Below, one piece after another: positions 1 through 64,000 of a DNA stretch of 64,000 bases. Origin of the DNA: an uncultured Prevotellaceae bacterium (GTDB taxonomy: Bacteria; Bacteroidota; Bacteroidia; Bacteroidales; Bacteroidaceae); contig CADCIB010000006.1 of the NCBI GenBank assembly GCA_902801375.1, positions 62,001 to 126,000 on the forward strand, given 5' to 3'. Numbering within the stretch: position 1 is the stretch's first letter; each line of letters opens with the position of its first letter. Made by a program: the position numbers and the translations under genes. The notes beneath the pieces are model-generated. The model was not told where the DNA came from, ran no database searches, and was given only the letters and a program-made list of their open reading frames with translations.

Positions 1-1
1 T

Positions 2-376
2 CCCGACGAAGAGATCGATGACAGGCAACAGCAGGATGAGCTGATGCAGCGCATCTGCCAGCTTATGGACGACGAGCAGCCTTTCCTCGACAGCAACCTC
101 AAAGTGCAGGACATTGCCGACCTGTTGGGAAGCAACCGCACCTACGTCTCCGACTGCATCAACACGGTCAAGGGATGTACGTTCAACCAGTTTGTCAACA
201 CCTACCGTGTGCGCTATGCCCAACAGCTGTTACGCCACGACCCAAAAAAGAAAGTTTCGTCGGTCTGTCTGCTTTCAGGTTTTGCCAACGAGATGACTTT
301 TTTCCGAGCCTTCAAGAGAGTGACGGGGCAGACTCCCAGGGAGTGGGCGGCAGGCCAAAACCGGGAAATCGACTAA
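2..376 (+). CDS. AraC-family transcriptional regulator, C-terminal part (5' end outside window)
   Basis: The open frame runs from base 2 with no start, so only the last ~125 residues are present. The sequence shows the double helix-turn-helix of AraC/XylS regulators: the first helix pair around 'VQDIADLLGSNRTYVSDCIN', and the second around 'VSSVCLLSGFANEMTFFRAF' followed by 'TGQTPREW', the usual end of the domain. It is a DNA-binding domain; in this phylum it is commonly attached to a membrane sensor or a response-regulator hybrid, but the sensor half lies outside the window. The stop codon sits inside the arm of the terminator at 366-401. Target genes cannot be inferred; the secreted protein gene at 530 is the nearest. 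Confidence 0.85.
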   Translation, partial: PDEEIDDRQQQDELMQRICQLMDDEQPFLDSNLKVQDIADLLGSNRTYVSDCINTVKGCTFNQFVNTYRVRYAQQLLRHDPKKKVSSVCLLSGFANEMTFFRAFKRVTGQTPREWAAGQNREID

Positions 377-401
377 CAATATGTCAATTGTTAGTCGATT
401 T
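366..401 (+). terminator. Rho-independent terminator of the AraC-type gene
   Basis: A near-perfect stem of about 14 bp with the core CGACTAACAA (370-379) / TTGTTAGTCG (388-397), an 8-nt loop, an A-run before and TTTT after. It overlaps the stop codon of the regulator and could work in both directions. Confidence 0.8.
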
Positions 402-436
402 TGTTATATTGTTAATTATCCTATTGCCTTTGTAGC

Positions 437-444
437 TAACTTTG
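437..444 (+). promoter_or_regulatory. Bacteroidetes -7 element upstream of the secreted protein gene at 530
   Basis: TAACTTTG fits the TAnnTTTG consensus of the Bacteroidetes primary sigma factor, 85 bp before the start codon. No good TTTG box is found 19-20 bp upstream, so this is a half-site call. Confidence 0.45.
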
Positions 445-529
445 CATATAATATACATGCACACATATAGGAGAACATAATATTTCCTTACATGGCATGT
501 CGTAACTGATAATTTAACTTTTTGAAAAT

Positions 530-1372
530 ATGAAAAAGAAAATGACAATGTTGGGTGGCTTGCTGATGATGATAGCCACATCACTTTTTTCTCAGGAGTA
601 CATCGACCTCAGCCTGCCCTCTGGCACACTTTGGGCTACCTACGACATCGGTTGCACCTTTGAGGGCGACATGAGCGGAACGGAGTTTTACTGGGCCGAC
701 ATCGAGTATTCCACCAATCTCTGGGACATGCAAGCCGAGGCATACACCATAGGTCAAAACATGCAAGGCGATCCCCGGTATGATATCGCCACAGCGATGT
801 GGGGCAACGACTGGTGTACACCGACGCTTGAGCAGTGGCACGAACTCTTGTATCACTGTTTCTTTCGTGTGCTTACTTATAACAGCCGCGTGAGGCGCGA
901 CGTACTGAGGTGTTACCGTTGCTACGAAGATCTGGAAGCCGGAACGTTCGACTACGACAACAACGTCTACATCACCTTCACCCATAACACATCTGCCAGT
1001 TCGTACTGGGTAAGTTCCTATTGGACAGCCACGCAGAACATGGATTCATACCCAAAAGACGAAAAGCGCGATACCACCCGCGCATGGACCAACGATTCTT
1101 ATGACTTTGATTTGACGTATAATGGCATAAGACTCACACCAGAACATGGCTATCCTTACAACATCTATTTCCGCGATGACGAAGGAGCCCCCCACCTCAG
1201 CTTGGCCGTTCCCTACCACAAGAAGCTGGTGCGGCCCGTCAGAAACACGAACAAGGAGGTGATACCCACAGCCATCCGCGAGGTGGCACCTGACAATACT
1301 TCCCGACTGCTCTACCGCTTCGGACCGATTGACATCTTTTCCGATGGACGCAAAGTTATCAGGAAAAGGTAA
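530..1372 (+). CDS. Secreted protein with a Fibrobacter-major-like ('LPSGTLWA') domain, 280 aa
   Basis: It starts with a clear Sec signal peptide (about residues 1-22, ending 'TSLFSQ'). The mature protein begins 'YIDLSLPSGTLWATYDIG' and contains 'WGNDWCTPTLEQWHELL', the signature of a domain found in many exported Bacteroidetes proteins (related to the Fibrobacter succinogenes major paralogous domain), with 'YWTATQ' and 'VRPVRN' blocks further on. A similar motif set (WRLPTKEE ... YYWT ... YVRCIRD) closes the large fimbrial lipoprotein at 60511-63336. The last ~30 residues (TAIREV to the basic end) may be a degenerate sorting tail. Function unknown; probably cell-surface. It stands alone between two gaps. 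Confidence 0.75.
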   Translation: MKKKMTMLGGLLMMIATSLFSQEYIDLSLPSGTLWATYDIGCTFEGDMSGTEFYWADIEYSTNLWDMQAEAYTIGQNMQGDPRYDIATAMWGNDWCTPTLEQWHELLYHCFFRVLTYNSRVRRDVLRCYRCYEDLEAGTFDYDNNVYITFTHNTSASSYWVSSYWTATQNMDSYPKDEKRDTTRAWTNDSYDFDLTYNGIRLTPEHGYPYNIYFRDDEGAPHLSLAVPYHKKLVRPVRNTNKEVIPTAIREVAPDNTSRLLYRFGPIDIFSDGRKVIRKR

Positions 1373-1596
1373 AGACTGACCCCCATATATGAACCACACC
1401 GCTGAAGGATGCCCCACCCGTTGGAAGCACCTTATAGTTCTGATTGTTTTTTCTGCACCCTTCCAATAATGAACTTGCTATTACCATGTAGCTTCTTTCA
1501 CGGAGGTGATACACAAAAACCTTTGATACCAACATCTTATCTCTCACCCATTAAACCCAACGATTCCACAAAACATATCAATAAAAATCGATAACA

Positions 1597-4137
1597 ATGA
1601 AAACGATTCACAATGTAAAATACTTGCTGTTGGGCCTGTTCCTTGTACATTGTTCCATATTCAATGAACTCAAGGCTCAGACGGAGACAGATGCTTTCTA
1701 CATTTATCAGAATGACGGTCACTTCGACGGTTTCTTTTACGACGACGTCATCAAGATCAGCTATTCGCGACTTGATACGCTCGGTGTGGAACACAGCGAC
1801 TACGTCTCGCAGGAGGTTATCACCGCCGACTCTATCTACCGCATCATGCTCACGGCCATCGACTCCGTCAGTTTCGTACAACCAGAAATCAAGTACAACC
1901 CCCGCCTACGTCTTGTCTCGGAAGACCAGCTGTTCACCAAGATGCTCAGCCATGACGCGGAATACGAGAACCTCGTCTTCGCCGGCAACACCCCCGACAA
2001 TTTGAAGCCCAAGGTGGGCGACGTGTTTGCCTCGTTCGATGTGGACGATGGCTGGAGCGGCAAAGTAACGGAGGTGAAGACATCGGGTGGGAACATTGCT
2101 GTGAAGTGCAGTCCCATTGACGACATTACTGATATCTTCGAGCGCTTCGTCATGGTGGAACAGTACGATAGCAACCGCCATGGTCAGTTGCTGCGCCGGC
2201 GCGTCGCTGGGCGCCCCGACCTCACCATAGGACAGGCTCCCCATCGCTCTGAGGGAACCTGGGAGGGCGATCTCTTCAACTTCTCCATTGGTGGGCATAT
2301 TCCCTTGTATGCCAGCGACAGGCTGAACATCACGTTAGATCCATCAATAGATGGCAAATTGAACATCAAGACCGCATGGAATCTCTCCCTTTGGGGCGAT
2401 AAATATATCGGTATCACCTCGCATCTCGACTTCGGTGTGGGCCTCGGCTTCACCGTAGACGGACAGCTCACAGACTTCTTCCCCTCTGGCGTGGGAGGAC
2501 TGTTGGGTGGAGTTCCCGTTCCGGCGACATTCCCATTGGTCTACCTCGACATCGCGCCCGATGCTTTCATCCGTGGCGATGCCCATGTCAAGTTCTCGGC
2601 ACAGGCACCCAAGCTGAAAGGTGGCATGTGGTCGAAACTGGAAATCACCAACTGGTGGCCTTCGATGGATATCGGACTGGGCAACCCTGACGGCAACAGC
2701 AGCTGGGAAGCGACGGACGACGACGATGCCGGCTTGTCTGTAGAGCTAAACGGTTACGTACAGGCGGGTATGTTCTTCCCCATGAAATTCAAGAGCCTGC
2801 CCGTGCTGAAGAAACTTTTCGCTGCCGACATCGGCGGAACATGGTATATCGGGCCGAAATTGGCTGGAGCCATACAACTCAACTTACTCAATATGCCCTG
2901 GAACGACACAGGCACTTACGAACTAATGAAGAACACCAAACTGTCACTGCATATGGTGGATGCCGACTTCGAGGTGAAAGGCACGATCAAGACGGCTTTC
3001 AGCGGAAAGAAAGAAGTGACATTGGCCGACGGCAGCATCAACCTGTTCCCGCCGTTCGATGTCTCCATCGCACCGTCGTTTGAAAACTGCAAGGAGTCCA
3101 CCGACAACCGCTACTTCAATAAGAAAGACCAGGAAGCATGGAGTTCCGCCCCTGACGAACTGGATGGTACCAAGCAGCCATGCCGTGTATTCGCCTTCGA
3201 GCCTTCGGGAGGCGTGCTATCGCCTGTTGCGACAGGTACCGCCCTCTACAAGAAGAACGAAGCGGGCGAATACGAACTCGTGGAGACACAGAAGTGGGAC
3301 CGTTCCTACTACCACATCTTCCAGATGATGGGTCAGGACGTGCCCAAGGAGATGTGGCCCCAATTTGTACTGTGGGACAAAGAGGAATTGTCGCCCTATC
3401 CCAATGGAGCCTACAAGGTCTATCCCATGGTTCACATGTTCGGTAAGGACTGGTTGGCCGAACCTGTATACGAGTTCAATCTCGGCGAGGAAGTGCCGGC
3501 GGTCATCAGCCATCAACCATCATTCGTCCACCACTTCTTCCATTTTGGAGGCTATGCCTATGGCGACCCCAATGACTACTGTATGAATCATGAGCCCTCA
3601 GACGATGGTGGTACCGACGGCATCTACTTCGCAGATTGGTACGAGGACATCACGGATGTCATGAAACAGGTCAACGTCCTGCCCGACGACGGAGGAGGCA
3701 TCTTCTACGTCAAGGACGGCCTCAACATGACCGGCTCCTACGACAAAGTGAAGAACGAAGGCGAGGGTACCTTCACCCTCAGCAGTTCCTACTATAAGGA
3801 AGTCATGACTCTGGAGCAGGTAGAAGAAATCTTCTCGTCACCATCCACCTGGGCACAATGGATGTATAACAACGGCGGCGTTTACAACCTCATGATGTAC
3901 GGAGACATACAGCACGACATCGAAGGAACCTTCACCGTGAAGCAGGTAGGTGTCAACTACGTCTATACCTTCGAGGGGGAAGGGCCGTACAACCTCGACT
4001 GCACGGGTCTCGACGGCGTGCTGAACCTCGACTGGCTGTCGCCCCTCTACACCCTGCCGACAGAAATCAATACCTTCGACCTGCAGCAGACGGGCAACAC
4101 CTGGATGCAGTACGAGGTGAGGGTAAAAGCCCAGTAG
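1597..4137 (+). CDS. Large secreted protein of unknown function, 846 aa
   Basis: The signal peptide is at about residues 1-28 (hydrophobic core LLLGLFLVHC, ending 'LKAQ'). Residues ~32-95 form an N-terminal domain recurring in exported Prevotella/Bacteroides proteins ('FYIYQNDGHFDGFFYDD', then 'IDSVSFVQPE'), a module also found ahead of surface proteins in this group. The long middle part is rich in Gly, Asp and aromatic residues and looks like beta structure; no catalytic motif is recognised. Near residues 670-690 is 'SDDGGTDGIYFADWYED'. No membrane helix other than the signal. The C10 peptidase gene follows after 66 bp, so the two may be co-transcribed. Function not inferred. Confidence 0.7.
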   Translation: MKTIHNVKYLLLGLFLVHCSIFNELKAQTETDAFYIYQNDGHFDGFFYDDVIKISYSRLDTLGVEHSDYVSQEVITADSIYRIMLTAIDSVSFVQPEIKYNPRLRLVSEDQLFTKMLSHDAEYENLVFAGNTPDNLKPKVGDVFASFDVDDGWSGKVTEVKTSGGNIAVKCSPIDDITDIFERFVMVEQYDSNRHGQLLRRRVAGRPDLTIGQAPHRSEGTWEGDLFNFSIGGHIPLYASDRLNITLDPSIDGKLNIKTAWNLSLWGDKYIGITSHLDFGVGLGFTVDGQLTDFFPSGVGGLLGGVPVPATFPLVYLDIAPDAFIRGDAHVKFSAQAPKLKGGMWSKLEITNWWPSMDIGLGNPDGNSSWEATDDDDAGLSVELNGYVQAGMFFPMKFKSLPVLKKLFAADIGGTWYIGPKLAGAIQLNLLNMPWNDTGTYELMKNTKLSLHMVDADFEVKGTIKTAFSGKKEVTLADGSINLFPPFDVSIAPSFENCKESTDNRYFNKKDQEAWSSAPDELDGTKQPCRVFAFEPSGGVLSPVATGTALYKKNEAGEYELVETQKWDRSYYHIFQMMGQDVPKEMWPQFVLWDKEELSPYPNGAYKVYPMVHMFGKDWLAEPVYEFNLGEEVPAVISHQPSFVHHFFHFGGYAYGDPNDYCMNHEPSDDGGTDGIYFADWYEDITDVMKQVNVLPDDGGGIFYVKDGLNMTGSYDKVKNEGEGTFTLSSSYYKEVMTLEQVEEIFSSPSTWAQWMYNNGGVYNLMMYGDIQHDIEGTFTVKQVGVNYVYTFEGEGPYNLDCTGLDGVLNLDWLSPLYTLPTEINTFDLQQTGNTWMQYEVRVKAQ

Positions 4138-4203
4138 GAAAGCCGGCGTCCCTTCGCCCAAGCAAGCATAAAGATTTTTGAAACATACAAATAGGACTGA
4201 AGT

Positions 4204-6867
4204 ATGATGAAAAGACAAACCATCCTTGCCCTGCTGCTCGTGTTTACTGCGAGCATAGTCCTCGCCGACGATATCAGCGAGGAGCAAGCACTACAGACGG
4301 CCCGGGCGTTCGCAGTAGCGCAGACAGCCCACGCCACAAACGCTCGTAAGGCTCCTGTGGCCATCACCCCAACGCTGGCCTATACCGTGAAGTCGGAACA
4401 CTCGGACAAGGCCAACGTCTATATCGTGAACCTCGGCGGCGACCAGGGCTTTGTGGTCGTCTCGGGTGAGACAGGCACAACGGCCGCTGTACTCGGCTAT
4501 TGCGACCAAGGCACGTTCAGTTACGACGATGCGCCTTGCAACCTGAAAGCGCTTCTTCAGCAGTATGCCGGACAAATCGACTGCCTGCGGGAGAATAGCA
4601 ATCTCACTCCTCGTTCCTCACTCCTCGCTCCACGTTCTTCTTCAAGCGTCATCGGCAACGTCGTTGTGGAACCATTGGTCAAGACGAAGTGGGATCAGGA
4701 GGAACCCTTCAACGGCCAATGTCCTATTGTTAATGAATTCCTCACCCCCACTGGTTGTGGTGCCACCGCGATGGCGCAGGTCATGGCATTCTGGAAGTAT
4801 CCCAAGTACGGGCGCGGCAGCTATAGCTATTATTGGAATCCCTCGTACAACACTCGCTTCGACTATGGTCGCGATTTCAGCAACTCCGTCTACGACTGGG
4901 ACAACATGCTCGACGATTATACCGGTGGCTACACAGAGGCACAGAGCGAGGCTGTGGCCTTGCTCATGGCCGACGTGGGAGCAGCCATGCACACCATCTA
5001 CGGTTACGGATTGTTTGGCAGTATGAGTCAATCCACGCGTTGTGAGACCGTCTTTCCCAAATATTTCGACTACAACCCTGACTCCATTCGCTTCGTCAGG
5101 CGCTACCTGAATCTCGGCAATGGAGAGACCGACGATTTCGATGAGTTCATCAAGCAAGACCTCGACAAGCAGCGCCCCGTCATCTTGGCGGCCCATCCCT
5201 CTCCTGATATGGATGGACACTTCATTGTTGTCGACGGCTATACCGATACTGGCTATTTCCACATGAACTTCGGCTGGTCGGGAGATAAGGACGGATACTA
5301 TCTGACCACCATCATTGATGTCTACTACGACAAATCTATAGAGAATCGCCGTCAATTTTCTTGGCTCGAACAGCAGCTCATCTACGGCATCTGTCCGTCG
5401 TACAGCACACGCGAGGGCGACAACTATTACTACATTGCCGACGGACAAGCCATCCTCAACCATTCGGAAGCCAGTGAGGCCATCAACGTGCCCGCCTCTA
5501 TCACCGTCGATGGCACCACCTATCCCGTGACCAAGATCAGCCGCATGGCATGCTATGAGAACGAGACATTGACATCCATCCAGTTGCCATCGTCCATCAA
5601 GGAAATTGGTGAACGGGCTTTCTACAATTGTGGCAACCTCACCACCATCGCTGCGCCCGACAACACATCGAGTGGACTGACCGAAAACTACTTACCCGAC
5701 CAACTGACAACATTGGGCGACTATGCCTTTGCACGCAGCGGACTGACAGACATCACCGTTCCTGCATCCTTGCAGCGCGTGGCCGACTATGCCTTCTACC
5801 GATGCAGCAATCTGAGCCTCATCACCGTCTTAAGCAAAGAGGTGGGTAGCATGGCCTTCGGTCGTTGCAGCAAGAAACCCGATGTGTATTCCTCTGCTGA
5901 GACACTCGGCGATGGCGCCTTCTTCTACGATGGCGTGTCCGACATCTTCCTCGGCCGTGTGAAGCACATCGGCAACGACTGCCTCAGCGGCAGCAACCTG
6001 AGCTACGTCGACTTGAGCAACATCGAAACCATAGGCTGGAACCTCGGCATGGTAATGCCAGGCGGCACCGTCTATGTGGGCAGCGATGCGCCTGTCACGT
6101 CGCTTCGCCGATATGCGCCATTAGACTATACTACCACCATCATCATCGACAACGACAACCCCAACTTTGTAGCCATCAACAACACCGTCTTCAGCAAAGA
6201 CCGCAAGACGCTCCTCCACTTCGGATGGAAAGACGGACAGCCCAACGAATACGGCATCTATGAGACGCGTAGAGAGCTGACAGTGCCCGCCTCTGTGGAG
6301 CGCGTTGCCGACTTCGCTATCGGCGACAACCGCAATCTCCATAAACTTACCATCCCAGCCACCGTGCGTACCATCGGCGTAGGCAATTTCCCCAATGGCG
6401 CAGAGGTGTTCAACTATTCCACCACACCGCAACCCATCAAGTTGTTGGACGAAAGCTATCTTGAGGGCTGCACCATGGACGACGAACTCATTGATGTGGG
6501 CGCACAGAGCTACGGAACTACGAACTCTGAACTCGACAAACTGCTCAACCAGGCTATTTCGGCCACGCTCCACGTGCCCGCTGGCTGCAAGGAGGCATAC
6601 GCTGCCGCCGATGTCTGGAAGAACTTCACCAACATCATCGACGACCTGACGGCAGCTCCCACCGCCATCGAGGTGATGAGCAGCGATGGTTTCTTGTCCG
6701 ACGCACTCGAAGAAGGCTCAGACATACAGCTCTATTCCCTTGACGGCAAGCTTGTCTATTCAGGCAAAGTCGATTCCAGCTTCCCGCTTCCCGCTCTTCG
6801 AGAACAATCTCCCATCTACATCCTCAAGGCCGGCGATAAGACGTTCAAGTTCATACTAAACAACTAA
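4204..6867 (+). CDS. C10-family cysteine peptidase (streptopain-like) with BspA-type leucine-rich repeats, 887 aa
   Basis: Secreted papain-fold protease. A signal peptide (~1-21) is followed by a streptopain-type propeptide (~22-145). The catalytic domain (~150-395) contains the nucleophile C185 in 'TGCGATAMAQVM' and H339 in 'DGHFIVVDGY', then 'FHMNFGWSGDKDGYY', typical of family C10. Residues ~400-800 carry LRR_5/BspA-type repeats ('VTKISRMACYENETLTSIQL', 'IKEIGERAFYNCGNL'), likely for adhesion. The last ~75 residues ('IQLYSLDGKLVYSG' ... 'KTFKFILNN') resemble a T9SS type A sorting tail. Between propeptide and catalytic domain lies a Ser/Pro/Arg/Leu-rich linker ('LTPRSSLLAPRSSSS') encoded by a degenerate CTCCTCxCTC-type repeat (about 4603-4645). 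A paralogue follows at 7574. Confidence 0.92.
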   Translation: MMKRQTILALLLVFTASIVLADDISEEQALQTARAFAVAQTAHATNARKAPVAITPTLAYTVKSEHSDKANVYIVNLGGDQGFVVVSGETGTTAAVLGYCDQGTFSYDDAPCNLKALLQQYAGQIDCLRENSNLTPRSSLLAPRSSSSVIGNVVVEPLVKTKWDQEEPFNGQCPIVNEFLTPTGCGATAMAQVMAFWKYPKYGRGSYSYYWNPSYNTRFDYGRDFSNSVYDWDNMLDDYTGGYTEAQSEAVALLMADVGAAMHTIYGYGLFGSMSQSTRCETVFPKYFDYNPDSIRFVRRYLNLGNGETDDFDEFIKQDLDKQRPVILAAHPSPDMDGHFIVVDGYTDTGYFHMNFGWSGDKDGYYLTTIIDVYYDKSIENRRQFSWLEQQLIYGICPSYSTREGDNYYYIADGQAILNHSEASEAINVPASITVDGTTYPVTKISRMACYENETLTSIQLPSSIKEIGERAFYNCGNLTTIAAPDNTSSGLTENYLPDQLTTLGDYAFARSGLTDITVPASLQRVADYAFYRCSNLSLITVLSKEVGSMAFGRCSKKPDVYSSAETLGDGAFFYDGVSDIFLGRVKHIGNDCLSGSNLSYVDLSNIETIGWNLGMVMPGGTVYVGSDAPVTSLRRYAPLDYTTTIIIDNDNPNFVAINNTVFSKDRKTLLHFGWKDGQPNEYGIYETRRELTVPASVERVADFAIGDNRNLHKLTIPATVRTIGVGNFPNGAEVFNYSTTPQPIKLLDESYLEGCTMDDELIDVGAQSYGTTNSELDKLLNQAISATLHVPAGCKEAYAAADVWKNFTNIIDDLTAAPTAIEVMSSDGFLSDALEEGSDIQLYSLDGKLVYSGKVDSSFPLPALREQSPIYILKAGDKTFKFILNN

Positions 6868-6901
6868 CCATCATTACCACCAGCTAACCCCCTATCACCG
6901 A

Positions 6902-7039
6902 ATAAAGACAAAAACCATCATCCTCACCATACTGCTCATGCTCACCACCCTCGGGGCATGGGCGCAGAACGGAAAGCCACGCCTCGTGGTATGGCAGAAG
7001 AGTGGCGGGAAGGCTAAAGGTGAAGCAACAGTAGAATAG
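6902..7039 (+). pseudogene. Remnant of a secreted-protein gene (signal peptide plus start of a small T9SS-type protein)
   Basis: Reading frame 6902-7039 encodes a perfectly plausible signal peptide and mature start (TIILTILLMLTTLGAWAQ, then 'NGKPRLVVWQKSGGKAKGEA', stop TAG). The first codon is ATA instead of ATG and no other in-frame ATG precedes the hydrophobic core. The mature start resembles the 'QRTVSIYQKDGQVVAF' start of the intact neighbour at 7080, so this looks like a second, decayed copy of that gene type: start codon lost and the body deleted. Confidence 0.55.
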
Positions 7040-7079
7040 TAAAGTAATTAATATGTAACAAAATCATCTAACACCAATC

Positions 7080-7577
7080 ATGACGCGTATGAAAAAGATG
7101 TTACTATCGCTCGCATTTCTGCTTGCAGCGACCGTGGCACAGGCTGTGCCGCAACGCACCGTCAGCATTTACCAGAAGGATGGTCAGGTGGTGGCCTTCG
7201 CCTTCTCAGAGAAGCCCGTCGTCAGCTACGACGGCAACGACCTGGTGCTGACCACGACGAAGACCACCGTACAATTTCCCATCTACTTGCTGAAGAAACT
7301 TCAGTTCGATGATGACTGGGTGAACAGCGACGACAATGTAGCCACCACCATCGAGCAACAGCAGGCCGATGTGCTGTTTGGCTTCCACGACGGCATGCTG
7401 ACCGTCAGCGGTGGCGAACCTGGCGCGCAGGTGACCCTCTACAGCGTGAAAGGCATGATGGTGGGACAATGGCGCCTCGACGACGCTGGCTGTGCCACTA
7501 TCCCCATGCAGGGCATGGGCAAGGATGTCTATATTGTGAAGACCAACCGTTTGACCTTTAAATTCAGGAAGTCATGA
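7080..7577 (+). CDS. Small secreted protein with T9SS-like tail, coupled to the downstream C10 peptidase, 165 aa
   Basis: Signal peptide ~1-22 (MKKMLLSLAFLLAATVAQA). Residues 24-75 form a short beta-rich domain ('VSIYQKDGQVVAFAFSEKPV', 'TTVQFPIYLLKKLQFDD') that recurs in exported Prevotella proteins. The C-terminal half (~100-165) looks like a T9SS type A sorting domain: 'VTLYSVKGMMVGQW', then 'VYIVKTNRLTFKFRKS'. Its stop overlaps the start of the 1574-aa peptidase gene by 4 bp (ATGA), so translation of the two is probably coupled. That position is compatible with a partner, chaperone or inhibitor of the protease, but nothing in the sequence shows this. ATG at 7089 is an alternative start. 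Confidence 0.7.
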   Translation: MTRMKKMLLSLAFLLAATVAQAVPQRTVSIYQKDGQVVAFAFSEKPVVSYDGNDLVLTTTKTTVQFPIYLLKKLQFDDDWVNSDDNVATTIEQQQADVLFGFHDGMLTVSGGEPGAQVTLYSVKGMMVGQWRLDDAGCATIPMQGMGKDVYIVKTNRLTFKFRKS

Positions 7578-10500
7578 AAAAGATGCTCACTCTGCTCCTG
7601 CTCGTCGTGGCACAGATGAGCGTTGTGCTGGCCGATGATGTCAGCTTGGAGCAAGCCCTGCAGATGGCCCGCGAGTTTGCTGTGGTGCAGACAGCCCGGC
7701 AAACGAATATGCGGAAGGTTCCCAAAGCCTTCACACCCAGTCTGGCATATACTGTTAAGTCGTTGCAGAACAACGACACACATGACAATGTCTATGTTAT
7801 CAATTTAGGCAATGACCAGGGTTTTGTGGTGGTCTCGGGCGAGAGCAATACGCCGGATGCCGTTCTCGGCTATTGCGACCATGGCTCGTTCTGCTATGCC
7901 AATGCTCCCATCCAACTGAGAGATCTGCTCACTGGCTATTCTAAACAGATAGACCATTTGCGGCAGAATCCCTCATCAGCCACCCACTACTCTTCACCCA
8001 GAAAAATCAACACCTCAGTAGACCTCGGTTCTATTATCGTAGGACCGCTGCTCACTACCACGTGGAACCAATGGGCACCTTATAACAACCTTTGTCCCGT
8101 GGCCACTGGCAACTACTCGTCGGAATATGGCGGCCATGCCCCTTCTGGCTGTGTGCCTACGGCGTTCGCGCAAATCATGAACTACTACAAGTGGCCCCAT
8201 GAGTCGTATGGCTGTCTGCTCGACCCTATCAGCCAGCAATTTACGGGCGAGGACATCTCTGGTCATGTCTACGATTGGGACAACATGCTCAACGATTATG
8301 CTTGGGGCTACAATGCTGCTCAGGCACAGGCCGTCGCCCAGTTGATGGCCGATATCGGCAAGAGCATGGGTACCTGGTACAATCAGCCGAATGGCAGTCC
8401 GACAGGTTGGAATACCTACCAATTGGCTTACAATTTCGACTATGAACCCGGAGAGTCCATGGCCAGTGAGAATGCTGACGAACTGATGAGTGTCATGAAG
8501 CAGGAACTGGACGAACTGCGTCCCATCCCTTACGCTGGCTATCCGACAAACGAAGATGAGGACGGGCATGCCTTGGTGTGCGACGGTTACACCTCGAACG
8601 ACTATTTCCACTTCAACTATGGTTGGGGTGGGTATTACGACGGCTACTATAAGCCATCAGTGCTGCCAAAGTATAGTCCTGTCGCCCACATTTATATAGG
8701 CTTCCGACCCGCCTACAATGCAAAGCATGTCACCATTGGCGACATGGAGTACGGCTTGTCTTACAACGGCGAGGCTCAAATTGTCAGATATACACGCTCA
8801 GGGGTATATGACGTGGTGCTCGACATTCCCGCCACCGTGACAGATGAAGGAACTACCTACAAAGTCACCCGTATCGCCAAGAATGCGTTCTACAACAAAG
8901 GACATTTCAGCAAGGTGACGCTAGGCGACAATATCCGCGAGATAGGGCGCTTCGCTTTTATCAGCAGCTATATCGACACGCTGATTGTCAGCGACAAGGT
9001 GGAAGTGATACCCGACGAGTCGTTCCGGCTGACCAACGTCAAAGCACTGACCATAGGAGCTTCTGTCAAACGAATCGGAAAGGAGGCCTTTGCCTACTGC
9101 AAACTAAAGAAGGTGACAAGCAAGAGTCCTGCTTTCGAGGTAGACGACAGGGCGTTCTATGCTGTCAGCGAACCCGACTGCGGCGATTGGTTAGGTTGTA
9201 TTACACGGTTGGGAAAACAGGCGTTCGCCATGACCAACTTCAGAACGCCCCCCGTGTTCTCACAGTTGGAAGAGATAGGATCGCAAAGCTTCGTCAGCTG
9301 TACACTCTCATCAACTACTTTGCTTCCGCCAAAACTAAGGACCATCTCTCCCGATGCCTTCGATATGAGCGGGTTCAAAGGATTTAGATCCAACGAGGCC
9401 AATCCCTATTTCACTTCATTGATTTCATACGGCTTATTCAACAAAACCAAATCAAGTTTGGTGTGGGCTGGTTCCTATGACAATCTTGACACCTATGAGT
9501 ATCTTGAAGATTACGCGCCTGTTCTCAAGCTCGAACCGAACAGCATAAGAACGAAGAGCAGCCACAATGGTTTCACCATACCAAATACTATTGTTGAAAT
9601 GGAGGGGGCATTCAGCCAATGTGAAAATTTAAGTTATTTGAAATGCTATCTGGTTGTGCCGCCCGTCATTTCCGATGAGACCTTCAACGACAAAATATTC
9701 GAGAATAATGCCAACGTCTATCTCTATGTGCCGCAGGGCACAGCCGAACTCTATCGCAATGCCCCGGGCTGGCGCAAGTTCCGGTACATTTACGATGAAC
9801 TGGAATACAAGCCCGTTCCCGATGCGGAGCGCGAATACTACATGGTGATGCACCGCAGGGGCGAGGACCAGCAGACGGTCAGCGTGCCAGTCAGCCAAGT
9901 GAATGACATGAAGATTTCTGGTGCAGGCAACACGCAGAAAGTGGTGCTGAGCATGAATGGCCGCGACGATATAGCCACACTGATTAACGAGGTGGACAGC
10001 ATCACCTGGCGACCGGGTTTCGTCTACGACAGTGGCGAGATCTTCGAGCTCAACGACTCAACGCTCACCGCGAGAGGACAGAAATGTACGGTGACGTTCG
10101 AACCGACGGCCATCGACGAGGATGTGCAGTTGTGTATCCGCAACATGGTGTTCACGCCCAACGTTTTGGAAGGCACCCTACGAGGCTATGCCGTGGACCT
10201 CAGTCTTTCGAACAACGAACACGAGCTCAGCGGTACGGCGGAGCTCGTGATGCCCATCACGCTGGAGGCCGACGAGAAGATTCATGCTGCCTACTACAAT
10301 GAAGAAACGGGAGAGTGGGAGCGCGTATGCTTCCGCTACGACGACAATAGCCAAGCTGTGGTCATCACCACCGACCATCTGTCGCTCTTCAGCATTTTTA
10401 CCACCCGCAACGGCTTCAACAACAATGCCTATGTCGAACTGATCTTTGCGATATGGCCGGAGCTCTACACCGTGAACGAAGCGGCTGAGGTGTTGCTGGA

Positions 10501-12298
10501 TATTGTCTCATCCGACAACCCGATGGAGCGCATCAAGGAATTCAAGGACGAGATGTCGCTCTGGCAGAGCGTCATGATAGACGGGGGCTACAGCATGCTG
10601 TCGTCGCTCGGATTTGGCGGTGATGCCATCGACAATGCCATCGGCATGTTGGGACAGTTTGGAACCTTCCTCTCCATCGTGGACATCATGAAGTCGGAAA
10701 TGGAAGGTGACGATGCCGGCGTGGCAGCGGGCACGCTCAGCCTCATCATGAACCAGACGGTGGGATCGATGGCATCGGCCATCGGCACACCCATCATGTC
10801 GGCCTCGATGGGCTGCGTGGCCTTCGTCGGCATCGCGCTCAACAAGTTTGGCACGATGGTGCAGGAACGTAAGGTGGACCTCTTCCGCGAAGCCACCCGC
10901 CTCTTTTACAGCAAGCAGGGCAGGAGCAATTACGGTTCGCCCTATCGTAGTACGAAGGACTGGTTCAACTATTTCTATCCAACGTTCTTAAAAGGCGGTA
11001 TGACGGAGGCTCAGCTGAATGCCTATATCAAGCAAACGGTGGAAGACTATTACAACCTGTTTTGGAACGACCAGACAGGAGCCGCCGAAATGTGCATCGA
11101 AGCCGCTAAAGCTATGGGACTCTCCTCCATGATGTACCCCGATGCAGCAACCATGAAGACCATCAACGACGAGCACTTTGCCGAACTGATGAACGGCGAA
11201 CTGGTCAGTGTCTTCCGTGCTATCAAGAACAAACTGGCCGTGCAGGCCGATGCGCGTTGCGAGAAGGCGGTGAAGAGGATTGCCGACATGCTGAACACGG
11301 GCGTCATCCTGCAATTCTCCGATTCGTCGTGCAAGGAGGGCGAGACTTCGAAGTACGCCAACTGGTGGGTGAGCTTCTCTGACGTCCCCAGCTCCGTCGG
11401 CAATCCGGAACAGTTCAAGAAACTCATCGCCGACAACGGTCGCGCCGCCATGGGATTCACGGAATATGCACTCATCCAGAACAAGATGAAGTGCCAAATC
11501 ACGCTGCTGAACCCGAATGAGGTGGAACAGAAAACCTTCGACTTCCAAATTCCCGATGGCACGGGCAGGATATATATAAACATCGACTTGGAGGAAGGTG
11601 GCACGGTGATTGAGGTGCCCAGATTGGAGAACCTGAAACTGGAATACGATCCCGCACAGATTGAAACTGAATACACTTGGGCGGGAATGGAAACGGTGAA
11701 CGAATTCGACATGAACGGAAACCTCGTCGGTTCGACACGCGTCTACCATGAAAGTCCCGTGGGGATTTATGTGCACCTCGACGATGCGACGAAGATGAAC
11801 AAAAATGCCCGACTGCAGAAAGAAGTAGAGAGGTTCTTCAAGCTTCACGACTACATCACGGTGGACGAGATGGGCAATGTAGTCCTCGGCGAAGACATTA
11901 TCGGTAAGTTCGTGGGCAATACAGCCAAGGGCTCATTCACCATCAATACGTCGAACCCCTTCGTAGAGAAGACCGTAGAGCAGTTCTGCACCATCTTCAA
12001 TCAGGCGAACACCAGCGACCTTCTCTATCAGATGTACAACCTGCTGAACGGTACAATCGACCACAACATCAACTGCCAGTACACCATCACGCGGCCAAGT
12101 GCCGACAGTAAGGCATACACCATCAGCTTCGTCGGCGAGGGAACCTACAAGTTCAACGCTGAAGTGGTGGACCGTATAGAGAACTTCAACTTCGACAACT
12201 ATCCCGGTCTTGAGCAGACGCTCACACCCGACGATATCACCACCCGGCAGGTGGAGGCTGAAGGAACGGTAAGGCTCACCTACGACACCAAGCTGTGA
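7574..12298 (+). CDS. Very large C10-family cysteine peptidase with LRR and extra C-terminal modules, 1574 aa
   Basis: Signal peptide (~1-22) and propeptide, then a C10 catalytic domain with C193 in 'PSGCVPTAFAQIM' and H332 in 'DGHALVCDGY' followed by 'FHFNYGWGGYYDGYY'. BspA-type LRR_5 repeats occupy ~400-745. Next is a short 'YYMVMHRRGEDQQTVSVPV' block, then a beta-sandwich-like domain (~810-955, ending 'ITTDHLSLFSIF', similar in style to ZU5-type domains). Residues ~1005-1095 are Gly/Ala-rich and hydrophobic ('GMLGQFGTFLSIVDIM', 'ASAIGTPIMSASMGCVAFVG'), which is unusual in a secreted protease. About 480 more residues have no recognised domain. No obvious T9SS tail ends this protein, unlike its two paralogues. 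Twice the length of ordinary C10 enzymes. Confidence 0.9.
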   Translation: MKKMLTLLLLVVAQMSVVLADDVSLEQALQMAREFAVVQTARQTNMRKVPKAFTPSLAYTVKSLQNNDTHDNVYVINLGNDQGFVVVSGESNTPDAVLGYCDHGSFCYANAPIQLRDLLTGYSKQIDHLRQNPSSATHYSSPRKINTSVDLGSIIVGPLLTTTWNQWAPYNNLCPVATGNYSSEYGGHAPSGCVPTAFAQIMNYYKWPHESYGCLLDPISQQFTGEDISGHVYDWDNMLNDYAWGYNAAQAQAVAQLMADIGKSMGTWYNQPNGSPTGWNTYQLAYNFDYEPGESMASENADELMSVMKQELDELRPIPYAGYPTNEDEDGHALVCDGYTSNDYFHFNYGWGGYYDGYYKPSVLPKYSPVAHIYIGFRPAYNAKHVTIGDMEYGLSYNGEAQIVRYTRSGVYDVVLDIPATVTDEGTTYKVTRIAKNAFYNKGHFSKVTLGDNIREIGRFAFISSYIDTLIVSDKVEVIPDESFRLTNVKALTIGASVKRIGKEAFAYCKLKKVTSKSPAFEVDDRAFYAVSEPDCGDWLGCITRLGKQAFAMTNFRTPPVFSQLEEIGSQSFVSCTLSSTTLLPPKLRTISPDAFDMSGFKGFRSNEANPYFTSLISYGLFNKTKSSLVWAGSYDNLDTYEYLEDYAPVLKLEPNSIRTKSSHNGFTIPNTIVEMEGAFSQCENLSYLKCYLVVPPVISDETFNDKIFENNANVYLYVPQGTAELYRNAPGWRKFRYIYDELEYKPVPDAEREYYMVMHRRGEDQQTVSVPVSQVNDMKISGAGNTQKVVLSMNGRDDIATLINEVDSITWRPGFVYDSGEIFELNDSTLTARGQKCTVTFEPTAIDEDVQLCIRNMVFTPNVLEGTLRGYAVDLSLSNNEHELSGTAELVMPITLEADEKIHAAYYNEETGEWERVCFRYDDNSQAVVITTDHLSLFSIFTTRNGFNNNAYVELIFAIWPELYTVNEAAEVLLDIVSSDNPMERIKEFKDEMSLWQSVMIDGGYSMLSSLGFGGDAIDNAIGMLGQFGTFLSIVDIMKSEMEGDDAGVAAGTLSLIMNQTVGSMASAIGTPIMSASMGCVAFVGIALNKFGTMVQERKVDLFREATRLFYSKQGRSNYGSPYRSTKDWFNYFYPTFLKGGMTEAQLNAYIKQTVEDYYNLFWNDQTGAAEMCIEAAKAMGLSSMMYPDAATMKTINDEHFAELMNGELVSVFRAIKNKLAVQADARCEKAVKRIADMLNTGVILQFSDSSCKEGETSKYANWWVSFSDVPSSVGNPEQFKKLIADNGRAAMGFTEYALIQNKMKCQITLLNPNEVEQKTFDFQIPDGTGRIYINIDLEEGGTVIEVPRLENLKLEYDPAQIETEYTWAGMETVNEFDMNGNLVGSTRVYHESPVGIYVHLDDATKMNKNARLQKEVERFFKLHDYITVDEMGNVVLGEDIIGKFVGNTAKGSFTINTSNPFVEKTVEQFCTIFNQANTSDLLYQMYNLLNGTIDHNINCQYTITRPSADSKAYTISFVGEGTYKFNAEVVDRIENFNFDNYPGLEQTLTPDDITTRQVEAEGTVRLTYDTKL

Positions 12299-12321
12299 CG
12301 AAAAGGCTGACGAATCAACAG

Positions 12322-12356
12322 ATTATCCCCGAATCGTTTGGCGGTTCGGGGATAAT
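12322..12356 (+). terminator. Strong hairpin terminator after the C10 peptidase cluster
   Basis: A perfect 12-bp inverted repeat, ATTATCCCCGAA (12322-12333) and TTCGGGGATAAT (12345-12356), with an 11-nt loop, 24 bp after the peptidase stop. No clean T-run follows, but stem strength and placement fit a terminator. Confidence 0.65.
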
Positions 12357-12368
12357 TGTGTATCTTTG
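12337..12368 (+). promoter_or_regulatory. Promoter of the AAA-CYTH gene (TTTG-N20-TATCTTTG)
   Basis: TTTG at 12337-12340 and TATCTTTG at 12361-12368, 20 bp apart, match the Bacteroidetes -33/-7 consensus. The -33 box lies in the loop of the preceding terminator hairpin. The start codon is 40 bp downstream of the -7 box. Confidence 0.75.
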
Positions 12369-12407
12369 CACCATCTAAGAAACTCCTAATCCCAAACTCC
12401 TAACCCC

Positions 12408-13508
12408 ATGAACGATATCAAACGAATTGTCCTCACCGGAGGGCCTTGCGCAGGAAAGACAACAGCCTTAGTCCGAGTGATTGAGCATTTCTCAAATCTC
12501 GGCTTCAAAGTGTTCACGCTGCCCGAAGTGCCCACCATGTTCACGCAGGCAGGCATGAACTACCTTACAAAGAATCCCGACTTTTTCTACGAAGGCGAGA
12601 AAGCCACGCTGGAGATACAGCTGGCACTTGAAGATAAGTTCATGCGGATGGCTGAGACCTGCACAGAGCCCTGCGTCATCGTCTGCGACCGCGGAGCTAT
12701 GGACATCTCGGCCTATATGCAGCCGGAGATGTGGGAAAAGATTACGCGCGACGTGGGCACCACTACCCACCACCTGCGCGATGAGCGCTACGATGCCGTA
12801 CTCCATTTGGTGAGTGCCGCCGACGGCGCTGAGCAGTATTACACTACCAGCAACAATGCCAGCCGCAACGAACCCGCCAGCGAGGAGGGCCTGCGCATCG
12901 CACGTCTCTTAGACAAAAAGGTGATAGAGGCGTGGACTGGGCACGGCCACCTGCGTGTCATCAACAACCACGAGGACTTTGAGGCGAAGATACGCCGCGT
13001 CATCAAGGAGATAACTCATGTGCTCGGACTGCCGCAGCCCATCGAAGAGGAGCGAAAATACCTTGTGGAGGTGGAAGGCGAGATGCCCGATTGTATCGAG
13101 AGCGACATCACGCAGACTTATCTCGTCGCTGACCCAGGGGTGGAGGTGCGACTGCGCCGCCGTGATTGGAACGGCAAGGTGGTGAATGTCCATACCACGA
13201 AGAAGCGAGTGTCGGGCCATGAAGAGATCATCACTGAGCGACAGGTGCCCAACGCCCTCTACGAGTCGCTCATGCAGCAGGCCGATCCCTACCGCCAGAC
13301 CATCCACAAAAACCGCAAGAGCTTCATCTGGAAAGGGCAGTATTTCGAGTTGGACACTTACCTCAACCTGCCGGAGCCGCTCACCATTCTCGAGACAAAG
13401 GGCATCACTGAAGACGAGGATGTACGCTTCCCGCCCTTTGTCCGCGTATTGGCCGACATCACCTGCAACAAGAAATACTACAACTACAATCTCGCCTTGC
13501 GCCGATGA
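12408..13508 (+). CDS. AAA ATPase (AAA_28-type) fused to a CYTH domain, 366 aa
   Basis: The N-terminal P-loop NTPase has Walker A 'GGPCAGKTT' (11-19) and a Walker B-like 'CVIVCDRGAMD' (89-99). From ~211 a CYTH domain follows, with the ExExK-like metal/phosphate motif in 'EEERKYLVEVEG', the basic strand 'VRLRRRDWNGK' and later 'TERQVPNALYESL', 'RKSFIWKGQYFELDTY'. CYTH proteins bind triphosphates or cyclase-type substrates in a tunnel. The fusion suggests a cytosolic nucleotide- or polyphosphate-handling enzyme; the substrate is not known from sequence. The gene has its own promoter and terminator and looks monocistronic. Confidence 0.85.
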   Translation: MNDIKRIVLTGGPCAGKTTALVRVIEHFSNLGFKVFTLPEVPTMFTQAGMNYLTKNPDFFYEGEKATLEIQLALEDKFMRMAETCTEPCVIVCDRGAMDISAYMQPEMWEKITRDVGTTTHHLRDERYDAVLHLVSAADGAEQYYTTSNNASRNEPASEEGLRIARLLDKKVIEAWTGHGHLRVINNHEDFEAKIRRVIKEITHVLGLPQPIEEERKYLVEVEGEMPDCIESDITQTYLVADPGVEVRLRRRDWNGKVVNVHTTKKRVSGHEEIITERQVPNALYESLMQQADPYRQTIHKNRKSFIWKGQYFELDTYLNLPEPLTILETKGITEDEDVRFPPFVRVLADITCNKKYYNYNLALRR

Positions 13509-13731
13509 TGGGGGTGGACTCAGCATTATGAGGGTGTGTCAAAATAGGCACATCCTCTTTTAATACATCCCACCCAGCAGTCACAAGTGATTTTCTTTTA
13601 TTACTGTCTAATAGTTGCTGGCTTGACAGGCGTTCCCACTTCTTCCAGTTGACTGATAGCCGCTGGTTGTCCTGCGCTTGCAGCTGCAGGCTTGCCATGA
13701 GCATATATATAATAAGGAGGGTTATTCTCAT
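13459..13731 (-). CDS. Possible small secreted protein, 90 aa (uncertain)
   Basis: The first ~20 residues (MRITLLIIYMLMASLQLQAQ) form a convincing signal peptide, and the gene starts 34 bp after the four-helix-bundle gene on the same strand, so it could be the last gene of that transcript. Against it, the frame runs through the terminator hairpin of the opposite gene (13530-13561) and overlaps its last 50 bp, so the final ~35 residues are probably not an evolved protein sequence. It may be a gene truncated or extended by a rearrangement at its 3' end. No family recognised. Confidence 0.4.
   Translation of the reverse strand: MRITLLIIYMLMASLQLQAQDNQRLSVNWKKWERLSSQQLLDSNKRKSLVTAGWDVLKEDVPILTHPHNAESTPIIGARRDCSCSISCCR
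13530..13561 (+). terminator. Hairpin terminator after the AAA-CYTH gene
   Basis: GAGGGTGTG (13530-13538) pairs with CACATCCTC (13549-13557), nine pairs including one G-U, with a 10-nt loop and TTTT immediately after. Confidence 0.7.
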
Positions 13732-13765
13732 GTGGTGGGATGTGTTGATGGTTGAGTCGGGCTTA

Positions 13766-14440
13766 CTATCCGCCTAACTGCTTGATTCTGTTTTCTAACA
13801 AGCCATTCTCTTGCTTGAGAGTTTCCACTTGGTGGGAGAGTTGTTCGATGGCTTCGCGTTGGTTGGTGCGGTAGCCTAAGCGGGCTGCCGTCATGCGCTC
13901 ACGGATACCACCTTGTGTGACGAACTCCTCTTCTTTTTTCTTCTGATAGGTCATCATCATCTTGTCGACCATGCGGCAGAGGGTGATGGCGATGTTCGCC
14001 ATTTCTTCGGCAGTCCATTTCTCGAAATAGGGCTCGTAGTCTGAAAGGAAGTTGTGCTCCCTACAATACTTCAGCATCTGGTCGAAACGATGATGGCCTT
14101 GCGTCCATTTCGTAAGATGATGAGCTGGGAGATAGTCCTCATAATCCTCCAAAAGTTCCTGAATACTGGAACGCGCCACGTTCAAAAGTTTTAGCTCTAG
14201 CTCCATCGATGTCACACCGTCAGCAGAGCCTTCCACGATGTTCTGTTTGCCTGAGCGTGCGGCCTGCACCATCTGATCGACGGTTCGATCACCGTATGTA
14301 GGAAGAAAACGGCGGGTGAAGACATAGGTCATCTGATAAAGCACCACCGTCTTCTGGTAGAACCAGAGGTTTTTCCAGTTGGTCTGCTTGCGAAGCACAG
14401 AGGCTAATTGCTCCTCTGGATTCTTGTTATCATTTTCCAT
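13766..14440 (-). CDS. Four-helix-bundle (S23-like) suffix-domain protein, 224 aa
   Basis: Residues ~20-125 match the four-helix-bundle proteins once named for 23S rRNA intervening sequences ('KTVVLYQMTYVFTRRFLP', 'DQMVQAARSGKQNIVEGSA', 'LNVARSSIQELLEDYEDYL'). The later part has a second helical region ('EEMANIAITLCRMVDKMM') and ends in a short coiled coil ('EAIEQLSHQVETLKQENGLL'). Such proteins form oligomers; their role is unknown. The gene follows mgtC on the same strand after 94 bp, a gap that contains a 9-bp tandem repeat built on TCTAGA. Confidence 0.8.
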   Translation of the reverse strand: MENDNKNPEEQLASVLRKQTNWKNLWFYQKTVVLYQMTYVFTRRFLPTYGDRTVDQMVQAARSGKQNIVEGSADGVTSMELELKLLNVARSSIQELLEDYEDYLPAHHLTKWTQGHHRFDQMLKYCREHNFLSDYEPYFEKWTAEEMANIAITLCRMVDKMMMTYQKKKEEEFVTQGGIRERMTAARLGYRTNQREAIEQLSHQVETLKQENGLLENRIKQLGG

Positions 14441-14459
14441 GAGTGTTCTTTTTGGGGGT

Positions 14460-14513
14460 TGTAGATTCTCTAGAATCTCTAGATCTTCTAGATTTTCTAG
14501 ATTATCTAGATGC
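14460..14513. repeat. 9-bp tandem repeat centred on TCTAGA
   Basis: TCTAGA occurs at 14469, 14478, 14487, 14496 and 14505, a strict 9-bp period with variable trinucleotides between, flanked by degenerate copies. Each unit is palindromic, so the array can fold as short hairpins. It lies between mgtC and the four-helix-bundle gene. Confidence 0.85.
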
Positions 14514-14534
14514 TCTATTCTTTCTATACTTCAT

Positions 14535-14984
14535 CTATGCATCGTTTGGTTTGCGGTGCTTGTCAATCTTGTGAAGAAAAAGGTTGAAGGCTTCCAGACC
14601 GAGAAGGACAAGGGCTGTGGCAGTTGCGGCGAGGATATACATGCCGCCTCCACAGGCCAGACCGATGGCCGCTGTGACCCATACACCAGCAGCGGTGGTC
14701 AGTCCGCGTACGGCATTCTTCTGGAAGATGATGGTTCCTGCACCGATGAAACCGATGCCTGACACCACCTGCGATGCCACGCGGGATACGTCCCAACGAT
14801 GGGCATCGGTGGTGAGTGCGCCTTCAAAGCCGTAGGCCGACACAATCATGAACAAGGCCGAACCCAAAGCCACGAGGAAATGGGTGCGAAAGCCCGCCGC
14901 CTTGTCGCGGTATTCGCGTTCCAGTCCGATGGCACCGCCAAGGAGAGCCGCGATGAAAATCCGTAAGATAAACTCTAATTCCAT
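14535..14984 (-). CDS. MgtC/SapB-family membrane protein, 149 aa
   Basis: Small inner-membrane protein with four or five predicted helices. The family signature is plain: 'LGGAIGLEREYRDKAAGFRTHFLVALGSALFMIVS', 'RVASQVVSGIGFIGAGTII' and 'RGLTTAAGVWVTAAIGLACG'. MgtC relatives are linked to growth at low magnesium and to modulation of the F-type ATPase in pathogens; the short form here lacks the C-terminal ACT-like domain of true MgtC, so a narrower role is likely. It begins 17 bp after the upstream flavoprotein gene stop and probably shares its transcript. Confidence 0.9.
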   Translation of the reverse strand: MELEFILRIFIAALLGGAIGLEREYRDKAAGFRTHFLVALGSALFMIVSAYGFEGALTTDAHRWDVSRVASQVVSGIGFIGAGTIIFQKNAVRGLTTAAGVWVTAAIGLACGGGMYILAATATALVLLGLEAFNLFLHKIDKHRKPNDA

Positions 14985-15000
14985 AATTGTCTATTATTAA

Positions 15001-15969
15001 TCAAAGGTCGGCGAGGCGCTGACGCGTGGCCTCGAAGTCGCTGACCAGTTCGTCGATAATCTGAGCCACGGGCTTTATCTCCTTGATAGCCGATACCACC
15101 TGACCTATTTCCAGTTCACCGTTCTCGATGTCGCCCTCGAAGATGCCACGGCGTGTGGCTCCAAAGCCGATCATCTCGCGCAGTTCGTCGGCAGAGGCAC
15201 CGGCTTCTTCGGCGGCATTCATTTTCTCGAAGAAGGCATTCTTGATGAGTCGGGTGGGGGAGAGCCGTTTCAGCGCTAGCATCGTGTCACCTTCGTTCAG
15301 GTTGATGCACAGCTGTTTGAAGGCCTCTGAGGCCGAACTTTCCTGCGAGAGGGCGAAGAGCGTACCTATCTGCACGCCCTCGGCGCCCAGAGCCATTGCT
15401 GCCATCATGGCCTGTCCGGAAGCAATGCCTCCTGCGGCAATGAGCGGCAGCGTGGTGGCCTTGCGGCATTCTGGGATGAGCACCATCGTCGAGGTCTCTT
15501 CCTTGCCGTTGTGTCCGCCAGCCTCAAAACCCTCGGCCACCACGGCATCCACCCCAGCCTCTTCGCATTTCCGGGCAAACTTACTGCTGCTCACCACATG
15601 TGCCACCTTGATGCCGGCTTCGTGGAAACGGGCGGTGTATTTCTTGGGCGAGCCAGCAGAGGTGAAGACAATCTTCACGCCTTCCTCTATGATGATGTCA
15701 ACCATCGCATCAGCCAGGGGATTCATCATTGGCAGGTTCACGCCCCAGGCGGAGCTCCTGCCGTCGCTTCCCGGCGGTGTGACGGCTTTTTTCATCTTCT
15801 GAATATGCTCGCGAAGCAGTTCTGGTGGCAGGCTTCCTGCGCCAAGCAGGCCTAGACCGCCAGCGTTGCTTACGGCTGCAGCCATGCGCCACGACGAACA
15901 CCACACCATGCCGCCCGCGATGATGGGATACTTGATACCAAATAATTCCGTGATTCTGTTCTCTTTCAT
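15001..15969 (-). CDS. Nitronate monooxygenase / FabK-like enoyl-ACP reductase family, 322 aa
   Basis: FMN-dependent TIM-barrel protein: 'LFGIKYPIIAGGMVWCSSWRMAAAVSNAGGLGLLG' at the start, 'MNPLADAMVDIIIEEG', 'EGFEAGGHNGKEETSTM' and 'IAAGGIASGQAMMAAMALGAEGVQIGT' for FMN phosphate binding. These features are shared by nitronate monooxygenase and the enoyl-ACP reductase FabK, and the two cannot be separated by eye. The start chosen is the ATG at 15969, preceded by AAAGGAGAAC; the longer frame to 16032 would cover the -7 promoter element and is rejected. Enoyl-ACP reductase (type II fatty acid synthesis) is a realistic alternative name. Confidence 0.85.
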   Translation of the reverse strand: MKENRITELFGIKYPIIAGGMVWCSSWRMAAAVSNAGGLGLLGAGSLPPELLREHIQKMKKAVTPPGSDGRSSAWGVNLPMMNPLADAMVDIIIEEGVKIVFTSAGSPKKYTARFHEAGIKVAHVVSSSKFARKCEEAGVDAVVAEGFEAGGHNGKEETSTMVLIPECRKATTLPLIAAGGIASGQAMMAAMALGAEGVQIGTLFALSQESSASEAFKQLCINLNEGDTMLALKRLSPTRLIKNAFFEKMNAAEEAGASADELREMIGFGATRRGIFEGDIENGELEIGQVVSAIKEIKPVAQIIDELVSDFEATRQRLADL

Positions 15970-15998
15970 TGTTTGTTCTCCTTTTTTGTTATGTTTTG

Positions 15999-16029
15999 CA
16001 AATGTACAGAAAATCAACGTATGCCACAA
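15999..16029 (-). promoter_or_regulatory. Promoter of the nitronate monooxygenase/FabK-like gene
   Basis: On the minus strand TACATTTG (16006-15999) matches TAnnTTTG, with TTG (16029-16027) 20 bp upstream. The start codon lies 30 bp beyond. Confidence 0.6.
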
Positions 16030-16166
16030 CAATTTTTCAGAAGATTAACGTTTTCAGTCTTGAATCCATGCTTATGAGAACCGTTTCTGATGCAAAAACA
16101 AATTCCGCTGAAGTTAAAAAACAATAATATTTCATTAGAATTAGTGGTAGTTTTGTTGTGAATGAT

Positions 16167-16174
16167 TACTTTTG
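16167..16174 (+). promoter_or_regulatory. -7 element for the metY leader transcript
   Basis: TACTTTTG matches TAnnTTTG and lies 26 bp before the leader-peptide start. The -33 box is not clear (TTTG at 16152 is only 11 bp away). Confidence 0.5.
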
Positions 16175-16199
16175 CAGCACAGAACGAAACAAACTGTAA

Positions 16200-16283
16200 A
16201 TGTTGAATACAGGCTGTACATATCCGTTCACCCGCAGCATGATGGTCATGCGAATGTGGTGCCGACAGGCACTTGTTATCTAA
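16200..16283 (+). CDS. Met-rich leader peptide ahead of the metY-metX-hom operon, 27 aa
   Basis: An ATG at 16200 opens a 27-codon frame ending TAA at 16281-16283. Its middle reads 'RSMMVMRMWC': four Met in six residues plus one Cys, all products or substrates of the downstream pathway. The frame begins just after a -7 promoter element and is followed by hairpins before the structural genes, the layout of an amino-acid attenuator: ribosome stalling at Met codons would choose between alternative hairpins. No classical SAM riboswitch core is visible here. The peptide call is inferred from composition, position and pathway, not from a known family. Confidence 0.6.
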   Translation: MLNTGCTYPFTRSMMVMRMWCRQALVI

Positions 16284-16345
16284 ATGACAGGTGGCTACGG
16301 TCCACCTTGTGTACCCTGATTAGGCGTACCTAAATCTTTTCCAAA
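16230..16345 (+). promoter_or_regulatory. Hairpin series of the metY leader (candidate attenuator)
   Basis: Five consecutive potential hairpins: GCATGA/TCATGC, GTGCC/GGCAC, TGTTAT/ATGACA, ACAGGTGG/CCACCTTGT and GTACCCT/AGGCGTAC, the last followed by CTAAATCTTTTCC. The first two lie inside the Met-rich leader frame, so a stalled ribosome would cover them. Which hairpin terminates is not resolved by eye. Confidence 0.45.
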
Positions 16346-16440
16346 GTTTTTTTAAGTTGACAAGTTAACGAGTTTACAAGTTCTTGCTCTGGCAAGCGCC
16401 CCTTCGGGTCGAGCGGACAAGTTAATAGTTGACACATTAT
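16345..16440. repeat. Degenerate GTTGACAAG/GTTTACAAG short repeat
   Basis: AAGTTGACAAGTTAACGAG, then TTTACAAGTT, and after a GC-rich interruption GGACAAGTTAATAGTTGAC. The same motif recurs at 38018-38060 (inside the B12 riboswitch, opposite strand) and 41490-41535 (pnt operon). No gene lies in 16284-16452. Confidence 0.6.
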
Positions 16441-16461
16441 CATTTTAAAATCATGACCATT

Positions 16462-17760
16462 ATGACTCAGAAATCATCATCGTTGCGCTTTGCAACCCGT
16501 CAGATTCACGGTGGATATGCCACTGACCCTACCCTTTCACGTGGCATCGCCATCCATCCATCGGCAGCTTTTCATTTTGAAAATTGCGAACATGCCGCCG
16601 ACTTGTTCAACCTGAGCCGTCCCGGCAACATCTATTCGCGCATCACCAACCCCACGTGTGCCACATTTGAAGCACGCGTGGCGGCACTCTATGGTGCTGT
16701 GGGGGCCTTGGCCGTCTCGTCGGGCATGTCGGCCATTCTGCTGACCATCACCGCCTTAACCTCTCGTGGACAGAACATTGTGGTGTCGCCGCAGCTTTAT
16801 GGCGGTACCTATAACCTGTTCCGTCACACGCTGCGCCATCTCGGCATAGACTGCCGCGTGGCAGACAGCACGCGTCCGGAAGACTTCGAGAAACGCATCG
16901 ACGACAACACCCGCTTGGTCTTTGCCGAGAGTATGGGCAACCCCACATGCGAAGTGGTCGATCTGGAAGCCATCGCAGCCATAGCCCATCGCCATGACAT
17001 ACCATTCGTTGTCGACAATACATTCGGAGGTTGTGGCTATCTGTGCAATCCTTTTGAATGGGGTGCCGACATCGTTGTGGAGTCGGCTACGAAGTGGATC
17101 AACGGCCACGGAACAGCCATCGGGGGCATCATTGTAGACGGGGGGTGTTTCGACTGGCGCAACGGGAAGTTCCCAGAATTGGACGGTCCGTCGGAAGGCT
17201 ATCATGGTTTGAACCTCTGTGAGGCTTTCGGCCAGGCTGCTTTCATTGCCCATGCCCGTGTCGACAAGCTGCGCGACCTGGGCTGTTGCCCCTCGCCCTT
17301 CGACAGCTATCTGAATCTGATAGGACTGGAGACGCTTTCCCTGCGCCTCGACCATGAGTTGGAGGCTGCCCGCCGATTGGCGGAATACTGTCGGAAGAGT
17401 CCTTTCGTGAAGTCGGTGAACTATGTGGGCTTCGACGATCATCCCTCTCATGCGCTGGCTGCGAAGTATTTCCGTCATGGTGGTTCAGCGGTGCTGAATA
17501 TTGAGCTGGAGGGCGACCTGCAGAGTACCATCCGCTTCGTGGAGGCTTTGCAACTGTGTGCCCACATGACGATGGTGGGCGACTCCATCACCGTGGTCAC
17601 CCATCCCGCTTCCACCACACACAAGCAGCTGAGCGATGCCGATTTGAAGTTGGCAGGCGTGACACCCACGCTGCTGCGCATCTCCACCGGCCTGGAGGAT
17701 GTGGAGGATATCATCCACGATTTTGAACAAGCATTTCAGGAATTAGGAGTAAAGAATTAA
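16462..17760 (+). CDS. metY: O-acetylhomoserine sulfhydrylase (MetY), 432 aa
   Basis: PLP enzyme of the Cys/Met metabolism family: makes homocysteine from O-acetylhomoserine and sulfide (or methionine from methanethiol). Seen: 'RFATRQIHGGYATDPTLSRGIAIHPS', 'NPTCATFEARVAALYGAVGALAVSSGMSA', and the PLP lysine K211 in 'ESATKWINGHGTAIGG', with D185 in 'PFVVDNTFGG'. The length and the long 'FPELDGPSEGYHG' region favour MetY over the shorter MetB/MetC. In-frame ATGs at 16453 and 16462 are both possible; 16462 gives the more usual N-terminus. metX begins 1 bp after the stop, so the two act together in direct sulfhydrylation. Probably regulated by the Met-rich leader upstream. Confidence 0.9.
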   Translation: MTQKSSSLRFATRQIHGGYATDPTLSRGIAIHPSAAFHFENCEHAADLFNLSRPGNIYSRITNPTCATFEARVAALYGAVGALAVSSGMSAILLTITALTSRGQNIVVSPQLYGGTYNLFRHTLRHLGIDCRVADSTRPEDFEKRIDDNTRLVFAESMGNPTCEVVDLEAIAAIAHRHDIPFVVDNTFGGCGYLCNPFEWGADIVVESATKWINGHGTAIGGIIVDGGCFDWRNGKFPELDGPSEGYHGLNLCEAFGQAAFIAHARVDKLRDLGCCPSPFDSYLNLIGLETLSLRLDHELEAARRLAEYCRKSPFVKSVNYVGFDDHPSHALAAKYFRHGGSAVLNIELEGDLQSTIRFVEALQLCAHMTMVGDSITVVTHPASTTHKQLSDADLKLAGVTPTLLRISTGLEDVEDIIHDFEQAFQELGVKN

Positions 17761-17761
17761 G

Positions 17762-18772
17762 ATGATAAAGATATTCGACTATCACGACGACTTTCCCCTT
17801 GAAGGAGGCGGTAGCCTGCCTGGCATCGTCGTTGCCTACCATGTGTTTGGAACGCCCAATGCTGCTGGCAGCAACTATGTGTGGGTGTGTCATGCGCTGA
17901 CAGCCAACAGCGATGTGGCCGACTGGTGGCCGGGAACGGTGGAGCCAGGGCGCTTCCTCGACCCTACCCGCTACTGTATTGTCTGTGCCAACATCCTGGG
18001 GTCGTGCTATGGTACGACAGGGCCGTTGTCGGTTTGTCCGACGACTGGTAGACACTGGTATCAGGGTTTTCCGCAGGTAAGTGTCCGCGACATGGTGCAT
18101 GCCCACCAACTTTTGGCGCGTCATCTCGGCATTCGCCAAGTGGAGATGCTCATTGGCAGCAGCATAGGAGGATTCCAAGCTGTGGAGTGGGCGGTGGAAG
18201 AACCCGACTTTGCGCGCCGCCTGCTGCTAATCGCCACCAGTGCGCGCACATCGCCGTGGGTGGCTGCCTTCAACGCTTCGCAGCGCATGGCCATCGAGGC
18301 TGATGCCACTTGGGGACAGCGAGATGCCAAGGCTGGTCTTCAGGGTATGGCTGCCGCCCGCAGCATCGCCCTGCTCAGCTATCGTGGCGGTGCGGCCTAT
18401 TGCAAGACGCAGGCGGAAAAGGAGTCGGTGCTTTTCAACAGACGGGTGGACTCCTACCAGCGCTATCAGGGCGAGAAACTCATGAAACGCTTCAATGCCT
18501 ATTCTTACTACCGCATGACAGAGGCCGTAGACTCCCACGACGTGGGGCGCGGCCGCGGCGGGATAAAGGCTGCACTGGCCCGTATTCAAGCCCGTACGCT
18601 GTTGGTGGCCATTAGCAGCGACCTGCTCTTTCCCGTGGAAGAGATGCGCCAGCAGGCTGCACAGATCTCGCATTCCCGTTTCGAGATCATCGACTCCGAC
18701 TTCGGCCACGACGGTTTTCTGGTGGAGAGCGACCTGCTGAACAACATCATCATGAGATTCATTTCGAAATAA
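17762..18772 (+). CDS. metX: Homoserine O-acetyltransferase (MetX), 336 aa
   Basis: Alpha/beta hydrolase acyltransferase that converts homoserine and acetyl-CoA to O-acetylhomoserine, the substrate of MetY. Nucleophile S134 lies in 'IGSSIGGFQAVEW'; the Asp is in 'LLVAISSDLLFPVEEM' and the His in 'DSDFGHDGFLVE'. 'NILGSCYGTTGPLS' and 'SVRDMVHAHQLLARHLGI' are standard family blocks. Some members of the family use succinyl-CoA, but pairing with a MetY-type enzyme supports acetyl. The frame starts 1 bp after the metY stop, so translation is likely coupled. Confidence 0.92.
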   Translation: MIKIFDYHDDFPLEGGGSLPGIVVAYHVFGTPNAAGSNYVWVCHALTANSDVADWWPGTVEPGRFLDPTRYCIVCANILGSCYGTTGPLSVCPTTGRHWYQGFPQVSVRDMVHAHQLLARHLGIRQVEMLIGSSIGGFQAVEWAVEEPDFARRLLLIATSARTSPWVAAFNASQRMAIEADATWGQRDAKAGLQGMAAARSIALLSYRGGAAYCKTQAEKESVLFNRRVDSYQRYQGEKLMKRFNAYSYYRMTEAVDSHDVGRGRGGIKAALARIQARTLLVAISSDLLFPVEEMRQQAAQISHSRFEIIDSDFGHDGFLVESDLLNNIIMRFISK

Positions 18773-18815
18773 ATAGAATCGTATTATCATGAAATCAATT
18801 AAAACAGAATAACCC

Positions 18816-20006
18816 ATGGAAACAAAGAAAATCAATATTGGACTGTTCGGCTTTGGCACCGTCGGTAAGGGTCTGCACGATGTGTTGTCGCGTGTAAAGT
18901 CCGAACGAGTGAGTATCCAAATCGTGTGTGTGCGCCATTTGGAGCGCCATCCCGAAACGTATGTAAAGATTACAGACAAGGCCGACGAGGTGTTCAACCA
19001 CCCTGATGTGAACTGCATCGTGGAATTAATCGACGATGAAGAGGCTGCTTACTACATTGTGAAGCGTGCCTTGCAACAGGGGCTGCCCGTGGTGAGTGGC
19101 AACAAGAAGATGTTGGCCCACCATCTGCCGGAGCTCATCGAACTGCAGGAGCGCTACCACACGGCACTACTCTACGATGCCTCGGCCTGTGGCAGCATTC
19201 CCGTGATCAGGAACCTCGAGGAATACTACGACAACGACCTGCTGCTATCGGTGAAAGGCATCTTGAACGGGTCGTCGAACTTTATCCTCTCAAAGATATT
19301 CAACGAGGGCATGAGCTATCCCGACGCCCTGCAGCTGGCACAGCAACTGGGCTTTGCTGAGAGCGACCCGACGCTCGATATTGGCGGATGGGACTCTTTG
19401 TACAAACTGGTCATCCTGACAATGCATGCTTTTGGTGTATATGTCAGTCCTGAGGAGGTGTTCACCTTCGGCATTCAGCGCATGAGCGACGACGACATCC
19501 GTTTTGCCAATGAGAAGCGGCGGCGCATCAAATTGGTAGGCACTACGGCAAAGGTGAGCGACACGGAACTGTCGCTGGCTGTCATGCCGCACCTCATCTC
19601 CCGCCAGAAATATATCTATAGTGTGGAAGACGAGTTCAACGGTGTGGTCATCAAGGGACTGTTCTACTATAAGCAGTTCATGTTCGGCCAGGGAGCCGGT
19701 GGGCATCCCACGGGTTCAGCCGTGCTGAGCGACATCACCGCCCGACTCTACGACTACAAGTATGAGTACAAGAAACTGCATAGTGAGCGCCATCCCGTGT
19801 TCACCACCGACTTCCCTTTGCGTATTTATTATAGATACACGCGGAAAGAAGACCTCGGTCTGCTGCAATTCGAAGACATCGAGGAGAGCTACACTTCTGC
19901 CACCCACAGCTATGTGGTAGGCCATGTGAAGATGAAGGAACTTGTGGAGAAGGCTGAGCAGTTGCGGCAGGCGAATATCTTCCTTGCCGCTTTTCCAGAG
20001 GACTGA
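18816..20006 (+). CDS. hom: Homoserine dehydrogenase, 396 aa
   Basis: NAD(P)H-dependent reduction of aspartate semialdehyde to homoserine, the branch point feeding Met and Thr. Rossmann motif 'GLFGFGTVGKGL' (9-20), 'VVSGNKKMLAHHL' with the conserved lysines, 'SACGSIPVIRNLEEYYDNDLL', 'GILNGSSNFILSKIF' and 'GFAESDPTLDIGGWDSLYKLVIL' are all family signatures. The C-terminus is short and does not show a complete ACT domain, so Thr feedback may be weak or absent. It is monofunctional, with no aspartokinase fused. It follows metX by 43 bp and closes the operon; the convergent wbqC gene ends 3 bp away. Confidence 0.92.
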   Translation: METKKINIGLFGFGTVGKGLHDVLSRVKSERVSIQIVCVRHLERHPETYVKITDKADEVFNHPDVNCIVELIDDEEAAYYIVKRALQQGLPVVSGNKKMLAHHLPELIELQERYHTALLYDASACGSIPVIRNLEEYYDNDLLLSVKGILNGSSNFILSKIFNEGMSYPDALQLAQQLGFAESDPTLDIGGWDSLYKLVILTMHAFGVYVSPEEVFTFGIQRMSDDDIRFANEKRRRIKLVGTTAKVSDTELSLAVMPHLISRQKYIYSVEDEFNGVVIKGLFYYKQFMFGQGAGGHPTGSAVLSDITARLYDYKYEYKKLHSERHPVFTTDFPLRIYYRYTRKEDLGLLQFEDIEESYTSATHSYVVGHVKMKELVEKAEQLRQANIFLAAFPED

Positions 20007-20009
20007 GCA

Positions 20010-20660
20010 CTAAAGATAAAGGATGCTCTCGTTGCCCATGTTGAAGAGGAGGTCGAGAATGGAGAGGTCGGGAAGAAAGCCCGTGCGGTGGGCGTGAACT
20101 TGGTAGTATTCTTTTTGAGGAGAGAGGAGAGAGGAGAGAGGAGAGAGAATACTACTACCGGCATAGTCTTGAGGCTTAATGCTATTCTCTCTCCTCTCTC
20201 CTCTCTCCTCTCTCGTCTCTCCTCTCTCGTCGCTTCTCATCACAACCGTTTCCACCTGCAACAGCTCGCACATCTTGCAGATGATGGCGAGGTTCAGGTC
20301 AAAAAGATACTCCCAATGGGGCTCGAAGAACGGGCGGATGTCGTCGACATAGTAGTCGAAGAAAGGGGAGTTGCCGTAAGCGGTTTCCAACGCCTGCCAG
20401 TGGACATGTCGCCACTTGTTATGTTCAGAGATTAGAATCTGAGATATCTCTCTTCTCTCTCCTCTTTCCTCACTCCTCAAAACACCATGCTCCACAGGCA
20501 CGGTGAGGGTCTGCGCACCATTGGGCGTTGCTATGGTGCAGCGGTTGCGGAAGGTGCGCTTGCGGAAAGGCTCCTGGCTGTCAATAACGCAGGTATCGGC
20601 GGCGTTAAGCTGCCGATACCAGGATATGGGACCGAAATAAGTGGTGGGGAGTATGAGCAT
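20010..20660 (-). CDS. WbqC-family protein with repeat-derived insertions, 216 aa
   Basis: WbqC-like protein: 'LPTTYFGPISWYRQL' at the start, 'SEHNKWRHVHWQALETAYGNSPFFDYYVDDIRPFF', and the family end 'TGFLPDLSILDLLFNMG'. WbqC is found in O-antigen and other surface polysaccharide loci; its reaction is not established. Here it ends the minus-strand group dapB-lepB-wbqC, an arrangement common in the phylum. It is odd in carrying three low-complexity segments, 'RSEERGERRE', 'RSDERGETREERGERREN' and 'SILSPLSSLLSPQ', encoded by GAGAGGA-type microsatellites; the second and third are inverted copies of one another. They replace the variable loop between the 'LLQVETV' and 'KEYYQVHAHR' blocks. Confidence 0.82.
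   Translation of the reverse strand: MLILPTTYFGPISWYRQLNAADTCVIDSQEPFRKRTFRNRCTIATPNGAQTLTVPVEHGVLRSEERGERREISQILISEHNKWRHVHWQALETAYGNSPFFDYYVDDIRPFFEPHWEYLFDLNLAIICKMCELLQVETVVMRSDERGETREERGERRENSIKPQDYAGSSILSPLSSLLSPQKEYYQVHAHRTGFLPDLSILDLLFNMGNESILYL
20115..20235. repeat. Inverted polypurine/polypyrimidine microsatellite inside wbqC
   Basis: A run of GAGAGGA units at about 20118-20150 is matched by its complement, TCCTCTC units, at about 20187-20231, giving a potential long hairpin inside the coding sequence. A related tract lies at 20446-20480. Both remain in frame. Confidence 0.85.
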
Positions 20661-20680
20661 AGACAGACGCTTGTTTTTCT

Positions 20681-20736
20681 CAAGGTGGCGGAACCGCCTT
20701 GCATACTACTTTTCTCAAGGTGGCGGAACCACCTTG
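20681..20736. repeat. Two tandem REP-like hairpins between lepB and wbqC
   Basis: Two 21-bp palindromes, 20681-20701 and 20716-20736, with core GGTGGCGGAACCNCC and arms CAAGG/CCTTG, separated by 14 bp. The second is a perfect inverted repeat. The core resembles a palindrome inside the RAYT gene at 57611. They may stop or slow transcription downstream of lepB. Confidence 0.75.
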
Positions 20737-20740
20737 CTCA

Positions 20741-22201
20741 TTATTTGATGTTGTCTACCCAGCGGAAGAGGCGATTCCAGCGGATGCCGCCGAAGCCAGA
20801 GCGGTCGGGGTCGCTACTCCACCAAATGAAGATGGGCTTGCCCACGATATGGTCTTCCGGCACGAAACCCCAGTAGCGCGAGTCGGCGGAGTTGTGGCGG
20901 TTGTCGCCCTGCATCCAGTAGTAGTCGAGCTTGAAGGTGTATTCTGTGGCGGGCTTGTCATTAATGAGAATCTGGTTGCCCTTGATTTCCAGTTTGTTGC
21001 CTTCATAGTCGCGGATGGGCCGCTCATAGATCCAGATATTCTCCATGTCGAGCTTCACGCTCTTGCCCTTGGCGGGAATCCAGATCGGACCGAAGTTGTC
21101 GCGCGTCCAGCCCGTATAGTGATTCACGGGGTAGGTCTGATCCATTAGCTTGTTCTCTTTCAGGTCGCCGTCCTTCACGGGGCGTACGCTCTCCACCAGG
21201 TCTTTGTTGGCGGCCAGTGCTTTGGCGGCATGCTTGGTGAGGGGCATGAAACCCGTCTGGTTGAGCATCGTCAGGTCTTCCATTGAGATGCCTAACTCCT
21301 TCATCACTTCGTCGCTCATCAGCTGTTTCAGTTTCACGAAGTACGTATATTGCACATTGTCCGGTTCCTTGTTGGGTTTGCCATCGAGATAGATAATCTG
21401 GTCCTTGATTTGCAATGTTTGTCCGGGCAGACCCACACAGCGTTTCACGTAGTTTTCGCGGCGGTCGGTGGGTCGGCGGATAATCTTTCCGAAGGTCTGC
21501 GGCTCCGACTTGATGGCGTCGCGTCCGGCATTGATGATGACGCGGTAGAACTCGTTGCGCTTGTCGGTGGGCAGACTGTCCATGATGGGCAGGTCGCCGT
21601 ATTGGTTCTTGTAGATGTCGAGACCGGTGGTCAGACAGGCTTTGTAGTAGTCGTTGGCCTGATATTGCGGGTTCGACATCACGCTGTCGCCGGCAGGATA
21701 GTTGAACACCACGATGTCGTTGAGCTCCACCTTGCCCAAGCCCTTCACGCGACGGTAGTCCCAGTGGGGCCAGTCGATGTACGACTTGCACTCGAAGACG
21801 GGCAGCGTGTGCTGCGTCAGCGGCAGGGTGAGCGGCGTCTCAGGGATGCGCGGACCATAGCTGACTTTCGAGACGAAGAGGTAGTCGCCCGTGAGCAGCG
21901 ATTTCTCCAACGAACTTGACGGAATGACATAGTTCTGGAAGAAGAACAGGTTGATGAAATAGACGGCCACAAGGGCAAATACGAGGGCGTCGACCCACGA
22001 CATGACGAAGCGCACAGGGCCTTCGGCGTCTTTCCACCATTGCCACTTGATCTTCTTTGTGATGTAGACATCGAAGATGAAAGGTACGACGATGAGTCCC
22101 CACCAACTCTTCACCCAATAGAGGAAGAGCAGATAGAGAACGAGGACGGCTATGAACTTTGCCCATTGAAGGGCCATGTTGGGAGCTTTTTCTTTTTTCA
22201 T
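20741..22201 (-). CDS. lepB: Signal peptidase I, 486 aa
   Basis: Membrane serine protease that removes Sec and Tat signal peptides. Two or three N-terminal membrane helices (~14-90) lead into 'NYVIPSSSLEKSLLTGDYLFVSK' with nucleophile S97. The general-base lysine is K253 in 'ENYVKRCVGLPGQ', followed by 'YYWMQGDNRHNSADSRYWGFVP' near the C-terminus. It is longer than E. coli LepB because of an extended segment between the Lys box and the GDN box, usual in Bacteroidetes. It follows dapB on the same strand and probably shares its transcript; with many exported proteins encoded nearby it is a housekeeping gene. Confidence 0.95.
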   Translation of the reverse strand: MKKEKAPNMALQWAKFIAVLVLYLLFLYWVKSWWGLIVVPFIFDVYITKKIKWQWWKDAEGPVRFVMSWVDALVFALVAVYFINLFFFQNYVIPSSSLEKSLLTGDYLFVSKVSYGPRIPETPLTLPLTQHTLPVFECKSYIDWPHWDYRRVKGLGKVELNDIVVFNYPAGDSVMSNPQYQANDYYKACLTTGLDIYKNQYGDLPIMDSLPTDKRNEFYRVIINAGRDAIKSEPQTFGKIIRRPTDRRENYVKRCVGLPGQTLQIKDQIIYLDGKPNKEPDNVQYTYFVKLKQLMSDEVMKELGISMEDLTMLNQTGFMPLTKHAAKALAANKDLVESVRPVKDGDLKENKLMDQTYPVNHYTGWTRDNFGPIWIPAKGKSVKLDMENIWIYERPIRDYEGNKLEIKGNQILINDKPATEYTFKLDYYWMQGDNRHNSADSRYWGFVPEDHIVGKPIFIWWSSDPDRSGFGGIRWNRLFRWVDNIK

Positions 22202-22316
22202 TGCTGTTGCTTTTTTTGATGGGGTGTGAGGCCACTGTGGTACAGCGACTTACTGAACTTTGGAATATTATGGGGGGCTACATTTCTCTTACCTCTCACT
22301 TCTCACCTCTCACCAC

Positions 22317-23030
22317 TTAGAAAGGGAAGAGGTCGCGCGTGGTGAGCAGGCCGTTGTGACGTGCGGTGTACTCTGCAGCCAAGACCGCACCAAGGGCGAA
22401 ACCCTGTCGCGAGTGGGCATCGTGGCTGATGGTGATAAGGTCTGCGGGCGAGTCGTAGCGCACGGTATGGATGCCAGCCACCTCGCCGCGGCGGATGCTG
22501 TCGATGCGCAGTTTCTCGGGCTGTGTGGTATCCTCCGCCCAACTGTCCTTCCTGTCGATCTCCTTGAGGATGTTCTCGGCCAAGGTGATGGCCGTTCCGC
22601 TGGGATGGTCAAGCTTGTGCACGTGGTGGGTTTCCTCCATGCTCACGTCGTAGCTTGGGAACTGGTTCATGATGTTGGCCAGGTAGCGGTTAAGGGCTTG
22701 GAAGATGGCCATGCCGACAGAGAAGTTCGAGGCCCAGAAGAGCGTCTTCCCCTCGCGGCAGAGCTGCTCCATCTCCTCGCGGTGGTCGGCAAACCAGCCT
22801 GTGGAGCCACTCACCACCTTTACGTTCTTGTTGAAAGCCTGCATCACATTGCCGTAGGCAGCTTGCGGAGCGGTGAACTCGATGGCCACATCGGCACTCG
22901 CAAAGGCCTCGCTCTGGAAGTCCTCAGCGTTGTCGATGTCGATGATGCTCACAATCTCGTGACCACGCTCGCGGGCGATTTGCTCAATCATGTGCCCCAT
23001 CTTTCCGTAGCCTATCAGTGCTATTTTCAT
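22317..23030 (-). CDS. dapB: 4-hydroxy-tetrahydrodipicolinate reductase (DapB), 237 aa
   Basis: Reduces 4-hydroxy-tetrahydrodipicolinate with NAD(P)H in lysine and diaminopimelate synthesis. Nucleotide motif 'IGYGKMG' (6-12), 'VVSGSTGWF', 'FWASNFSVGMAIF', and the signature 'SMEETHHVHKLDHPSGTAI' with the catalytic His pair and Lys; 'RRGEVAGIHTVRYDS' near the end. It is slightly short compared with E. coli DapB (273 aa). First gene of the dapB-lepB-wbqC group, with a -7 promoter element just upstream. A TCTCACCTCTCACC-type repeat lies directly after the stop (22284-22318). Confidence 0.95.
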   Translation of the reverse strand: MKIALIGYGKMGHMIEQIARERGHEIVSIIDIDNAEDFQSEAFASADVAIEFTAPQAAYGNVMQAFNKNVKVVSGSTGWFADHREEMEQLCREGKTLFWASNFSVGMAIFQALNRYLANIMNQFPSYDVSMEETHHVHKLDHPSGTAITLAENILKEIDRKDSWAEDTTQPEKLRIDSIRRGEVAGIHTVRYDSPADLITISHDAHSRQGFALGAVLAAEYTARHNGLLTTRDLFPF

Positions 23031-23054
23031 GCGTTTACGTTTTTATTCGACTTG

Positions 23055-23062
23055 CAAAGGTA
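23055..23062 (-). promoter_or_regulatory. -7 promoter element of dapB
   Basis: Minus-strand TACCTTTG (23062-23055), 25 bp upstream of the dapB start. The -33 region is A/T-rich without a clear TTTG. Confidence 0.55.
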
Positions 23063-23171
23063 CACGAAATCGGGCGACCCGAGAAATAATTCAATATCCT
23101 TTAAGTTATTTTATTCAAGTTTCGCAGGAGTTATTTGTGGTTGAAAAGCATGCCGTTTGCCATATTTGCCG

Positions 23172-23260
23172 ACCGTACATTATTAATGTACGCTGCGTAG
23201 GTTAATAATGTACGGTGCGTAGGTTAATAATGTACGCAGCGTAGGTTATTAATGTACGGT
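23172..23260. repeat. 22-bp tandem repeat with palindromic GTAC..ATTATTAAT core
   Basis: Units of the form AATAATGTACGNNGCGTAGGTT repeat about three times, with a partial fourth copy in which ATTAATGTACGG is altered. The first copy forms the palindrome GTACATTATTAATGTAC. The 320-bp gap 23031-23350 holds only the dapB promoter, this repeat and the next hairpin. Confidence 0.8.
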
Positions 23261-23280
23261 TGGGATTTGCCGCAAATGAG

Positions 23281-23327
23281 AACGGCATTGAAGGCAAACG
23301 GGAATGTCGTTTGCCATCAATGCCGTT
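23281..23327 (-). terminator. Long hairpin after the coiled-coil C10 peptidase gene
   Basis: 20-bp arms, 23281-23300 and 23308-23327, match with a single mismatch around a 7-nt loop, 24 bp after the peptidase stop on the minus strand. It lacks a T-run but is the obvious candidate 3' end. Confidence 0.6.
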
Positions 23328-23350
23328 GAAATATGAGCCGTTTCTCGGGA

Positions 23351-26300
23351 CTATTGGCGAGAGCCGGAGCTGCGAACCGTCACTTTCTGACCATTCACCA
23401 CATAGATGCCGGCGGGCAGTCCGCTGAGCGAGGTGGCCTGTCGACGCACCAGTTGGCCGGAAAGCGTCCACACATCGGCGCGTCCGCCGCTTTGGCTGAG
23501 GATGCGGTTGATGTCGGTGGGAACCTTGTTGAGCAGGGCCTCGATCTCGTGCAGGCGCTGGTCGATGGCCTGCAGACGGTCGTTAGTAAAGTCTGTTTCC
23601 AGTTCCTCCTCGTAGGGTGGGGCAAGTGTGGGTATCGGCATTTCGTTCAGTTCGTTGCGCTTGTCATTGATCTGCTGTTCGATGGCCTCTATCTCGTCCA
23701 TCGACGTTGCCTCTTGCAGAAGCTGCCTTTGCTGATCTATCCAGACCAACAGGTCTTCATAGATTTGTTCGTAGTGGTCGCATAAGCCGGCGTACTCGCT
23801 GAGGTGAAGGATGAATGAATCCCAGACGTTGGTAAAGGTGTATAGGTCGTGCTGGATGTCGCTCAGCTCCTTGCCGAGGCTTTCGCGCTCCTCGGCGGTC
23901 AGAATATTGGTCGACTGCTCGTCGTGCAGCCGCTGCTGCAGGGTGGTGCTATAGTCCATCAGCGCAGCCTCCTGCTGCCGCCAGTCGGCGATGATTTGCC
24001 TCATGAGGTCGAAGGCTTGCGGGTCGTAGCCCATGCGGGGAGCCAACGAGGGCAGTTCGTCCAAGCCTTCCGCCACTTCCTGGCGGGCAATTTCGAGGTC
24101 GATGCTGGCATCTGCATTGTCGAGAGATGAAGAAAGTTCCTCTACCGATGATTGCTTATCGGACAAGTCGGTAGTGATTTCGGAGACGTTTGCCTCCTCT
24201 GCGTTGAGCGATTCCACTCTGTCTGAGTATTGCTTTTGTATGACTTCCAGCAGTTTCTCTATATAATTCAGGTCGTCAAGCGTTGCGGCATTAGCCAATT
24301 GTTGCAAAGCAGCGTTGTATTGACTGTATAGACTTTGGGACATCGAGCTGATACTATGCAGGTTGGCTTTACCAGTTCCCAATCGGCTGGAAAGCTGATT
24401 CAGCTCAGATGTTAACAAGTCGATGTCTTCGTTTATCAAGGAGAGGGTCTGCTTGAGCGTTTCTTTGATTTCAGAATGAATGTTGGCGTCTTCCAGTTTT
24501 TCTTGGATTTGCATATATTGTTGGCGCAAATCCTCAATGCGTTGACGGGCAGCTTCGTATTGCCCCATCAGGTCCTCGTACTGCTGGGTTAGTGCATCGA
24601 TGCGCGGTTGCAGGTTGCCGATGCCGGCGCTGAGGTCGTCGGCCATCTGTTGCAGCCGTGCTTTCTCCTCAGAGAAGTCGGGCGTGTAGGTTTCTTCAAT
24701 CTCAAAGCAATCAGTCTGTTGCAAGACGGTGACGTGACTGTCTTGATGGGTCTTGTAGTAACAGATCAGCGCCGTGTAGTGCATGCCTGGGATAAGGTCC
24801 TCGAACGTGAAGGTGAACTGTTCGCTTTCGCCAGGCTGGAAATTGAGGTTTCCCGTTGCCTGATAGGTTTCATAGCTGTTTGAATCGTTCTCGTTGTAGA
24901 GCAACGCGATGATGGGACGGTAGCCGGGCACGTCGCCGTTGTTCTTGATTTCTACGGCGATGGTGGTCGTTTCCTTGGGCGTTATCTCGCAATTGGTCAG
25001 TTCGAGCGCTATCTCTTCCGTTGGGGGCGATAGGATGTCGATGGTTCCCGTGGTAATGACGTTGTTGCCATTCTCATCGGTACTCACCCAGAGATTGTAG
25101 GTTCCCGTCTGCTCAGGCGTGAAATATAACGAAAGAGATTGATGGTCTCCTTCTCCGATGGCGATACCCGTCTTGCCCCGTACCTCGCCTTTGTTGTTGG
25201 TCTTCGAGGCAAAGAGGTAGAGTGTTCCGTAGTATTCCAGCCCTTGGTTCACGATGTCCACCATCACCTCTTGCGGCATATTGACAATGCGGTTGCCCAT
25301 TGGAAAAATGCTTCCTGCCACAAACTGGGGCTTGGAGTCGTATCGGATGGAGATGTTGCCATTCTCGATTTCCACCACAATGCAAGGGTGTATTCCTTGG
25401 CAGAAGTGCCATTCGTCGTCGGTACTGAGCTTGCTCACAGGACCGATAACATAGATGCCGTCGTCCAGTCCGAGGTCGGCAATGGGGCAGGGCAGGCCAT
25501 AGCCGCCGTTGAAGTCGTCGATGTAATACTCGCCCTCATATTCGAACAGGAGGTCAGGCGTGCCGTCTTCGTTCATGGTGGCATAGCCCATGTTGAAGGT
25601 GCCGCCACTGCCCGAGAGGTTGTAGACAAAGGCCTGAATGCTGTTGTCGGTGACTTCCCATTCGTAGATGCTGAGCGTCTGGGGCTCAGGTTCCACGTAG
25701 GCGGTGCTGGGCTGTATGCCAATGATGATTTCCTGGCTCATGGAGTAGCCGTCGGACGTGCTGCTTCCGCCGATGCCGCTACCGTGGGGATTGAGCACCG
25801 TGAGCTTGAAATAGCCGTTGCACGAGCCGCCCCATCCCCAGTTGATATGGTAGTAGCCCCGTCCATCGTAGCCGTCGCAGACGAAAGCATGCCCTCCGCC
25901 CGTGGAAGCCCCTGCATAATAGACGGGCCGGCTTTCTTCCAGCTCGTGGTAGATGATGCCATCCCACGATTCGATGCTGTAGAAATCGCGCATCAGATAG
26001 TGGGCCGAGGGCGCGTAGTCGAAGTTCTGCGTCAGACCCTTGACCACGTTATACGACAGAGCGCCTGAGCCATCGGTACCGTAGTCCATGTCTACCGCGT
26101 AGCCGCAATACTGCATCAGACGCGCCACGGCCTGATAGTCTTGCTGCGTGTTGGTGGCGCGATAGATGGGCTGCATGGCGTTCCAGTCGAACTGAATGGG
26201 GTCGAGTCCGCTCACCGATGTCGTGTAGTCCTGCGGCCAGCGGTGGTAATACATGATCTGTGCCATAGCCGTTGCCACGCAGCCGGTATAGCAATACAGG

Positions 26301-26860
26301 TCGCCATCCTTGGGACAATACTGGTTGTAGGTGGGTTGGTAGACGTCGCCTTGGTCCCATTTCGTCATCAATAGCGGTGAAATGGCCGTGTGGTATTGCA
26401 CGTTTTTCGGGGCTGAGACACTCTCGCCAGATGCCGTGGAGCCAGAACCAATGGACACGGGCGTGGGTTTTGGCGTGGATTGCTGACTGGCAGAAGCCGA
26501 TGTTGCATCGAGGTGCTCGATGACATCAGCATAGCCTTGCAGCCAGGCACGCATATTGTCAGGGATGTTCTGCTCGTCGAAGCTGCCCTCGTCGGCATAG
26601 CCCAGGATGGCCTCAGTACGGTCGTCGCCCGATACAACGACGAAGCCGGCGCCTGCTTCCGCGTTGAAAATGTACAAGGGACTGGTGCTCGTGCTGTTGT
26701 TCCTGTTGGGGGCGCGGTAGGGAATGGCCTGGAGGGTCTTTCCTTTCTGACTCATGAATGCCTGCGCCATCTGGCGGGCTTCAGCTTGATCGATGGGGTT
26801 GGCCGCGGCCATTGCACATAGGGCCAGGAGCCATGCGGCAAGAAATGCTTTCTGTTTCAT
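23351..26860 (-). CDS. C10-family cysteine peptidase with long coiled coil and T9SS-like tail, 1169 aa
   Basis: Start taken at 26860 (signal peptide [20 protein letters not shown]); the longer frame upstream would run through the terminator and tRNA. The propeptide (~22-150) is followed by a C10 catalytic domain with C194 in '[13 protein letters not shown]' and H324 in '[25 protein letters not shown]'. Residues ~470-715 look like two or three beta-sandwich domains. Residues ~725-1100 are a long coiled coil rich in Gln, Leu, Glu and Ser ('[14 protein letters not shown]', '[22 protein letters not shown]'), rare in this protease family. The last ~60 residues ('[14 protein letters not shown]', '[15 protein letters not shown]') are a T9SS type A-like sorting tail. 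Expected to be surface-attached or secreted. Confidence 0.9.
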   Translation of the reverse strand: [1169 protein letters not shown]

Positions 26861-26888
26861 AAACATGAAATGAATGATAAATAGTGTG

Positions 26889-26896
26889 CAAAAATA
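26889..26896 (-). promoter_or_regulatory. -7 promoter element of the C10 peptidase gene
   Basis: Minus-strand TATTTTTG (26896-26889), 29 bp before the start. A TTTG lies at 26923-26920, 23 bp away, slightly further than ideal. Confidence 0.5.
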
Positions 26897-26993
26897 GGAA
26901 TTAAATTTGAAGGTAACAGCAAATATGCGGGAAAAGTGCGTTTTTGATGGAATTATTTCTGTTTTTCTTACATTCATCATGCCAATAAAGAAA

Positions 26994-27030
26994 AAAAGAG
27001 GAAGTCTGTTAGGGTCAGACTTCCTCTTTT
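26994..27030 (-). terminator. Terminator of tRNA-Gln
   Basis: Perfect stem of at least 13 bp, AAGAGGAAGTCTG (26996-27008) / CAGACTTCCTCTT (27016-27028), 7-nt loop, with an A-run on the left that becomes a T-run on the minus strand. Immediately downstream of the tRNA. Confidence 0.9.
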
Positions 27031-27034
27031 CCAG

Positions 27035-27105
27035 TTGTCCAAGGCGGATTCGAACCACCACAAACAGAACCAAAACCTGTTGTGCTACCATTACACCATT
27101 GGACA
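27035..27105 (-). tRNA. tRNA-Gln (anticodon TTG)
   Basis: 71 nt on the minus strand. Acceptor stem TGTCCAA/TTGGACA with discriminator A, D-arm GTG..AATGGTAG..CAC, anticodon stem ACAGG/TCTGT around loop TTTTGGT (anticodon TTG), T-arm with GGTTCGAATCC. CCA is not encoded. It has its own promoter and terminator. Confidence 0.93.
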
Positions 27106-27115
27106 ATCGCGGGTG

Positions 27116-27147
27116 CAAAGGTAGTGGTTTTTTACGCCACTACCAAA
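27116..27147 (-). promoter_or_regulatory. Promoter of tRNA-Gln (TTTG-N20-TACCTTTG)
   Basis: Minus-strand TTTG at 27147-27144 and TACCTTTG at 27123-27116, 20 bp apart, with the tRNA 5' end 11 bp beyond. This is one of the cleanest Bacteroidetes promoters in the window. Confidence 0.85.
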
Positions 27148-27186
27148 TATTTTTGCGGTTTTCTGCTTATTTCACGAAGAAAAGGT

Positions 27187-27210
27187 GTTGGTTCCGCTGC
27201 CTTCACCAAC
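27187..27210 (-). terminator. Possible terminator after tyrS
   Basis: Short inverted repeat GTTGGT/ACCAAC directly after the tyrS stop, followed on the minus strand by ACCTTTTCTT. Only 6 bp of stem. Confidence 0.4.
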
Positions 27211-28506
27211 TTATTTCACGGTCAAGAGGAAATAATTCTTCTTGCCTTTCTGCACCAGCAGGTACTTTCCGTCGATGAGGTCGTCGGAGGTCACGGGACG
27301 GTCGAAGGCAGCGAGTTTCTCCTTGTTGAGCGACACGCCACCGCCCTGCACCATCTTGCGCATCTCACCTTTCGAGGGGAAGACGGGTGCTGCCTGTGTG
27401 AAGATTTCCACGGCGGGTTGACCCAATACGTCTTTTTCAACGTCGAAATGAGGTACGCCATCGAACACATCGAGGAATGTCTGCTCGTCGAGTTTCTCCA
27501 GCGCTTCCTTCGTTGACTTGCCGAAGAGGATGCTTGAAGCCTCTATGGCCATGTCGAGAGCCTCCTGCGAGTGGACCATCACGGTCACTTCCTCGGCCAG
27601 ACGCTTCTGCAGGATGCGGCGGCCTGGGTCTTGCTTGTGCTCTTCGACGAGGGCGTCGATGACGTCTTTCTCCAGCGATGTGAAGATCTTGATGTAGCGC
27701 TCGGCATCGTCGTCGCTGACATTCAGCCAGAACTGATAGAAGCGATAAGGCGTGGTGCGCTTCGGGTCGAGCCAGATATTGCCCTGCTCGGTCTTGCCGA
27801 ACTTCTTGCCATCGGCCTTGGTGATGAGCGGGCAGGTCAGGGCGAAGGTCTCCACCTCGTTGCCCAGCGTGCGGCGGATGAGTTCTGTACCAGTAGTCAT
27901 GTTACCCCATTGGTCGTTTCCACCGAGTTGCAGTTTCACGCCTTTGTGCTGATAGAGCCACAAGAAGTCGTAGCCTTGCAGCAGCTGGTAGGTGAACTCG
28001 GTGAATGAAAGACCGTCGCGAGCGGTGCCGTTGAGGCGCTGCTGCACGCTGTCCTTGGCCATCATGTAGTTCACGGTGATGTGTTTGCCTACCTCGCGGG
28101 CGAAGTCGAGGAAAGTGAAGTCCTTCATCCAGTCGTAGTTATTCACCATCTCGGCGGCATTGGGTTCCTTCGATTCGAAGTCGAGGAATTTGGCAACTTG
28201 TGCCTTGATGCACTCTTGATTGTGGCGGAGAGTCTCGTCGTTGAGCAGGTTGCGCTCTTGGCTTTTCCCTGAGGGGTCGCCAATCATGCCTGTGGCACCG
28301 CCGACCAGGATGATAGGCTTGTGGCCACAACGCTGCAAATGGCGGAGCATCATGATGCCACACAGGTGTCCGATGTGCAATGAGTCGGCCGTCGGGTCGG
28401 TGCCGAGGTAAGCCGTTACCATTTCTTTCTGTAGGAGTTCTTCCGTTCCTGGCATCATCTGTGCCAGCATTCCGCGCCAGCGGAGCTCTTCAACAAAATT
28501 TTTCAT
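27211..28506 (-). CDS. tyrS: Tyrosyl-tRNA synthetase, 431 aa
   Basis: Class I synthetase that charges tRNA-Tyr. The HIGH motif appears as '[14 protein letters not shown]' and the KMSKS-type loop as '[14 protein letters not shown]'. The tyrosine pocket is seen in '[19 protein letters not shown]' and '[12 protein letters not shown]'. The C-terminal ~70 residues ('[16 protein letters not shown]') are the S4-like RNA-binding domain. Typical length. It follows yidD by 65 bp and closes the DUF4271-hemD-rnpA-yidD-tyrS group. Confidence 0.96.
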
Positions 28507-28571
28507 ATTGTTCTATTCTGTGATTGTTCTGGGATTATTCTGTGATCCGTTGGAATACTTCGGGGGATTTC

Positions 28572-28823
28572 TCAAGGCACGGGGTCGTAGCCAGAGCCGC
28601 CCCAAGGATGGCATCTGAGGATGCGCCTGATGGCAAGCCAAAGACCTTTTATGGGACCGTGTTTCCGCAGGGCTTCCTTGGCATACTCCGAACAAGTGGG
28701 CGTAAACCGGCAAGAGGGCGGGGTGAAAGGTGAGATGCACCGCTGGTAGAAGAGAATGGGAATGAGCAACAGCCAGGTGATAGCCTGTCCGATGAGGTGC
28801 CCGATGGTCTTCAGCCTTATCAT
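28572..28823 (-). CDS. yidD: Membrane protein insertion efficiency factor YidD, 83 aa
   Basis: Small membrane-associated protein that assists YidC-dependent insertion. The family core is intact: '[57 protein letters not shown]' is seen in sequence order, with the three Cys of the family and 'GGSGYDPVP' at the end. The gene starts 4 bp after the rnpA stop, the conserved arrangement in most bacteria. Confidence 0.95.
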
Positions 28824-28827
28824 GGTT

Positions 28828-29232
28828 TTACTCAGCTTTGTCAGGAGTTTGCTCGGCCTTGCATAGTTCGCTCAGCCTTGTCAGGAGTTTTTTCAGTTTC
28901 TTTTCCACCTGACTGCTTTCGTGAAGTTTGTCGTCGAGCCAGACAAATGCGATGTCTGCGTGTTCGTTTTCGGACAAAAGGAGCAACTCTTTGTTCTGCC
29001 GGAAAGCCTCACGAATCTGTCTTTTCACACGGTTCCGGTCGACGGCATGCTTGAAATGCCGCTTGGGCACGCTCACGAGAATGCTTGCCGGCGGTTGGTC
29101 TTGCGCGCGATCTTTCTTTATATAGACGGCTCTGATGGGAAAGGCCACGATGCTCCTGCCTTCGTTGAAGAGCGTTCTGATGTCGGATAAGTATCTCAGT
29201 CGCTCACTCTTTCCCAGCGTGAGCGTTTTCAT
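28828..29232 (-). CDS. rnpA: Ribonuclease P protein component, 134 aa
   Basis: Protein subunit of RNase P, which matures tRNA 5' ends. The RNR motif region reads '[18 protein letters not shown]', preceded by '[10 protein letters not shown]'; the N-terminus '[23 protein letters not shown]' is typical. It overlaps the hemD stop by 4 bp and precedes yidD. The C-terminus is extended by a charged tail. Confidence 0.95.
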
Positions 29233-29978
29233 GAATCCGTGCTTTTGGAAAGATAAGCCTTCAGGGCGCCTGTCATGGAGGGGTATTCTTTCGACGGTGC
29301 CTCGATGGCAATTTTCAGTCCAGCCTCATGGGCGGCTTTGGCTGTCGACGGTCCGAAAGTGGCCACGATGACATCGTTGCGCTCATCGCCGAAGGTTTTC
29401 TTGAAAGCATTGATTCCCGCAGGGCTGAAAAACAGACACATGTCGTAGTCGAAAGCCTCTTTTTCTTCTTCTGTGAAGTCATTGCTCACGGTGCGGTACA
29501 TCACGCATTCCGTATGGTTCAGTTTCTTGGCGTCGAGCATTTCCTTAATACTGCCGTCGTGGACGCTGCTCATCGGCACAAGATACTTCTCGCTCTTGTG
29601 CTTCACCATTGTCGGGATGAGGTCGTTCACCTTTCCTGTGGTGCCGAAGAACACCTTGCGCTTGCGATACTGCACATACTTCTGGATGTAGAGGGCAATT
29701 TGCTCTGTGACGCAGAAGTATTTCATGTTTTCGGAGATGGCCAGTCGCATTTCCTTCATCAAGTTGAAGTAGTTGTCGATGGCATGGCGCGAGGTGAACA
29801 CTACGGCGGTGTGGCCTGTCAGACTAACTTTCTGCTGGCGAAACTCTTTTGAGCTGAGTCCTTCCACTTTGATGAATGGGCGGAACACCAATTCCACTCC
29901 AAATTCAGCGGCTATGTCGTAATAGGGCGACTTCTCACTCGTCGGCTTGGGCTGCGAAACAAGTATTTTCTTAACCAT
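29229..29978 (-). CDS. hemD: Uroporphyrinogen-III synthase, 249 aa
   Basis: Cyclises hydroxymethylbilane to uroporphyrinogen III. It has two alternating Rossmann-like domains: 'KKILVSQPKPTSEKSPYYDIA' with 'VVFTSRHAIDNYF', then 'FGTTGKVNDLIP', 'LDAKKLNHTECVMYRTVSNDF' and 'CLFFSPAGINAFKKTF', 'VIVATFGPSTAKAAHEAGL'. The family is poorly conserved, but these blocks and the position between DUF4271 and rnpA support the call. The last 4 bp overlap rnpA. Confidence 0.88.
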   Translation of the reverse strand: MVKKILVSQPKPTSEKSPYYDIAAEFGVELVFRPFIKVEGLSSKEFRQQKVSLTGHTAVVFTSRHAIDNYFNLMKEMRLAISENMKYFCVTEQIALYIQKYVQYRKRKVFFGTTGKVNDLIPTMVKHKSEKYLVPMSSVHDGSIKEMLDAKKLNHTECVMYRTVSNDFTEEEKEAFDYDMCLFFSPAGINAFKKTFGDERNDVIVATFGPSTAKAAHEAGLKIAIEAPSKEYPSMTGALKAYLSKSTDS

Positions 29979-29987
29979 GGAAATGTC

Positions 29988-31061
29988 CTAATATTTTATC
30001 TTCAAATAGTCAACTACTGATACCAAAACACCCGCAAGCGAAAGCAATGGTACGATTTCGAGGGCGCAAAAGTACAAAATTATTTGCAAAGGGATGGTAT
30101 TATGCCTGAAAAATATAACAAAACATTTGTAAAATGAAGATATTTTCACTAAAATTAGTAATATTATTACACAAATCATGGTAGTTTGCATGGGCAAGTT
30201 GAAGTAGCAGCGCAGCATGACAATGGGGAACAAGGCTATGCCCATCATGGATACGGTGAACAGTTGCGACTTAAACCACAACTCATTTTTTTTCTTGTCG
30301 AAAAACACCATGTTGACCATTTCATAGAGCAAGGCTTTCAACAGGTAGTAGGCGATGAAACATCCCGTAAAGATGGCCACCAGTTGGTATTGTGATTGCA
30401 GGATGAATGTGTTGGCGACGTTCTCCAAGGTGTAGAAGAATACGAGTAATGCCAACAACAGACAGGTCTGTGCGACGAGGAAGAGCTGGAACCGGAACTC
30501 GCCAGTAGTCTCAGTCATGATTTGCGCGTCTTCGTTATGGTGCACATAGAAGAAGTCTTTGGCTTGGCGGGCAATGAAGGCCATGCTTCGAGAGAAGGCC
30601 AGCACAGTGATGACGAAACAGACCAAAAGCAGGCTGGTGATGACATCATCGTTGCGCGAGGTGTAGGGCTTCGGGTCGCCGGCCACACCATAGCGTCCCC
30701 CGCCCACCTCTTCTCTCAACAGCGAGTCATTGGCAAAAAAATGTTCCTTATAGTAAAGCGGTATGATCACCTCGTCCTTGTAGCTTTTCCCTTTGTCGTG
30801 GCCCGGCAGGTGCAGCGTGTCGGGACGTTCGCTCAGATGCGTGTTCTCGGGATGGAAGTTGGCTTGGATGGCGGAGTCTTGCTGCGCCGGTGTGGCATCG
30901 GCGGGCAATTGGCGGAGCACCTGATAGGGGGTGAGCTTCTTCTGTGTCGGCATAGGTTTGCTGACGACGGAAGGGGTTTCTTCCGTCGTCAGTTCATCTG
31001 TTGCCGATGTTTCCACTACCGGTTGTGCATGGTGCAAAGTGTCTTGCTGCAAGAGCGACAT
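29988..31061 (-). CDS. DUF4271 membrane protein, 357 aa
   Basis: The N-terminal ~135 residues are Pro/Thr/Gln-rich and probably disordered. From about residue 140 there are six or seven hydrophobic helices ('VITSLLLVCFVITVLAFS', 'LFLVAQTCLLLALLVFFY', 'LVAIFTGCFIAYYLLKALLYEMVN'), ending in 'EIVPLLSLAGVLVSVVDYLKIKY'. This is the DUF4271 family, fixed next to hemD in Bacteroidales. Function unknown. It sits 22 bp after the metK stop and 9 bp before hemD. Confidence 0.85.
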   Translation of the reverse strand: MSLLQQDTLHHAQPVVETSATDELTTEETPSVVSKPMPTQKKLTPYQVLRQLPADATPAQQDSAIQANFHPENTHLSERPDTLHLPGHDKGKSYKDEVIIPLYYKEHFFANDSLLREEVGGGRYGVAGDPKPYTSRNDDVITSLLLVCFVITVLAFSRSMAFIARQAKDFFYVHHNEDAQIMTETTGEFRFQLFLVAQTCLLLALLVFFYTLENVANTFILQSQYQLVAIFTGCFIAYYLLKALLYEMVNMVFFDKKKNELWFKSQLFTVSMMGIALFPIVMLRCYFNLPMQTTMICVIILLILVKISSFYKCFVIFFRHNTIPLQIILYFCALEIVPLLSLAGVLVSVVDYLKIKY

Positions 31062-31083
31062 CCTGACTCTTTATTTCTAACAG

Positions 31084-32379
31084 TTAATTCCTGATTCCAA
31101 ATTTTCTCTGGATGTCGTCCACACGGTCGAGTTTCTCCCAGGTGAAGAGTTCCACGTCGATGGTCTTCTCTTCGTGATAGCGGCTGGTGAATGTCTTTTT
31201 CACCACTTCGTTCTTTCTCCCCATGTGCCCATAGGCTGCGGTCTCGGCAAACATAGGCTGGCGCAGTTTCAAGGTGCGCTCGATGGCTTTCGGGCACAGG
31301 TCGAAGAGTTCGCCGATGACTTTTGCAATCTCTCCGTCGGTCATGTTCACGTGGCTCTTGCCGAAAGTGTTCACGTAGATATTCAAGGGTTTGGCTATGC
31401 CGATAGCATAGCTGATCTGCACCAACATCTCGTCGCTGACACCAGCGGCAACCATGTTTTTCGCGATGTAGCGAGCTGCATAGGCTGCCGAACGGTCCAC
31501 CTTGCTCGAGTCTTTGCCCGAGAAGGCTCCTCCGCCGTGTGCGCCTTTACCGCCATAGGTGTCTACAATGATTTTCCGACCTGTCAGTCCGGTATCGCCA
31601 TGAGGACCGCCGATGACGAATTTCCCCGTGGGGTTCACCAGATACTTGATGTCGTTGTTGAAGAGGGCAAGCACCTTCTCAGAGTGGATCTGAGCCTTGA
31701 CACGTGGGATGAGGATGTGGATGACATCCTCGCGGATGCGATGCAGCATCATCTTGTCGGCTTCGTCCTGACTGCCTCCAGCCTCTTTGGCACTGATGAA
31801 GTCGTCGTGCTGTGTCGACACAACGATGGTGTGGATTCGCTGGGGGATGCCCTCGTCGCTGTATTCCACCGTCACCTGACTCTTGGAGTCGGGGCGCAGA
31901 TAGGTCATCTCACGTCCTTCCTTTCGGATGTCGGCCAATGTGCGCATGAGCAAATGGGCCAGGTCGAGCGTCACGGGCATGTAGTTCTCGGTCTCGTTCA
32001 CGGCGTAGCCGAACATCATACCTTGGTCGCCGGCACCCTGTTCCTCCTCATTGGCGCGGTCTACACCGCGGTTGATGTCGTCGCTCTGCTCGTGGATGGC
32101 ACTCACTACGCCGCAGGAGTCGCCGTCGAACTGATACTCGCTCTTGGTGTAGCCGATGCGGTTGATGGCCTTGCGGGCCAGCGTCTGCAGGTCTACATAC
32201 TCTTCGCTCTTCACCTCACCGGCAATGATGACTTGTCCTGTCGTCACCAAAGTCTCCACAGCCACGCGGGCATGCGGGTCGTAGGCTAACAGTTGGTCCA
32301 GGATGGTGTCTGAAATCTGGTCGGCCACTTTGTCGGGATGGCCTTCTGATACTGATTCTGATGAAAACAAATATGCCAT
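31084..32379 (-). CDS. metK: S-adenosylmethionine synthetase, 431 aa
   Basis: Makes SAM from Met and ATP. Starts 'YLFSSESVSEGHPDKVADQISD'; it contains 'EEQGAGDQGMMFGYA' (methionine-binding loop) and the P-loop 'GGGAFSGKDSSKVDRSAAY'. It is longer than the usual ~385-400 aa because of the insertion around 'YLRPDSKSQVTVEYSDEGIPQRIHTIVVSTQHDDFIS', seen in the Bacteroidetes form. It is first in the run to DUF4271-hemD-rnpA. A -7 promoter element lies just upstream. Confidence 0.96.
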   Translation of the reverse strand: MAYLFSSESVSEGHPDKVADQISDTILDQLLAYDPHARVAVETLVTTGQVIIAGEVKSEEYVDLQTLARKAINRIGYTKSEYQFDGDSCGVVSAIHEQSDDINRGVDRANEEEQGAGDQGMMFGYAVNETENYMPVTLDLAHLLMRTLADIRKEGREMTYLRPDSKSQVTVEYSDEGIPQRIHTIVVSTQHDDFISAKEAGGSQDEADKMMLHRIREDVIHILIPRVKAQIHSEKVLALFNNDIKYLVNPTGKFVIGGPHGDTGLTGRKIIVDTYGGKGAHGGGAFSGKDSSKVDRSAAYAARYIAKNMVAAGVSDEMLVQISYAIGIAKPLNIYVNTFGKSHVNMTDGEIAKVIGELFDLCPKAIERTLKLRQPMFAETAAYGHMGRKNEVVKKTFTSRYHEEKTIDVELFTWEKLDRVDDIQRKFGIRN

Positions 32380-32404
32380 ATTCTATTACTCTTATTTGGG
32401 GGTG

Positions 32405-32412
32405 CAAAGGTA
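32405..32412 (-). promoter_or_regulatory. -7 promoter element of metK
   Basis: Minus-strand TACCTTTG (32412-32405), 26 bp before the start codon. No TTTG at the right distance. Confidence 0.55.
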
Positions 32413-32512
32413 ATGGTTTTTCTACAAATATGTACCACTTTATGGCATATTTTATTCTTATTTAGCTTTTTATGTAAGAAGGGATAAGCAAGAGGAAAAC
32501 ATCATGGTTTTC

Positions 32513-33526
32513 TTAGCGTGTACGATGGCGGGTGACGACATAGATGATGACGGGTGCACCGATGAGGGGAGTAACGGCATTCAGAGGGATGACTCCTGCA
32601 TCGCCGGGCAGCACGCAGACGATGTTGCATACCAAGGCAATGACGGCTCCTGTGAGCAGTGTGGCGGGCATGAGCACGCGGTGGTTGTCGGTCGTCAGCA
32701 GCATGCGGGCAATATGCGGAACGGCCAGACCGATGAAGGCCACGGGACCGCAGAAGGCGGTGGTGATGGCGGTGAGCAAACCGGTCAGGAATAGCAGGTA
32801 GTTGCGCACACGTTGGAGGTTGATGCCGAGGTTCTCGGCATATTGCTCGCCCAGAAGCAGGGCATTGAGGGGCTTGATCAAAAGCAGTGAAAGCCCTAAG
32901 GCTGCTACAGAGATAGCGGCGAAAGCAGGCATCTGCTCCATCGTCACGCCGCCGAAGTTGCCCAATCCCCATATCATGTAGCTTTGCACCCCTTGTTCCG
33001 TCGCGAAGAAATTGAGCAGGGAGATGGCGCTGTTGGCCAAATAGCCAATCATGATGCCGATGATGAGCAGCATCACGGGATTGCGCACCACCGTAGAGAA
33101 TAGCAGGATGATGGACATTACGAGCATGGCACCGACGAAAGCAGCTACCAGTACGGCCACGAAACCCGTCAGCGAAAAGGCTCCTGCCGAGATGCTGCCG
33201 CCCATGAGCAGCATCACCAATGCCACGCCAAGCGATGCTCCGCTGTTGATGCCGAAGATGCTCGGACCTGCCAGCGGATTGCGGAACGCTGTCTGCAGCA
33301 TCAGACCACTGACGGCCAGGGAGGCTCCGCAGAGCATGGCAGTGATGGCCTGTGGCAGGCGGCTTTTCAGCACGATGTAGCCCCACGAGGGCCGTGCCGC
33401 CTCATGACCCATAAGAATGCTGACCACATCGCCTGAGGGGATGCGGACGGCGCCCATGAAGAGGCTCAGCGCGAAAAGCGCGAGCAGCAGGAGGGTCATG
33501 GTTGGGAAAAAGGTCTTTTTCTGCAT
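32513..33526 (-). CDS. btuC: FecCD/BtuC-family ABC transporter permease, 337 aa
   Basis: Inner-membrane permease with about ten helices: 'RLPQAITAMLCGASLAVSGLMLQTAFRNPLAGPSIFGINSGASLGVAL' is the standard family block, with 'FCGPVAFIGLAVPHIARMLL' facing the ATPase. Iron-siderophore and cobalamin permeases look alike; location behind btuB, btuG and btuF under a cobalamin riboswitch points to vitamin B12. The ATPase (BtuD) that should complete the transporter is not next to it; metK follows instead. Confidence 0.88.
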   Translation of the reverse strand: MQKKTFFPTMTLLLLALFALSLFMGAVRIPSGDVVSILMGHEAARPSWGYIVLKSRLPQAITAMLCGASLAVSGLMLQTAFRNPLAGPSIFGINSGASLGVALVMLLMGGSISAGAFSLTGFVAVLVAAFVGAMLVMSIILLFSTVVRNPVMLLIIGIMIGYLANSAISLLNFFATEQGVQSYMIWGLGNFGGVTMEQMPAFAAISVAALGLSLLLIKPLNALLLGEQYAENLGINLQRVRNYLLFLTGLLTAITTAFCGPVAFIGLAVPHIARMLLTTDNHRVLMPATLLTGAVIALVCNIVCVLPGDAGVIPLNAVTPLIGAPVIIYVVTRHRTR

Positions 33527-33572
33527 GGCGTTGGCCGTTTTTGCGTTCTGTAAGTCGTTGTTTTACAGCGAC

Positions 33573-34685
33573 CTACTTGACTGGCAGGAAATAGCGGGGC
33601 TCTCCCAGTCCGAGTTCGGGATGGGCGATGGTGATGAAGTCGCGCAGGAGGAGGTTCGGGTGGAATGGCGTTTCCTCGTAGAAGGTTGTCGTGGCGGTGT
33701 TGCAGCCGTAGCTGCTCCGCTGTCGGAAAGCTTTGAACTGGCTATATCCGTTGTTCTCGGAGAGCAAAGCACTGTACGTGATGGGCTTGGGCGCATTGTA
33801 GCGGAAAAGCCAGATGTCGGCCCCGCCCGCCTTCTCGAGAATAGTCTCGAAGGGCAAAGGCAGGCTTCCGCTCTCCTGAGTGTCGGCCCATGCGTAGCGG
33901 ATGTTGGCATCCTGGATGATTCTTCCCACCGTGCCGTTGCCTGCCGGGACGTACCATACAGAACCTGTCTGCTTGTCCATCAGCACTGAGGGCTGCGTTT
34001 TGGCAGTCTTGGCTAATTCCTTCAGCCGCAAATAGTCGGCCTCAACAACTTGGAACAAGCTGTCGGCTTCCTGCTCGGCTCCGAAGAGCATGCCATAGAA
34101 TTTCACCCATTCAGCACGGCCTAAGGCAGAGGTTTCCATATAGTCGGCCATCTCGATGATGGGCACGTCGAGCTCTTCGATACGCCCGTAGCCACCGCTG
34201 TTCTGGAATGGCGAGAGGCAGATGGCATCAGGTTCGAGATCGATAATCTTCTCCAAGGTGGGAGCCAGTCCCGACCCGCAGTCGGCTATCGTTCCTTTCC
34301 GGCAACCCTCCTGCACGAAGGGGATGTTGACATATTGCACGTCGCACACGCCACCGATGATGTCACGACGGCCCAATCGGTCGATGAGGCCGCAGAGCAC
34401 GCTGGTGCCGACCACAGCACGCTGAAGAGGTACATGGACGATGGTAGCCCCTTTTCCGTCTCCCCCAGGGGGGACTAAAACATACCTGTGCAACGTCTTC
34501 CCTTGATTCCACGGGTCTTTCAGGCACACCTCGGTATAGCCATCGTGGCGTACGATGGTGAGGTTCTTGGCGTATTTTAGGTGCAGGGTGTCACCCTCGT
34601 CGTGGGTGGAAGCCTGATGGCCCCCACCACACGACGAGAGCAACACGACCAAGGCTACGAGCGCTACCCATGCGCTACAATGCAT
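33573..34685 (-). CDS. btuF: Periplasmic cobalamin-binding lipoprotein (BtuF-like), 370 aa
   Basis: ABC-transporter substrate-binding protein of the helical-backbone class III fold: 'NLTIVRHDGYTEVCLKDPW', 'RAVVGTSVLCGLIDRLGRRDIIGGV', 'IIDLEPDAICLSP' and 'ELDVPIIEMADYMETS'. The start chosen is the ATG at 34685, giving a compact lipoprotein signal (VALVALVVLLSSC); the longer frame to 34754 adds 23 residues encoded by a CACCTTCGCACCCTCG-type repeat and would put the lipobox too far in. Delivers cobalamin to BtuC in the periplasm, inferred from the operon. Confidence 0.85.
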   Translation of the reverse strand: MHCSAWVALVALVVLLSSCGGGHQASTHDEGDTLHLKYAKNLTIVRHDGYTEVCLKDPWNQGKTLHRYVLVPPGGDGKGATIVHVPLQRAVVGTSVLCGLIDRLGRRDIIGGVCDVQYVNIPFVQEGCRKGTIADCGSGLAPTLEKIIDLEPDAICLSPFQNSGGYGRIEELDVPIIEMADYMETSALGRAEWVKFYGMLFGAEQEADSLFQVVEADYLRLKELAKTAKTQPSVLMDKQTGSVWYVPAGNGTVGRIIQDANIRYAWADTQESGSLPLPFETILEKAGGADIWLFRYNAPKPITYSALLSENNGYSQFKAFRQRSSYGCNTATTTFYEETPFHPNLLLRDFITIAHPELGLGEPRYFLPVK

Positions 34686-34686
34686 T

Positions 34687-34740
34687 GCTCGCACCTTCGC
34701 ACCCTCGCGCCCTTGCACCTTCGATATCCCTTGCACCTCC
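34687..34740. repeat. Short degenerate repeat (CACCTTCG / CACCCTCG) ahead of btuF
   Basis: GCACCTTCGCACCCTCGCG followed by CCCTTGCACCTTCG and CCTTGCACCTCC: four or five degenerate 9-10 bp units between btuG and btuF, read through by the longer btuF frame. Confidence 0.6.
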
Positions 34741-34766
34741 AAGAATCTTCTCATCGCCAGAAAGGA

Positions 34767-35852
34767 TTAGTCAACAAACACCACCTTGCGTGGGTTCACA
34801 CCCGTAGAGGCAATCTTGCCTACATACTGCATGTTCTGGTCGAAGTGGTAGATGGCACCGTTGTTAACGAAGTCGGTGGTCATGATATACAGGTGACCCG
34901 TTTCCTCGTTCATGCTCATGCCGTAGACCGATGTGCTGCCAAGTTCCTCCGGTGCACCCTTCAGGAACGATGTCTCACTCAGGCTGCCAGTCTTGGCATT
35001 GTACGATGTGAAGTAGTTGGTCGTAGCGTAGGTGCTCCAGTCGGTCACGGAGTTGCAGAGATAGAGCATGCCGTTGTGAGCTGTCCATGCCGAAGCATTG
35101 CCAATCTGCTTGAATTCGCCCGTCTTCACGTTCAGCTCTCCCCACGGGTAGCTGTAGTCGGCACCGTAGCCCTGCACGAAGATATGGTCGGCAGTCTCGA
35201 TGATACGGTCGGGATTGTCCATCACTTCGAAGTAGGTAGCCTCCTTGAACGACTTCATGTCGATACAGGCCACGCGCTTGTCGGCACCCCATCCTGAGCA
35301 CGTACAGTAGATCTTGTCGTCTTCCTCGATGATGTATTCGGGGTTCTTGCCTACCTCCACTGTGCCGAGAAGGCTCAGTGTGCTGGCATCGTACTTGGCC
35401 ACGAAGCCGCCGTAGCAGGTCACGTAGAGTGCACCGTCCTCAATCACACCGTAGCGGGGATCGCCCAGATTGTCGTCTACATGGATGCTCTTCTGCACCA
35501 CGCCCACGCTGTTCATCTTGTAGATGACCTTAGAGCCAGAGAGGATGACATACAGGTTGTCCTTGTCGTCGACGAGGATGTCCTGACCCACATCGCCCAT
35601 CTGAACACCATTCTGAGCCATGAAGAGGTCGCTGTTGTAGCCCGTGTCGGTCTTCCAGTCGAAATACATCAGTCCAGCATTGTTCTTCTGGTAGGCACCT
35701 TCGTTGAGGACAAAGGCGCGACTCTCGGCCATTTCCACTTTTGAGCCTTCCTTGGTCCAGTCCCATTCGTCGTCATCGTCGCTACACGAGGTAAAACCAG
35801 CCGTTAAGGCCATAGCACAAAGTGCTGAAAGATACAAACTTCTTGTTTTCAT
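34767..35852 (-). CDS. btuG: BtuG-like surface beta-propeller lipoprotein (YncE/DUF5074 type), 361 aa
   Basis: Lipoprotein signal with lipobox ending 'GFTSC' and an Asp-rich start 'SDDDDE' typical of surface export in Bacteroidetes. The mature part has repeated beta-propeller blades ('DILVDDKDNLYVILSGSKVIYKMNS', 'YGVIEDGALYVTCYGGFVAKYD', 'PEYIIEEDDKIYCTCSGW'). BtuG in gut Bacteroides is a surface cobalamin-binding partner of BtuB with this fold. The gene lies 33 bp after btuB and 81 bp before the chosen btuF start, under the same riboswitch, which supports a role as the external B12 capture protein; binding itself is not shown by sequence. Confidence 0.85.
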   Translation of the reverse strand: MKTRSLYLSALCAMALTAGFTSCSDDDDEWDWTKEGSKVEMAESRAFVLNEGAYQKNNAGLMYFDWKTDTGYNSDLFMAQNGVQMGDVGQDILVDDKDNLYVILSGSKVIYKMNSVGVVQKSIHVDDNLGDPRYGVIEDGALYVTCYGGFVAKYDASTLSLLGTVEVGKNPEYIIEEDDKIYCTCSGWGADKRVACIDMKSFKEATYFEVMDNPDRIIETADHIFVQGYGADYSYPWGELNVKTGEFKQIGNASAWTAHNGMLYLCNSVTDWSTYATTNYFTSYNAKTGSLSETSFLKGAPEELGSTSVYGMSMNEETGHLYIMTTDFVNNGAIYHFDQNMQYVGKIASTGVNPRKVVFVD

Positions 35853-35885
35853 TTTTTCTTGATATTTTAATGGTTAATGTTGAAT

Positions 35886-37904
35886 TTATAGTTCTATCGT
35901 GGCTCCCACACTCCAGGAACGGCCTGGCATGGGGTAGTATTTGATGATTTCATATTGCTCGTCGGTCAGGTTGTGCACCGTTCCCTGCAGTTTGAGGCGG
36001 CAGGAGCGTAGGCGGAATTCATGCGAAAGCGTGACGGATTGTTCGGCATATGCCTTCAGATGATACTCCTGCGTGGTCAGTGCTGAGCTCCATCTTTCGC
36101 CTTGTGCCAGAAGGCTGTAGCCCACATTCACCCACGGCGTATAGAGGAGCAGCGACGCGTTGCCGTTGTGCTTCGGGGTATACGGCAGCTGACGTCCATA
36201 GCTGGCAGAGCGTTTCTCGTGGTCTTCCGCTTTCTGCCAGGTGTATGCCCCGGTCAGCAGCAGCGACACTTTTCTGCCGAAGGGAATCTCTGTGGCCATC
36301 GTTGCATCGATGCCGTGAATGTACACCTTCCCAAAGTTGGCCATCTTCCATACATAGGTTGAAGGGAAGGCCACAATCTTGTCGGTCACATCGTTGAAGT
36401 AGCCGTCGAGGGTCACCGACAGGTATTTCATCCACCTTGCGGGCTGTCCGCTCCATGTGATGCCCACATTGTATTCGTTGGCGTTCTCTGGGCGCAGGCC
36501 GGTGTTACCCATGCGGATATAGTAGAGGTCGTTGAACGATGGCATGCGGAACGTGCTTTTGTACATCAGTCGGATATACAAGGCCTCATTCGCCAACACC
36601 CGATACGACAGCGAGGCCGATGGCGAGAGCCGCCGACGGTCGTCGGGCTGCTTTCCAGCCTTCACCTTCTCTGTGGCGTAGGTGCCCACCAACGAAGCAT
36701 TGAGCGTCAGTCGGTTCCAGACATAACGGGCCGAAAGGGCGGTCAGCGACGTGGTGCGCTTGGGATACGGCGGGTTGTTCAGGTTGTCGGAGATGGAGAT
36801 GTTGCTCCGCAGGTCGTTGAACGCGATGTCCTCAGCCAATGCGAAGGTGAGGTTGTCGATGGGGGTCCATCCCACGGTGGCTGAGGCATAGTATTCATTC
36901 TGCCGCGCCACATCGGTGAGTTTGCCGTCCTGATATTTCACGTCGGTGTCTTCGTAGCGGTTCCACGAGTGGGCATACTTCACTCGGGCGTGCAGGCTCC
37001 ACTGTTGGTTGAACCGTTTCCGCCATACCGCCTGCGTGAAAAAGTCCTCGTCCCAGAGCCGTTCGTCACTCTTGTCGTTATAGAGAATCACCGCTCCAGG
37101 CAAACCGCGCTCCGAGCGAAACCAGTAGGCTTTCACGTCCAACTGGCTATTGTCGGCCAACGTGTTGTAGAGGTTGGCCTCGCCCTGCCACGACTCGATG
37201 TCGGAGTTGTAGCGCTTCTCGCGTGTACGCATGCGCCCATTTTTTAAGGTAAAGGGATATACTCCATCAGCCCGCATGTAAGTTCCACCCAACGAAACGG
37301 CGGTCCTCTCGCTGAATGACTGCGTCAAGCGCAGCGAGGGCGATACCAATCCCCATGAACCACCGCGCAGCGAAGCCTTGAAATGAGGGGTGAACCGCCT
37401 TCTCTCTCCTCCATAGTAGGGTCGCTCTGTGGTGATGCTCAGCACGCCGGCCGACGCATAATGACGTGCCGACTGCATTTGATCATCCTCCTCGCCCATA
37501 GCCAACGACAACTCTTGGATGTTATCCGTCTGGTAGCGCCCGATGTCTATCTGTCCAGCCTGTGTGTTGCTGATGGTCACACCGTCGTAGCTCACCGCCG
37601 TATGGTGGGCGCCCAGGTTGCGCACGCTCACTGTCTTCATGCCGCCGATACCGCCGTAGTCCTTCACGCTGGCCCCAGCGAATTTCTTCACGGCATCGGC
37701 CAAGTTGGTCAGCCCCAATAGCTCCAGCTCCCGATGGGTCATCAGCTGGATGGGCTTGCCACCCGTCACGTCGCGCTGCAGACGATGGGCGGTCACCGTC
37801 ACTTCGTCGATGGCATGCGTGCGACTGCTGATGCTATCGTGCTGGGCATACATGCCAGCCGACAGTATCACAGCGATACCCAAAGCCGTTAATCGTTGAA
37901 ACAT
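35886..37904 (-). CDS. btuB: TonB-dependent outer membrane cobalamin receptor (BtuB), 672 aa
   Basis: Signal peptide ends at about residue 20 ('AGMYAQ'). A TonB-box-like 'HAIDEVTVTA' precedes the plug domain ('LTNLADAVKKFAGASVKDYGGIGGMKTVSVRNLG', 'YDGVTISNTQAGQIDIGRY'), and the rest is a 22-strand barrel ending in an aromatic/hydrophobic terminal strand ('WSVGATIEL'). The true ATG is at 37904; the longer frame would start at a TTG. The cobalamin riboswitch just upstream and btuG, btuF and btuC downstream make vitamin B12 or a corrinoid the likely substrate. Confidence 0.92.
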   Translation of the reverse strand: MFQRLTALGIAVILSAGMYAQHDSISSRTHAIDEVTVTAHRLQRDVTGGKPIQLMTHRELELLGLTNLADAVKKFAGASVKDYGGIGGMKTVSVRNLGAHHTAVSYDGVTISNTQAGQIDIGRYQTDNIQELSLAMGEEDDQMQSARHYASAGVLSITTERPYYGGERRRFTPHFKASLRGGSWGLVSPSLRLTQSFSERTAVSLGGTYMRADGVYPFTLKNGRMRTREKRYNSDIESWQGEANLYNTLADNSQLDVKAYWFRSERGLPGAVILYNDKSDERLWDEDFFTQAVWRKRFNQQWSLHARVKYAHSWNRYEDTDVKYQDGKLTDVARQNEYYASATVGWTPIDNLTFALAEDIAFNDLRSNISISDNLNNPPYPKRTTSLTALSARYVWNRLTLNASLVGTYATEKVKAGKQPDDRRRLSPSASLSYRVLANEALYIRLMYKSTFRMPSFNDLYYIRMGNTGLRPENANEYNVGITWSGQPARWMKYLSVTLDGYFNDVTDKIVAFPSTYVWKMANFGKVYIHGIDATMATEIPFGRKVSLLLTGAYTWQKAEDHEKRSASYGRQLPYTPKHNGNASLLLYTPWVNVGYSLLAQGERWSSALTTQEYHLKAYAEQSVTLSHEFRLRSCRLKLQGTVHNLTDEQYEIIKYYPMPGRSWSVGATIEL

Positions 37905-37919
37905 TGACAAGTTCTTTTA

Positions 37920-37943
37920 AAGCCTCTTCCTCGAAAGGCTGTT
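37920..37943 (-). promoter_or_regulatory. Expression-platform hairpin of the cobalamin riboswitch
   Basis: On the minus strand AGCCTTTC and GAAGAGGCT pair (one bulge) between the B12 box and the start codon, followed by TTTAAAAG. It could be a terminator or a block to ribosome binding; the start codon is 15 nt downstream. Confidence 0.5.
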
Positions 37944-37954
37944 ATAAGACATAT

Positions 37955-38165
37955 TCCGCAATGGCAGGTCTTCTGACTTATTGCCTGAAACGCGCGCCTT
38001 CCCATCTTGCCAACGAAGTAACAACTCGTCTACTTGTCAACTTGTTTACTCGTCAACTAAAAAAAGACAGTGGCATCCTTGCGCGTTCCCACAAAGGCAA
38101 ATCACAGCAGCGGGACTGTCGGGGACTTGCACCCCGTTCCCTTTTCATCGCCCGCAGGCGAACCA
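37955..38165 (-). ncRNA. Cobalamin riboswitch upstream of btuB
   Basis: Minus-strand conserved blocks are all present in order: AAAAGGGAACGGGGTGCAAG and TCCC..ACAGTCCCGC..CTGTGA (about 38145-38105), GCCACTG (38074-38068), TGGGAAGGCG (about 38010-37995) and the B12 box AGTCAGAAGACCTGCC (37978-37963). The peripheral stem after GCCACTG holds an added GTTGACGAG/GTTGACAAG-type repeat (38018-38060). It senses adenosylcobalamin or a related corrinoid and should repress btuBGFC when B12 is abundant. Confidence 0.93.
38018..38060. repeat. GTTGACAAG-type short repeat inside the riboswitch
   Basis: On the minus strand AGTTGACGAG, TAAACAAG, TTGACAAG, TAGACGAG and TTGTTACTTCG follow one another: degenerate 8-9 bp units like those at 16345-16440 and 41490-41535. 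Confidence 0.75.
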
Positions 38166-38175
38166 TTTGCGGCTG

Positions 38176-38206
38176 CAAAGGTACGAATAAGCGAGAACAA
38201 TACAAA
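38176..38206 (-). promoter_or_regulatory. btuB operon promoter P1 (TTTG-N19-TACCTTTG)
   Basis: Minus-strand TTTG at 38206-38203, 19 bp, TACCTTTG at 38183-38176, ending just before the first conserved block of the riboswitch. Confidence 0.85.
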
Positions 38207-38260
38207 AAAAAAGTCAGAAATTTTTTTTTATTGTCGAGCGAAAGTACCTTCGGCGCATGC

Positions 38261-38291
38261 CAAAGTTACGAATAAGCGAGAACAATACAAA
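38261..38291 (-). promoter_or_regulatory. btuB operon promoter P2, duplicated copy (TTTG-N19-TAACTTTG)
   Basis: Minus-strand TTTG at 38291-38288, 19 bp, TAACTTTG at 38268-38261. It lies in the second copy of the 85-88 bp tandem repeat; a third, -7-only copy (TACCTTTG, 38356-38349) follows. Confidence 0.8.
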
Positions 38292-38460
38292 AAAAAAGTC
38301 AGAAAACTTTTTATTTTATTGTCGAGCGAAAGTACCTTCGGCGTATGCCAAAGGTACGAATCAGGTGTATGAATCGATATTTCGGACATACATGAAGCAT
38401 GTCCCTACAGTCGGTTCAAATGAACCGCAGAGACTCTCAGAAAGAGCTCCTTCTTCAACT

Positions 38461-39129
38461 TTATTTCTCGTAGGCAATCAGCGAGCTCTTGCCGCCCGTG
38501 ATACCTTCAAAGTAGGGCGGTTCATCGCGCAGGTAGATGTCGTCGTAGATGAAGGGGGCTACGATGGTGTCCTTGCGGTCGGGCAGGATGAGGCCGAACT
38601 TGCCGTCTTTCTGCGCGATGATGGGCATCGTCACGAGGTCGTCCACATAGACATAGCAGGTGCGCAGGAAGTCGTAGTGCGGCGATACGAGGATGCCGCC
38701 CTCGTGGTCGCGGATGCCGAACTTGCCGTCCTGCTCGAATACTTCATGGAAGCGGACGTACTTGGAGATGACGCGCTCCACGTAATAGTTGAATCGCCGC
38801 TCGTCGCGAAGCATCGTCAGCAGGTAGTCGTAGGTGTCGCAGTAGTTGGCCATCGACCGCGCCACCACCACCTTGAAGTCCAGTCCGCTGATGGACTTGC
38901 GATTCAGGTCGATGTATCGCGCGATGGCCTGCTCCTTCTCAGCGTCGGTCAGCGTCTTCAGGGCTTCCTCGAATTTCTCCATGATGCACTTGCGGCCGCT
39001 CATACCCTTGATGTAGCGGTGCATCTGTCGCCCCATCTCCATGCACACGAAATGGTCCATCTGTTGCTGTTCTATCGGGTCAACGTATTGTTGCTCAAAG
39101 TTTTCACATGTTATCTTTTCCATAATCAT
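38461..39129 (-). CDS. WG-repeat-like cytosolic protein, about 222 aa
   Basis: No signal peptide or membrane helix. The N-terminal two thirds are charged and helical ('FEEALKTLTDAEKEQAIARYIDLN'). The last third has two units like WG repeats ('QDGKFGIRDHEGGILVSPHYDFL' and 'KDGKFGLILPDRKDTIVAPFIYDDI'), a fold of short beta hairpins common in Bacteroidetes. Function unknown. Start taken at the ATG at 39129 (39123 also possible) because the -7 promoter element TAACTTTG sits at 39154-39161, inside the longest frame. Confidence 0.7.
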   Translation of the reverse strand: MIMEKITCENFEQQYVDPIEQQQMDHFVCMEMGRQMHRYIKGMSGRKCIMEKFEEALKTLTDAEKEQAIARYIDLNRKSISGLDFKVVVARSMANYCDTYDYLLTMLRDERRFNYYVERVISKYVRFHEVFEQDGKFGIRDHEGGILVSPHYDFLRTCYVYVDDLVTMPIIAQKDGKFGLILPDRKDTIVAPFIYDDIYLRDEPPYFEGITGGKSSLIAYEK

Positions 39130-39153
39130 CGTTCTTTTTTTGTTATCTGTGGG

Positions 39154-39161
39154 CAAAGTTA
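39154..39161 (-). promoter_or_regulatory. -7 promoter element of the WG-repeat-like gene
   Basis: Minus-strand TAACTTTG (39161-39154), 25 bp before the chosen start. It rules out starts upstream of 39154. Confidence 0.6.
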
Positions 39162-39304
39162 CAAAAAAATCGATTAAACGAAGAAAGAATAAGTAAAAAA
39201 CTTATTATTTTGAGTGAAAGATTTTTATTTAATAAATGAGCAAAAAGCCAAAGGAAATATTGTTTTTCTTTGCATTTCAGTTTGTTTTCCGCGTCAGAAA
39301 ATAA

Positions 39305-39337
39305 CCCGCACCGACTCCACTGGGGAGCCGATGCGGG
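39305..39337 (-). terminator. Terminator of the pnt operon
   Basis: Arms CCCGCACCGACTCC (39305-39318) and GGAGCCGATGCGGG (39324-39337) pair with two mismatches; TTATTTTC follows on the minus strand. Located about 50 bp after the pntB stop. Confidence 0.8.
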
Positions 39338-39384
39338 TCAACAACATTCATATTCCGTAGTCGGTCAGAGCTGGATGCGGTAGC

Positions 39385-41487
39385 TTAATGGATGCCCTTG
39401 ATGAGCTTTTTCAGTGTCTCCTTGGCATCGCCAAGCTCCAGGTAGACACCCTTCTCGCGGCTGTAGAGCGGATTCTCCACACCAGCATAGCCGGGCTTCA
39501 GGTCGAAGTTGCAGATGATCACCTCCGGAGCCTTGTCCACATTCAGCACGGGCATGCCATAGATGGGCGTTCCCTCTGCCTCGCGGGCGGCGGGGTTGAG
39601 CACGTCGTTGGCACCGATAACGACGACAGCGTCGGTCTTGCCGAAGTCATCGTTGATCTGCTCCATCTCGAACAGCTTCTCGTAGGGCACGTCGGCTTCG
39701 GCCAGCAGCACGTTCATGTGGCCCGGCATACGACCGGCCACGGGGTGGATGGCGAAGCGCACACGGGCTCCGTGGTCCTCCAACAGCTCGGCCAGCTGCT
39801 TCACCTGATGCTGAGCCTGTGCCAGAGCCATACCATAGCCAGGAACGATGATAACGTCTTTGGCGGCAGAGAGCACTGAACAGGGATCGGCCTTGGCGGG
39901 AGCGGCGGCTGTGGCTGCCGTAGCCTCAGGGGCGGCATGCACACCGGCGATGAGTTTCTTCAGCGTTTCCTTGGCATCGCCAAGCTCGAGATAGACACCC
40001 TTGTCGCGGCTGTAGAGCGGATTCTCTACACCAGCATAACCGGGCTTCAGGTCGTAGTTGCAGATGATCACTTCGGGTGCCTTGTCCACATTCAGCACGG
40101 GCATGCCATAGATAGGCGTTCCCTCAGCCTCGCGGGCAGCCGGGTTCAGCACGTCGTTGGCACCAATCACCACTACGGCATCGGTCTTGCCGAAGTCGTC
40201 GTTGATCTGCTCCATCTCGAACAGTTTCTCGTAAGGCACATCGGCCTCAGCCAGCAGCACGTTCATGTGGCCCGGCATACGACCTGCCACGGGATGGATG
40301 GCGAAACGCACACGGGCACCACGGTCTTCGAGGGCCTCGGCCAGTTGCTTCACCTGATGTTGGGCCTGTGCCAGAGCCATACCATAGCCAGGTACGATGA
40401 TGACGTCCTTGGCTTGTGCCAGCACGGTAGCGGGTGATGACTGTTGGGGGGCGGGTGTTGAGGCGGCGGGTGCAGCCTCTATCTGGGCATTCAGTGTGCC
40501 CACGCGAGCTTCAAGGGCCTCAACGAGGGCCTCAAGCTTCTTGACTCTTTCTTCTAATTGCATAACACGTTGTTCTAATTGTTTGTTGTGTTCAGAATCG
40601 GGGGTGTTGGTTGTTGGTTGATGGTTGATGGGTAATGCGGGTTTGCTCGTTGTGGGCGGAACCAGGATCTTGATAAGGCTACGGTTCATGGCTCGGCACA
40701 TGATCTGTGTGAGCAGCAGACCCGAAGCACCCACGATGCCGCCGACGGCCACAAGGAAGATGTCGCTGATGGCCATACCGGCGATGGAGCCGGCCACACC
40801 CGAGAGGGAGTTGAGCAGAGAGATGGTGATGGGCATGTCGGCACCACCCACACGGACGGAGAAGAACAGTCCGAAGAGCGATGCGCTGACCAGTGTGCAC
40901 ACCAGGCAGACCGTAGGATGGCCGCTGGTGAAGGTGCCCACCAGGATGAGGCATACCGTCAGGACGAGGAAGAGCATGGTGAGCACAGAGTGGTTGCTCC
41001 ACACGATAGGTTTCTGCGGCAGCACACGGTGTAGCTTGCCTGCAGCCACGAGACTGCCCACGAGCGTGATCATACCGACGGCCACGGCCAGGAGCGACGT
41101 GAAGTTGACAAATGGCTGATAACCTTTTATGATGATCTCAGCCAGTTGCTCGTCGCTGAATCCCACGCCCATGGCAGAGAGCACACCCACCAAGGCCGAG
41201 GCACCACCGCCAAGGCCGTTGAAGAGGGCTACCGTCTGTGGCATCTGGATCATCTGCACGCGGCGGGCCATGGTGCCACCGATGAGGGCACCCACGAGGA
41301 TAGCCGGATAGATGGTCCAGGCACTGACCACGCCGCTGAAATACAGCGTGGCCACCACACCGATGAGCATGGCCAGGGCCGACAGCAGGTTGCCGTTGAC
41401 CGAGGTCTTCACCTTGCTCATCATGGAGATGCCAGCCAGCACGCAGACGGACAGCAGGGCACTGATGATAATTTGTATTGCGTTCAT
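39385..41487 (-). CDS. pntB: NAD(P) transhydrogenase beta subunit with duplicated NADP-binding domain III, 700 aa
   Basis: Inner-membrane subunit of proton-translocating transhydrogenase. Residues 1-270 are membrane domain II (about nine helices; 'MPQTVALFNGLGGGASALVG', 'GGADMPITISLLNSLSGVAG'). Then comes a linker ('PALPINHQPTTNTP', encoded by a GGTTGTTGGTTGATGG-type repeat) and a coiled coil of about five heptads (304-337, 'LEQRVMQLEERVKKLE'). Domain III follows twice: 359-516 and 542-700, each with 'VPGYGMALAQAQHQV', 'HPVAGRMPGHMNVLLAEADV', 'VIGANDVLNPAA' and 'GYAGVENPLYS'. The copies differ at only a handful of residues; most DNA differences are third-position. A normal PntB is about 460 aa with one domain III. 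Both copies have NYD or NFD where E. coli has KRS for the NADP 2'-phosphate. Confidence 0.93.
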   Translation of the reverse strand: MNAIQIIISALLSVCVLAGISMMSKVKTSVNGNLLSALAMLIGVVATLYFSGVVSAWTIYPAILVGALIGGTMARRVQMIQMPQTVALFNGLGGGASALVGVLSAMGVGFSDEQLAEIIIKGYQPFVNFTSLLAVAVGMITLVGSLVAAGKLHRVLPQKPIVWSNHSVLTMLFLVLTVCLILVGTFTSGHPTVCLVCTLVSASLFGLFFSVRVGGADMPITISLLNSLSGVAGSIAGMAISDIFLVAVGGIVGASGLLLTQIMCRAMNRSLIKILVPPTTSKPALPINHQPTTNTPDSEHNKQLEQRVMQLEERVKKLEALVEALEARVGTLNAQIEAAPAASTPAPQQSSPATVLAQAKDVIIVPGYGMALAQAQHQVKQLAEALEDRGARVRFAIHPVAGRMPGHMNVLLAEADVPYEKLFEMEQINDDFGKTDAVVVIGANDVLNPAAREAEGTPIYGMPVLNVDKAPEVIICNYDLKPGYAGVENPLYSRDKGVYLELGDAKETLKKLIAGVHAAPEATAATAAAPAKADPCSVLSAAKDVIIVPGYGMALAQAQHQVKQLAELLEDHGARVRFAIHPVAGRMPGHMNVLLAEADVPYEKLFEMEQINDDFGKTDAVVVIGANDVLNPAAREAEGTPIYGMPVLNVDKAPEVIICNFDLKPGYAGVENPLYSREKGVYLELGDAKETLKKLIKGIH

Positions 41488-41489
41488 AA

Positions 41490-41535
41490 ATTATTGAGTT
41501 GACGAGTTAGCAAGTTAACAAGTTGACAAGTGACG
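41490..41535. repeat. GTTGACAAG-type short repeat between pntB and pntA2
   Basis: TTGAGTTGACGAG, TTAGCAAG, TTAACAAG, TTGACAAG in succession: degenerate 8-9 bp units fill the whole gap between the two genes. Confidence 0.75.
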
Positions 41536-41536
41536 A

Positions 41537-41848
41537 TCACTTTTTCTTCTTGTTGAACATCATGAGCATGCGGTGGGTGACACCGAAACCGCCAAAAACA
41601 TTAATGGCTGCCAGGATGATGGCAGCGCAACCTACAATCTGTGTCAGCACTTGGGTGCCCGTCGATGCATCGTTGTCGAGCAGGGCCAGACCAGTGGCCG
41701 AGATAGCGCCCACAATGGTGACGCCCGACAATGCATTCATGCCCGACATCAGGGGCGTGTGCAACAGACTGGGTACGTTCTTGATAATAAAATAACCCGC
41801 TATCGTGCAGACCACGAAAACGAGTATCAGTATCCAAGGACTAATCAT
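41537..41848 (-). CDS. pntA2: NAD(P) transhydrogenase alpha subunit, membrane part (PntA2), 103 aa
   Basis: Three or four membrane helices: 'WILILVFVVCTIAGYFII', 'LHTPLMSGMNALSGVTIVGAISATGLAL' and 'TQIVGCAAIILAAINVFGGFGVTHRML'. The last block is the alpha-subunit membrane region of split transhydrogenases, as in Rhodospirillum. With pntA1 and pntB it completes the proton-pumping enzyme. Gene order is pntA1-pntA2-pntB; the gap to pntA1 contains a 16-bp inverted repeat. Confidence 0.93.
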   Translation of the reverse strand: MISPWILILVFVVCTIAGYFIIKNVPSLLHTPLMSGMNALSGVTIVGAISATGLALLDNDASTGTQVLTQIVGCAAIILAAINVFGGFGVTHRMLMMFNKKKK

Positions 41849-41852
41849 AAAA

Positions 41853-41940
41853 AGAGTTTGGAGTTAGGAGTTTGGGGAATAGGAATTAGGAGTTATCAGT
41901 CAGGATTAATACCTCACTTCTAACTCCTAATTCCTAACTG
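41853..41940. repeat. GGAGTTAGGAGTT-type repeat forming a 16-bp hairpin in the pnt operon
   Basis: TAGGAATTAGGAGTTA (41880-41895) is exactly complementary to TAACTCCTAATTCCTA (41921-41936), loop 25 nt, preceded by GAGTTTGGAGTTAGGAG units. Related tracts occur at 12376-12405 and at the 3' end of metY (17740-17757). Confidence 0.8.
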
Positions 41941-41944
41941 AAAA

Positions 41945-43102
41945 TTACAATCCCATAGCTTCGCGAGCACCGGCATGGACGAGCTGACCGTCGATGCAAA
42001 CCAAGCTCTTGGCAATCACTTCGTCCGTACGGTCGAGGTTCATCTTACCGTCCTTCACGAGGTAGTTCACCAGGTTGTAGAGGTTGTTCGAGAACATCCA
42101 AGTGGAGCTGGTGGGCAGCAGACCCGGAATGTTCTTCACACCCATCAGCGTGACACCGTACTTCGTCTCGATGCCGCCCTTCGGGGTGAGTTCGCAGTTA
42201 CCACCCTGGTCGATGGAGATATCGACGATAACAGAGCCGCGCTTCATGCCCTTCACCATTTCCTCGGTGATGATGATCGGAGCCACCTTGCCCGGAATCA
42301 GGGCAGAGCAGAACACGATGTCCATCTCCTGGATGGTCTCTTTCAGGTTCTCGCGCTCCACAACGAGCACATCGTCCGGCAGACGCAGGGCGTAGCCACC
42401 CTCACCGACGGCGAGTTCAGCAGGCACACCAGTCTCTGTCACCTTGGCACCCAGCGAACCAGCGTTCTCTGCAGCCATCGGACGGATGTCGGCAGCGTAA
42501 GTGATGGCACCGAGGCGCTTGGCAGTAGCCAGAGCCTGCAGACCAGCCACACCCACACCGATGACCATCACCTTGGCGGGCTTGATCTGTCCCACGGCGG
42601 TGAACATCTGCGGCATGAAAGTGGTCAGGTGGTTGGCAGCCATCAGGATACCCTTGTAACCGGCACAAGTACTCATCGAGGTCAGAGCGTCGAGGTTCTG
42701 GGCACGAGAGATACGGGGGATACCGTCGAGCGTGATGGCGGTGACACCCTGAGCGGTGAGCTTCTTCACCATCTCGTGGTTCACGGGCGATGCGGGATGA
42801 ATGAAGGTGATCAGATACTGACCCTTGTGCATCATCTCCACTTCGTGCTTGCCGAGCTTCTCGTTGAACAGAGGCTCTTTCACCTTCAGAATCAGCTCAG
42901 CCTTGTCGTAAATCTCCTGCGGGTTGTCAATCATCTTGGCACCAGCCTGGATGTACTCTTCGTCGGTGTAGAGGGCGCCGTCGCCAGCACTCTTCTCAAC
43001 CAAAACCTCAAAGCCTTCTTTTACGAACTTACCTACGGTTTCCGGGGTAGCTGCTACACGAGCTTCGTCGTGCATAATCTCTTTTGGAATTCCAATAATC
43101 AT
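41945..43102 (-). CDS. pntA: NAD(P) transhydrogenase alpha subunit, soluble NAD(H)-binding part (PntA1), 385 aa
   Basis: Peripheral domain I that binds NAD(H). Starts 'IIGIPKEIMHDEARVAATPETVGKFVKEGFEVLVE'; the Rossmann motif is in 'KVMVIGVGVAGLQALATAKRLGA', and 'CSALIPGKVAPIIITEEMVKGMKRGSVIVDISIDQGGNCELT' is the alanine dehydrogenase/PntA signature 2 region. The length fits the split-alpha type, in which the membrane part is a separate gene (41537-41848). First gene of the operon; the -7 element is at 43150-43157. Confidence 0.95.
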   Translation of the reverse strand: MIIGIPKEIMHDEARVAATPETVGKFVKEGFEVLVEKSAGDGALYTDEEYIQAGAKMIDNPQEIYDKAELILKVKEPLFNEKLGKHEVEMMHKGQYLITFIHPASPVNHEMVKKLTAQGVTAITLDGIPRISRAQNLDALTSMSTCAGYKGILMAANHLTTFMPQMFTAVGQIKPAKVMVIGVGVAGLQALATAKRLGAITYAADIRPMAAENAGSLGAKVTETGVPAELAVGEGGYALRLPDDVLVVERENLKETIQEMDIVFCSALIPGKVAPIIITEEMVKGMKRGSVIVDISIDQGGNCELTPKGGIETKYGVTLMGVKNIPGLLPTSSTWMFSNNLYNLVNYLVKDGKMNLDRTDEVIAKSLVCIDGQLVHAGAREAMGL

Positions 43103-43149
43103 GATATTACTTTACTGTTTAAATAGGTTATAAAGATTGATTTCTGTTG

Positions 43150-43157
43150 CAAAAATA
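43150..43157 (-). promoter_or_regulatory. -7 promoter element of the pnt operon
   Basis: Minus-strand TATTTTTG (43157-43150), 47 bp before the pntA start. No clean -33 box. Confidence 0.5.
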
Positions 43158-43226
43158 CAGTTTTTATGCAATTCGAAAAGAACGAATAAACAAGTTTAAC
43201 ATGGAATTAACTCTCCATAACACAAA

Positions 43227-43258
43227 AAAGGCCGTTTCCAGCTTGAAAGGCTGGTTTT
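43227..43258 (-). terminator. Terminator after the MGMT-like gene
   Basis: CCAGC (43238-43242) / GCTGG (43250-43254) with flanking AAA and TTT; on the minus strand AAACGGCCTTTTTT follows. Short stem but good T-run. Confidence 0.55.
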
Positions 43259-43276
43259 TGTGCCGCCGAAGGGTTT

Positions 43277-43627
43277 TTATGGCGTGCTCATCACGTCGGT
43301 GGGTTCCCATAGGTGGCGGCTCATATCTACATGACCATTTGGCTTGAAAACGACTCCTTCGGCCAGCAGTCGTTCGCGCTGTTCTGCCCATCCGGGTGCC
43401 GTGCGTCCCACACTGTTCACCACGCGGTGGCAGGGCAGGGTTTCGGCACCTGGGGTGTAGTGCAGCGTACGGCCTACCATGCGTGCGTGGCTTGGCCATC
43501 CCGTCAGGGCGGCGATGTGGCCATAGGTGGTGACTTTTCCACGGGGTATCTGGCCGACAATGTTCATCACATCGCGGCGGAAGGTCCGCATCTCCTGAGC
43601 GGTCATCTTGTCGGGATAGTCTTTCAT
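43277..43627 (-). CDS. MGMT-family methylated-DNA cysteine methyltransferase domain protein, 116 aa
   Basis: Only the C-terminal DNA-binding/active-site domain of O6-alkylguanine-DNA alkyltransferase: 'VGQIPRGKVTTYGHIAALTGWPSHARMVGRTLHY', then 'LPCHRVVNSVGR' with the acceptor cysteine C66 intact. This separates it from alkyltransferase-like proteins, where Cys is replaced by Trp. The short form (~110 aa) is common and may be an active repair enzyme or a helper to nucleotide excision repair. Start at the ATG at 43627; the longer frame begins at TTG. Confidence 0.85.
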   Translation of the reverse strand: MKDYPDKMTAQEMRTFRRDVMNIVGQIPRGKVTTYGHIAALTGWPSHARMVGRTLHYTPGAETLPCHRVVNSVGRTAPGWAEQRERLLAEGVVFKPNGHVDMSRHLWEPTDVMSTP

Positions 43628-43787
43628 CTTCAACGAGTTGTCATTGTTTCAAGGATTACCGTCGGCAAAGTTACCACTTTTTTTTCAATGGGCAATCAAA
43701 AGAAAGAAAAAAGCGACTCGCACTGCCAAAAATGTTAAAGTATATAAAAGTTTATATTTATAATAAGGTGTATGCAAAAGATTTGTC

Positions 43788-43795
43788 TACTTTTG
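43788..43795 (+). promoter_or_regulatory. -7 promoter element of topA
   Basis: TACTTTTG, 74 bp before the topA start. It lies inside the longest open frame, which argues for the shorter start. Confidence 0.55.
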
Positions 43796-43869
43796 CAGAC
43801 CCAAACGCGAAAATATCGTCATGGACCATTTGTGTTCATGATCTTCAAGAAATAACAAAACAGATAAAG

Positions 43870-46185
43870 ATGCAGAAAAATCTTGTTATCGTAGAGAGTC
43901 CTGCCAAGGCCAAGACCATAGAGAAATTTTTGGGCAAGGACTTCAAGGTAATGTCAAGCTACGGTCATATCCGTGACCTGAAGAAGAAGGAAATCAGTAT
44001 CGATACGGACACGCTCGAACCCGATTATGAGGTTCCCGAAGACAAGCGCAAACTGGTGAACGAGTTGAAAAACCAGGTCGCCAAATCAGAGACGGTGTGG
44101 CTGGCAAGCGATGAAGACCGCGAAGGAGAAGCCATCTCGTGGCATTTGTGTGAAGTGCTCGGTTTGGACGAGAAGAGCACCAACCGCATTGTGTTCCACG
44201 AAATCACCAAGCCGGCCATCATGGCCGCCATCGAGTCGCCACGCCACTTGGACATGAATATGGTGGATGCGCAGCAGGCTCGCCGTGTGCTCGACCGCCT
44301 GGTGGGCTTCAAGCTCTCACCGGTGCTCTGGCGTAAGGTGAAACCCGCTCTGTCGGCAGGACGTGTGCAGAGCGTCGTTGTCAGACTTGTCGTCGAACGC
44401 GAGCGTGAGATACAGTCGTTCAAGAGCGAACCTTACTATCGTGTGAACGCTGTCTTCGGACTGACCAATGCCGACGGTTCGCAAAGCGAGGTGAAAGCCG
44501 AATTGGATACACGTTTCAAAACCCACGATGAGGTGCTTGCCTTCTTGGAGCAGTGCAAGGCTGCTGAGTTTGTGGTTTCCGATGTGCAGAAAAAGGCCAT
44601 GAAACGCACTCCTGCACCGCCTTTCACCACTTCCACGCTGCAGCAGGAGGCCGCCCGTAAGTTAGGGTTCACCGTCAGCCAGACCATGATGGTGGCGCAA
44701 CGGCTCTATGAGAGCGGACAGATCACATACATGCGTACCGACTCCGTAAACCTCTCTGGTCTGTGCATCAATGCCAGCAAGGAAGAGATTGTCAAGACCT
44801 ACGGCAGTGAGTACAGCAAACCGCGCAATTATCAAACCCATTCGAAAGGTGCCCAGGAGGCTCACGAAGCCATCCGTCCCACCTATATAGAGCGAACTCG
44901 CATTGAGGGAACGCTGCAGGAACGCCGTCTCTACGAACTGATTTGGAAACGCACGGTGGCCAGTCAGATGGCTGATGCCCAGATGGAGAAGACCACGGTG
45001 ACCATCGATGTCATGTGTCCCAACGCTTCACCATCGACGCTCACCCCCAAATTCATCGCAACGGGTGAAGTCATCACTTTCGACGGTTTCCTGAAAGTCT
45101 ATCACGAGTCGAAAGACGAAGACGAAAATAACCAGGAAGAACTTCACGTACTGCCCAAGATGAATGGCGGTGAGGTGTTGCAGCGGCGTGAGATCACGGC
45201 CACGGAGCGCTTCACCCAGGGCCCCGTCCGCTTTACCGAGGGTTCTCTTGTTCGTAAGATGGAGGAACTTGGCATTGGGCGCCCTTCTACTTATACTCCT
45301 ACCATCACCACCATCCAGCAGCGCGAATATGTGCAGAAAGGTGACAAGGCAGGCACGCAACGCGAATACACTGTTGACACGCTTCAAGGATTGAAGCTGA
45401 CCACCAAAACGCGCAAAGAGATGGTAGGCAGCGACAAGGGAAAGCTGTTGCCCACCGATATCGGTATCGTGGTGAACGATTTCCTGATTCGCCATTTCCC
45501 CACCATCATGGACTATAACTTCACGGCCAACGTGGAAACGCAGTTCGACGAAATCGCTGCCGGCAAGGAGAATTGGACCGGCATGATTCGCGAATTCTAT
45601 AATAAGTTCGACCCCGTCGTGGAGCACACCATCGCCACCCGCGAGGAGCATAAGGCCGGCGAACGCCTGTTGGGCAACGATCCCGCAACGGGCAAGCCTG
45701 TGTGTGTGAAGATCGGCCGCTTCGGACCCGTGGCGCAGATAGGCACCGCTGAGGATAAGACGAAACCGCGTTTTGCCCAGCTGCCCGCCCATCTGAGCAT
45801 CGAGACCATCACCCTCGAGGAGGCTCTGGATTTGTTCCAGCTGCCCCGCACGCTCGGACAGTATGAAGGCAGCGACGTGGTGGTAGGCACCGGACGCTTC
45901 GGACCGTATGTCGTCCACCAGAAGAAATATGCTTCCCTGCCCAAGGACTGCGACCCGCTGAGCATTCAGCTCGACGAGGCCATCGCCCTCATCAATAGCA
46001 AACGTGAGCAAGAGGAGCGTACCCACCTGAAGAAGTTCGAGGAAGACGACAAACTGGAGATCCGCACCGGACGCTTCGGACCCTATCTCACCTACGATGG
46101 CAAGAACTACCGACTGCCTAAGTCCGTGCATGCCAAGGCCGCCACAATGACCTACGAAGAGTGCATGGCCTATATCAAGAAGTAA
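43870..46185 (+). CDS. topA: DNA topoisomerase I, 771 aa
   Basis: Type IA enzyme that relaxes negative supercoils. The start at 43870 gives 'MQKNLVIVESPAKAKTIEKFLG', the usual Toprim beginning; the frame upstream is not coding. The metal site is 'WLASDEDREGEAISWHL', the catalytic tyrosine is in 'SGQITYMRTDSVNLS', and 'RLVGFKLSPVLWRKVKPALSAGRVQSVVVRL' is family-typical. The C-terminus has no Zn-finger Cys clusters; instead 'GRFGPVAQIG', 'GRFGPYVVHQ' and 'GRFGPYLTYD' repeats follow, the Bacteroidetes/Chlamydia type end. aroK starts 3 bp after the stop. Confidence 0.95.
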   Translation: MQKNLVIVESPAKAKTIEKFLGKDFKVMSSYGHIRDLKKKEISIDTDTLEPDYEVPEDKRKLVNELKNQVAKSETVWLASDEDREGEAISWHLCEVLGLDEKSTNRIVFHEITKPAIMAAIESPRHLDMNMVDAQQARRVLDRLVGFKLSPVLWRKVKPALSAGRVQSVVVRLVVEREREIQSFKSEPYYRVNAVFGLTNADGSQSEVKAELDTRFKTHDEVLAFLEQCKAAEFVVSDVQKKAMKRTPAPPFTTSTLQQEAARKLGFTVSQTMMVAQRLYESGQITYMRTDSVNLSGLCINASKEEIVKTYGSEYSKPRNYQTHSKGAQEAHEAIRPTYIERTRIEGTLQERRLYELIWKRTVASQMADAQMEKTTVTIDVMCPNASPSTLTPKFIATGEVITFDGFLKVYHESKDEDENNQEELHVLPKMNGGEVLQRREITATERFTQGPVRFTEGSLVRKMEELGIGRPSTYTPTITTIQQREYVQKGDKAGTQREYTVDTLQGLKLTTKTRKEMVGSDKGKLLPTDIGIVVNDFLIRHFPTIMDYNFTANVETQFDEIAAGKENWTGMIREFYNKFDPVVEHTIATREEHKAGERLLGNDPATGKPVCVKIGRFGPVAQIGTAEDKTKPRFAQLPAHLSIETITLEEALDLFQLPRTLGQYEGSDVVVGTGRFGPYVVHQKKYASLPKDCDPLSIQLDEAIALINSKREQEERTHLKKFEEDDKLEIRTGRFGPYLTYDGKNYRLPKSVHAKAATMTYEECMAYIKK

Positions 46186-46188
46186 ACT

Positions 46189-46719
46189 ATGGCGCAGCGC
46201 ATCATCCTCATCGGCTACATGGGAGCAGGCAAGACCACCGTGGGCCATGCCCTCTCGAAACTGACGGGCATGCCCTTCTACGACCTCGACTGGTACATAG
46301 AAACCCGCATGCACCGCAAGGTGCCGCAGCTCTTTGCCGAGTGGGGTGAGGAGAAGTTCCGCCAGATGGAGCACAATATGCTCCACGAGGTGGCAGAGTT
46401 CGACCAGGTCATCCTCAGCTGCGGTGGGGGGACGCCCTGTTTCTTCGACAACATGGACTATATGAACCAGCAGGGGGAGACCATCTACCTGAAGGCTTCG
46501 CCCGAAGTGCTCTATGGCCATCTGCGCGTAGCCCGGGTGGAACGTCCCCTGCTCCAGAACATGACTGCCGAGGAGATGCAGGAGCACATCCGCCAGCAAC
46601 TCGCCTCGCGCGAGCATTATTATGAGAAAGCCAAACACATCGTGGACGTCAATCAGCAGACCGACTTCGCTCACATCAAGGTGACGGTGGACATCATCCG
46701 CAAGCAGTTGGGCATTTGA
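46189..46719 (+). CDS. aroK: Shikimate kinase, 176 aa
   Basis: Phosphorylates shikimate in aromatic amino acid synthesis. P-loop 'GYMGAGKTTVG' (9-19), shikimate-binding 'FYDLDWYIETRM', 'FAEWGEEKFRQMEHNML' and 'VILSCGGGTPCF', and the lid region 'RVERPLLQ'. Normal length. Only 3 bp separate it from topA, so they are probably co-transcribed; speA follows after 33 bp. Confidence 0.95.
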   Translation: MAQRIILIGYMGAGKTTVGHALSKLTGMPFYDLDWYIETRMHRKVPQLFAEWGEEKFRQMEHNMLHEVAEFDQVILSCGGGTPCFFDNMDYMNQQGETIYLKASPEVLYGHLRVARVERPLLQNMTAEEMQEHIRQQLASREHYYEKAKHIVDVNQQTDFAHIKVTVDIIRKQLGI

Positions 46720-46752
46720 TTTTTAAATGAATGAAAACAGACGATAACAATC

Positions 46753-48645
46753 ATGAAGAAGTGGACCATTGAAGACTCGAGGGAGCTTTACAACATCAAC
46801 GGATGGGGTACCTCCTATTTCGGCGTGAACGACAAGGGTAATGTCTACGTCACGCCCTGTAAGGACGATGTGCAGATTGACCTGCGCGAAGTGATGGACG
46901 AGCTGTCGTTGCGCGACGTAGACGCACCGGTGTTGCTGCGGTTCCCTGACATCCTGGACAACCGCATTGAGCGCACATGGAGCTGTTTCAAGAAAGCCAG
47001 CGAGGAATACGAATACAAGGGCGAGAACTATGTGGTCTACCCCATCAAGGTGAACCAGATGCAACCCGTGGTCGAGGAGATTATCTCGCACGGACGGAAG
47101 TTCAACCTCGGACTGGAGGCTGGTTCGAAGCCTGAGCTCCATGCCGTCATTGCTATGCAGTGTCAGAGCGACTCCATCATCATCTGCAATGGCTACAAAG
47201 ACCAAAGTTACATTGAACTGGCCCTGCTGGCTCAGAAGATGGGCAAGCGCATCTTCATCGTAGTGGAGAAGATGAACGAACTGGAGACCATCGCGCGCGC
47301 TGCTAAGAAGATGAACGTACGCCCGTGGCTGGGCATCCGCATCAAACTGGCCTCTTCCGGCAGCGGAAAATGGGAAGAGAGCGGAGGCGATGCCTCGAAA
47401 TTCGGACTGACCAGTGCCGAGCTGCTCGAAGCCCTGACGCTGCTTGAGAAGAAGGAGATGCTCGACTGCCTGAAGCTCATCCACTTCCACATTGGTTCGC
47501 AGATTACGAAGATACGCCGCATACAGACCGCCCTGCGCGAGGCGTCGCAGTTCTACATCCAACTGCATAAGATGGGCGTCAACGTGGAGTTCGTCGACTG
47601 CGGGGGCGGACTGGGTGTCGACTACGACGGCACACGCTCGCCCTCCAGCGAGAGCTCCGTGAACTACTCCATCCAGGAATACGTCAACGACTGTATCTAC
47701 ACCTTCGTTGATGCTGCCAACAAGAACGGTCTGCCTCATCCCAACATCATCACTGAGAGTGGACGCTCGCTGGCTGCCCACCATTCAGTGCTGGTCATCG
47801 ATGTGCTGGAGACTGCCTCCCTGCCCGAGATGCCCGAGGAGTTCGAACCCGATGAGAACTCTCACCAGTTGGTGAAAGACCTCTATGAGATCTGGGACAA
47901 TCTCTCGCCACGCAATGTCCTTGAGGATTGGCACGATGCCGAACAGATACGCGAGGAAGTGCTCGACTTGTTCTCCCATGGCATCGTAGACTTGAAGACG
48001 AGGGCCGAGATCGAAGCCATGTATTGGAGTGTGTGCCATGAGATCAATGCTTTAGCCAAAAACCTGAAGCACATTCCTGAGGAGCTGATGAACATCGACA
48101 AACTCTTGGCCGACAAGTATTTCTGCAACTTCTCGCTCTTCCAGAGTCTTTCCGACTCGTGGGCCATCGACCAACTCTTCCCCATCGTACCCATTCAGCG
48201 ACTCAACGAACGGCCCACCCGCAATGCCACCCTGCAGGACATCACCTGCGACTCTGACGGTAAGATTGCCAACTTTGTGACCAACCGCCACAACTCCCAC
48301 TCGCTGCCGGTTCATGCTCTGAAGAAAAACGAGCGCTATTACCTCGGCGTGTTCCTCGTGGGTGCCTATCAGGAGATTCTTGGCGATATGCACAACCTCT
48401 TTGGCGATACCAATGCCGTACATATTTCAGTGAAGGATGACCATTATCATATCGACCAGATTATCGATGGCGAGACGGTGGAGGAGGTGCTCGAATACGT
48501 GCAGTACAATCCCAAGAAACTGGTGCGCCAGTTGGAGACATGGGTGGCCAAGAGCGTGAAACAAGGCCGTATCTCGCTCGAGGAGGGCAAGGAGTTCCTC
48601 AGCAACTATCGCTCCGGACTCTATGGCTATACCTATTTAGAGTAG
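46753..48645 (+). CDS. speA: Biosynthetic arginine decarboxylase, 630 aa
   Basis: PLP enzyme of fold type III that makes agmatine, the first step to spermidine in many Bacteroidales. PLP lysine K99 in 'ENYVVYPIKVNQMQPVV'; 'NLGLEAGSKPELHAVIAMQ', 'LIHFHIGSQI', 'VDCGGGLGVDYDGT' and 'IITESGRSLAAHHSVLV' are the SpeA barrel blocks. Length agrees with E. coli SpeA (658 aa). Probably third in the topA-aroK-speA run. Confidence 0.95.
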   Translation: MKKWTIEDSRELYNINGWGTSYFGVNDKGNVYVTPCKDDVQIDLREVMDELSLRDVDAPVLLRFPDILDNRIERTWSCFKKASEEYEYKGENYVVYPIKVNQMQPVVEEIISHGRKFNLGLEAGSKPELHAVIAMQCQSDSIIICNGYKDQSYIELALLAQKMGKRIFIVVEKMNELETIARAAKKMNVRPWLGIRIKLASSGSGKWEESGGDASKFGLTSAELLEALTLLEKKEMLDCLKLIHFHIGSQITKIRRIQTALREASQFYIQLHKMGVNVEFVDCGGGLGVDYDGTRSPSSESSVNYSIQEYVNDCIYTFVDAANKNGLPHPNIITESGRSLAAHHSVLVIDVLETASLPEMPEEFEPDENSHQLVKDLYEIWDNLSPRNVLEDWHDAEQIREEVLDLFSHGIVDLKTRAEIEAMYWSVCHEINALAKNLKHIPEELMNIDKLLADKYFCNFSLFQSLSDSWAIDQLFPIVPIQRLNERPTRNATLQDITCDSDGKIANFVTNRHNSHSLPVHALKKNERYYLGVFLVGAYQEILGDMHNLFGDTNAVHISVKDDHYHIDQIIDGETVEEVLEYVQYNPKKLVRQLETWVAKSVKQGRISLEEGKEFLSNYRSGLYGYTYLE

Positions 48646-48682
48646 TAAAAACAATCCAAAAACTCAAATTAATGTTAAAACG

Positions 48683-48708
48683 CTGGCGGATGCTGTAACA
48701 TTCGCCAG
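48683..48708 (+). terminator. Hairpin between speA and the sigma factor gene
   Basis: CTGGCGGATG / CATTCGCCAG (one G-U) with a 6-nt loop, no T-run after it. It may end the speA transcript or shape the 5' end of the sigma factor mRNA. Confidence 0.5.
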
Positions 48709-48722
48709 TGTTGAATCGTCGT

Positions 48723-49286
48723 ATGAATAGCGTGCAACCAAAAGTCATCAGTTTCCGAGGCGATATTCTGCCGCTCAAAAACGCGCTTTACCGCCTCGCA
48801 CTGCGCATCACCCTCAGCCATGAGGATGCCGAGGATGTTGTGCAGGACACAATGCTGAAGCTTTGGAACAAACGCGAGCAATGGCCGCAGATAGAAAATA
48901 TCGAGGCTTTTGCGATGACCGTCTGCCGCAACATCGCTCTCGACAAACTGAAGAATGCCCATCAGGCAAACATCTCGTTGGAGGAAAAGGGAGAGTACAA
49001 AGGGCAGGAAGAAATGGCTGCCGCAGCCTGGATGCCCGTGTCGGCACAACAGAATCCCTACCAGCAGACGGCTGAGCGCGACGGACTGGACATGGCAAGG
49101 CGCATCATCAACAGCCTGCCCGAAAAGCAAAGAAGCTGCATGCAGCTACGCGACATCGAGGGGAAAAGCTACAAGGAGATAGCCGCCATCCTCGAAATCT
49201 CTGAAGAACAGGTGAAGGTGAACATCTACCGAGCCCGTCAAACCGTAAAACAGAAATACCAAGAATTCCAAGAATATGGACTATAA
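48723..49286 (+). CDS. ECF-type RNA polymerase sigma factor, 187 aa
   Basis: Sigma-70 region 2 at ~10-80 ('LYRLALRITLSHEDAEDVVQDTMLKLWNKREQW', 'AFAMTVCRNIALDKL') and region 4 near the end ('LPEKQRSCMQLRDIEGKSYKEIAAILEISEEQVKVNIYRARQTVKQ'). This is an extracytoplasmic-function sigma factor. Start placed at the ATG at 48723; the longer frame uses GTG inside the hairpin. It overlaps the next gene by 11 bp, the usual arrangement with a cognate anti-sigma or regulator gene. Confidence 0.9.
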   Translation: MNSVQPKVISFRGDILPLKNALYRLALRITLSHEDAEDVVQDTMLKLWNKREQWPQIENIEAFAMTVCRNIALDKLKNAHQANISLEEKGEYKGQEEMAAAAWMPVSAQQNPYQQTAERDGLDMARRIINSLPEKQRSCMQLRDIEGKSYKEIAAILEISEEQVKVNIYRARQTVKQKYQEFQEYGL

Positions 49287-49764
49287 GTACATTGAACAAC
49301 TGTTGGAAAGCTACTGGCAATGCGAGACATCGTTAGAGGAGGAGCAGATCCTCCGCACGTTCTTCTCGCAGAAGGAGGTGCCGGTGTCGCTCCTGCGTTA
49401 TCGCGACCTCTTCGCCTACCAACAGGACGAGAAGCAGGCCGACACGCTCGACGACGACTTCGACCGCCGCATCTTGGAAATGACAGGCTCTGCCACACCC
49501 GTCAAGGCGCGTACCATCAGTCTGACACAGCGCCTGAAACCCCTCTTCAAGGCAGCGGCCATCGTGGCCATCATCCTCACCTTGGGCAATGCCGCGCAGG
49601 TGGCTTTCAACAAAGACCTGCCAGACGATGCCGTGGAGATGGCAGGCGTCCAGCAGCCGCAGGAAGGACCGAAGGTAGCCATGGGCGACACCCTGCGCAT
49701 CGACACCCTGCAGGCTAACATGCAACCCGTGGCCGTTACACCCACAGACAAGGGACTGGAGTAG
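49276..49764 (+). CDS. Single-pass membrane protein, probable anti-sigma factor, 162 aa
   Basis: The N-terminal ~90 residues are acidic/helical ('YIEQLLESYWQCETSLEEEQILRTFFSQKEVP'), resembling the cytosolic part of small Bacteroidetes regulators paired with ECF sigma factors. One membrane helix follows ('AAAIVAIILTLGNAAQVAF', ~93-112), then a short periplasmic tail. The 11-bp overlap with the sigma gene suggests coupled translation and an anti-sigma role; no zinc-binding HxxxCxxC motif is present, so the call is contextual. Terminator at 49892. Confidence 0.65.
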   Translation: MDYKYIEQLLESYWQCETSLEEEQILRTFFSQKEVPVSLLRYRDLFAYQQDEKQADTLDDDFDRRILEMTGSATPVKARTISLTQRLKPLFKAAAIVAIILTLGNAAQVAFNKDLPDDAVEMAGVQQPQEGPKVAMGDTLRIDTLQANMQPVAVTPTDKGLE

Positions 49765-49891
49765 CCGAGATTCATTCTCACATAACACGAAATATATTTC
49801 TATGCTTTCTCTATAAAATCATGTTATTAAAACACACCAAATGAAGCTGTGAAGTTTCAATTCTCTCAATTTTTACACACACAAAATTGAA

Positions 49892-49927
49892 TGCGCTGTC
49901 CTCCACCAAGGGCAGCGCACTTTTTTG
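49892..49927 (+). terminator. Terminator of the sigma/anti-sigma pair
   Basis: TGCGCTG (49892-49898) pairs with CAGCGCA (49913-49919), extended by CC/GG, followed by TTTTTT. 128 bp after the stop codon. Confidence 0.8.
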
Positions 49928-49938
49928 TTACTCCTTCT

Positions 49939-50250
49939 CTGTTTCCTCTGTTCTTCTGTCTTCTTCTTATGTTCTTTTGTTACTCTGTCTTATTGTCTGT
50001 TTCCTCTGTTCTTCTGTCTTCTTCTTATGTTCTTCTGTTACTCTGTCTTATTGTCTGTTTCCTCTGTTATTCTGTCTTCTTCTTATGTTCTTTTGTTACT
50101 CTGTCTTATCATCTGTTCCATCTGTTATTCTGTCTTCTTCTGTTCTTCTGTTACTCTGTCTTATTGTCTGTTTCCTCTGTTCTTCTGTCTTGTTCTTATG
50201 TTCTTTTGTTACTCTGTCTTATCATCTGTTCCATCTGTTATTCTGTCTTA
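49939..50250. repeat. 58-bp tandem repeat, six copies, pyrimidine-rich
   Basis: Units begin CTGTTTCCTCTGTT or CTGTTCCATCTGTT at 49939, 49997, 50055, 50113, 50168 and 50226: periods 58, 58, 58, 55, 58. All plus-strand frames are low-complexity Ser/Leu/Cys/Phe strings and are not genes. The last copy runs into the 3' end of the capA-like gene. The gap 49765-50237 holds only this array and the terminator. Confidence 0.9.
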
Positions 50251-51176
50251 CAGATGTGTGGGACGCACTGCCGTATCTCTACGGCGATGGTCTCAGCCTT
50301 CACGCTGTCTGCATCGACGGTCACCTTCACCACACAAGCCCGCGTGTTGATAGCCTTGTGCTGGTCGAAGATGAAGTTGCCGATGCTGTAATAGATGCGT
50401 TTTCCCTGATACTCCTCCACCGTCTGCCAAGTGTGGGTATGATGTCCGATGATGATGTCGGCACCGGCGTCGATCATTCGGTGTGCCAATCGTTTCTGCA
50501 ATGCCAAAGGGCGTAGGGTGTGTTCGGCACCCCAGTGCGGGCAAACCACGATCACTGCCGACGGGTCTTTGTCGCGAATGCCGTGGATACGCACCACCAG
50601 CGAGTCTTCCGGCTCTTGGCTGACGCAAGGCTTCCCCGTGAGGTAGGAGAAGTTCTCCAAGGCCAGCCGTAGCGTAGGCACCACGTAGATGTTCCGTAGG
50701 TCGCCGTTTTGCGGCGACAAACAAGACGGCAGGGAAACTTGCGGCGACAACCCAGGATCCCCGGCTGCCCTGATGACAAGGGGCTCTGCCGCCTCGCTCA
50801 TCGTATTGCCCGCCCCGAAAGGAATGATGCCTGCCGCCGTCACGTTCCGCCATGTGTCCACTAGCCCCGCCCGTCCTTGGTCGATGCTGTGGTTGTTGGC
50901 CAGGTTCAGATGGGTGATGCCATGTGCCTTCAGAGCCGGGAGCCATTCGGGATCGGCGCGAAACACATAGAGCTTATAGTCGGGTTGGTGGATGTTTGTG
51001 GCTGGGCACTCCAAGTTGCCGATGACGTAGTCGCACGAATGCAACAAGGAATCGACCTCCCGTGTGAACAGGTGGTCGATTCCCTTGTGTTCTATGGTTT
51101 CCCGGACCCCACGGTCCAGCAGGATGTCGCCCGTGAAGAGCAGGCTAACAGCCAGAGCTATAGAAGATATACTCAT
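50238..51176 (-). CDS. CapA-family (poly-gamma-glutamate synthesis-type) protein, 312 aa
   Basis: Metallophosphatase-like fold of the CapA/PgsA family: 'LLFTGDILLDRGVRE' after a short hydrophobic N-terminus, 'VIGNLECPATN', 'THLNLANNHSIDQG', 'VVCPHWGAEHTLRPLALQKRLAHRMIDAGADIIIGHHTHTWQ' and 'IYYSIGNFIFDQ'. The family is tied to capsule or exported polymer assembly, but many members have unknown roles. Its start overlaps the upstream DUF3160 gene by 32 bp; its last codons lie in the 58-bp repeat array, so the C-terminus (CKTE) is probably repeat-derived. Confidence 0.87.
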   Translation of the reverse strand: MSISSIALAVSLLFTGDILLDRGVRETIEHKGIDHLFTREVDSLLHSCDYVIGNLECPATNIHQPDYKLYVFRADPEWLPALKAHGITHLNLANNHSIDQGRAGLVDTWRNVTAAGIIPFGAGNTMSEAAEPLVIRAAGDPGLSPQVSLPSCLSPQNGDLRNIYVVPTLRLALENFSYLTGKPCVSQEPEDSLVVRIHGIRDKDPSAVIVVCPHWGAEHTLRPLALQKRLAHRMIDAGADIIIGHHTHTWQTVEEYQGKRIYYSIGNFIFDQHKAINTRACVVKVTVDADSVKAETIAVEIRQCVPHICKTE

Positions 51177-53601
51177 TGTCCAGTTCCTTGTTGTCCATGG
51201 GCACGATCAGCTCTTCCATCCACGTGGGGATGCCTTTGTTGGGTTGGCCTTGCAGTTGTTCCTGCCACTCCTCGTCGGTCAGTCGGGGAGCCATCAGATC
51301 CTCTTGGAACTCACGATACGAGAACACAGCACCGCGTGTCAGCCATAGGTAGCCGTCGATCTCGACCACCACATACATCTCGTGGGCGGGTCCCACGGCT
51401 TCGTAAAGCACCGACTTGTCGGGGTTGTTGCCGGCATTGGCTGTGTAGACATCGGCCACCACGGCGATGCTCTTGTCGGCACCTTGCACGTCGCTCCAGC
51501 CTGCCAGCCACTGGTCGGGCTCGCAAACCAAGTCGAGGGTGATGTTCTCGAAGGCTGCTCCGATGTAGTTGATTTGGTCATACTCCTCATTGGTGAGGGC
51601 TCTTCCCTCGATTTCCTTCTCACTGATGCCGAGTAGGAATTCCGCCTTGTCGCGTAGTGATTCTGTGGCCCCCTCTATCTTGTCGGTCACCAAATGATAC
51701 TTCTCCAACAATGCCTTGGTGTCATCAATCAGGGAGATGGCCACCTGCCAGTAGTTCACGTTGGGCTCCACATAGCCTTTCGTGGTGGGCTCGGGGATGC
51801 CACCGCCTCCGCATTCAGCACCGAAAGGTTGCTTGGCGTAGAGGATGGCGTCGTGTTTCAGCTCTGCCCACGAGGCCAAGGCGGTGTTCAGACACTTCTT
51901 GTCCCACTGCACGGTCTTCATGAAGTAAGGAGGATTGCTCCCGCTGATGGGCAGTGCGCGGAGCGAGTGGATCCATTGGTTGGCCACGCTGGCCTGCCAG
52001 TCTATCTCCGTCATGCGCTGTTTCATGCGGTTCAGGTTCTCGGTGTATTTGTCCCAACGCCCCTGTTCATTCAGCTCTTTGAGCAACAGACGTTCCGCAC
52101 TGCTGATGCCAATGGCGGCAAGTACGTCTAAGCCCTTGGGCGCATCGCGTAAGGTGGGTTCATTATCGTAGTCCACCATTTCCTGCAGCACTTCGCCGTC
52201 GGGCATGTAGCGCTGCGGCATGAGGTTGATCTTATAGCGGCTGGTGCGCAGAAACTTCGGCACGATGCGTGTCTGTTTCAGAGCCAGTTCCTCTATCTTG
52301 CTGCGAATCTGGCTCATCAGTTTCTTGTTTTTCAGCACGTCGCCCAAGCTCGCGCCTGTCTTGGTGATTTCGGCATAGACCTGCAGGATGGTCACGTTGT
52401 CGGGCATCCCCATGAGATAGTCCAAGGGTTCTGCCACGCTCTGGTAGGTCTTGGTCAGGGCAGGGTTACTGCCGATGACCTGTGCCATGACCAACGCACG
52501 CTTCAACTGGTGGTCGATGTCGGCAGCGAAAGGTACGCTTTGCAGCCACATCATACCACGGAAATAGTGCTTCAGCGTCTCGTTGCGGGTGTAGTGGCCA
52601 CGCGGACGGAACATGGGATAGGTGAACATCGGCATTCGCATTTCTTCAGTATACTCCAGGAAATCGGAGTATGCGTATTCCTCTGCCATGACGTGTTTGA
52701 TTTCCTGCTCGGCCTGTTGCTGCAGGTTCAGCGTCCCCTTGCCCGAAGGAGCTGCCATCGTGGGGTGCTTCAGCTTCACCAGTGGCTCTCCCGTGAGCAG
52801 CGCATGACCGATGGCAAAGAAGGCGGCATCATATTGCGCGGCTGCCTTCATGTCGGCGTTGGGGGTGGTATCGGCCAAACGGTTCATCTCCTCATGGAGT
52901 TTCTGGGTGAAGTCAGTGAGGGTGGGGATGAACTTCTGTTGCTCCACTTCGCGCAGCACGCAGTCAAAATACATGTGGAACGCCTGCAGGTAGAGGTCGG
53001 TGGTCACGAAGCTGGGGAACTCATGGTAGTCGTTACGTTCGTAGACATGGAACATCTGCTCGTTATTCGCTGGCACGATGGCAAAGCCGTTGCGCCCCAA
53101 CGTCTCCATGAGTCGCGGGTTCTGCTCGTTGAGCTGGAAGGGATTCACCAGATTCGCTACGTTCACGATGTTGCCTCCCGAGGTCTGGAAGTTCTGCTGC
53201 TTCAGCTCATCCTCGCGGGCTTTCAGGCGGGCGATGAAAGCCTGCTCCTCTTTCGTGTAGCTGATGGGTGCCGGTTTCTGGGTCAGGGTGTTGCCCTCTT
53301 CATCGTAGCCCTCCTCAGCCCAGAAGCGCTTGTTCATGATTTTGTCATACCAGGAGGTGGCGCTGAAGATGCCTCTCAGGTCGCTGCTCATGAACAGATA
53401 GCCCTGTCGGGCAGCGAAGGCATTACGCAGCACGCGCAGTTCACTGACGCTCAACTGCGAGATATCCATGTTGAGGTCGATGGTCTTGTTCAGTTTCTCC
53501 ACGTCGATGTGGCCCTTTCCGGGGAGCAAGGTGTGCTTACCGTCGGCTCGTGCCACCATCATGGCGACAAGTGCCAAACAAATCAGGATTCCTCTTTTCA
53601 T
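51145..53601 (-). CDS. DUF3160-domain secreted protein, 818 aa
   Basis: Signal peptide ~1-19 (MKRGILICLALVAMMVARA). The rest matches the DUF3160 family: 'FVTTDLYLQAFHMYFDCVLREVEQQ', 'RGMMWLQSVPFAADIDHQLKRALVMAQVIG' and 'AGNNPDKSVLYEAVGPAHEMYVVVEIDGYLWLTRGAVFSYREF' near the end. Function unknown; the domain occurs in secreted proteins of Bacteroidetes and archaea. Gene order here: secreted protein, DUF3160, CapA, closely packed on one strand, so one operon is likely. Confidence 0.85.
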   Translation of the reverse strand: MKRGILICLALVAMMVARADGKHTLLPGKGHIDVEKLNKTIDLNMDISQLSVSELRVLRNAFAARQGYLFMSSDLRGIFSATSWYDKIMNKRFWAEEGYDEEGNTLTQKPAPISYTKEEQAFIARLKAREDELKQQNFQTSGGNIVNVANLVNPFQLNEQNPRLMETLGRNGFAIVPANNEQMFHVYERNDYHEFPSFVTTDLYLQAFHMYFDCVLREVEQQKFIPTLTDFTQKLHEEMNRLADTTPNADMKAAAQYDAAFFAIGHALLTGEPLVKLKHPTMAAPSGKGTLNLQQQAEQEIKHVMAEEYAYSDFLEYTEEMRMPMFTYPMFRPRGHYTRNETLKHYFRGMMWLQSVPFAADIDHQLKRALVMAQVIGSNPALTKTYQSVAEPLDYLMGMPDNVTILQVYAEITKTGASLGDVLKNKKLMSQIRSKIEELALKQTRIVPKFLRTSRYKINLMPQRYMPDGEVLQEMVDYDNEPTLRDAPKGLDVLAAIGISSAERLLLKELNEQGRWDKYTENLNRMKQRMTEIDWQASVANQWIHSLRALPISGSNPPYFMKTVQWDKKCLNTALASWAELKHDAILYAKQPFGAECGGGGIPEPTTKGYVEPNVNYWQVAISLIDDTKALLEKYHLVTDKIEGATESLRDKAEFLLGISEKEIEGRALTNEEYDQINYIGAAFENITLDLVCEPDQWLAGWSDVQGADKSIAVVADVYTANAGNNPDKSVLYEAVGPAHEMYVVVEIDGYLWLTRGAVFSYREFQEDLMAPRLTDEEWQEQLQGQPNKGIPTWMEELIVPMDNKELDNEYIFYSSGC

Positions 53602-53602
53602 G

Positions 53603-54109
53603 TTATTCTGGTTTTAGTGATTGTTCAAATGTTAACAACGCCTCCTCGCGCGACACATTGGTCAGCAGGAAACGGTCGAAAGCCAGTCCGAATCCGCGCC
53701 AGCGATAGTCGGCTACGACGTAGCGGTGGTCAGCGGTGGTCTCTAAACTGCGCACGCGTCCTTGCCCTTCTTCGTTCTCGATGAAGCGGAAGTCCTCCAG
53801 TTCGCCGCCTAACTTACTGCCCATCCACAAGGGGCGGATGTTTCCGTGGTAGTTCTTGAAGATGAACAGCCGTCGACCCTCTTCGGGGTAGTAGCGGGTG
53901 GCTTTCACCACGCCCACAAGGGCATCCTCGCTGCCGTCGCCATCGATATCACCCGTACAGAAGCGGTAGATGGGGTAGGGTAGCGACCATTCGTCGCGCA
54001 GCGTGTCGCTCTCCAGCACCAGTCCCCGCTCGCTCAGGGAGAATGTGGCCTGTGCATGTACCGCCCAGCAGGCAACAATCCACACCATCGTCACGAGCCA
54101 TCTATTCAT
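53603..54109 (-). CDS. Small secreted protein with one EF-hand/FG-GAP-like loop, 168 aa
   Basis: Signal peptide ends about residue 20 ('CWAVHAQ') if translation begins at the ATG at 54109; the longer frame from 54133 adds eight residues. 'FCTGDIDGDGSEDALVGVVK' looks like the calcium loop of VCBS/FG-GAP repeat proteins. The rest is mixed beta. It sits 1 bp upstream of the DUF3160 gene, so the two are translationally linked. No known function. Confidence 0.7.
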   Translation of the reverse strand: MNRWLVTMVWIVACWAVHAQATFSLSERGLVLESDTLRDEWSLPYPIYRFCTGDIDGDGSEDALVGVVKATRYYPEEGRRLFIFKNYHGNIRPLWMGSKLGGELEDFRFIENEEGQGRVRSLETTADHRYVVADYRWRGFGLAFDRFLLTNVSREEALLTFEQSLKPE

Positions 54110-54161
54110 AATCAGCAATTGTTTTGACCTCAATAAGCGCTTGTTTTGACCTCCCCTAACC

Positions 54162-54297
54162 CCTCCTGCAGGAGGGGGACTGATTAGTATTGTTGCCTCC
54201 TGCAGGGGGGGGACTGATTAGTATTGTTGCCTCCTGCAGGAGGGGGACTGATTAGTATTGTTGCCTCCTTCAGGGGGGGGGACTGATTAGTTTCTGC
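54162..54297. repeat. 34-bp tandem repeat, four copies
   Basis: CCTCCTGCAGGAGG and variants start at 54162, 54196, 54230 and 54264, each followed by GGGACTGATTAGTATTGTTG. Every unit carries a palindrome around CTGCAG. Confidence 0.9.
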
Positions 54298-54310
54298 GCT
54301 CAGTTCAAAC

Positions 54311-54394
54311 TTTTCCTCCCCCTACAGGGGGAGTTAGAGGGGGTCCCCGTCATTTTCCTCCCCCTACAGGGGGAGTTAGAGGGGGTCCCCGTCA
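54311..54394. repeat. 42-bp tandem repeat, two identical copies
   Basis: TTTTCCTCCCCCTACAGGGG with the following GGAGTTAGAGGGGGTCCCC starts at 54311 and again at 54353. The end of the second copy provides the stop codon region of the thioredoxin-like lipoprotein gene. Confidence 0.9.
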
Positions 54395-55552
54395 AAGCAG
54401 CGAGCGGATTTCGGCATCGATGTCCTTGATCTGCGCATCGCGTTTGTGCAGCACATTCTCGCGGTCCATCAAGAAGAACGTGGGCAGCCCTTGCAGGTTG
54501 TACTGCATGAAGAGCGGCGATTCCGTCAGCTGGGCGTCGCGTACGCAGATCCAGGGCAGCGCCTCGGTCTGCTGTTTCCAGAAATGCTCGTCCGGGTCGA
54601 ACGACACCTGGTAGATCTCCAGTCCTTGCGCGTGATACTTATTATATAGCTCACGCATCTTCATGATTCTTGCCGGTGAATCCTTTGTCGCGAACACGTG
54701 GAAGTCCAGCAACACCACCTTGCCCTTCAGGCTCGTCAGGCGTCGCGACTGGCCGTGATTGTCGGGCAGGTTGATGTCGATGACATTCGTCACGTTCACC
54801 TTGCTCGCGTCAATCTCCATGCCGTTCTGCTGCTCCGTGATGCGAATATCCTTCATGCCCTCGATGGCGATGTTGTGCAGGTTCTTGCCACGCACAGCGT
54901 CGGGGTAGTAGGTGTCCCAGCTGGTGGCCACGGCGGCGAAGGCTTTGATGTCTTCCTTGTTCTCGCGCGGGTTGAAGATGAGCAGGTTGCCCAAGGTCTG
55001 GAACAGGGCGAAATACGAAGAGGCTTTCATCGGCTCCTTGTAGATGTAGTTCATCTTCACGTCCGTCTTGTAAGCCTCAATGCAGCGCAGGATGCTGTCC
55101 TGTGCCATCCGTGGGTTCAGGTCGATGTTGCCTTGGATGGCGATGAGCCGCTGCTGCAGGTCCTGCTGTTTCAGCGCCAGCTCACGGATGGTCTGGCAGT
55201 TCTGCGACCCCTCCACCGTATAGCCAGAGGCCATCAGGGGATAGCTTGCCGTCACGGTGAGGGTCTCCGTAGAGTCCACACTCAGGTTGATGATGCGTCC
55301 GTTGATGCGCAAGCGATAGAACTCAGGTCCGCCGTTGGGGGGCAGGGCCAGCAGGTCGAACGTGCCGTTGTCGGTCAGCCGCACCGAGTCGATCGCCACT
55401 GGTCCGTCTAAACTCATGTTTTCCAAATAGAGCATCGAGTCTTTCGCCTCCGTGATGCTTCCTGTGATGTGCGCCCGCTCCTTGCTGCAACCAGCCAGCG
55501 TCAGCGCTATGGCGGCAGCCATCGCCACCCGTGTCAATGTCTTTTTATTCAT
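54392..55552 (-). CDS. Thioredoxin-like lipoprotein lacking the CXXC active site (DUF4369/TlpA type), 386 aa
   Basis: The signal peptide ends in a lipobox 'LTLAGC'. Residues ~25-120 form the DUF4369-type beta domain, a helical linker follows, and residues ~245-386 have a thioredoxin fold: 'SLKGKVVLLDFHVFATKDSPARIMKMRELYNKY', 'LEIYQVSFDPDEHFWKQQ', 'NLQGLPTFFLMDRENVL' with the cis-Pro loop. Where TlpA/ResA have WCxxC there is 'HVFATKDSP', with no cysteine, so it cannot be a redox enzyme; a binding role is more likely. Start at 55552 rather than 55576. Ends inside the 42-bp repeat. Confidence 0.82.
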   Translation of the reverse strand: MNKKTLTRVAMAAAIALTLAGCSKERAHITGSITEAKDSMLYLENMSLDGPVAIDSVRLTDNGTFDLLALPPNGGPEFYRLRINGRIINLSVDSTETLTVTASYPLMASGYTVEGSQNCQTIRELALKQQDLQQRLIAIQGNIDLNPRMAQDSILRCIEAYKTDVKMNYIYKEPMKASSYFALFQTLGNLLIFNPRENKEDIKAFAAVATSWDTYYPDAVRGKNLHNIAIEGMKDIRITEQQNGMEIDASKVNVTNVIDINLPDNHGQSRRLTSLKGKVVLLDFHVFATKDSPARIMKMRELYNKYHAQGLEIYQVSFDPDEHFWKQQTEALPWICVRDAQLTESPLFMQYNLQGLPTFFLMDRENVLHKRDAQIKDIDAEIRSLL

Positions 55553-55583
55553 AACAAAATATGGAAAAATTATCATACAGACT

Positions 55584-55591
55584 GCAAAAGT
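55584..55591 (-). promoter_or_regulatory. -7 promoter element of the thioredoxin-like lipoprotein gene
   Basis: Minus-strand TACTTTTG (55591-55584), with CTTG 21 bp upstream; 32 bp to the start codon. Confidence 0.5.
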
Positions 55592-55648
55592 AACTTTTTT
55601 TTTTCATTATCACAAGAAATCAACAGAAAACCTTCATTTTTTTGTCCC

Positions 55649-55768
55649 GTAAGCAGCGCCTCCCCTGCTGCATCAAAGCTGTCCTTTTGTTCTGTAAGCA
55701 GCGGTTCCCCTGCTGCATCAAAGCTGTCCTTTCGTTCTGTAAGCAGCGGTTCCACCGCTGCAGAACAA
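55649..55768. repeat. 45-bp tandem repeat containing REP-like palindromes
   Basis: GTAAGCAGCG starts at 55649, 55694 and 55739 (period 45). Each unit forms a hairpin of the type CAGCGG..CCGCTG, followed by CATCAAAGCTGTCC in the first two. A similar palindrome (GTAAGCTGCGGCTTTGCCGC) is inside the RAYT gene at 57692. Confidence 0.88.
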
Positions 55769-55802
55769 TAGTAACAATCGCTGCCTTCAGCCCCCTTTGC
55801 CG

Positions 55803-55810
55803 TACCTTTG
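55803..55810 (+). promoter_or_regulatory. -7 promoter element of the M15 peptidase gene
   Basis: TACCTTTG, 69 bp before the start codon and after the 45-bp repeats. No -33 match. Confidence 0.5.
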
Positions 55811-55878
55811 CCCCCGGAAACCATCAGCCGGCGATGCTCTTTCCGCTAAAGTATCACTCAATAAAAGGAAAGAAAGAC

Positions 55879-56334
55879 ATGAAAAGAACCATCGATCTGG
55901 GCATGAAGCTCACCGAGAACTTCACCCTTCGCGAATTTGTAGACAGCCCCACGGCCAAGCGCCTCGGCATCGACAACACCCCCAAATGGGACCACGTTTT
56001 GGCGCTGGCCAACCTCTGTCGCCATGTGTTGCAGCCCCTCCGCGACCATGCCGGACGGCCGCTGCTCATCAACTCCGGCTACCGTTGCGAGCTGTTGAAC
56101 GAGGCCGTGCATGGCGTGGGACAGTCGCAACACCTCCTCGGCGAGGCTGCCGACATCCACATTGCCTCCATCGCACAAGGGCGCGACTACTACGACTTCA
56201 TCCTCACCCACTGTCCCTTCGATCAGCTTCTCTTCGAGTACAACCGCTTCGGCGCCGTCTGGATTCACGTCAGCTGCAAGCAGGAGATTGTGAAAAACCG
56301 CCGTATGGCATTGCCTAACTATCACGTTAAATAA
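55879..56334 (+). CDS. M15-family D-Ala-D-Ala carboxypeptidase-type endolysin domain, 151 aa
   Basis: Start at 55879 after AAAGGAAAGAAAG; the frame upstream lies in repeats. The whole protein is a Peptidase_M15_3 domain: 'NFTLREFVDSPTAKRLGI', 'LRDHAGRPLLINSGYRCELLNEAVHG', then the zinc ligands H85 and D92 in 'SQHLLGEAADIH' and H130 in 'GAVWIHVSC'. It cleaves peptidoglycan cross-links or stems. No signal peptide, so as in phage lysins it would need another export route; a remnant of phage or conjugative DNA is possible. Confidence 0.87.
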   Translation: MKRTIDLGMKLTENFTLREFVDSPTAKRLGIDNTPKWDHVLALANLCRHVLQPLRDHAGRPLLINSGYRCELLNEAVHGVGQSQHLLGEAADIHIASIAQGRDYYDFILTHCPFDQLLFEYNRFGAVWIHVSCKQEIVKNRRMALPNYHVK

Positions 56335-56349
56335 GCAATCGTTCGTATC

Positions 56350-56538
56350 ATGAGTCAACCACAGACCAAGACCTGCCGCCATTGCGGCCTCACGCTCCCC
56401 CTGAGCGAGTTTGAGCAACTGCCCACCGGCACTTATCGCCGTATGTGTCGGCGTTGTAAGTACATCGTCTACGACCGGCCTGCTCGTCAGCGCCGCCGTC
56501 AGCTGATAGCTTCTGGCCTTATGAAACAACCCCCTTAA
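56350..56538 (+). CDS. Small zinc-ribbon protein, 62 aa
   Basis: Four cysteines in two pairs: 'CRHCG' at 10-14 and 'CRRCK' at 33-37, with 'LPLSEFEQLPTGTYRRM' between, the zinc-ribbon that often precedes HNH/endonuclease VII domains in phage proteins. Here only the ribbon and a basic tail ('RPARQRRRQL') remain. Starts 16 bp after the M15 gene, so the pair may be transcribed together. Nucleic-acid binding is a guess from the fold. Confidence 0.6.
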   Translation: MSQPQTKTCRHCGLTLPLSEFEQLPTGTYRRMCRRCKYIVYDRPARQRRRQLIASGLMKQPP

Positions 56539-56792
56539 TCCGTTTTCATTGAACGAAAGCGATCGTTAAAGGGATCCTAATTATCGCTGAAGAATATTGA
56601 CATTTTTTAGTTTGCTTTTTTCCGCGTTTTCGCGCAAATGCAATGCCTCAGACCGCCTTCATACCGTTTGTCGGGAAGCCTATCGTTGTCAGTTATGGTT
56701 CTTGAAGGCGACTTTGATGTTCTTTATGACGGTCAGTGATAGGAAGTGTGCCCGCGAAACGATATCACTGACCGCATAAGAAGACGCAGATG

Positions 56793-56860
56793 ACCGAGTA
56801 AAGTGACGCAAACTACGAGGTAAAGTGACGCAAATCGCAACGTGAAGTGACGCAAATCAG
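56793..56860. repeat. 22-bp tandem repeat, three copies
   Basis: TAAAGTGACGCAAA at 56799 and 56821 and TGAAGTGACGCAAA at 56843: strict 22-bp period. The 480-bp gap 56539-57018 shows no convincing gene; the short frames in it have no signal, motif or good start. Confidence 0.85.
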
Positions 56861-57018
56861 AAAACCCTTTGTGGCAAACCTGCGAGTGATTTCTGTAAAC
56901 GGCTCATAAACAACGTGTTGCGAAAAATGCTTATTTTTGCCCGTTTTCCGTACGAAAGATTTTTTTTCCGCAAACAACGGAGTTTTGACCCACCTAAATT
57001 CGAAGTTTTCTTGACAAA

Positions 57019-58122
57019 TCAGCGCTCGCACAGCTGCCTCGCCATCTCGTTTAGTGTCAGGCATTGCCCCCTGGTGATGGGGGTCCGTTCGTTGTGGTGT
57101 TCCCAGGGAGCGAGCATCAGCAGCTGTCCGCGTGCGCAGGCCTCCATGCGTTGTCCACCCGGTTTCGCCAGGTCAGTGAAGCCGTTCTCCTGTAGCACCA
57201 CCATCGGGAGGCCTGCTTCAAAGGCTGCCCGCATCACTTTCTTCTCGCCTTTCGAGATGGCGGGCGACACCAGCACCGCTCCTTCACGTCCAGCCTTCAG
57301 AAAAAGCTCTACTTGCTGCGCAATCTCCTCATCGGTCAGCCTGCGCGAACACTGAACCTGCCGCAAGCACGGGCGGTTGAGTAGGAAGAGGTTGCCAATC
57401 GCCGAGAATGTCATCCCTGCGGCAGTCACATGGCGTCGCACGCGAAACAGGTCAGGGTGCTCGCGTTTCATCAGCAGTCGGCGGGGGTTGTCGTGAAGGT
57501 ATTGTTTCCATCGTTCCAGCTGCCCTTCTTGCGTCAGCAGTCGGTCGTTGTACCCTCGCTCGAACACAAGACCCGGCCGTCTGTACTCACCCCGTCTGTC
57601 GCGTTTGACAGTGGCGGAGCCACCGTCTACCAAACCTTTTAGCGGCTCTTTTGCTTGCGGTTCTGCCTGCTGCTCTGTGGTATGTTGTTTTGTAAGCTGC
57701 GGCTTTGCCGCTGCCTCCATCTCCCGGTATGCGCGGTTGCAGCCCGCCTTGAAGCCGTTGATAAGCCGTCCCAGCCCCTCCGGCAGTTCCTCTTTCACGA
57801 AAAGGATACCATGCAGATGGTCGGGCATCATCTGCAAGGCCACAACCTCCACCTGCGGATAGTAGCGGGTCACGCCTAAGAACTCCTGCTCTACGCGCTG
57901 ACCAAACGCCGACAGCACCATACGCGGCTCTTCCGCCGTGGCTGGCCCTCCATCGCTGCGCCCCACAATCTCTCCAAAGAGTTTCCGTCGTCCCTCCGTG
58001 GTGAGTGTCACCATATACATCTGGCGCTGCGTGTAGTCGTGCCATTCGCAGCGTCTTTTCATCGACGGCACCTTCTCCCCGGCGAAGGGGGAGCGTCCTC
58101 GCCCACGTTCACCCTGTTCCAT
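57019..58122 (-). CDS. REP-associated tyrosine transposase (RAYT/IS200-like) fused to a SLOG/DprA-like domain
   Basis: Counting from M52 of the open frame (start at 58062), residues 1-200 form an HUH-type single-strand transposase domain: 'YMVTLTTEGRRKLFG', H82 and H84 in 'MMPDHLHGILFV', and the candidate catalytic tyrosine Y188 in 'RWKQYLHDNPRRLL'. Residues ~117-157 are a low-complexity insert that encodes two REP-like palindromes. Residues ~240-345 ('GAVLVSPAISKGEKKVMRAAFEAGLP', 'KPGGQRMEACARGQLLMLAPW') look like a Rossmann-like SLOG/DprA domain. Starts at 58122 and 58062 are both possible. RAYTs are domesticated transposases that move or maintain REP sequences. No terminal IS repeats seen. 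Confidence 0.82.
   Translation of the reverse strand: MEQGERGRGRSPFAGEKVPSMKRRCEWHDYTQRQMYMVTLTTEGRRKLFGEIVGRSDGGPATAEEPRMVLSAFGQRVEQEFLGVTRYYPQVEVVALQMMPDHLHGILFVKEELPEGLGRLINGFKAGCNRAYREMEAAAKPQLTKQHTTEQQAEPQAKEPLKGLVDGGSATVKRDRRGEYRRPGLVFERGYNDRLLTQEGQLERWKQYLHDNPRRLLMKREHPDLFRVRRHVTAAGMTFSAIGNLFLLNRPCLRQVQCSRRLTDEEIAQQVELFLKAGREGAVLVSPAISKGEKKVMRAAFEAGLPMVVLQENGFTDLAKPGGQRMEACARGQLLMLAPWEHHNERTPITRGQCLTLNEMARQLCER
57611..57623. repeat. REP-like palindrome in the RAYT coding sequence (GTGGCGGAGCCAC)
   Basis: Short hairpin core related to the GGTGGCGGAACCACC hairpins at 20681-20736; encodes residues near 147-151 of the transposase. Confidence 0.6.
57692..57714. repeat. REP-like palindrome in the RAYT coding sequence (GTAAGCTGCGG..CCGC)
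   Basis: GTAAGCTGCGGCTTTGCCGC followed by TGC; the same form as the 45-bp repeat palindromes at 55649-55768. Encodes residues near 117-124. Confidence 0.65.
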
Positions 58123-58162
58123 GTCTCTTGTCTTGAATACCTTCTCGATTCCAATATCAGAG

Positions 58163-58192
58163 CCGCAGCTGCGCCAGGGGGTGCAGCTGCGG
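58163..58192. repeat. Perfect palindrome upstream of the RAYT gene
   Basis: CCGCAGCTGC (58163-58172) and GCAGCTGCGG (58183-58192) around a 10-nt loop, just 5' of the RAYT start and 30 bp from the fimbrillin stop. It may also end the fimbrial transcript. Confidence 0.75.
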
Positions 58193-58221
58193 GGATATGA
58201 TGGGGATTCCTTCAAAGAGGA

Positions 58222-60498
58222 TTATCGGTCGTCGGAGAGACCAGTCACTGAACGGGCGCGGATACCGCCGAAATAATTGATGTAGAAATACAGCCCAACT
58301 TGGGTCGTTGGCGTTTCACGGAAGTCACTGGAACCTACGTCTTCGAAATAGAAAGTATAGGTCTTGTCCACTTGAGTAGGCATACCGTCCTCGTCAAGCA
58401 ATATGTCATCGTCGTTCATCTGGTAGGCTGGTGAATCAATACTATAGTTATACCAGAATCTCCAATCATCGGCATTGTAGTTCCAGTCTTGTTTGTTTGT
58501 CGTTTGCCATGCTCTATTAGCATAAGTTTCTAAATCGCCTTCTACCACCTTTGAGGCATTGTTAGCAGCTGTCGTACTCTTCAGGTTCACACTGAACGAA
58601 CCATTGCGGGCTGTCAGCGTGTTGTTCATTCCATCGTGGTATGGGCGCAACGTTGATGTTGCCATTTCTACCGTAATGGGATACAGACCTGTGGGATATT
58701 CCTTCGGTACGGTGAACGACAGTTGATACAGTGGATAACCGTTGCTGCTATTGCTTCCTGTGGCTGTCAACGCTGTGATATTTGGATCGAACTCGGTAAC
58801 AGAATACAAGAAAATCTTTCTCTCCAAACCTTTCTTGGGATGCGAGATGATCAGCTCACCATGTTTGGGTGTCGAGGTGATGTTCACGAAATAGACTCTG
58901 ACAGTTCCCGTAAAATTACCATTGCTACCAGTCACACTTAGAACTTCTGCTTTCTGTGCAACCGTGTTGTTGGCATCCAATTCCACCCCGAACGAAGCTG
59001 TCGTAATGCTGTTCAGTTCAGAGGCATCAGTTGTAGTATAATAGAACGTGAAATCCTTGTAATAATAGTTTACGCCATTTACAGCCGCCTGTCCGTCCAA
59101 CTCATCATGACTGAGGAACATATAGTGAGTTTGTGGGATGCGCAACTTGCCGCCAGCATAGCTCACCTCCGTCACCCTCTCGTTGATGGCCAGCATCTTG
59201 TTGTTTGAGAACTCCTTTGTTGTGATGGCTTCGTCGAGCGTCTCATATCCAAGTTCACGCGGCAGGTTACCAATGGTAAACTGGTAAGTATGATTACGCA
59301 CAATGACAAACTGTTTCTTCTCGTTGGTCATCAACAAGATGGGATGGTAGTAATACTTGCCTGCCTCATCTGTTTTATAATGTACACGCATGATGATGCG
59401 GATGGGGTCTTTGCGCGGATTGTCACGTTTGTTCTCATCCTCGAACACGTACAGCGTATGGTTGGCATTAATGGTGGGGGTGGCATTTGCGTTGAAAGCC
59501 GGCACCCAGTTAGCTTCGATAAAGGCTTTTGTGCTAGCCACATTGTCGCTCGGTGTGAAGTAGCGTCCACCTCCGTTGCACGGGGTACTCGTAGAGGTCT
59601 GATTGAACACTTGCACTCCTTGAACCGTAGTCCATTTTGGTGTGGTTACGGCGATGTCGGAGGGATCGGTGGTCTCGTAATATCCCCAATAGGGATCGCT
59701 TGGCAACTTCGACATGTCTACAGGTGCCAGATAGCCTTTGTTCAGGCCATTGACAGCAATCCAGTCGATGGTCGCAATGTCGTTGTTACTCTCCACCTCA
59801 CCAGGATTATTCTCATCTTCATACATATAAACCTTGTTGATGACAATCTTGGCGCGGTCACGCAGCATGTAGACAACATTCTCTGACATCAGCCACTGTT
59901 GCATTTCTCCACTGTTGTTGGCATAGTGGTAGCCCCAGTAGGTCACTTTGTCACTCTTGTTGACGGTCAGTCGCTCGCTTACCTCTTTTAGGATTTCCGT
60001 GTCGCGCTTACCGAAGTCAGCTGCCGTGAACACACCTTCCGAAGAGTATTGGTCAGCCTCTGTCTCGGCTGTTGGTTTCCACTTTTTGTTGGCGATAAAG
60101 TGTACGCAAACTGTCTGCGACGGCACGATGGAGTCGTACACCTCTACAACGGTAGTCTCACCTCCTACAGTGGTGGTCTCTGTGGTTTTTGTGGAGATAA
60201 CGCCATGGTCAGGGTTCTGCGTTGACTGTGTGGGGGTGATGTCCGCAGCGCCGATGAACAGGTGTGATGAATTAAAGCACAGCAATGTCATGGATTTGAC
60301 ATAGTCCTCGTCGCCTGTCACTACCGAAGAACGTGTATCCTGAAAAGCAGGAAGGTTCACTCGCAGGTTTACAGACATGTCACCACTCGTGTTATACTCA
60401 TCGAGATCTTGACTACTTTCGAACCAGTCATCATCGCTGCATGAGCTGAACGCTAATGCCAGCAGTCCTAATGTCAGTATATAATAAATTCTCTTCAT
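58222..60498 (-). CDS. Fimbrillin-family (FimA/Mfa-like) surface lipoprotein, 758 aa
   Basis: Lipobox at 'LALAFSSC' followed by an Asp-rich stretch. The N-terminal half has the Mfa-like fimbrillin pattern ('VNLRVNLPAFQDTRSSV', 'YVKSMTLLCFNSSHLFIGAADI', 'VVEVYDSIVPSQTVCVHFIAN', 'SENVVYMLRDRAKIVINKV'). The C-terminal half is made of beta domains ('LRIPQTHYMFLSHDELDG', 'LIISHPKKGLERKIFLYSV') and ends 'VGLYFYINYFGGIRARSVTGL'. Larger than the stalk subunits FimA/Mfa1 and so perhaps an anchor or tip-associated component. Last gene of the fimbrial group; 12 bp separate it from its upstream neighbour. Confidence 0.8.
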   Translation of the reverse strand: MKRIYYILTLGLLALAFSSCSDDDWFESSQDLDEYNTSGDMSVNLRVNLPAFQDTRSSVVTGDEDYVKSMTLLCFNSSHLFIGAADITPTQSTQNPDHGVISTKTTETTTVGGETTVVEVYDSIVPSQTVCVHFIANKKWKPTAETEADQYSSEGVFTAADFGKRDTEILKEVSERLTVNKSDKVTYWGYHYANNSGEMQQWLMSENVVYMLRDRAKIVINKVYMYEDENNPGEVESNNDIATIDWIAVNGLNKGYLAPVDMSKLPSDPYWGYYETTDPSDIAVTTPKWTTVQGVQVFNQTSTSTPCNGGGRYFTPSDNVASTKAFIEANWVPAFNANATPTINANHTLYVFEDENKRDNPRKDPIRIIMRVHYKTDEAGKYYYHPILLMTNEKKQFVIVRNHTYQFTIGNLPRELGYETLDEAITTKEFSNNKMLAINERVTEVSYAGGKLRIPQTHYMFLSHDELDGQAAVNGVNYYYKDFTFYYTTTDASELNSITTASFGVELDANNTVAQKAEVLSVTGSNGNFTGTVRVYFVNITSTPKHGELIISHPKKGLERKIFLYSVTEFDPNITALTATGSNSSNGYPLYQLSFTVPKEYPTGLYPITVEMATSTLRPYHDGMNNTLTARNGSFSVNLKSTTAANNASKVVEGDLETYANRAWQTTNKQDWNYNADDWRFWYNYSIDSPAYQMNDDDILLDEDGMPTQVDKTYTFYFEDVGSSDFRETPTTQVGLYFYINYFGGIRARSVTGLSDDR

Positions 60499-60510
60499 AA
60501 TCGTAGTATT

Positions 60511-63336
60511 TTAATTATGCTGTTGCGCCAAGCGCTTTAAGTCATCGTCTGTCAGGTCGCGTATACAGCGAACATAAGCATCTGTTGAAGTTCCGCCAGC
60601 TCCTCCTGAAACACTAGCTGCTGTACCATCCAACGTCCAGTAATATGCCCCAGAAAGTACTTTCGTAATGGTCTCTCTTGCACTATCGTCATTCTGATAA
60701 GTGATAATCACATTAATCTCCTCTTTCGTCGGAAGGCGCCATCCTACATATCTGGTGCCATCTGTACCAACTTCCATATAACGACCACAATGCCAAGCTG
60801 CTGCTTGCGCTCCATACTTGTTGTCGTAATTTCGGTAGCTATAATTGTTGTCAAAAGGCTGAACAGCACCAAGTTGTGAGGCAATCATGAAAGCAGGAGA
60901 CACAACATGGTCTTCTGACTGATAATTATTATCCAGATTGGGATTGCCTAAGGCAAACTGATTGCTGGCAGCAGTAATCTGAATCACATACATATGGTTA
61001 TTATTTAAATCCCTCATTTGAGAATTAGTAGTATAAGACGTACCATCTGTGTTTATCTGACGAATAGGATTGTTATTTCCACCATACCAATATTTAGCAG
61101 TGAAGTTGCCATCTGTATTGGTTCCACTTTGCGATTGCCATGCCACCCATGAACCTGTACTCGGTATACTATAAGTCACATCACGGTAATACCGGCGGGC
61201 ATAGTAATGAGTGACATTTGCCTTTTTATAATAGTTCTGATATTTGTATTTGTTGTAGTCATTATCTGTACTATAGCTTCCTTGCCCATAAGTTCCATAA
61301 TTACCATAATATCTATGTGACCAGAAGTCCCAGTTATCTGAAGTCGTAGCTAAGGCTGGTTCAGGATTAGAACTTGAAGTATAACCAGCGTATCTTGCAG
61401 TTACACCCCAATATCCATTTATTGCATTCGATTCACTACTTGCATTTGTTCTATCTTCATTCGTTGTCACATTCTCAAGGAACTCACTTCTTTCAGCCCG
61501 TACGGTTTCCAGAACGACCTCAGTTCTTTTTGTTAAAGCATTATTATATTCAGATTCAGAACATTCTACTTCGTCATAAGCGAAAGTACCATTTCCCCAT
61601 CCATCTTCCACCGGATTCCAACTATACTCACGTTGGGTATTTTGAGTTGTAGATCCGTTCCACCTCGACGACCATTTACCTTCAAAGTTTTGGATATTCT
61701 CAATAGGATAATGAACAATTGTTACATCAAAGGTCTGGTCTGTCAGTCCTGACACCATGCTTACGGTGAACTTGATGTACTTCACGGCTTTATTCGCCAA
61801 TACTGGTGAGTTTACATGAATCAAGCCATTAGCAGCATCTATCGTAACGGTGGTATTGTTGCTACTTGTGGTTGTGACATTTCCTGTATAAGCCACACTA
61901 CTTGGACTGGTAGAGTAAATCGCCGTTCCCGTGGGGAAGGTTGCATTCAGGTAGGTCTTGGTTCCACTACTATTGTAGAAATACACCTGGGCATTGGTAA
62001 TCTTGATGCTCTCACCTTTGGTGATGAAATAGTTGATGTCGATTTCACCATTGTTGCCATACAGGTTGGCATTCAGCGGTGACACCATCAAGAAATACGA
62101 CTTGCTGGTAATCATGTCGTAAACATCCGACTCGTTCTTTACCCATGGCAGCACCTCGTATTGCAGATCAACGCTCTCAAAAGTGTTTTCTGTCGGTGAA
62201 CTGGCACCCATACCCTTGATATTCGCATTGATATGATAGACATGGTTGCGCTTGATTTCTGTAACTTCAGATTCCTTCACGACAGGAATACGATAGTAGT
62301 TAACGGCCATGGCTTGGTTTTTGGGTGTGAAACCAAGGGTTAAGATCGTATAAGGTGCTTCTGCCACCGCATTCGACGTTTCATCCCATGAGAAAGCATA
62401 GGTGTACGTAAGGTAATTATATGTTTTGCGAAGATTTGCTGTTTCAGGCGTAGTTTGAATGTCGGTATAAGACACTTCGCGGTCTACACTGGTGATGTTC
62501 CAGTGAGTACCCGTAGGAGTCTGCAGATTCCTGTCGTCGCCAGTAAGTTGGTTCGTGGTGCCTTCTCCATAATCCATGCCGAAATCGGTGGTGTTATAAG
62601 CAAAGTTAGCATGTTTCCAACGAGGGCTACCAACATTGATTGAATGGTCAGGGTCGTTTATACTGAGTGAATCGAGCGAACGGATGAATTTGTCATCAAA
62701 ATTCACTGAAACCACAATTTTTGTGGCTGCCCGTCGCATTTCTACGGGTATCACCTGCTTTGCCTGCCCCGCAACAGGCTGCCACTGTTTGGCCACACCG
62801 TCCATCATAAAGACTTTATCTGCCTGCTCGTCCCACTGGTCGTTGCCGTAAGGCTTGAAAATCTGGTCGTCGGTGGTATACAAAGCCCGCAAGTCAGCAA
62901 GCGTATTGAACACAACATATTCATCCCCACTTTTTTGATGGGTCTGGGGGTTATTCAGTGCGACATACACATCGTACTTTTTATTCACGTCAAGTCCCTG
63001 GTTCTGCCAGTTCTTGGCCAAAAGATGCTCTGCGTTATCAGTGACTTCTCCGTTGTAATGATAGGTCTTAATGATCTGCTCCTGTCCCGTTTCCGTGATA
63101 AACACATCTATGTTCTCACCGAGATAGTTCTCATTCAGCTCGGGATCGCCTGGTTCATCTGCACGAGTTGCAGTGAAATCGCCTTCCATCGAAGGCAACG
63201 ATGGCTCAATAATCAATCCCTGCTCATAGCCATTGTTTCCCATTTCGATAAATGTATCGTCATCGCTACAGGAAAGAATAAGCACTGATATTGCCCCAAA
63301 GGCAAACAACTTGAATATATGCTTGAAGTTATTCAT
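60511..63336 (-). CDS. Large fimbrial lipoprotein, probable tip component, 941 aa
   Basis: Lipobox 'SVLILSC', Asp-rich start, then 'DFTATRADEPGDPELNENYLGENIDVFITETG', the usual fimbrillin beginning with an Arg cleavage site for gingipain-like proteases ('ATRAD'). 'PVEMRRAATKIVVSVNFD' and 'YTILTLGFTPKNQAMAVNYYRIPV' are Mfa-like blocks. The C-terminal ~150 residues are a different domain rich in Tyr, Asn and Trp, ending 'VGWRLPTKEEINVIITYQ', 'YYWTLDG' and 'AYVRCIRDLTDDDLKRL', the same signature as the secreted protein at 530. Likely a fimbrial tip adhesin; ligand unknown. Confidence 0.82.
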   Translation of the reverse strand: MNNFKHIFKLFAFGAISVLILSCSDDDTFIEMGNNGYEQGLIIEPSLPSMEGDFTATRADEPGDPELNENYLGENIDVFITETGQEQIIKTYHYNGEVTDNAEHLLAKNWQNQGLDVNKKYDVYVALNNPQTHQKSGDEYVVFNTLADLRALYTTDDQIFKPYGNDQWDEQADKVFMMDGVAKQWQPVAGQAKQVIPVEMRRAATKIVVSVNFDDKFIRSLDSLSINDPDHSINVGSPRWKHANFAYNTTDFGMDYGEGTTNQLTGDDRNLQTPTGTHWNITSVDREVSYTDIQTTPETANLRKTYNYLTYTYAFSWDETSNAVAEAPYTILTLGFTPKNQAMAVNYYRIPVVKESEVTEIKRNHVYHINANIKGMGASSPTENTFESVDLQYEVLPWVKNESDVYDMITSKSYFLMVSPLNANLYGNNGEIDINYFITKGESIKITNAQVYFYNSSGTKTYLNATFPTGTAIYSTSPSSVAYTGNVTTTSSNNTTVTIDAANGLIHVNSPVLANKAVKYIKFTVSMVSGLTDQTFDVTIVHYPIENIQNFEGKWSSRWNGSTTQNTQREYSWNPVEDGWGNGTFAYDEVECSESEYNNALTKRTEVVLETVRAERSEFLENVTTNEDRTNASSESNAINGYWGVTARYAGYTSSSNPEPALATTSDNWDFWSHRYYGNYGTYGQGSYSTDNDYNKYKYQNYYKKANVTHYYARRYYRDVTYSIPSTGSWVAWQSQSGTNTDGNFTAKYWYGGNNNPIRQINTDGTSYTTNSQMRDLNNNHMYVIQITAASNQFALGNPNLDNNYQSEDHVVSPAFMIASQLGAVQPFDNNYSYRNYDNKYGAQAAAWHCGRYMEVGTDGTRYVGWRLPTKEEINVIITYQNDDSARETITKVLSGAYYWTLDGTAASVSGGAGGTSTDAYVRCIRDLTDDDLKRLAQQHN

Positions 63337-63352
63337 GATTATACTATTTTAA

Positions 63353-64000
63353 TTATTGCCATCTAATAATGTTTGTATCCTCACTATCATAGATGTTGTT
63401 ATTCACATAGTAGATCCACAACTCGTCATTGGAACCATTACCTGGATAAGTACCAGAGGTAATGGGTATTCGTTCTGAGAAAGTATCAGATGAATGTTTG
63501 ACAAGGGTTAGACCAGCAAATTGAATTTGCCCGGTACCGATAGCGTCTTTCGGTACAACGCGGAAAAACACAACCTCTTCGTTTGCACCATTGGCTATTT
63601 CAATGGTTTCCGAATTTCCAGTTACGTTTCCTTCCTCGTCACAAACCTGGAACCAGAACAGATCGTTGTTCGGTGACAAAGTTGTGGCTTCCTCGCAGGT
63701 GATTGTAAGTTTCCACAATGGTGATCGATAATACATGTAATCATTCTGGGTATATGTTCCATCTGATACAGCTACTGCTGCATGCTGCCAGAAATCGTTG
63801 GAGTTATAGTCTGTAATGGCTCCGCGCATATCATAAATCTTATACTTGTTGTTCCAACCACCCATTCCATAGAAGCCGAGACAAGTCAAGTTGGCACTGG
63901 TATTATGCGTGTAATTCAATGTGCCACCATCCGTCCAAGGAAGCAATGCAGGCTGAACAAACAGTCCACCGCCAGTAAAATAGCCGTAGATAAACCATTG
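63353..64000 (-). CDS. Fimbrial-type protein, C-terminal part (runs out of the window)
   Basis: The open frame continues to the last base, so only the last 215 residues are present. The end resembles fimbrillin/adhesin beta domains with frequent Asn, Tyr and Trp ('GFYGMGGWNNKYKIYDMRGA', 'NDYMYYRSPLWKLTITCEE', 'TIEIANGANEEVVFFRVVPKD'). 16 bp separate it from the large fimbrial lipoprotein gene, so it belongs to the same operon. Its own N-terminus and signal are outside the window. Confidence 0.75.
   Translation of the reverse strand, partial: QWFIYGYFTGGGLFVQPALLPWTDGGTLNYTHNTSANLTCLGFYGMGGWNNKYKIYDMRGAITDYNSNDFWQHAAVAVSDGTYTQNDYMYYRSPLWKLTITCEEATTLSPNNDLFWFQVCDEEGNVTGNSETIEIANGANEEVVFFRVVPKDAIGTGQIQFAGLTLVKHSSDTFSERIPITSGTYPGNGSNDELWIYYVNNNIYDSEDTNIIRWQ

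Follow-up and report, generated by a model that had tools for sequence, protein, structure and literature searches.

The window, meaning the whole 64,000-nucleotide stretch analysed here, carries on its minus strand a transhydrogenase gene set, PntAA-PntAB-PntB, in which the beta subunit (PntB) contains two complete, near-identical copies of domain III (DIII). The genes follow one another in the order domain I (alpha-1), alpha-2 and PntB, and all three match transhydrogenase families (Table 1). PntB is a single ORF with an ATG start, in which membrane domain II is followed by a five-heptad coil and then by two full DIIIs, where the classical enzyme has one DIII per protomer. In the Pfam scan it scored 765.8 bits over two stretches against PF02233, for which the gathering cut-off is 31.7 bits. 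The same scan returned no lipoyl domain in PntB (the matches were PNTB, TPP_enzyme_M and a coil family below its cut-off), and weak Pfam and NCBIfam side matches to thiamine-diphosphate and other enzymes were set aside. The window's genome (3.48 Mb, 57 contigs) holds only one match to the whole PntB protein.

Table 1. Transhydrogenase features in the window. The profile run that placed the DIII copies and the coil numbers residues from one before the ATG.
Feature	Position	Strand	Basis or detail
PntB (transhydrogenase beta subunit), two tandem domain IIIs, 700 aa	39385..41487	-	ORF, Pfam, domain count
Membrane domain II, residues 4-270	40678..41478	-	N90, R212, D217, R269 present
Linker from domain II to first domain III, residues 271-357	40417..40677	-	profile alignment
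Five-heptad coiled coil, residues 304-337	40477..40578	-	10 consecutive a/d L/I/V, 0/20,000 shuffles
Domain III copy 1, residues 358-513	39949..40416	-	Pfam, profile
Ala/Pro-rich linker between the two domain IIIs, residues 514-541	39865..39948	-	profile alignment
Domain III copy 2, residues 542-696	39400..39864	-	Pfam, profile
N-Y-D in copy 1, at the E. coli K424-R425-S426 position of the NADPH site	40051..40059	-	alignment
N-F-D in copy 2, at the E. coli K424-R425-S426 position	39502..39510	-	alignment
Alpha-2 subunit (PNTB_4TM, 103 aa), Ser at T. thermophilus His42 position	41537..41848	-	Pfam, alignment
Alpha-1 subunit, NAD(H)-binding domain I, 385 aa, RISRAQ loop and YAADIRP acidic residue kept	41945..43102	-	ORF, Pfam

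Within domain II, N90 occupies the position of E. coli H91 and R212 that of E. coli S208, and D217 and R269 correspond to the E. coli D213/R265 pair between domain II and the linker, a pair that is kept. An earlier note on this DNA had placed the two DIIIs at residues 359-516 and 542-700, and the profile reproduces both with slightly shifted ends. Its five-heptad L/V coil also stands: from residue 304 onwards ten consecutive a/d positions are L, I or V, a run that none of 20,000 shuffles of the linker reached. The duplication is visible in the DNA as a 300-nt repeat of 90% identity at a spacing of 549 nt, or 183 codons. Both DIIIs are preceded by a linker tail rich in Ala and Pro with ..VL..AKDV at its end, which makes the description of the linker as partly repeat-derived a fair one.

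The two DIII copies of the window differ at 48 nucleotides over 155 aligned codons (48/465), and these differences fall at codon positions 1, 2 and 3 in the numbers 2, 3 and 43. Only 4 of the 155 core residues differ, with 2 more in the tail as read from the translation, and dN/dS between the copies is 0.032. Both the predominance of third-position changes and the count of about six residue differences had been read correctly in the earlier note, as had its point that this is not a fresh duplication drifting, from which such a third-position pattern would not arise. The pattern is that of two copies that have both been under selection over a long time. The note attributed it to selection on both copies or to gene conversion, which is broadly correct in view of this dN/dS and of the concerted evolution on the DIII tree described below. 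The chance that an assembly or sequencing artefact makes the second DIII is negligible. DIII repeats are broken or interrupted by N runs in some draft assemblies, but the 10% divergence of the window's copies, together with relatives whose one-contig genomes (G848, G838, G843 and G863) carry 2, 3, 3 and 4 DIII copies, rules out assembly error in practice. These one-contig genomes establish that DIII arrays are real, and the breaks and N runs inside arrays in several drafts mean that draft counts are likely low.

The two-DIII form is not unique to the window; many relatives from gut and mouth bacteria have two to four near-identical copies. A search for PntBs with repeated DIIIs, which the earlier note had proposed, found that 55 of 166 distinct collected PntBs carry two to four in tandem. 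To enter the set an ORF needed a near-full domain II and one or more full DIIIs. After 17 loci duplicating others and 6 identical proteins had been removed, the 166 all differ in sequence; broken ORFs fell out of the set (for example L163, L165-L170, L172, L173, L176 and L179). DIII numbers include partial copies at the ends of loci or contigs in 10 of the 55 multi-DIII proteins (L199 has only one full copy beside a partial one), and L146, L161 and L068, whose loci are broken or gapped, were counted as single but may contain further DIIIs. Among the best 80 of 294 relatives from a scan of one genome per species, PntBs with two, three and four DIIIs occur in Prevotella, Porphyromonas, Parabacteroides, Dysgonomonas, Massilibacteroides and several Bacillota.

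That ranking may favour multi-DIII proteins, and rates are to be taken from unranked draws of genomes, which overlap (G000, G338 and G426 recur). Drawing from the same order gave a PntB over the cut-off in 76 of 295 genomes, four of them with multiple DIIIs in one ORF and one more, G426, with the array split over two contigs. The same-genus draw yielded PntB in 20 of 398 genomes (3 clear multi-DIII, 2 split), the draw from the class of G446, a Clostridia-type genome, in 16 of 391 (2 multi-DIII), and that from the phylum of G445, a Bacillota genome, in 33 of 299 (13 multi-DIII in one ORF, 3 in pieces). The form is most frequent in the family of Porphyromonas and its kin, that of G338, where PntB occurs in 31 of 38 genomes and arrays are clear in one ORF in 18 and spread over broken ORFs or contigs in 7; at least two DIIIs are thus present in 25 of the 31 PntB-bearing genomes, with 6 not countable and no intact single. 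The PntB protein of G338 is identical to that of Porphyromonas uenonis. Across Bacteroidota as a whole, PntB was found in 137 of 296 genomes and only the window's genome was multi-DIII; none of the other 136 PntB-bearing genomes of that draw has a second match over the cut-off. The window's PntB belongs to a Bacteroidales/Bacillota clade in which the number of DIIIs ranges from one to four and often changes.

This clade is marked by the motif at E. coli K424-R425-S426, by which the 166 PntBs, aligned to the E. coli, T. thermophilus and ovine chains, split in two. The classical KR-type comprises 38 proteins, all single-DIII, whereas the N-x-D type comprises 128, of which 73 are single and 55 multi, with one N-S-S variant (L135). 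All multi-DIII proteins therefore fall in the N-x-D type (55/128 versus 0/38; Fisher 2e-8, ignoring kinship), and K-R occurs in 0 of the 138 full DIII copies of multi-DIII proteins. A further 30 Bacteroidota PntBs, those of the 137 PntB-bearing genomes of the Bacteroidota draw that became loci, are all KR-type and single-DIII. On a domain II tree of 96 rows, comprising all 45 multi-DIII proteins then known and a sample of singles, a fully supported branch parts the two types. The N-x-D type is further distinguished by a basic residue at the E. coli S208 position (Arg in 127 of 128 and Lys in 1, versus 0 of 38 KR-type); it keeps the D213-R265 pair in 125 of 128 and has Asn at beta-91 in 128 of 128. 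At the alpha-2 position of T. thermophilus His42, Ser or Ala is found in all 126 N-x-D loci with a residue there.

In the window a channel His is accordingly absent from both known places (Asn at E. coli beta-91, Ser at T. thermophilus alpha-2 42). Loss of this residue was considered as a mark of the multi-DIII clade and dropped, as most KR-type Bacteroidota checked are also without it: the 30 further proteins have Ser in alpha-2 in 30 of 30 and, by text pattern, Asn at beta-91 in 27 (1 has His and 2 were unmatched), and the His is missing in 6 of 36 KR-type PntBs of an earlier check. It thus sets neither the window nor the multi-DIII form apart.

A change from K/R/S to N/Y/D is of the textbook type that converts NADP to NAD specificity. 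It is conceivable, then, that a DIII with the N-x-D loop favours NAD(H) or some other nucleotide, and that the multi-DIII enzyme has a job other than NADPH supply. The E. coli motif is part of the NADPH site according to passages of PMC9529548, and neither DIII of the window has the classical K-R-S/G form (N-Y-D and N-F-D stand there instead), as is the case with N-x-D, or once N-S-S, in all 128 proteins. The window's PntB also scores 539.6 bits against the NCBIfam equivalog NF006974, under its cut-off of 689. We nevertheless consider a changed cofactor doubtful. Domain I retains its NAD-type acidic residue in the window and wherever a text pattern for this adenosine-ribose residue matched (all 34 KR-type sequences did, and 18 of 105 N-type ones did not), so that a switch of domain I to NADP was not seen, and with NAD on both sides the coupled reaction would be pointless. 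The basic domain II residue, R212 in the window, could moreover take over a charge. A second pattern, for the mobile loop of domain I, was written for the N-type form; 24 of 34 KR-type sequences and 8 of 105 N-type ones did not match it, and the loop motif is kept in those that did. The cofactor question is separate from that of why DIII is repeated, and its answer can be compatible with either of the two main explanations of the repeats weighed below, so that our estimates need not sum to one.

The coil had been presented in the earlier note as an inserted novelty tied to the duplication, and here the claim fails, since the same coil is common in single-DIII relatives of the Prevotella type. 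An a/d run of at least 7 occurs in 48 of the 73 single-DIII N-x-D PntBs (37 with the Prevotella-type coil, the other 11 with a distinct helix of Paludibacteraceae type) and in 1 of the 55 multi-DIII PntBs, that of the window. Only the combination of coil and two DIIIs is peculiar to the window. In the same-genus draw, 14 of the 20 PntB-bearing genomes have the coil with one DIII, 1 has one DIII without the coil, 2 have two DIIIs without the coil, 2 are split over contigs and lack it, and the window has both. The idea that coil and multiple DIIIs are mutually exclusive is not supported: the genus-level Fisher value of 0.005, uncorrected, is suggestive but does not survive a kinship-aware test, which on 126 rows (L146 and L161 left out) gave 7 independent pairs on starred branches, 0.7 of them informative on average. 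On the domain II tree the window lies in a mostly coil-bearing single-DIII group, its nearest row (L027) being a single without coil, and this placement suggests most simply that its second DIII is a later, secondary gain.

Linker lengths bear on how far a DIII can reach. Passages of a review of the enzyme (PMC5742237) give 14-19 residues for the domain II-DIII linker in all known enzymes. Here the medians are 47, 47 and 46 for proteins with 2, 3 and 4 copies and 84 for the 37 singles with the Prevotella-type coil, and the 25 singles without that coil fall at 42-62 (13) or, in the Paludibacteraceae type, at 93-102 (12); among multi versus single N-x-D PntBs, a longer domain II-DIII linker with more DIIIs was not found. 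The inter-DIII linkers (n=83) measure 22-50 residues with a median of 29, are rich in A, S, T and E, and contain 17.6% large hydrophobics versus 35.5% in DIII.

Comparison of copies across species shows that DIIIs evolve in concert and stay intact. A tree was built from 142 DIIIs, of which 116 are copies from 45 multi-DIII proteins, 23 come from singles and 3 are references. All copies from the same protein cluster together in 31 of the 45; those of the remaining 14 are interspersed with DIIIs of related proteins, in one case of a single-DIII protein (L070 with L129). The dN/dS comparison between copies across species, another check suggested in the earlier note, gave a within-protein median of 0.067 for 92 of 100 pairs (those with dS >0.05 and a defined ratio), at a median synonymous difference of 0.39. 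At 67 columns chosen as near-invariant in single-DIII relatives, the average number of departures per copy is 1.11 for first, 1.03 for middle and 0.82 for last copies, compared with 0.30 for singles and 13.6 for the KR-type. The state of one or several copies changes about 10 times on the 96-row and about 15 times on the 126-row domain II tree. Together, the monophyly, the state changes, the low dN/dS and the intact columns indicate that copies have often been gained, lost and homogenised, and that those retained have been kept functional.

Such turnover might need no benefit at all. A strong rival, which we regard as a real possibility if short of an even chance, is that replication slippage or unequal crossing-over makes the repeats, that gene conversion homogenises them, that an intact extra copy is harmless, and that a defective one competes for docking and is purged. 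The 10 and 15 state changes, the monophyly of same-protein copies and the variation from two to four copies within one family all fit neutral turnover of this kind. Less easily accommodated are the Porphyromonas family, with its 25 of 31 multi-DIII genomes and no intact single, and the lack of any array among the 38 KR-type proteins and the 136 Bacteroidota genomes, where slippage is equally possible; nor would one expect two or more intact copies to be kept across widely spread lineages.

Alternatively, the copies could divide the labour, one DIII per protomer serving domain I and the other serving domain II or being regulatory or parked, with the coil joining the linkers of the protomers in the window. 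Here one may point to the strong heptad pattern of the coil and to four close Porphyromonas-type proteins (L024, L149, L150 and L158) whose copies intermingle in the tree, neighbours by position among those listed. Specialised copies are nonetheless improbable, as homogenisation within the protein is seen in 31 of 45 sets, the invariant residues retained are nearly the same whether a copy stands first, in the middle or last, and the window's two copies differ at 4 of 155 core positions.

Tandem lipoyl domains of the pyruvate dehydrogenase E2 subunit are mobile substrate carriers on flexible linkers and vary in copy number. We propose, by analogy, that the extra DIIIs act as interchangeable tethered cofactor carriers, a reading to which we give a probability of roughly 40%. 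The abstract of PMC8421416 likewise speaks of a 'varying number of lipoyl domains', and the inter-DIII linkers, at 22-50 residues with few large hydrophobics, would suit such a carrier pool. As set out in passages of PMC5742237, DIII must visit domain I and domain II alternately, two face-up DIIIs clash, and about one face-up and one face-down DIII can dock at once. By the same account, of two DIIIs on the domain I dimer one is bound tightly and the other weakly, and the Kd of isolated DIII for NADP(H) lies below nM. The earlier note had suggested a changed stoichiometry or a parked/active swap of DIIIs; with docking room for about two, extra DIIIs would be mostly undocked at any time. An undocked DIII is expected to retain its nucleotide; docking on the domain I dimer would lead to hydride transfer, and docking on domain II to ion coupling and nucleotide exchange. 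Where few DIIIs can dock at once and undocking or release is slow, spare ones on flexible tethers rich in Ala, Ser, Thr and Glu could keep a loaded carrier at hand, as a pool of equal carriers in which the next free docking place would be open to any loaded DIII. Unequal crossing-over and gene conversion would create and homogenise the copies, and selection would remove those losing function. In the window, a second DIII would have been added to a coil-bearing Prevotella-type PntB.

The intact copies, their low dN/dS and wide spread, the inter-DIII linkers and the partner genes, with domain I genes present in 139 of 143 loci and alpha-2 genes in 165 of 166, argue for tethered carriers, as do the docking limits and tight nucleotide holding described in the review. 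Other observations count against them. The domain II-DIII linker is not longer, so that no extra reach is seen there; the low dN/dS could simply reflect poisoning of the enzyme by a defective DIII rather than a benefit from a sound extra one, and the purging of harmful copies would leave the same trace as a carrier pool; multi-DIII copies depart at invariant columns somewhat more than singles do (0.8-1.1 versus 0.3); some 15 copy-state changes fit neutral repeat turnover; and the absence of the K-R-S NADPH motif makes the carriers' cargo putative. We think it unlikely that the departure goes further still, the N-x-D clade as a whole having left the one-DIII half-of-the-sites design for two to four swinging DIIIs, with recognition partly moved to the basic residue of domain II and with cofactor choice and coupling that differ from those of the studied transhydrogenases.

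Standard transhydrogenase models assume a dimer with two DIIIs on short linkers, one of them up and the other down, and do not consider multi-DIII forms. Provided that the multi-DIII enzymes are still dimers, the four, six or eight DIIIs in each would make them natural tests of DIII swivelling as the rate limit, of the need for strict protomer alternation and of the gating of nucleotide release. The N-x-D change puts the cofactor specificity of this branch in question, which bears on metabolic models that assume NADPH supply. In Porphyromonas gingivalis, the transhydrogenase genes are about 2.3-fold up in biofilm, according to passages of PMC5378342. The three-domain architecture is called universally conserved in the passages of PMC5742237, and no description of tandem DIIIs was found in the accessible parts of the open-licence literature; database domain listings may show DIII repeats without comment.

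Among characterised enzymes, the window's transhydrogenase resembles that of Thermus thermophilus (alpha1, alpha2, beta; PDB 4O9U, 9HJX) in its three-gene layout, in domain II and DIII by sequence, in the Asn at the E. coli beta-91 position and in the D-R pair between domain II and linker. The T. thermophilus enzyme has one DIII with K-R-G, the alpha-2 channel His42 and, in the passages of PMC5742237, a 14-19-residue linker, whereas that of the window has two DIIIs with N-Y-D and N-F-D, a coil, and Ser at the His42 position. Escherichia coli PntAB shares the same domains and the DIII motifs GYGMA, HPVAGR-PGHMNVLL and GAND, but has one DIII in a 462-aa beta subunit, the K424-R425-S426 motif and the channel His91. 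Closer are the coil-bearing PntBs of Prevotella relatives (such as L021 from Prevotella koreensis, L016 and L026), which lie near on the domain II tree and share N-x-D and the same coil but have one DIII only. Tandem DIIIs with N-x-D (N-S-S in L135) and inter-DIII linkers are shared with Porphyromonas circumdentaria (L012, four DIIIs), P. uenonis (L024, three) and Hoylesella marshii (L011, two), and with Parabacteroides and Dysgonomonas (two) and Bacillota (two to four); these multi-DIII relatives differ from the window in lacking the coil and in their varying copy number. The lipoyl domains of E2 have an unrelated fold, a covalent cofactor and a place in a soluble complex, and their likeness to tandem DIIIs is one of working principle only.

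Two residues of the window PntB, the transhydrogenase beta subunit, mark the clade of PntBs that carry N-x-D at the positions of E. coli K424-R425-S426, as opposed to the classical KR-type proteins with one domain III (DIII). In the protein alignment, position 212 is basic in all 128 N-x-D-type PntBs and in none of the 38 KR-type PntBs, and position 166 is His in 120 of the 128 and, again, in 0/38. The loop itself varies at L135, a locus of genome G766, where N-S-S replaces N-x-D in all three DIIIs, a concerted change of this putative nucleotide-binding loop; in the same protein, the pair equivalent to E. coli D213/R265 has Ser in place of the linker Arg.

Features at the window, L068 and L135 loci
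Feature	Coordinates	Strand	Remarks
R212 of window PntB	40852-40854		just before GGADMP stretch
H166 of window PntB	40990-40992
231-aa ORF, window	38461-39156		downstream of transhydrogenase genes
Repeat, window	38176-38361		between 231-aa ORF and next large ORF (35886-37910)
L068 PntB ORF	2992-4518		single DIII
L068 separate ORF	4529-5347		another DIII; directly after PntB ORF
L135 PntB ORF	1462-3957	+

The repeat near the window transhydrogenase genes comprises 2.2 copies of an 88-bp unit (94% matches). A long linker of another kind, with its own heptad-like helix (e.g. DFEKLLEQLNDMEVKQLLDAIEALTKEVAGLREQLA), is present in the Paludibacteraceae-type PntBs (L061, L065, L067, L069, L072, L074, L076, L078, L081, L085, L086 and L088, part of them labelled Bacteroidales only), and this helix perhaps represents a second origin of a linker coil.

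The L068 locus, whose sequence includes 2 N, may hold either a multi-DIII gene interrupted by a gap or a gene that is split. Breaks, frame changes or N runs lie inside the DIII repeats of Porphyromonas-family drafts (L146, L161, L163-L170, L172, L173 and L176-L180), and because they fall there, PntB annotations in draft assemblies may be wrong.

The channel histidine seems to be missing from many Bacteroidota transhydrogenases at each of the two places described for it: among the 30 KR-type Bacteroidota loci checked (L243-L272), beta-91 is Asn in 27, and the alpha-2 position of T. thermophilus His42 is occupied by Ser in every one.
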